16,339 nt of DNA, taken from positions 1 to 16,339 of the forward strand of contig JAJHQT010000011.1 of the NCBI GenBank assembly GCA_020833205.1. The letters are read 5' to 3'. The position numbers were made by a program, and so were the translations under genes. Below are positions 1-16,339 of this stretch, piece after piece. The notes beneath the pieces are model-generated. The model was not told the DNA's origin and ran no database searches. It was given only the letters and a program-made list of their open reading frames with translations. This DNA comes from Pyrobaculum sp. (lineage in GTDB: Archaea > Thermoproteota > Thermoprotei > Thermoproteales > Thermoproteaceae). Position 1 is the stretch's first letter, and every line of letters begins with the position of its first letter.

Positions 1-1160
1 CCTTCTACATACACTACAGAACCCCCATCCTCAGAGAGGAGCCGCAGGAAGAAGAGGCGCTGTGGCACCTCTTCGTCAAGACCTACATAGCTACAGAGGT
101 GTATCAAGAGGTGTCGAAAATAAGCCGCTACAACTACTCAGTCTCTAAGTCGGCCTCGGTGAAGTTGTTGAGGGCCTACAACAGCCTCCTCTCTAGAATC
201 GAGAGGGGGTCTCTGGAGGGGTGGAAAGACGAGAAACAAGACTTCCGAGAACTTAGCCAGAATCAACAACTACGGCAGGAGATAACCGGCCTACTTAGGT
301 TCTACATGGGGAGTATAAAAAACATTGAGAAGCTACGTAAGGCGGTTACCAAAGCCCTTGGAGACGAGGTGGGGAAAGAGGCTGCGGAGCTTTTGTTTGA
401 CATAGACGTAGACCCCTACAGGGCGCGTCTAGCCAAGATACTAGAGTCGTTGGTGGAGACGTTGTCTGCGGTCCAGCCCGAGATAGAACAAGGCCCCATC
501 TCCGAACGGAGGGGAGTCATCTCCGGAGTCACTAGACTCAGAGCCTTCTCAGACCTCCAGAGAGCTACAAACTTAAGCAAGGCGATTTATATCCAGTCAA
601 GAGAGCTCTTCGGCTACAAGCTAGCCACTAAGTCGCTTTCTATATACGACGCGACGTTAGACACGAGGGAGAACCTCTACCTCCTCGTGGACAAGTCAGG
701 CTCGATGTTCTACACCCTCTACGACGGAATAGCCATGGACATGACGCAGAAGATCACCTGGGCCACCGCACTGGCCGTGGCGCTTATGAAGAGAAGCAGA
801 AAATCGATACTGCGGTTCTTCGACCAAATGGTGTACCCGCCCATTACCAACATCAAGGACATCGTGAAGTCGCTTCTAAGAGTTTTGCCTCTGGGAGGCA
901 CCGACATCTCAGCCGCCGTCCACACAGCCGTTAGAGACGCCAAACAGATGGGGCTCCATAACTACAAGCTGGTCATCGTGACCGATGGAGAAGACGACAT
1001 GGTCCACCCAGAGGTTTTGAAAGCCGCCAAGACAATTTTCAGAGAGGTAAAGGCGATTTTAATAGGCGGAAGCAATGAGACTATAGAGTCTTATTTACCC
1101 ACAATAAAAGTAAATACTGCAAATTTAGAATCTTTAAAAATTGCCCTTAAAAATATTTAA
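1..1160 (+). CDS. VWA-domain (CoxE-like) protein, 5' end outside the window
   Basis: Probably a metal-dependent protein-interaction protein of the VWA/CoxE-like group, which usually works beside a MoxR-type AAA+ ATPase; that partner would lie upstream, outside this window. The reading frame is open from base 3, and the residues before the in-frame GTG at 99 (…LWHLFVKTYIATE) read as ordinary coding sequence, so GTG99 is internal and the gene is cut at its 5' end. The N-terminal half is helical and charged. The C-terminal half carries a complete MIDAS site: DKSGS (Asp about 198 counted from GTG99), GGTDIS, and VTDGEDD. No signal peptide or membrane segment is visible in the part shown. The stop is TAA at 1158. 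The family assignment is fairly safe; the substrate and partner are inferred from family habit. Confidence 0.8.
   Translation, partial: FYIHYRTPILREEPQEEEALWHLFVKTYIATEVYQEVSKISRYNYSVSKSASVKLLRAYNSLLSRIERGSLEGWKDEKQDFRELSQNQQLRQEITGLLRFYMGSIKNIEKLRKAVTKALGDEVGKEAAELLFDIDVDPYRARLAKILESLVETLSAVQPEIEQGPISERRGVISGVTRLRAFSDLQRATNLSKAIYIQSRELFGYKLATKSLSIYDATLDTRENLYLLVDKSGSMFYTLYDGIAMDMTQKITWATALAVALMKRSRKSILRFFDQMVYPPITNIKDIVKSLLRVLPLGGTDISAAVHTAVRDAKQMGLHNYKLVIVTDGEDDMVHPEVLKAAKTIFREVKAILIGGSNETIESYLPTIKVNTANLESLKIALKNI
1149..1160 (+). promoter_or_regulatory. TATA box of the CBS-domain gene
   Basis: AAAAATATTTAA lies across the stop codon of the VWA gene. Its centre is about 26 nt before the ATG at 1181, so the predicted transcript would start at or next to the start codon. 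No Shine-Dalgarno sequence is present in the short gap, which fits a leaderless mRNA. Confidence 0.5.
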
Positions 1161-1180
1161 ACACAAGAAGAAACTTACCT

Positions 1181-1600
1181 ATGAATTGCGGAGAACTGGC
1201 GTCTAAACCCCCAGTTACAATAACTCCAGACAAAACAGTGGAGGAGGCCGCGGAGATGATGGTTAACCACCACGTAGGGCTCCTCGTAATTGTAGACAAG
1301 GAAAACCCCAAAAGACCAATCGGCGTGATCTCAGAGAGAGATATAATCAGAACCATTGCGCGCAAGGCATCCCTCACCGTGACAGTGGACAAGGCAGGCA
1401 CCACGAAAAACTTTGTATACGTCTACGCAGACGAGCCCGTGACGGCCGCCGCGGTGAAGATGAAGCAGTTCAACGTGAGGCATGTCGTCGTCCTAGACAG
1501 AAACGGCGAACTTGTCGGCGTCATCTCAATACGCGACTTGATAGGAGAGAAAAAGATCCTAGAGATACTAGCCAGAGAGAGGGTCCCCACTCAAGAATAA
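1181..1600 (+). CDS. Tandem CBS-domain protein
   Basis: A 139-aa protein made almost entirely of two CBS motifs (about residues 5-62 and 72-132), the usual fold for a stand-alone adenine-nucleotide or SAM-binding sensor. Each half ends in the characteristic G-V-I-S-x-R-D pattern (IGVISERDII and VGVISIRDLI). There is no attached catalytic or DNA-binding domain, so it probably acts in trans on another protein. The ligand cannot be told from the sequence. The ATG start is supported by the TATA box 26 nt upstream. It follows the VWA gene by 20 nt but has its own promoter, so a functional link between the two is only a guess. Confidence 0.9.
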   Translation: MNCGELASKPPVTITPDKTVEEAAEMMVNHHVGLLVIVDKENPKRPIGVISERDIIRTIARKASLTVTVDKAGTTKNFVYVYADEPVTAAAVKMKQFNVRHVVVLDRNGELVGVISIRDLIGEKKILEILARERVPTQE

Positions 1601-1610
1601 TTTTTTATAG
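1598..1610 (+). promoter_or_regulatory. TATA box of the DsbA-like gene
   Basis: TAATTTTTTATAG overlaps the TAA stop of the CBS gene. Its centre is about 26 nt before ATG 1631, again giving a leaderless or nearly leaderless transcript. Confidence 0.5.
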
Positions 1611-1630
1611 ACTAACCCCCGCCTCTTGAC

Positions 1631-2875
1631 ATGAACAAAAACGTGTTAATTGGTGTAATTCTCGCCGCGGTGGTCGTCGGAATAGCCGCCACGGCGTTGT
1701 TCATCTACAAACCCCCCCAAGGAGGCGTTGCAACTACGACGTCTTCCTCCGGCGATAAGGCGTATATATATCTCATGAAGCTAGAGGGCGGCAGTTCGGT
1801 GCAGATGCGTGCTTACTACATTCCGCTCAAGGACGGCGCCATATATGGCCAAGTTTCTAATCAAAGCGCCACGTACTTCATGATGAAGGACAACGGCGTA
1901 ATCAACATCCTCGCCCAAGGCCAAGGCACCTACCAGAAATACACATACTTCAGCCGCCTCATGGAGATCTGTACAAACTCCACAGTCACAACCACCGTAG
2001 CCGGCGAACAGCTAACGCTTACCAACAGCCAATGCACGCCCTCCGCCGCCCCCCTCCCCACGGCTAAGAACTTCGACGAGTTAGTTATGCTCATCCAAGG
2101 GCTCCCAGGCCCCGCCTCGAGTTCTAACTGGAAAAAGGCCGGCACGGCCCAGACACCCTTTGGGGAAGCCACCGTCTATACCAACACCACGGAGGTCCCC
2201 ATCATGTTGGGTCTCAACGCGGTGCTTAACTACGAGAAGCAAGTGCTCCAAGACGGCACGGTCTATTTGTTTAAGGTTCAGCTGGCCTACGGCACACAAG
2301 TCGTAGCTACGTTAACCTACACCTTGCAGAACATCACAACGGTGACGCCTGAGCTTAGAAACGTGATAAACGAGTTGTATAAAGACGTCTCCGCCAAGCC
2401 GGGCGGAGGCCTCGACATCTTGAAGGTGGCGCAGAAAATCGGCATGTCCTACGACGGCCAGTGGCCCGCCGCCATAGTGTTCTTCGATTTGCAATGCCCC
2501 TACTGCGCCCAGCTCTTCAAGTACAACTACACCCTCTTCCAGGGACATAAGTTGGTTTTAGTAGACCTAGTAGTCCATCCCGACGCCCTGCCGGCGCACG
2601 AACAGTTGCGTTGCCTCTACCAGACCTCCCCAGCAGAGGTTATCCCCACTCTTAGAGTCGTCTACGACAGATTCCTGGCCCAAGACCCCAACTACACCTC
2701 CGTATTGCCACAGAGTCGGTGTCCCTTCGACGCATCAGCTGGTCAACAACTGGCGACGTTGTTAGCCGGCCAAAACGTGGGGACGCCGATGGTGGTCGTG
2801 GTTTATCCCAACGGGACCTACACCCTGGTGGTCGGCTACAACCCTGCCGAGATAGCCAAGGCGCTTAAGGGGTGA
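1631..2875 (+). CDS. Membrane-anchored DsbA/DsbG-like thiol-disulfide oxidoreductase
   Basis: A 414-aa protein with one N-terminal hydrophobic segment (about residues 5-26) followed by a Thr/Ser-rich linker, so the rest is predicted to face the outside of the cell while tethered to the membrane. The C-terminal third is a thioredoxin fold: VFFDLQCPYCAQLF holds the redox pair C289-P-Y-C292, and GTPMVVVVYPNGTY near the C-terminus supplies the cis-proline loop (T-P). Several other cysteines (EICTN, NSQCTP, LRCLYQ, SRCPF) could form structural disulfides, and there are multiple N-x-S/T sequons. The roughly 240-residue middle region has no motif I recognise. Disulfide-rich proteins are well known in Pyrobaculum, which fits an oxidase/isomerase role; direction and partner are unknown. 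Its stop overlaps the next gene as GTGA. Confidence 0.85.
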   Translation: MNKNVLIGVILAAVVVGIAATALFIYKPPQGGVATTTSSSGDKAYIYLMKLEGGSSVQMRAYYIPLKDGAIYGQVSNQSATYFMMKDNGVINILAQGQGTYQKYTYFSRLMEICTNSTVTTTVAGEQLTLTNSQCTPSAAPLPTAKNFDELVMLIQGLPGPASSSNWKKAGTAQTPFGEATVYTNTTEVPIMLGLNAVLNYEKQVLQDGTVYLFKVQLAYGTQVVATLTYTLQNITTVTPELRNVINELYKDVSAKPGGGLDILKVAQKIGMSYDGQWPAAIVFFDLQCPYCAQLFKYNYTLFQGHKLVLVDLVVHPDALPAHEQLRCLYQTSPAEVIPTLRVVYDRFLAQDPNYTSVLPQSRCPFDASAGQQLATLLAGQNVGTPMVVVVYPNGTYTLVVGYNPAEIAKALKG

Positions 2876-4407
2876 GAGAGTTTCTTTTCCCCCGGTCAGT
2901 GGCTGTCGTAGGCGCTTCTCCCAAGGCCGACACCGTCGGTGGCCAGATCTTAATCCAACTGCTTAAGGGATTCCAAGGAAGAACGTATGCGGTAAATCCC
3001 AAGTATAGGTCTGAAAAAATCGGCGGCCAGGTGGTTCAGTTCTACGGCAAGGTTACACATCTCCCAGAGACGCCGGAGCTTGTGGTCGTGGCCACCCCTG
3101 CAAACACCGTGCCGCAGGTGGTGGAGGAGGCTGGCCAAGCGGGGGCCAGGGCCGTCGTGGTGGTGTCGGGGGGCTTCGCCGAGGTGGGGCGGAGAGATCT
3201 TGAGGAGGAGTTGGTAAGTGTGGCGAAGAAATACGGCGTTAGGGTACTTGGACCTAATTGTGTAGGCGTATACAACGCCTTCAATGGACTAGACACCATG
3301 TTCCTCCCGGCGGAGAAGGCAGCTAGACCTCCCCAAGGCCCCGTGGCCTTTCTTAGCCAAAGCGGCGCGGTGATGACCGCCGTGTTGGACTGGGCCGCTG
3401 AGGGGGGAGTGGGCGTCGGCATAGCGGTGAATTTTGGCAACAGAGCAGACGTGACCGAGAGCGATTTTCTCCAGTACCTAGACGAGGTGGAGGAGGTGAA
3501 GACCGTCGCGTTGTACCTCGAAGGGTTTAGATGGAGGGGAGACGCCGCCAGGTTTCTAGCATCGGCGAGGAGGATGAAGAAGCCTGTGGTGGTGTATAAG
3601 GCCGGCCGGGGGGCCGACTCCACGAGAGCCGCCGCCTCCCACACGGCGGCTATGGCGGGGAGCTATGAGATGTACAAGGCGCTTTTCAGACAGGCTGGCG
3701 TGGCGGCGGTAGACGACTTGGTGGAGCTCTTCGACGCGGCTAAGGCCCTCGCCATGTACAAACCTGTCAAGGTAGAGAAGGTGCTCGTGATCTCGTCGTC
3801 AGGCGGCATGGGGGTCCAGATAGCAGATGCGTTAAACGCGGCGGGTTTCTCAGTGCCGGAGCTCCCTAGGGAGGCTCAAGAGGAGTTGAGGAGACTTCTC
3901 TCCCCGATAGTTGCGGTCTCCAACCCCGTTGACTTGACCGGCGGCGGCGTAGATGAACACTTCGGCGCTGCGCTTGAAGTGGGACTTAAATACGTCGATG
4001 CGGCAGTGGTGGCCGCTTTGATACACCCCCCGGGCTACAGCGACAAATCAGCCGACTATATATTAGCCGCCTACGAGAAGTGGGGCAAACCCATACTAGT
4101 CGTGAGCTTCGGCGGCTCTCTACAGGTGAAGACGTTGGAGAAAAAACTAAGAGGGAAACTTGTGGTGGTGAACACGCCTAGCAGAGCCGCTAAGGCGTTG
4201 TCAGCCGTAGCGTTTTACGGCTCTAAAATATATAACGGCGGCGACAAGCGACGGCAAAAGCATGAGGCTGGCCAAGGCGTAGATAGTGGGGTCTCCCCGG
4301 CCTCTGGCGGCGTAGCTCCACAGCAATATGGGGGCTGTCACAAACCCGGGGCTTGTGGTGAAGGCGGTTTTGACGTAGGTATCAAAGGAGTTGGCGAAGA
4401 CTATTAA
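2872..4407 (+). CDS. ADP-forming acyl-CoA (acetyl-CoA) synthetase, alpha-subunit type
   Basis: Family members convert acyl-CoA + ADP + Pi to acid + CoA + ATP together with an ATP-grasp beta subunit; no beta gene is in the window. The N-terminus SVAVVGAS begins the CoA-binding Rossmann domain, and LGPNCVGV, FLSQSGA and ASHTAAMAGS are the succinyl-CoA-ligase-like motifs. H257 in ASHT matches the phosphorylated active-site histidine known in Pyrococcus alpha subunits. The GTG start at 2872 overlaps the upstream stop (GTGA) and fits the family N-terminus. Family proteins of this type are about 450-465 aa and should end near residue 455 (…RAAKALSAVAFYG). Here the frame continues another ~55 Gly/Lys-rich residues to 4407, reading antisense through the end of the permease gene. 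That tail is probably non-homologous read-through. Substrate specificity is not determinable. Confidence 0.85.
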   Translation: MREFLFPRSVAVVGASPKADTVGGQILIQLLKGFQGRTYAVNPKYRSEKIGGQVVQFYGKVTHLPETPELVVVATPANTVPQVVEEAGQAGARAVVVVSGGFAEVGRRDLEEELVSVAKKYGVRVLGPNCVGVYNAFNGLDTMFLPAEKAARPPQGPVAFLSQSGAVMTAVLDWAAEGGVGVGIAVNFGNRADVTESDFLQYLDEVEEVKTVALYLEGFRWRGDAARFLASARRMKKPVVVYKAGRGADSTRAAASHTAAMAGSYEMYKALFRQAGVAAVDDLVELFDAAKALAMYKPVKVEKVLVISSSGGMGVQIADALNAAGFSVPELPREAQEELRRLLSPIVAVSNPVDLTGGGVDEHFGAALEVGLKYVDAAVVAALIHPPGYSDKSADYILAAYEKWGKPILVVSFGGSLQVKTLEKKLRGKLVVVNTPSRAAKALSAVAFYGSKIYNGGDKRRQKHEAGQGVDSGVSPASGGVAPQQYGGCHKPGACGEGGFDVGIKGVGEDY

Positions 4408-4962
4408 AAACGTCGCGACGAAGGCCGGCATTAATATGGGCAAGACCACAGACATCATGGTCTTGAGCTCAGAGGCGCCTAAGATCCGCGCCGCCTCCAC
4501 AGCGCTTCTGCTGACGTAAGCCACGTAGGGGGCTAGGAGGACGTGGGCCATGGGTAGAGTGTAGGCGAGATGGGCCAAAAAGACGCCGACTGGCCCGAAG
4601 AGATCCACCCCGGCGTAGGTCTTCACGAGCGTCAACGCCGCCGCGAAGGACAAGGCCTCAGAAACCTCAGGCATCACCACGGCGACTTGAGAAACCGCCA
4701 GATACTTGTCTTGCCGTAGCACGTACGCCATGAACATCCCAAGTAGCGTAGCTGTAAAAGACACGGCGAGGGCCACCACGACGCTGTTGAAGACCGCCTG
4801 CCAAGCCTGATCCCATCCCAAGAGCGCTTGGTACCACTTCAAGGTGAAGCCGCCCCAGACGTAGGGCAACCTGCTGTTGTTAAAAGAGAGGGCCACCATA
4901 AGGCCGATGGGGACGTAGAGCGCCGCGGCGAGGGCCCAGGTGTAGAGGCGGAGGAGCCTCAT
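4201..4962 (-). CDS. ABC importer permease (PotC/FbpB-like), second permease
   Basis: A 253-aa inner-membrane permease of the MetI/BPD type, about six hydrophobic segments. The start ATG at 4962 overlaps the stop of the preceding permease as ATGA; the frame is open further upstream to 5112 but that part reads as an out-of-phase shadow of the other permease. The coupling loop is VEAARILGASELKTMMSVVLP (EAA motif), which contacts the ATPase. The C-terminus VKRYG and its stop at 4201 look native for the family. Its last 207 bases are antisense to the tail of the acyl-CoA synthetase frame. It is the third gene of the ATPase-permease-permease operon. Polyamine, iron, thiamine and sulfate importers share this layout, so the substrate cannot be given. 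Confidence 0.88.
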   Translation of the reverse strand: MRLLRLYTWALAAALYVPIGLMVALSFNNSRLPYVWGGFTLKWYQALLGWDQAWQAVFNSVVVALAVSFTATLLGMFMAYVLRQDKYLAVSQVAVVMPEVSEALSFAAALTLVKTYAGVDLFGPVGVFLAHLAYTLPMAHVLLAPYVAYVSRSAVEAARILGASELKTMMSVVLPILMPAFVATFLIVFANSFDTYVKTAFTTSPGFVTAPILLWSYAARGRGDPTIYALASLMLLPSLVAAVIYFRAVKRYG

Positions 4963-5690
4963 ATCGATATGGAGCGGATGGTCCTCACCACCACGTAGGT
5001 GGCCAGAAGCGACAAAGCGGCGAGGACAAGCGAGAGGACGCTTCCGCTGAAGAAGTCGCGGGCCTTGAAGTAGAGATCCCACACGTAGTTGCCGAAGGTG
5101 TAGACCTTCCACGCGCCGAGGACTGCCGGCATTACCACTTCGCCCATGGCGAAGAGAAATACCAATATAAAGGCGGCGGCGATCCCCGGCATAGTCAAGG
5201 GAAGCTCAACCCTAAAGAAGGCCTGTAGCCTAGAGGCCCCCAGAACCCTCGCCGCGTTGACAGGCGACTCGCTCAGCTTCTCCACAGCGGCGTAAAGCGT
5301 GAGGAGGGCGTAGGGCAGGTATTCGTAGACCATCCCCACCAACACGCCGGCGGCGGTGCCCCACAACACGACGCCGGTGAACCTCTCCACAATGGCGAAG
5401 AGCGCCAGGAGGGAGTAGGCCTTTAGGAGTGTTCCAACCCAGAGAGGCGCCGTCAAGAGGGCGAACTCAAGCTCGGAGCCGTACTTGGCTAGGTAGTACG
5501 CGGCTGGGTAGGCTACCGCAATGGCCACCACGGCGGTGGCCGCCGCCAGCAGGAAAGTCGTCGCAACCATGGAGAGAGACGGCAACTTGAGCTCGCCGCC
5601 GCCGGAGATGTAATACCCCAACGCCAAAAAGGGGACGTAGAATAGCAAAACGACGGAGGCGAAGGCCGCTAGGGCAACTCGCCTTATCAT
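4959..5690 (-). CDS. ABC importer permease (PotB/FbpB-like), first permease
   Basis: A 243-aa membrane permease with about six hydrophobic segments. The ATG at 5690 overlaps the ATPase stop codon (ATGA); the earlier in-frame part up to 5825 is a shadow of the ATPase gene and lacks hydrophobic character. The conserved cytoplasmic coupling loop is VNAARVLGASRLQAFFRVELP. Together with the next gene it would form a heterodimeric translocation channel in the cytoplasmic membrane, powered by the upstream ATPase. Translational coupling across the whole operon is suggested by the two ATGA junctions. Confidence 0.88.
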   Translation of the reverse strand: MIRRVALAAFASVVLLFYVPFLALGYYISGGGELKLPSLSMVATTFLLAAATAVVAIAVAYPAAYYLAKYGSELEFALLTAPLWVGTLLKAYSLLALFAIVERFTGVVLWGTAAGVLVGMVYEYLPYALLTLYAAVEKLSESPVNAARVLGASRLQAFFRVELPLTMPGIAAAFILVFLFAMGEVVMPAVLGAWKVYTFGNYVWDLYFKARDFFSGSVLSLVLAALSLLATYVVVRTIRSISI

Positions 5691-6673
5691 TCTGCTACAA
5701 AATAGACGTCTTTGGCGTCGAAGCCGAATTCCACCACGTCCCCCACCGCTATGGGGGTCTCTAAATCTACATACGCCTTGAATATGTGGCCGTTGCTCTG
5801 GATCTCCACCTTGAGGTAGTGCCATAGAAAGGTTATATCGATGACTTGTCCCTTGAATCTATAGGTGGGGCTGTTGCCTATCACCACATCCTCAGGTCGT
5901 ATAACTGCGTAGCCCTCTCTTGTTCCGCCTAGAAGAGACGCCGGGATGATGTTCGCCTCGCCGAAGAACTCAGCTACAAATCTATTCCTTGGCCTTTTGT
6001 AAAGATCCACCGGCTTCCCCACCTGCACAACCTCGCCCGCCCGCATCAACGCAATCCTATCCCCCACCTCCACCGCTTCAAACCTGTCGTGAGTCACGTA
6101 GATGAGAGTGAAGCCCAGCTTGTTGTGTAAAATCTTCAACTCCTCCAACAACTGGTTTTTTATGTCTAGGTCTATGTGGCTAAAGGGCTCATCTAGGAGC
6201 AGAACCTCCGGCTGAACCACTAGGGCTCTGGCAAGTGCCACGCGTTGTTGCTGGCCGCCGGAGAGCTGATATATCTTCCTCCCCATAAACTGCTGAGGCT
6301 CTAGACGAACCAGCTCCAAGGCCCACATGACCTGTCTCCTCACCTCCTCCTCCGGCAGCCTCTTCAACCTAAGTCCAAACGCCACGTTTTCAAACACGTT
6401 AAGATGTGGAAACAAGGCCAAATCCTGGAAAAGCATAGAGATCCTCCGCCTGTCCGGCGGAAGATTAGTTACATCTTTTCCTCCTATGTAGACCCTCCCA
6501 TGGGCAACGGGCGTCAGCCCCGCCACGGCCCTCAATAAAGTTGACTTGCCAGACCCCGAGGGGCCTAGGAGGACAAGCCCCTCGCCGGCCTCAACGTAGA
6601 GGTTGATGTTTTTCAACGCCAAAAAGTCGCCGTATTTCACCGCGACGTCTTTAAGCTCCACCGAAAGCCCCAC
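5687..6673 (-). CDS. ABC importer ATPase (PotA/MalK-like) with C-terminal TOBE region
   Basis: A 328-aa ATP-binding subunit. Visible motifs: Walker A GPSGSGKST (37-45), Q-loop LFQDLALFPH (Q83), signature LSGGQQQR (137-144), Walker B VLLLDEP (D161, E162) and the H-loop THD (H195). After residue ~235 comes a TOBE-like regulatory region (IRPEDVVIG…), typical of the polyamine/iron/sulfate/maltose subgroup. The GTG at 6673 is chosen because a TATA box lies about 23 nt upstream, and no other start codon lies in frame nearby. It is the first gene of the three-gene importer operon. A solute-binding protein normally sits next to such an operon; none is present on either side in this window. Confidence 0.93.
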   Translation of the reverse strand: MGLSVELKDVAVKYGDFLALKNINLYVEAGEGLVLLGPSGSGKSTLLRAVAGLTPVAHGRVYIGGKDVTNLPPDRRRISMLFQDLALFPHLNVFENVAFGLRLKRLPEEEVRRQVMWALELVRLEPQQFMGRKIYQLSGGQQQRVALARALVVQPEVLLLDEPFSHIDLDIKNQLLEELKILHNKLGFTLIYVTHDRFEAVEVGDRIALMRAGEVVQVGKPVDLYKRPRNRFVAEFFGEANIIPASLLGGTREGYAVIRPEDVVIGNSPTYRFKGQVIDITFLWHYLKVEIQSNGHIFKAYVDLETPIAVGDVVEFGFDAKDVYFVAE

Positions 6674-6690
6674 GCCACCCCCATAAAGAC

Positions 6691-6701
6691 AGTATAAAAA
6701 C
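6691..6701 (-). promoter_or_regulatory. TATA box of the ABC importer operon
   Basis: On the minus strand the sequence reads GTTTTTATACT, centred about 23 nt upstream of the GTG start at 6673. It sits in the 109-nt divergent region shared with the DUF998 gene. Confidence 0.5.
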
Positions 6702-6753
6702 TAACGCTCGGTAATACCTGTCCCAGGGCCGCTTCAACAAGTTAAGTAAAAAT

Positions 6754-6764
6754 TGTTATAAAGG
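6754..6764 (+). promoter_or_regulatory. TATA box of the DUF998 gene
   Basis: TGTTATAAAGG is centred about 25 nt before the ATG at 6783, preceded by A-rich bases that could serve as a BRE. The GGAG within it is about 17 nt from the ATG, too far to be a useful ribosome binding site. A leaderless transcript is predicted. Confidence 0.5.
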
Positions 6765-6782
6765 AGATAAAAATTTACTGTT

Positions 6783-7328
6783 ATGAACTTAGGAAGACTT
6801 CTTCTATTAATTGGGTCTCTGCAATTTATAATTGCGATGCTCGCCGCAGAACAGCTCTACCCAGGCCACAGCCCCCTCCACAACTACATAAGCGACCTCG
6901 GCGCCTTAAAGGCCCCCACCTCTCTACTCTTCAACTTCAGCGTCGTCCTCCTCGGCCTGCTGGGCATGGCGTCGGCCTTCCTCCTAAGACATGAGCTAGG
7001 CCGTCTGGGGGCTTTGGTGCTTGCGGTGGCCGCCGCAGGCGCAGTGGGCGTCGGCATATTCCCAGAGGACTACGGACTACCCCACGGCGTCTCGGCGCTC
7101 ATCACATCCCTCCTAGGCGCAGTGGCCGTGATCATAATGGGGATCAGACGGGGAGGTGTGTATAAGCCCTTGGGCTTGGCCATGGGGGCGGTTTCGCTGA
7201 CCGCTCTGGCTTTATTCGTGCCTAGAGTCCAGACGCCTCTTGGCATCGGCGGCGTGGAGAGGCTCATAGCGTACCCAATTCTTATATTCTTCATATTATA
7301 TGCCATAGGTGGCGAAAAGACTAGTTAA
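6783..7328 (+). CDS. DUF998 family integral membrane protein
   Basis: A 181-aa, strongly hydrophobic protein with about six predicted membrane segments. The segment YPGHSPLHNYISDLGAL after the first helix, and the later FPEDYGLPHGVSALITSL, are the hallmark conserved loops of DUF998 proteins, which are widespread in archaea and have no assigned biochemical role. The conserved polar residues (His, Asn, Ser, Asp) next to the membrane suggest a functional pocket, but this is inference. The ATG is supported by the TATA box. The last 20 bases overlap the next gene in another frame, so the two are probably co-transcribed and translationally coupled. Confidence 0.85.
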   Translation: MNLGRLLLLIGSLQFIIAMLAAEQLYPGHSPLHNYISDLGALKAPTSLLFNFSVVLLGLLGMASAFLLRHELGRLGALVLAVAAAGAVGVGIFPEDYGLPHGVSALITSLLGAVAVIIMGIRRGGVYKPLGLAMGAVSLTALALFVPRVQTPLGIGGVERLIAYPILIFFILYAIGGEKTS

Positions 7329-7599
7329 AATAGTCGCGGCCATACCCGCCGGCCACCGCCATCTAAGAATGGCGCTCTTTTTCGACGATGGAGAAGTGGT
7401 GTTGTTAACTGAGGCCCTCGCCGCCGGCATAACACGCGCCTATGTAGACGTCGTGACGCACCCCACGAGGAGGGGAGTCGTCCTCTGCGTCCAGGAGATA
7501 CAAGGCAAGCCGGGCTACGCCAAGACGCAATTAATAGAGTGCGGAGACGAGGAAGAGGCGGCAAAAGAGATAGAAAACCTCCTAAAGCCCGCCGACTAG
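7309..7599 (+). CDS. Small conserved-looking hypothetical protein
   Basis: I do not recognise this 96-aa protein. It starts with GTG at 7309, the first start codon after an in-frame TAG, inside the end of the DUF998 gene (20-nt overlap). It looks like a compact soluble alpha/beta protein: a basic N-terminus, strands such as MALFFDDGEVVLL and RGVVLCVQEIQG, and an acidic helical C-terminus (DEEEAAKEIENLL). It has two cysteines but no metal-binding pattern. Codon use matches its neighbours and the opposite strand has no better candidate. Its TAG stop shares the palindrome CTAG with the stop of argH on the other strand. Confidence 0.7.
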   Translation: MAKRLVKIVAAIPAGHRHLRMALFFDDGEVVLLTEALAAGITRAYVDVVTHPTRRGVVLCVQEIQGKPGYAKTQLIECGDEEEAAKEIENLLKPAD

Positions 7600-8885
7600 A
7601 GAATCGGAGGCCTGCAGAACACAAGCCGCGCAGAGGCCGTCTTTTTCACCTCTTCCGGATTAGCAGAGCCCGCAGTAGGCCTCCGCAGTGCTTGTTCTAC
7701 GTTTAGCAACTGGGCGGCTCCCCTCTTTATCTGCTCAGCCACCTGGAAGTAGGCAGTGCGGAAGGGAGTCCCCACAAGCGCGATGGCCTCCGCGGTGTCT
7801 GACGACGTGGCGTAGTGCCTCTCGGCGTCTTGTCTAGACTTGGCGCAGTTGAACTTCATCTTTTCCAGAAAGTCGGTAAACACCTCGAGTCCCTCCTCTG
7901 CAATTCTCAAAACGGCCCAGATATGCCGCGTAGCTTCCTGGAGGTCGAGGCTGTAACCCATGCCTATTTTCGCCGCCACGGCGTGCAGCGCCACGAGGTG
8001 CCCCAGCGCCTCTGAGGACCTGGCCCTAAACACTTCAAGCGTCACGAGGTTGCGTTTATGCGGCATGATGCTACTCGTCGAGACGTGGTCGTCTGGCGTC
8101 TCCACATACCCCACCAGGGGGCTGTTCCACCTTATGAAGTCGTCCACGGCCCGCGACAGCTCGGCCAGGAAGGAGGCCACGACGGAGGATAGAGTCAACG
8201 CGAAGAGCCTCCCCCCAGAGGCGTAGAGGGCGTTCTCCACCACGTCCTCGAAGCCAGCCAGCTTCGCAAGCCTCCGCCGGTCGATGGGAGTCTGGACTCC
8301 GCCCGCCGGCCCCGCGCCGAGTGGAGAACGTTTCAGCAAATCCTCCACGGCCTTAAGCACGTGGAGGAACTCGGCCGCAACCTCGTCCACCGCCAGTAGG
8401 TAGTGGCCGAAGGTTATGACCTGCGCGGGCTGGAAATGAGTGAAGCTTGGCATGACACAGTCCGCGTACTCCAAAGCCCTCTTCGCCAAGACGCATCTAA
8501 GCCTCTCCACGGCCCGCCGCAATGTCCCAACACGCCGGAGAGCCGCCAGCCTAATCGCGGCGGCGACGTGGTCGTTACGCGACCTCCCAAGCCCAACCCA
8601 GCCCCCCACCTCCTCCCCCAGTCTGTCTATAAGCCACTTCTCCAACGCCTCGTGTACGTCTTCAAACCCGCCTTTGACGAGCTCGGCGGGGTCCACCTCT
8701 TTAAGCGCTTTAAGGATCGCCTCAGCCGCCTCCCGCGGCACGGCGCCTACCTCGGCGAGGTGTTTCACATGCGCCTCCATCACCTTCACCACCTCCTCGG
8801 CGATCTCCACGTCGTCTTGAAGGCTGGACGTGTACCGCCTCACCAACTCCCCGCCTCCTCCTATCCAAGAACGGTAGAACCCCAT
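7596..8885 (-). CDS. argH: Argininosuccinate lyase
   Basis: Splits argininosuccinate into arginine and fumarate, the last step of arginine synthesis; a soluble tetramer of the fumarase/aspartase superfamily. The 429-aa protein shows the expected signatures: GLGRSRND (substrate binding, 98-105), FTHFQPAQ with H150, and the mobile catalytic loop TSSIMPHKRN (270-279) with Ser271-Ser272. The loop has Thr where most family members have Gly before the two serines, and RSRND is followed by His instead of Gln; both are mild departures. The length is slightly short of the common 450-470 aa, mainly at the C-terminus. The ATG at 8885 follows the stop of the upstream zinc-ribbon gene by six bases (AGGTCA), so the two are probably one transcript and translationally coupled. 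The stop TAG overlaps the convergent gene at CTAG. Confidence 0.95.
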   Translation of the reverse strand: MGFYRSWIGGGGELVRRYTSSLQDDVEIAEEVVKVMEAHVKHLAEVGAVPREAAEAILKALKEVDPAELVKGGFEDVHEALEKWLIDRLGEEVGGWVGLGRSRNDHVAAAIRLAALRRVGTLRRAVERLRCVLAKRALEYADCVMPSFTHFQPAQVITFGHYLLAVDEVAAEFLHVLKAVEDLLKRSPLGAGPAGGVQTPIDRRRLAKLAGFEDVVENALYASGGRLFALTLSSVVASFLAELSRAVDDFIRWNSPLVGYVETPDDHVSTSSIMPHKRNLVTLEVFRARSSEALGHLVALHAVAAKIGMGYSLDLQEATRHIWAVLRIAEEGLEVFTDFLEKMKFNCAKSRQDAERHYATSSDTAEAIALVGTPFRTAYFQVAEQIKRGAAQLLNVEQALRRPTAGSANPEEVKKTASARLVFCRPPIL

Positions 8886-8891
8886 TGACCT

Positions 8892-9047
8892 TTACGTGAT
8901 TTCTATTCTTTCTGTTAAAAGCTCGGTGCCGCATCTAGGACAGCAGTAAGTAATTACTACGTACCGCCTAGTTTGATTCTTGCGGTTGCACTCCACGGGT
9001 TTCACAGGCCTCTTGCAGTTGGGACACACTACGGTTCGTTGCCCCAT
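8892..9047 (-). CDS. 51-aa zinc-ribbon protein upstream of argH
   Basis: A short gene found by reading the minus strand upstream of argH: ATG at 9047, TAA at 8892, 51 residues. It has CPNC (C8, C11) and YCCPRCG (C35, C36, C39), the four-cysteine pattern of a zinc ribbon, with a basic middle segment (CNRKNQTRRY) and an acidic end. A TATA box is centred 26 nt upstream of the ATG, and only six bases separate its stop from argH. It lacks the E-D-x-G-E tail of LysW, so it should not be an amino-group carrier. Possible roles are a nucleic-acid or protein-binding regulator of argH, or a small unrelated protein. The Cys pattern, promoter and spacing make it likely real; the function is unknown. Confidence 0.75.
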   Translation of the reverse strand: MGQRTVVCPNCKRPVKPVECNRKNQTRRYVVITYCCPRCGTELLTERIEIT

Positions 9048-9065
9048 CGCCTGCTAGAAAAATGT

Positions 9066-9079
9066 ATATTATAAAACCC
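9066..9079 (-). promoter_or_regulatory. TATA box of the zinc-ribbon/argH transcript
   Basis: On the minus strand GGGTTTTATAATAT precedes ATG 9047, centred about 26 nt upstream. It lies in the 49-nt gap after argG, so argH can be transcribed separately from lysW-argG. Confidence 0.5.
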
Positions 9080-9096
9080 TTACCCACTTATATAGA

Positions 9097-10302
9097 CTAT
9101 AAATTGTTGCCCTTACGGCGGCGGAGAGCAGTAAGGGAATGTAGACTCCACATTTCGATAAAGCCTCTCGCCTCCTCGTCGGTGGGGTACCACCCTGCGC
9201 TGTAGTCGGCGAGCTCCTTGCTGTAGCCCCCGAAGGGCGACTCGCGGCCCACCACCCAGAGGCCGCCGCGGTACAGCTTCACCTTGACCTCCCCCGTGAC
9301 CCACTTCTCCATCTCCTCGGCGGCCTTCTCCAAGGCGGCTCTCAACGGCTCTACCCAAAGCCCTTGGTACACCAAGTCTGCCCACTGCGGGTCGAGCATG
9401 TAGTGTTTAAACCTAAGCTCCCTCGGCGTCAAGACCAGCTTCTCTAAGTCTCTGTGGGCGTGGAAAAGCACAACGGCGGCGGGCGCCTCGTACACCTCCC
9501 GGCTCTTAAACCCGACGAGTCTGTTCTCCACGTGGTCTATCCGCCCTACGCCGTTTGCGCCGCCGATGTGGTTAAGCGTTGATACAAGCGAGACGGAGTC
9601 CATCTTCTCGCCGTTGAGCGACACAGGCAACCCCCTCTCGAAGCCGATGATGAGGTATGTCGGCTCAGCAGACGCCCTCTCAGGCGACACAGTCCACTTA
9701 AAGGCCTCCTCAGGTGGCTCGGCCATGGGGTCGTCCAGAGGGCCGCCTTCGATGGACCTAGACCAGAGGTTGTCGTCGATGCTGAACTTCTTATGCTCCT
9801 CGCCGACAGGCAGGCCGTGGCGCCGGGCGTACTCTATCTCTTCGCTCCGCGTCATACCCCAGATCCTCGCCGGGGCGATGAGCTTCAAGTCGGGCGCCAG
9901 CGCCTTCACCGTCACGTCAAACCTCACCTGGTCGTTGCCTTTGCTGGTGGAGCCGTGTGCCACCGCATCTGCGCCGACCCGCCGCGCCACCTCCACCACC
10001 TTCTCCGCAATAAGAGGCCGGGCTAAGGCGGTGCCAAGCGGATATACCCCCTCATACATCCCGTTCATCAAGACGGCGCGTGATATATACACCTCGGCGA
10101 ACTCCCGCCTGGCGTCTACATAGAAATGTTGCACAGCGCCGGCCTTGTACGCCCTCTCCTCGATCTTAGAAAAATCGTCCTCCTGACCCACATCCACCGT
10201 AACTGTGTAGACCTCCGCCCCGAACTTCTCAGAAAGCCACTTAATCGCTACAGTGGTGTCTAAACCGCCGGAGTATGCGAGGACTATCTTACTCGCCCCG
10301 AT
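9097..10302 (-). CDS. argG: Argininosuccinate synthase; no canonical start codon in frame
   Basis: Joins citrulline and aspartate using ATP to make argininosuccinate. The essential PP-loop AYSGGLDTT and the preceding SKIVL are encoded between 10296 and about 10255, and [23 protein letters not shown] and [11 protein letters not shown] follow. The first ATG/GTG/TTG in this frame is GTG 10197, which would delete the PP-loop, so it cannot be the start. Upstream of the PP-loop the frame holds only ATC GGG GCG AGT AAG ATA and then TAA, the stop of lysW, which is in the same frame. An ATG at 10313, inside the end of lysW, is in another phase; a -1 slip on TCG-GGG (10301-10296) would join it to give a 405-aa protein starting MASKSGASKIV. 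Alternatives are AUC/AUA initiation or a missing G. The coordinates given are the open part of the frame. Confidence 0.9.
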
Positions 10303-10311
10303 TTACTCGCC
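10289..10311 (-). repeat. Two copies of GGCGAGTAA at the lysW/argG junction
   Basis: On the minus strand GGCGAGTAA occurs at 10311-10303 (end of lysW including its stop) and again at 10297-10289 (start of argG), 14 nt apart. Nine identical bases this close are unlikely by chance. A simple ancestor with one copy would have the overlap ATGGCGAGTAA, ending lysW and starting argG as MASKIV. Confidence 0.7.
10296..10301 (-). other. Candidate -1 slippery site of argG (TCG GGG)
   Basis: Codons 5-6 of the frame opened by ATG 10313 are TCG GGG, followed by CGA. A tRNA on GGG can slip back one base onto GGG again, and the next codon becomes GCG in the argG frame. Without the slip the frame ends at TAG after nine codons. 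Proposed from sequence logic only. Confidence 0.35.
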
Positions 10312-10488
10312 ATAGTCCTCCACGTCTCCCTTGAACTCTTCAAGGGTAACTGACCCGCCCTTAATCCTCACTATGTACCTGGCGCCGCAGGTGGGGCAAC
10401 TGGCTATTTCGCCGTCTATCACATCCTCCGGAAGCTCAAACTCGGTGCCACACACCTTACACTGTACTACCAGTTTTTGAGTTGCCAT
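10303..10488 (-). CDS. lysW: LysW amino-group carrier protein
   Basis: The small carrier whose C-terminal glutamate holds the alpha-amino group of aminoadipate (lysine) or glutamate (arginine) while LysZ, LysY, LysJ and LysK act on the side chain. With the start at ATG 10488 the protein has 61 residues: zinc ribbon CKVC…CPTC (C10, C13, C31, C34) and the acidic tail VEDYGE, the variant here of the usual E-D-W-G-E with the required C-terminal Glu. ATG 10494, two codons earlier, is in frame, but the TATA box is centred 25 nt before 10488, favouring the shorter form. It is followed directly, in the same frame, by argG after TAA. LysZ ends 63 nt upstream. Confidence 0.93.
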   Translation of the reverse strand: MATQKLVVQCKVCGTEFELPEDVIDGEIASCPTCGARYIVRIKGGSVTLEEFKGDVEDYGE

Positions 10489-10506
10489 AAGCATTAAAAC
10501 TCATCT

Positions 10507-10520
10507 GGTATAAAAATTTT
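10507..10520 (-). promoter_or_regulatory. TATA box of lysW-argG
   Basis: Minus strand AAAATTTTTATACC, centred about 25 nt upstream of ATG 10488. A second AT-rich TATA-like stretch (TTTATAAAG) lies near 10539. The T-run could also help end the lysXYZ transcript. Confidence 0.5.
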
Positions 10521-10557
10521 TTCTCACTACAACTTCTTTATAAACATTTACAACTAT

Positions 10558-11343
10558 CTATATATTTCTCACTATATGAGTTCCAGCTCCGTCGAGGGCC
10601 GCGTCTATAGGCGAGTCCATGAGGCCGCTGGAGATCACCACCTCGATGCCCAGCTTCGCCGCCTCCGCCGCCATGAGGAGCTTCCTCTTCATCCCGCCCC
10701 GGACCTCTTCGCTCTTCGTAAGCGCCTCCGCCTCCTCAGGCGCCAGCCGCGGCACCACCTTGCCCCCGACGATGAGGCCCTCAACGTCGCTTAGGAGGAT
10801 AAGCTTTTCCGCCTTCAGCTCCCGGGCCACGTCGAAGGCGAGCTGGTCGCCGTCTACGTTGAGAAGCTCGCCCCGCTCAGAAACCGCTATGGGCGAAAGA
10901 ACCTTAAGCGGAGGAGGCCTCAGCTTCTCCACGGCGACTGAGGTTATCCTCCCCACGTACCCCCCGTCCACAACCCTCTGCCTACCCCTCTCGTCGACTA
11001 TCAATACCTTCTCTTTACGTTTCGCCTTCACCACGCCCATGTCGGCGCCTGTGAGCCCCAGCGCCTCTACGCCGAGGGCGTGGAGCGACGAGACGATCTG
11101 CTTGTTTATCCAAGACATGGCCATGACGAACACCTTAAGCGTCTCCCAGTCCGTGTAGCGGCTCACCAAGCCGCCGGGGTGAGTGAGGAACTTCGGCTCA
11201 ATGCCCACCCTCTTCAACAGCTCGTTCACAAGACAGCCGCCGCCGTGCACCACCACAGCCCTATCTGCGTACTTGGGCAGGTTCTGCACCACCTTGCTGA
11301 GGTCTTTACACGCCACGGATCCGCCTATCTTTACCACTATCAT
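10558..11343 (-). CDS. lysZ: [LysW]-aminoadipate/[LysW]-glutamate kinase
   Basis: Phosphorylates the side-chain carboxylate of the LysW-bound amino acid, an ArgB-type amino-acid kinase. The 261-aa protein has VKIGGS at the N-terminus, [22 protein letters not shown] and GGMKRKL near the C-terminus, all expected positions for this family. Because LysW is encoded next door and no N-acetylglutamate genes are seen, the LysW-dependent kinase is preferred over true ArgB. ATG 11343 overlaps the lysY stop as ATGA. Whether it serves lysine, arginine or both cannot be read from this sequence; bifunctional enzymes are known in Sulfolobus. Confidence 0.93.
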
Positions 11344-12398
11344 ACAGGCGCCAGCGGTATCTGCCTAAGCCCCTCGTCCTCCGGGAAGCCCATGGCCACG
11401 TTGAAGGCCTGCACCGCCTGGCCAGAGGCGCCGCGGACCAAGTTGTCTATGGCGGAGAAGGTCACCACCCTGTTCAGCCGGGGGTCCAGCTCAAAGCCGA
11501 TGTCCACCAGGTTGGAGCCGAGGACGTACTTCACGTTGGGGTACCTGGCCAACCCCAGCCTGTCGCGGATAATGCGGATGAACTTAGAGTCGCCGTAGAG
11601 CGCCCGGAAGTACTTCCACATGTCGGCCTCCGCAGGCAACTTCTCCACGTAGACGTGGCCTGTGGCGAAGATCCCCCTAACCAAATCCACGGCATGAGGC
11701 GTAAAGGCCACCTTGACCTGCCGGCCGGCCAGCCTGCTGAGCTCCTGCTCGATCTCGGCGATGTGGCGGTGGTGCACAGGCTCATAGGGCCTAACCACGT
11801 AGGTCCTGAAGCTGTGTAGGTCAACTACGGAGCCCTCCGCCCCGGCGCCGCTGGACCCGATCTTGGCGTCTACCACAGGCGGCACGTCGCGGATAAGCCC
11901 GAACTTGGCCAGGGGCGCAAGCATGAGGATAGACGCCGTCGCCATGCAGCCGGGCACCGCCACCAGCCTAGCCCCCACAAGCTCCTCCCGGTGGAGCTCC
12001 GGCTGGCCGTAGACCGCCTTCTGCAACAGGTCCGGGTACGGGTGCGGCTGGGGCCACCTGTACCACTCCACGTAGGCCTCCGGGTCTTTCAGCCGGAAGT
12101 CGGCGCTTAGGTCGAAGACGGCCACCCCAGACTCGTACAGCTTAGGCACCCACTTCACCGACTCGCCGTGGGGCAACGCCAGGAACACCACGTCGGCCTT
12201 CAACGCCGCGTCTATGGAGGGCTCCACGAACTTGAGCTGGGTGAAGCCCCGGAGGTTTGGATGGACTCTGTAGACGTACTCCCCCTTGAACCTCCTCGAA
12301 GTGGCGCAGACCACCTCGACGCCGCTGTGCTGCAACAACAGCCGCAACAGCTCGCCGCCGGTGAAGCCCGAGGCCCCGACTACGCAGACCCGCTTCAT
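11340..12398 (-). CDS. lysY: [LysW]-aminoadipyl/glutamyl phosphate reductase
   Basis: NADPH-dependent reduction of the LysW-bound acyl phosphate to the semialdehyde; ArgC-like fold. The 352-aa protein begins with the dinucleotide-binding motif [14 protein letters not shown] (8-21), has the catalytic cysteine in [10 protein letters not shown] (C151) and the active-site histidine in [11 protein letters not shown] (H235). [12 protein letters not shown] (179-190) also matches the family. ATG 12398 overlaps the upstream lysX-like stop (ATGA), and its own stop overlaps lysZ in the same way, so X-Y-Z form one translationally coupled unit. The length and all key residues are normal. Confidence 0.94.
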
Positions 12399-13068
12399 AC
12401 CAGCTCAGCCACCGCCGTAGCCTCCTCCCGCGTCTCTACAGGCGGCACGGGGTCCACGTCGATTACGTATAGCCTCCCCCCGTAGTCGCCGAAGGTCACC
12501 CTGGCGTAGAAAAGCCCCAGCTCCTTAAGCACCTCCGCCGCAAGCCCCTCTGCGTTTTTCACCGTGGCGAACACCGTCACGAGGCGGTGCGGCCTCGGCA
12601 CCACCACAGACACCTTGGCCAGCGGGTTCCGCATATACATCCTGTGCTCCACCACGCTCTTAGCCCCCTCCACGCTTGTGACAACTCCGTCTAAGCCGAG
12701 CCGCCACGCCGTCATCAAAAGCCAAGGTCCCTCCACCTCCACCTTCTCCACAGAGAAGTCAGAAGACACCACAGCAAACGGCGGGCCGAACTTAGGAAGC
12801 CACGTCAGTCTGTTAAGCGCAGAGAGAACAGCGCCGTAGGGATTTATGCTACGCGCCGACATCGCGCCGTATACAACAGACGCGTAGGGATTCCCCACCC
12901 TAAGAAGAACCGTGCCATACAGCCCATGGACAGGCGTCTCGGAGACATTTAAGACCACGGGCTTTAAACCTCTAGAAATCAACGCCTCAGCTATATATTT
13001 CTCAGAAACAGTGGGGCGATCTGTGACGATGTAAATCGCCCCACTTTCCCCTCTGGCCCCAGATCCAT
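12395..13068 (-). CDS. lysX: LysX-like ATP-grasp homologue, degenerate, with a 5' frame break
   Basis: By position (first gene of lysXYZ) and weak similarity this is the ligase that attaches the amino acid to LysW. The conserved LysX N-terminus is recognisable (AIYIVTDRPTVSEKYIAEAL) but lies before the only canonical in-frame start, TTG 12982. A TATA box is spaced for a leaderless ATG at 13068, which opens another phase and stops at 12991 after 25 codons; one -1 slip on a GGGG run (13059-13056, 13050-13047 or 13042-13039) yields a 224-aa protein. LysX proteins have about 280 aa. The ATP-binding Lys is absent (GPWLLMTAW where LysX has a V-L-K-P core), the Gly-rich loop and the N-T-x-R-G-G segment are missing, and the metal-binding N-E-V-N reads IDVDP. 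It may be an inactive paralogue. Confidence 0.65.
13039..13044 (-). other. Candidate -1 slippery site of the lysX-like gene (GTG GGG)
   Basis: Codons 9-10 from ATG 13068 are GTG GGG followed by CGA; slipping one base back gives GCG ATT TAC and enters the conserved frame. Two earlier NNG-GGG pairs (CTG GGG, GAG GGG) would also work, since the conserved frame has no stop from 13081 onward. Confidence 0.3.
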
Positions 13069-13085
13069 ACCCCCCACCTCAGGTC

Positions 13086-13097
13086 ACTATATAAATC
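13086..13097 (-). promoter_or_regulatory. TATA box of lysXYZ
   Basis: Minus strand ATTTATATAGTG, centred about 24 nt upstream of ATG 13068. This spacing equals that of the other leaderless genes in the window and marks 13068 as the intended start codon. Confidence 0.55.
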
Positions 13098-13448
13098 TTT
13101 CTCTTTAATACAAAGACGTAATAGGGGCCCCAGAGGCACACGGAGACTACAAGGGGCGGTGAGCCGAACTTGAGGACGCCCACTATGGGGTGGAGGGGTA
13201 GACGGTTTTTCTCTTAACTATAATAGATTTTCTGATTAGGCGATCGCTTTACCTAAGCCACGGAGTGACAGACACCGAGGCGGAGAGATGCGGCGTCGAG
13301 GGATGTGAAAATCTTAGTTAACGAGTGGCGCTTATCGACGTGCGTTCGATGTAGTTATCTCTTTGGCGAGGTAGAAGAGGTGGACGAACTTCAAGCGTTG
13401 CACGTCAAGTTTTTGTTGCTTATTACAAAAATCTCTCAAAACCAGAAA
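13098..13448 (+). other. Long gap between the divergent lysX and thrC units; no secure gene
   Basis: This stretch holds no recognisable gene. From about 13118 to 13206 it is GC-rich and self-complementary (for example GGGCG with CGCCC at 13154-13182, and CCAC with GTGG at 13180-13194) and is followed by a T-run (GGTTTTTCTC) on the plus strand, so it could encode a structured RNA; alternatively the minus strand has a short frame, GTG 13183 to TGA 13079, of 34 hydrophobic residues ending just before lysX. A TATA-like AACTATAATAG sits near 13216-13226. Downstream, GTG 13305 to TAA 13457 encodes 50 residues including CVRC, with a GAGGGAT before the start, but its codon use is unlike the neighbours. 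None of these is convincing. No tRNA was seen. Confidence 0.4.
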
Positions 13449-13459
13449 GGTTATTAAAC
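13449..13459 (+). promoter_or_regulatory. TATA box of thrC operon
   Basis: GGTTATTAAAC is centred about 24 nt before the ATG at 13478, the same spacing as at the other leaderless genes. The GTG at 13528, in the thrC frame, is about 74 nt away, so the promoter points to 13478 as the start. Confidence 0.5.
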
Positions 13460-13477
13460 GGAGCTTTTTTCACTGCC

Positions 13478-14622
13478 ATGGAGGGGATTTCGGGGACAGT
13501 TATCTTAGGTGTATAAACTGCGGCGCGGTGTATCCCGCAGACTATAGACTATTCCGATGTCCAAGGTGCGGGGGGCTTCTTGAAGTGGTCGTGAGGGAGA
13601 AGCACTGGAACCCGAGGGGGAGGGGCGTGTGGCGCTACGCCTCTATGCTCCCTCTGAAGAGCGGCGTGTCGATGGGAGAGGGCATGACCCCCCTCATCAA
13701 ATCTAACCTAGACGGCGGCTTATATATAAAGTTCGAAGGCGCCAACCCCACCGGCAGCTTCAAAGACAGAGGGATGGCGCTCGGCGTCACTGTGGCCAAG
13801 GAAAGCGGCGCCTCTAAGGTGGTGGTGGCCTCCACCGGCAACACAGCAGCCTCAGCCGCCGCCTACGCCGCCAGGTCCGGGCTTAAGTGCTACGTGGTTC
13901 TGCCGAGGGGAAACGTGGCGAGGGGGAAGCTGGTGCAGGCGGCGCTCCACGGCGCGGAGCTGGTCATGGTAAACGGCCTCTTCGACAAGGCGCTTGAGTA
14001 CGTGTTGAACTACGGCACGAAGTACGCCTACCCGCTGAACAGCTTTAACCCCTGGCGTCTTGAGGGGCAGAAGACCCTCGCCTTTGAGGTGTACGAAGAG
14101 CTGGAGTGTCCCGACTACGTGGTGGTGCCGGTGGGCAACGCCGGCAACATATCGGCAATCTGGAAGGGCTTCAAAGAGCTGGCAGAGCTGGGGCTCTGCA
14201 GAAAACTCCCCAAAATGGTGGGGGTGCAGGCGGAGGGCGCCGCCCCCCTAGCCAGGGCGTGGGAAAAGGGGAGGTCTGAGCCTTTGTTTGTAGACGAGCC
14301 AGATACCGTGGCCTCCGCCATAAAGATAGGAAAACCTATAAATTGGCCAAAGGCCTTCGCCGCTGTGAAGGAGTCTGGCGGCTTCTTCGTGACGGTGTCT
14401 GACGCCGAGATCCTAAAGGCGCAGAGGCTTTCGGCGTCGAGAGACGGCATCGGGGCCGAGCCGGCGGGCGCTGCGTCTGTGGCCGCAGCGCTTAAGCTCA
14501 AGCTAAGCGGCACAGTCGTCGCCGTGGTGACGGGCCACGCCCTCAAGGACCCCGACGTGGTGGAGATAAACGCCAGAGAGGTTAAAAACGCCGACGAACT
14601 TGTGGCGTTGCTGGAGCAATGA
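13478..14622 (+). CDS. thrC: Threonine synthase, with a 5' frame break
   Basis: Converts O-phosphohomoserine to threonine with PLP. The PLP lysine lies in TGSFKDRG (codon at 13762), STGNTAAS binds the cofactor phosphate, and VPVGNAGNISAIW is also typical. The archaeal N-terminal zinc ribbon needs two Cys pairs: LRCINCG (13507-13524) and FRCPRCG. The first in-frame GTG, 13528, leaves out the first pair; no ATG, GTG or TTG lies in that frame back to the stop at 13372. The promoter-matched ATG 13478 opens another phase (12 codons, ending TAA 13516) and one -1 slip at TCG-GGG (13490-13495), or at GAG-GGG earlier, restores a 381-aa protein with C12, C15, C28, C31. The stop overlaps the aspartokinase ATG (ATGA). 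A conservative call would start at 13528 with 364 aa. Confidence 0.9.
13490..13495 (+). other. Candidate -1 slippery site of thrC (TCG GGG)
   Basis: Codons 5-6 from ATG 13478 are TCG GGG, the same codons at the same distance as in argG. A one-base slip back makes the next codon GAC and enters the thrC frame. Unslipped translation gives MEGISGTVILGV and stops. Confidence 0.35.
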
Positions 14623-15611
14623 AGCCTGTGGTCAAGATCGGCGGCTCCCTCCTCAGGTCGGCCAGCGATTTCGTAAAGGCGGCCGAGTTCATCTTGTCGT
14701 TTAAAGAGCCGCCGGTGGTGGTGGTCTCGGCGATAAAAGGCGTCACAGACATGTTGCTGGAGCTTGAGAAGACCAGGAGCTACCTCATGTACGAGGAGAT
14801 CCTCCACCGACACCTCGCCGTGGCGCGGCCGATGGGCGTCGAGGAGGCTGTGGCGCCTCTTTTAAAGGAGCTTGAGGAATCTCTCAGGCTGCCCCGGGCC
14901 GAGTGGACCGCCGACCACTTCGCCTCCTTCGGCGAGAGGCTCTCCGCCGCAACCCTCTACGCAGTTCTGCGGCGCGTAGGGGCGAAGGCCAGCCTCTACG
15001 TGGCGCCCATACGGACAGACAGCAAATTCGGCAACGCCGAGCCGCAGAGGCTGGAGGCGAGAGGCGAAATAGCCGAGCCCGGCGTCGTGGCTGTAGTCAC
15101 GGGCTTCATCGGGAGAGATGGAGAAGGCCGCTTCACCACGGTGGGGAGAGGCGGAAGCGACTACACCGCCACCTACATCGGGAAAGAGATAGGCGCCAGG
15201 AAGGTGTCATTAATTACCGACGCCCCTGGCGTAATGACGGCAGACCCCCGCGAGGTGGAGGACGCCGCCGTGCTCCCCCTCCTCTCCATACAAGAGGCCG
15301 TGGAGGCGGCCAAGGTAGGCGCCAAGAACTTCCACCCCCGGACCTTCCTTCCGGCGATAGAGGGGGACATGGCTGTGGAGGTTAGGAACTACCACAGCAG
15401 GGGCACTTTAATCGCCAACATCTACCCCCCGCCGCCCTACAAGATAGTGACGAAATGCGGCCAAGGCAGTTGCGTAGTGGGGCTCGCCGCCTCCGACTTG
15501 ACGAAGCTGGGCGGAACCCCCCTCGGCAGATACAGCGTGCGGCTGAACATCCCGCCCCGGCAGGCGCACGAATTCCTAATCAAGCCGTATATCAAATATA
15601 TAAACTGGTAA
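14619..15611 (+). CDS. Aspartokinase, short form without full ACT domains
   Basis: Phosphorylates aspartate, first step toward threonine, methionine and (in the DAP route) lysine. The 330-aa protein has VKIGGSLL (K6), VSAIKGVTD, FGERLSA, TTVGRGGSDYTA and DAPGVMTADPR, the complete amino-acid-kinase catalytic set, ending near RNYHSRGTLI. Most aspartokinases are 400-460 aa because two ACT domains follow; here only about 55 residues remain (from about YKIVTKCGQG), too little for a pair of ACT domains, so feedback by lysine or threonine may be reduced or absent. Start ATG overlaps the thrC stop (ATGA). The operon thrC-aspartokinase-asd on the plus strand supports a threonine-branch role. Confidence 0.92.
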   Translation: MKPVVKIGGSLLRSASDFVKAAEFILSFKEPPVVVVSAIKGVTDMLLELEKTRSYLMYEEILHRHLAVARPMGVEEAVAPLLKELEESLRLPRAEWTADHFASFGERLSAATLYAVLRRVGAKASLYVAPIRTDSKFGNAEPQRLEARGEIAEPGVVAVVTGFIGRDGEGRFTTVGRGGSDYTATYIGKEIGARKVSLITDAPGVMTADPREVEDAAVLPLLSIQEAVEAAKVGAKNFHPRTFLPAIEGDMAVEVRNYHSRGTLIANIYPPPPYKIVTKCGQGSCVVGLAASDLTKLGGTPLGRYSVRLNIPPRQAHEFLIKPYIKYINW

Positions 15612-15623
15612 GAGGGATTATAT

Positions 15624-16339
15624 ATGGACCGCCTTAAGGTATATATCATCGGCGCCACGGGACTCGTGGGCCAGCGATATGTGCAGCTCCTCGCCAGCCA
15701 TCCGTGGTTCGAGATCGTGGGGCTCGCCGCCTCTGAGAGGAGCGCAGGCAAGACGCTGAGCCAGATCGGCTGGGCGCTGGAGGAACCGCCGCCTCCCCAC
15801 CTGGCCGACATGAAGATAGAGAAAATCGACGTGGACAAGATACCCAAGGTGGACTTCGTCTTCTCCGCGCTCCCCAGCGAGGTGGCGGCCAAGGTGGAGC
15901 CCGAGCTGGCGGCGCGGGGACACACGGTGGTTTCAAACGCCAGCAACATGAGGATGGACCCCGACGTTCCTCTGGTCGTGCCGGAGATAAACCCAGAGGA
16001 CCTCGGCTTGTTGGAGCGGCAGAGGGCGGAGAGAGGCTGGAGAGGCGCCGTGGTGAAGAAGCCCAACTGTACCACCACCATCCTCAACCTCCCCCTCAAG
16101 CCCGTTCTGGATGAGTGGGGCATAGAGAGGATCCACGTGGTCACCATGCAGGCGCTGAGCGGCGCAGGCTTCGCCGGAGTCCCCAGCGTGGCCATTGTCG
16201 ACAACCTCATACCGTACATACGGGGCGAGGAGGACAAGGTGGTTGCTGAGACCAAGAAGATCCTCAAGAAGGACTTCGAGATTTACGTCACCACCACCCG
16301 CGTGCCCGTCCTCGACGGCCACACGGAGGTGGTGTATGT
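15624..16339 (+). CDS. asd: Aspartate-semialdehyde dehydrogenase, 3' end outside the window
   Basis: Reduces aspartyl phosphate to aspartate semialdehyde with NADPH, the step after aspartokinase. Starting at ATG 15624, 238 codons are visible with no stop. Motifs: YIIGATGLVGQRYVQLL (NADP-binding, 7-23), FSALPSEVA, VVSNASNMRM, and the catalytic cysteine in KKPNCTTTIL (C149), then QALSGAGFAGVPS. These features fit the archaeal/fungal branch of Asd. GAGGG at 15612-15616 provides a ribosome binding site eight bases before the ATG, and only 12 bases separate it from the aspartokinase stop, so it belongs to the same transcript. The remaining third of the protein lies beyond the window. Confidence 0.95.
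   Translation, partial: MDRLKVYIIGATGLVGQRYVQLLASHPWFEIVGLAASERSAGKTLSQIGWALEEPPPPHLADMKIEKIDVDKIPKVDFVFSALPSEVAAKVEPELAARGHTVVSNASNMRMDPDVPLVVPEINPEDLGLLERQRAERGWRGAVVKKPNCTTTILNLPLKPVLDEWGIERIHVVTMQALSGAGFAGVPSVAIVDNLIPYIRGEEDKVVAETKKILKKDFEIYVTTTRVPVLDGHTEVVY

Follow-up and report, generated by a model that had tools for sequence, protein, structure and literature searches.

Candidate amino-acid-specific frameshift switches at the start of biosynthetic genes in Pyrobaculum and related archaea

Three amino-acid biosynthesis genes in a 16,339-nucleotide stretch of Pyrobaculum sp. DNA (contig JAJHQT010000011.1; hereafter the window) start at an ATG that is out of frame with the enzyme. In argG, the lysX-like gene and thrC alike, a G_GGG sequence follows within ten codons, a -1 shift at this sequence would lead into the enzyme frame, and the common order is ATG, a few codons, G_GGG and then a codon for the product of the pathway (Table 1). 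The original prediction had claimed such a -1 break for these three genes; it is present as claimed and was found in more genes than had been noted. As the rule is shared and recurs in 13 further genes, the idea that a shared recoding or leader device ties Lys, Arg and Thr genes to a cellular signal also gains support from the sequences. Amino-acid-specific frameshift switches triggered by starvation (hungry-codon frameshifting) are very probably the best explanation, and the likely signal is how well the tRNA for the pathway's own amino acid is charged.

Table 1 Features of the argG, lysX-like and thrC loci in the window
Feature	Position	Strand	Remarks
argG enzyme frame	9097..10296	-	would be entered by -1 shift; TIGR00032/NF001770
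argG leader ORF	10284..10313	-	9 codons: ATG GCG AGT AAA TCG GGG CGA GTA AGA TAG; ATG 10313-10311, stop 10286-10284
argG switch	10293..10299	-	G_GGG (10299-10296), then Arg codon CGA (10295-10293)
lysW	10303..10494	-	carrier protein; last codons overlap argG leader ATG; NF041070, score 64.1, below cut-off of 75
lysZ	10558..11343	-	[LysW]-aminoadipate/[LysW]-glutamate kinase, by name for Lys and ornithine/Arg; NF010662
argC/lysY of LysW operon	11340..12398	-	TIGR01850 argC
lysX-like enzyme frame	12395..13057	-	-1 relative to leader; small protein
lysX-like leader ORF	12991..13068	-	25 codons, out of frame with enzyme: ATG GAT CTG GGG CCA GAG GGG AAA GTG GGG CGA ... TAG; ATG 13068-13066, TAG 12993-12991
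lysX-like switch 3	13036..13042	-	G_GGG (13042-13039), then Arg codon CGA (13038-13036)
lysX-like switch 2	13045..13051	-	G_GGG (13051-13048), then Lys codon AAA (13047-13045)
lysX-like switch 1	13054..13060	-	G_GGG (13060-13057), then Pro codon CCA (13056-13054)
TATA-like box of lysX-like operon	13090..13096	-	ATTTATA; centre 25 nt from leader ATG
TATA-like box of thrC	13451..13457	+	TTATTAA; centre 24 nt from leader ATG
thrC leader ORF	13478..13516	+	12 codons: ATG GAG GGG ATT TCG GGG ACA GTT ATC TTA GGT GTA TAA; ATG 13478-13480, stop 13514-13516
thrC switch 1	13483..13489	+	G_GGG, then Ile codon ATT; Ile can derive from Thr
thrC switch 2	13492..13498	+	G_GGG, then Thr codon ACA
thrC enzyme frame	13495..14622	+	would be entered by -1 shift; TIGR00260

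On translation, a single -1 slip yields an uninterrupted protein in argG, lysX-like and thrC, and for each of the three genes the break is common to 11/11 Pyrobaculum genomes. Two simpler readings would have told against the original prediction, a GGGGG run and ordinary in-frame ATG starts in orthologues. Neither is borne out: the run is GGGG in independent genomes, and argG of Pyrobaculum and of a second genus keeps the out-of-frame ATG. Homopolymer runs are error-prone in general, and a sequencing or assembly error, or decay into pseudogenes, might be invoked; with the argG site identical in run length and phase across 11 genomes of Pyrobaculum and 6 of the second genus, and with the break recurring in many genes of basic metabolism, this explanation is already refuted by the orthologues and retains practically no probability.

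The enzyme frame of argG encodes the conserved N-terminus and offers no ATG, GTG or TTG ahead of the YSGGLDT motif. An ordinary start further upstream was ruled out, the in-frame stop of lysW sitting just before the enzyme frame. The switch with its Arg codon is present in the window, in all 11 Pyrobaculum genomes and in 6/6 genomes of the second genus; the codon CGA accounts for 2% of Arg codons. As predicted, TCG GGG forms codons 5 and 6 in both argG and thrC. In thrC the first in-frame start lies at 13528, inside the conserved zinc-ribbon region, and part of the ribbon (RCINCG) is encoded upstream of it. The Thr site occurs in the window, in 11/11 Pyrobaculum genomes and in both Thermoproteus contigs, and in neither of the loci L195 and L196, where the rule is lost; the Ile site was found in 8 of the 16 thrC loci examined.

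For the lysX-like gene the original prediction had named GTG GGG at codons 9-10 as the last candidate. This site exists, but it is not the sole one: three G_GGG sites have to be counted, because the orthologue L047 and the paralogue L049 keep only the first. Across all loci including the window, the sensor codons are Pro in 12/12, Lys in 10/12 and Arg in 11/12. The protein is predicted to adopt the ArgX/LysX ATP-grasp fold; sequence searches against Pfam, NCBIfam and PDB gave no useful match. The LysW operon carries Pro, Lys and Arg sites, and argG, located inside this operon, carries Arg only; this agreement with operon content speaks for the switches, as does the Trp codon in both trpB2 and trpD.

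Three genomes were sampled for further genes (2775 coding ORFs), and orthologues were compared. Of the 13 genes added, 11 serve amino-acid synthesis; the other two encode transketolase and one aminoacyl-tRNA synthetase. A -1 shift would apply in carA (sensor codon Arg), lysX and homocitrate synthase (Lys), pheA (Phe), ilvB (Val and Leu), leuA (Leu), cysteine synthase (Cys), trpB2, trpD and the tryptophanyl-tRNA synthetase TrpRS (Trp) and transketolase (Tyr and Trp). A +1 shift on CCC_C would apply in proC (Pro) and hisG (His), so that 14 of the 16 genes would shift by -1. Leaders of the 16 genes span 4-25 codons. The break is conserved in pheA (15/15), lysX (16/16, in Pyrobaculum and the second genus), leuA (15/15), carA (18/18, in the family) and ilvB (18/18), and the printed sequences of all 18 ilvB loci contain the Leu codon. 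The first gene of the trp operon reads ATG TCG GGG TGG TAG; GGG TGG had been expected there, an expectation recorded only afterwards. The variant G_GGA occurs at the Val site of ilvB in G009 and in argG and carA of genus g5 in family f3. Losses and ordinary pathway genes count against the switches: the rule is lost in argG and lysX of g3, in hisG of G009 and G011 and in proC of G009. Ordinary starts were found for trpE (7 loci) and for hisB, hisF and hisH of G008, and argH, lysC and asd look ordinary as judged by their ORFs; argH in the window starts ATG GGG TTC in frame. Two candidates were rejected: folD (G008 1873244, CCC|CAT), where the stretch lies in the apparent conserved end of the upstream gene, likewise in G005, and an unannotated cas4-like gene (G006 529648, GGG|TGG), which was taken as chance.

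The codon after the last slip site specifies the product of the pathway in 16/16 genes. The product of the background probabilities for this match is about 1e-20, and in 300,000 label shufflings at most 11/16 matches were reached, or 8/12 with one gene per product set. Synonymous variation of the sensor codon is seen where the residue in the enzyme frame differs: pheA has TTT in 8 and TTC in 7 cases, with Tyr, Leu, Arg or His in the enzyme frame, and similar variation is seen in thrC (ACA 9, ACG 5) and ilvB (CTC or CTT). One might suppose that an early G_GGG simply shifts a fixed share of ribosomes and that the next codon plays no role. G_GGG or G_GGA is indeed retained at every -1 site counted, and ribosomes near the start may in general be less stable. 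Such constitutive recoding predicts neither the complete codon-product match nor the synonymous variation, and in ordinary genes in-frame G_GGG at codons 2-11 (198 of 16,260 codons, 0.0122) is nearly as common as inside genes (0.0145), so this explanation is very unlikely. The depletion at early codons is only slight, and G_GGG by itself is no barrier to in-frame reading.

Enrichment of the tetramer was dropped as proof. A structural filter for -1 shifts on GGGG returned 17 ORFs, six of which were taken as chance (G006 491600 and 1165081; G005 1540744, 1605068, 1508114 and 428951), and GAGG and GAAA likewise gave 17 under the same filter. The six are unannotated except for G005 1605068, which lies within proC and has a Leu codon that does not match.

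The direction of the shift fits re-pairing of the P-site tRNA, by -1 at G_GGG and by +1 at CCC_C. In -1 genes with a single site GGGG is never followed by G, and in proC and hisG no C precedes CCC_C, save in G005 hisG at the first of its two sites. Addition of a G, or loss of a C, by the RNA polymerase might be considered, the runs being early in the transcript and four bases long. Runs of four are short for transcriptional slippage, G runs and C runs would call for errors of opposite kinds, the argG site is internal to an operon and the sensor codon would be left unexplained; we regard this possibility as negligible.

Between the leader start and a point 30 nt beyond the last slip site, 103 of 149 leaders (12 genes) contain no ATG, GTG or TTG in the enzyme frame. 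In the other 46 an enzyme-frame start codon is close by, and in six genes the site itself creates one, a GTG in trpB2, trpD, trpS, transketolase and cysteine synthase and an ATG in hisG; in these six the shift is therefore not compulsory. An attenuator-like or uORF device could operate here, in which stalling on the sensor codon exposes or drives initiation in the enzyme frame from a different start, be it canonical or non-canonical, and no frameshift takes place. It is a hallmark of leader-peptide control that a short leader contains codons for the amino acid produced, and leuA of f3, where a TTG directly before the Leu codon CTC overlaps an enzyme-frame ATT, resembles competition between starts. 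The 46 leaders, and the six genes whose site creates a start, also speak for this explanation. It remains improbable: nearby enzyme-frame starts are missing in the 103 leaders, and in 12/12 of the lysX-like gene, and the codon ahead of the sensor is able to re-pair in the direction needed, a property that an initiation model does not call for.

Leaderless transcription is suggested by the upstream sequence. In a profile of 131 leaders the A/T share is highest, at 0.80-0.98, between -27 and -21, the position expected of a TATA box when starts are leaderless, and this profile is free of the bias of choosing boxes nearest to 25 nt. An A/T box lies 23-25 nt from the start in 15/15 leaders, a figure partly built in, as among equal boxes the one nearest 25 nt was chosen. 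Leader length changes by whole codons, with 1-3 codons from ATG to TCG in thrC and 1-3 from ATG to CCC in hisG.

The proposed frameshift switch would work as follows. Transcription would begin at or beside the leader ATG or GTG, apart from argG of the window with its ATG inside the lysW overlap. The ribosome would read one to eleven codons until a tRNA occupies a slip-prone codon, GGG after G or CCC before C, and the next codon in the leader frame specifies an amino acid made by the pathway. With plentiful aminoacyl-tRNA the ribosome would continue and terminate after the short leader. With scarce aminoacyl-tRNA the A site would stay empty, the P-site tRNA would re-pair by -1 on G_GGG or by +1 on CCC_C, and the ribosome, now in the enzyme frame, would make the enzyme that supplies the missing amino acid. 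Tandem sites would combine their inputs as an OR gate, for Val/Leu in ilvB, Pro/Lys/Arg in lysX-like, Tyr/Trp in transketolase and Ile/Thr in thrC. The sequences themselves establish the architecture and its conservation, the match between codon and product and the agreement of shift direction with re-pairing; we infer that ribosomes shift, that they do so more as the tRNA is starved, and also the size of the effect. Slippage of one P-site tRNA at a vacant A site under limitation of aminoacyl-tRNA is a mechanism described in the accessible text of a review (PMC8211752). A further observation counts against the scheme: the slip codon CCC of proC is itself a Pro codon, and Pro starvation would also slow the preceding step.

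The putative slip types differ between lineages, comprising G_GGG, G_GGA and CCC_C, and argG of f3 has NTA AAC|CGG. Some thrC loci, of Sulfolobales, Desulfurococcales and others, carry NTG GAA ACA as a short leader. There is about an even chance that a general starvation code extends over the Thermoproteales and perhaps other Thermoproteota, in which ribosomes slip beside the codon of the missing amino acid and the slip type changes while the sensed codon is kept.

If the switches are real, they would be a natural form of gene control that uses frameshifting itself to gauge how far individual tRNAs are charged, with an amino-acid sensor consisting of a handful of codons, and the question whether starvation-induced slippage has a use becomes testable. 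The N-termini of these enzymes would be misplaced by any simple start-codon rule. Furthermore, sensor codons can help to assign function, as for the lysX-like gene (Pro/Lys/Arg), transketolase (Tyr/Trp) and homocitrate synthase (Lys). A search of the largely open-access journal literature found no title on such a system.

In bacterial trp, his, pheA and ilv operons, transcription attenuation uses a short leader ORF with end-product codons that senses tRNA charging. The present leaders also contain end-product codons. However, they overlap the enzyme gene, the output would be set by the choice of frame, and each input would be read by one codon rather than by runs. In the three window genes there is no terminator or antiterminator between leader and gene, and no room for a terminator, because the leader overlaps the enzyme frame without a gap. 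The switches would be an archaeal answer to bacterial attenuation in a group with leaderless mRNAs, apparently without recourse to an RNA switch or a protein regulator.

The canonical -1 heptamer X XXY YYZ engages two tRNAs, whereas the sites here have the form NNG GGG N and one tRNA would re-pair. The -1 frameshift of fucA1 in Saccharolobus solfataricus is likewise recoding in an archaeon, and is the only archaeal case reported in the accessible part of a 2021 review; there a heptamer joins two ORFs of a glycosidase gene, and no sensed amino acid is described in that part (PMC8211752). The +1 frameshift of prfB, encoding bacterial release factor 2, resembles the proposed switches in that a short 0-frame leader precedes a protein encoded for the greater part in a second frame; its slow A-site codon, decoded via the gene's own product, and the re-pairing of its P-site tRNA would have counterparts here, as far as the accessible text of a 2016 review goes (PMC5009743). 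It differs in being one gene with a stop codon in the A site, a +1 shift and a Shine-Dalgarno stimulator; the present switches span 16 genes and use sense codons for 12 amino acids, with mostly -1 shifts, in leaderless, archaeal genes.

There is also a likeness to the hungry-codon frameshifting of Gallant and colleagues, in which, according to the parts of both reviews at hand, an aminoacyl-tRNA is scarce, the A site is empty and one P-site tRNA slips (PMC8211752; PMC5009743). A re-pairing P-site codon, G_GGG or CCC_C, stands right before the sensor in 16 genes, and the A-site codon, whose tRNA could become limiting, is the product codon throughout. Hungry-codon frameshifting is known as a laboratory or stress effect, whereas here it would be regular gene control. 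The 2016 review, in its accessible text, considers that such shifts could serve to make trans-frame proteins functional in starvation and knows of no examples (PMC5009743); the switches proposed here, if true, would be such a use.

The conserved N-termini of argG, thrC and a lysX-like gene lie in frames without a start codon, and in each case an ATG slightly upstream stands in the phase that a single −1 slip would correct, with GGGG in between. These features of the original prediction hold in the window sequence, and reading from ATG through GGG and then one base back gives uninterrupted proteins in all three genes. The frame break of each gene recurs in the orthologues of all 11 genomes of the window's genus (g1). 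For argG it is also found in all six genomes of a second genus (g2), probably Thermoproteus, the name carried by two separately found contigs (L193 and L194). The thrC arrangement, an out-of-frame ATG followed by TCG GGG AC with a spacing of 1 to 3 codons between ATG and TCG (whole codons without exception), is present in the window, in g1 and in both of these contigs, and is absent in two other Thermoproteales MAGs (L195 and L196). Sequencing error as the origin of the three breaks is ruled out by the orthologues sharing them; the nearest genome (G001, ThrC 97 % identity) is close kin of the window and not independent of it.

Read in the starting frame, the codon right after the slip-prone GGG, here termed sensor codon, specifies an amino acid which the gene helps to make; slip-prone site and sensor together are called a switch. 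In argG, the last gene of a row formed by the lysX-like gene, argC, lysZ, lysW and argG, the sensor is CGA and the switch is Arg-only. For lysZ the family match is [LysW]-aminoadipate/[LysW]-glutamate kinase, whose name covers both lysine and ornithine/arginine synthesis. In thrC the sensor is ACA or ACG, and half of the loci (8/16) have an additional earlier GGG ATT (Ile); isoleucine can be made from threonine. The lysX-like gene carries three sites in tandem, GGG CCA (Pro), GGG AAA (Lys) and GGG CGA (Arg), the first of which may reflect the link from ornithine to proline. In P. oguniense (G007) a second lysX-like copy (L049) adjoins thrC and has one GGG CCA site.

A scan for genes with a leaderless ATG or GTG out of frame, covering 800 kb each of three genomes (G008, G006 and G005; 2775 ORFs with coding signal), revealed further members. 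Matches to NCBIfam models were above cut-off for carA, lysX, ilvB, leuA, trpD, trpS, hisG, a TrpB-like protein and homocitrate synthase, the last also matching the broader isopropylmalate synthase model NF002085, and below cut-off for prephenate dehydratase, proC, cysteine synthase and transketolase. Sensor codons vary synonymously in pheA (TTT/TTC), thrC (ACA/ACG) and ilvB (CTC/CTT), and the enzyme-frame residue sharing the varying base changes with it.

Conservation of the sensor codon and leaders whose enzyme frame holds no ATG, GTG or TTG between leader start and a point 30 nt beyond the last slip (g3, third genus of the family, two genomes; f3, a different family within the order)
Gene	Sensor	Loci with sensor	Leaders without enzyme-frame start
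thrC	Thr		12/14
argG	Arg		14/18
lysX-like	Pro, Lys, Arg		12/12
ilvB	Val	18/18 (11 g1, 5 g2, 2 g3)	16/18
ilvB	Leu	18/18 by printed sequences; 16/18 by a script limited to codons up to 10	
pheA	Phe	15/15 (10 g1, 5 g2)	9/15
carA	Arg	18/18 within the family (11 g1, 5 g2, 2 g3); f3 2/3	12/18
lysX	Lys	16/16 in g1 and g2; 0/2 in g3	10/16
leuA	Leu	15/15 (10 g1, 3 g2, 2 g3)	11/15
proC	Pro (+1)	14/15	5/14
hisG	His (+1)	8/10	
trpD	Trp	7/7	
cysteine synthase	Cys	5/5 (only loci at hand)	0/5
trpB2	Trp	2/2 (only loci at hand)	
trpS	Trp	2/2 (only loci at hand)	
transketolase		2/2 (only loci at hand)	0/2
homocitrate synthase		2/2 (only loci at hand)	2/2

These counts exclude the split matches of G038 (pheA, ilvB, carA, leuA), two further g2 genomes for leuA, G001 for pheA and hisG (no match), leuA (no close match) and trpD (contig end), G009 for lysX (no close match), and G003, G008 and G009 for trpD. 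In g3 the argG and lysX switches are lost and those of ilvB, leuA and carA are retained.

In all 16 genes the codon at the last site matches the product amino acid, and the product of the chance probabilities is about 1e-20. The chance level was the share of product codons after in-frame NNG GGG inside genes (n=6897) for the −1 genes and after CCC_C (n=2353) for proC and hisG. Shuffling the sensed amino acids among the genes gave at best 11/16 in 300,000 tries versus the 16/16 observed, and with one gene per product set at most 8 versus 12/12. The product sets were our own and drew on general pathway knowledge (trpS as a synthetase, Trp; transketolase, Tyr/Trp/Phe; ilvB, Val/Leu/Ile; lysX-like, Lys/Arg). 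The genes came partly from codon-blind scans; the idea already existed when trpB2 and homocitrate synthase were examined by hand. Among 17 ORFs passing a codon-blind filter for −1 GGGG, 11 were members (10 genes, trpB2 twice), all 11 with the product codon; the remaining six were one interior proC stretch with Leu (no match) and five unannotated ORFs. Of eight +1 CCCC ORFs one was a member (hisG).

The direction of the slip also agrees with the sites. Where A, C or T follows G_GGG, the glycine tRNA can re-pair with GGG by a −1 step only, and the enzyme frame is −1; on CCC_C after a non-C only a +1 step allows re-pairing, and both proC (CCC CCA) and hisG (CCC CAT) have a +1 enzyme frame. Both steps could pair at two places: the first ilvB site, which reads GGGGG, and the earlier of the two sites in hisG of G005.

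Frame breaks and related observations outside the described members, with the position of the lysX-like gene
Feature	Sequence	Position	Strand	Observation
lysX-like gene	window	12395-13039		
CoA-ligase-like ORF	window	2872-4407		tail, judged by eye, seemingly out of frame with body; possible frame break near the end
Cas4-like ORF (by eye)	G006	529648	−	ATG TTG GGG TGG before an in-frame ATG; probably chance
rhomboid-like ORF (by eye)	G008	207066	+	seemingly frameshifted away from start, possibly an assembly error; not of leader type
thiolase-like ORF (by eye)	G008	1880884	−	seemingly frameshifted away from start, possibly an assembly error; not of leader type

The leaders, short ORFs from the out-of-frame start, comprise 4–25 codons in the 16 listed (that of trpB2 is ATG TCG GGG TGG TAG). 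Across 131 leaders, argG excluded, the A/T share reaches 0.80–0.98 between positions −27 and −21 relative to the leader start, as would be expected for a TATA box and a leaderless mRNA. An enzyme-frame start within the stretch considered is lacking in 103 of 149 leaders, a count omitting trpB2, trpD, trpS and hisG, whose sites create a GTG or ATG; a plain start is possible in the other 46 and in the genes whose site creates its own. Several genes of these pathways have ordinary-looking starts. Early G_GGG is nearly as common in ordinary genes as in gene interiors (198/16,260 codons), and argH in the window begins ATG GGG TTC in frame; therefore G_GGG alone is no block to reading.

The lysX-like protein has no useful family match in Pfam or NCBIfam and no useful sequence match in the PDB. 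Its predicted structure has a mean pLDDT of 79.8 and is weak in the middle. It matches ArgX from Sulfolobus tokodaii (3vpb; E 2.7e-10, query-based TM 0.79) and also the bifunctional LysX/ArgX from Thermococcus kodakarensis (5k2m), which suggests a small ATP-grasp fold near ArgX/LysX. A role in the LysW pathway agrees with its Pro, Lys and Arg sites.

Beyond the family, patterns in f3 argG, f3 leuA and further thrC loci are leads rather than results. Four argG loci of group g5 read ATG GAT AAC YTG GGA CGA, where the ribosome could step back one base from GGA onto GGG. Five fetched argG loci of group g8 (L060, L064, L065, L067 and L068) read GTG ... NTA AAC CGG one frame off; the leaderless GTG has the same wrong phase, and the Arg codon after AAC presents a different slip context. 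All 12 f3 leuA loci shown (L287–L298) read A TTG CTC with an enzyme frame beginning ATT GCT. In this ATTGCTC the Leu codon CTC directly follows TTG and the enzyme frame lies one base back, which could be the switch in a form placed at the start site. In 7 of 28 printed thrC loci (L199, L205, L213, L225, L230, L232 and L234, from Sulfolobales, Desulfurococcaceae, Thermofilaceae and others) NTG GAA/GAT ACA stands ahead of the gene, one frame off and with a stop soon after. These leaders carry a Thr codon, and some of the loci also have a later in-frame start.

Judged from the sequences, the switches most likely respond to hungry codons. With sufficient charged tRNA the ribosome would decode the sensor codon and stop soon after; with scarce charged tRNA the A site would stay empty, the P-site tRNA would slip onto an identical codon that overlaps the first, and synthesis of the enzyme would follow. 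Against this reading stand the in-frame reading of early G_GGG in ordinary genes, the ordinary-looking pathway genes, the leaders in which a plain start is possible and the loss of the argG and lysX switches in g3. Slippage of one tRNA is the mechanism described for aminoacyl-tRNA limitation in a 2021 review on Archaea, which counts a single −1 case in this domain (PMC8211752). According to a 2016 review on frameshifting, no examples were known of hungry-codon frameshifting serving trans-frame starvation proteins (PMC5009743). The literature searched, with few subscription journals and no preprints, contained no report of such a gene-control system. The hungry-codon event itself is known; a gene set controlled by hungry-codon frameshifting is, as far as can be seen, not.
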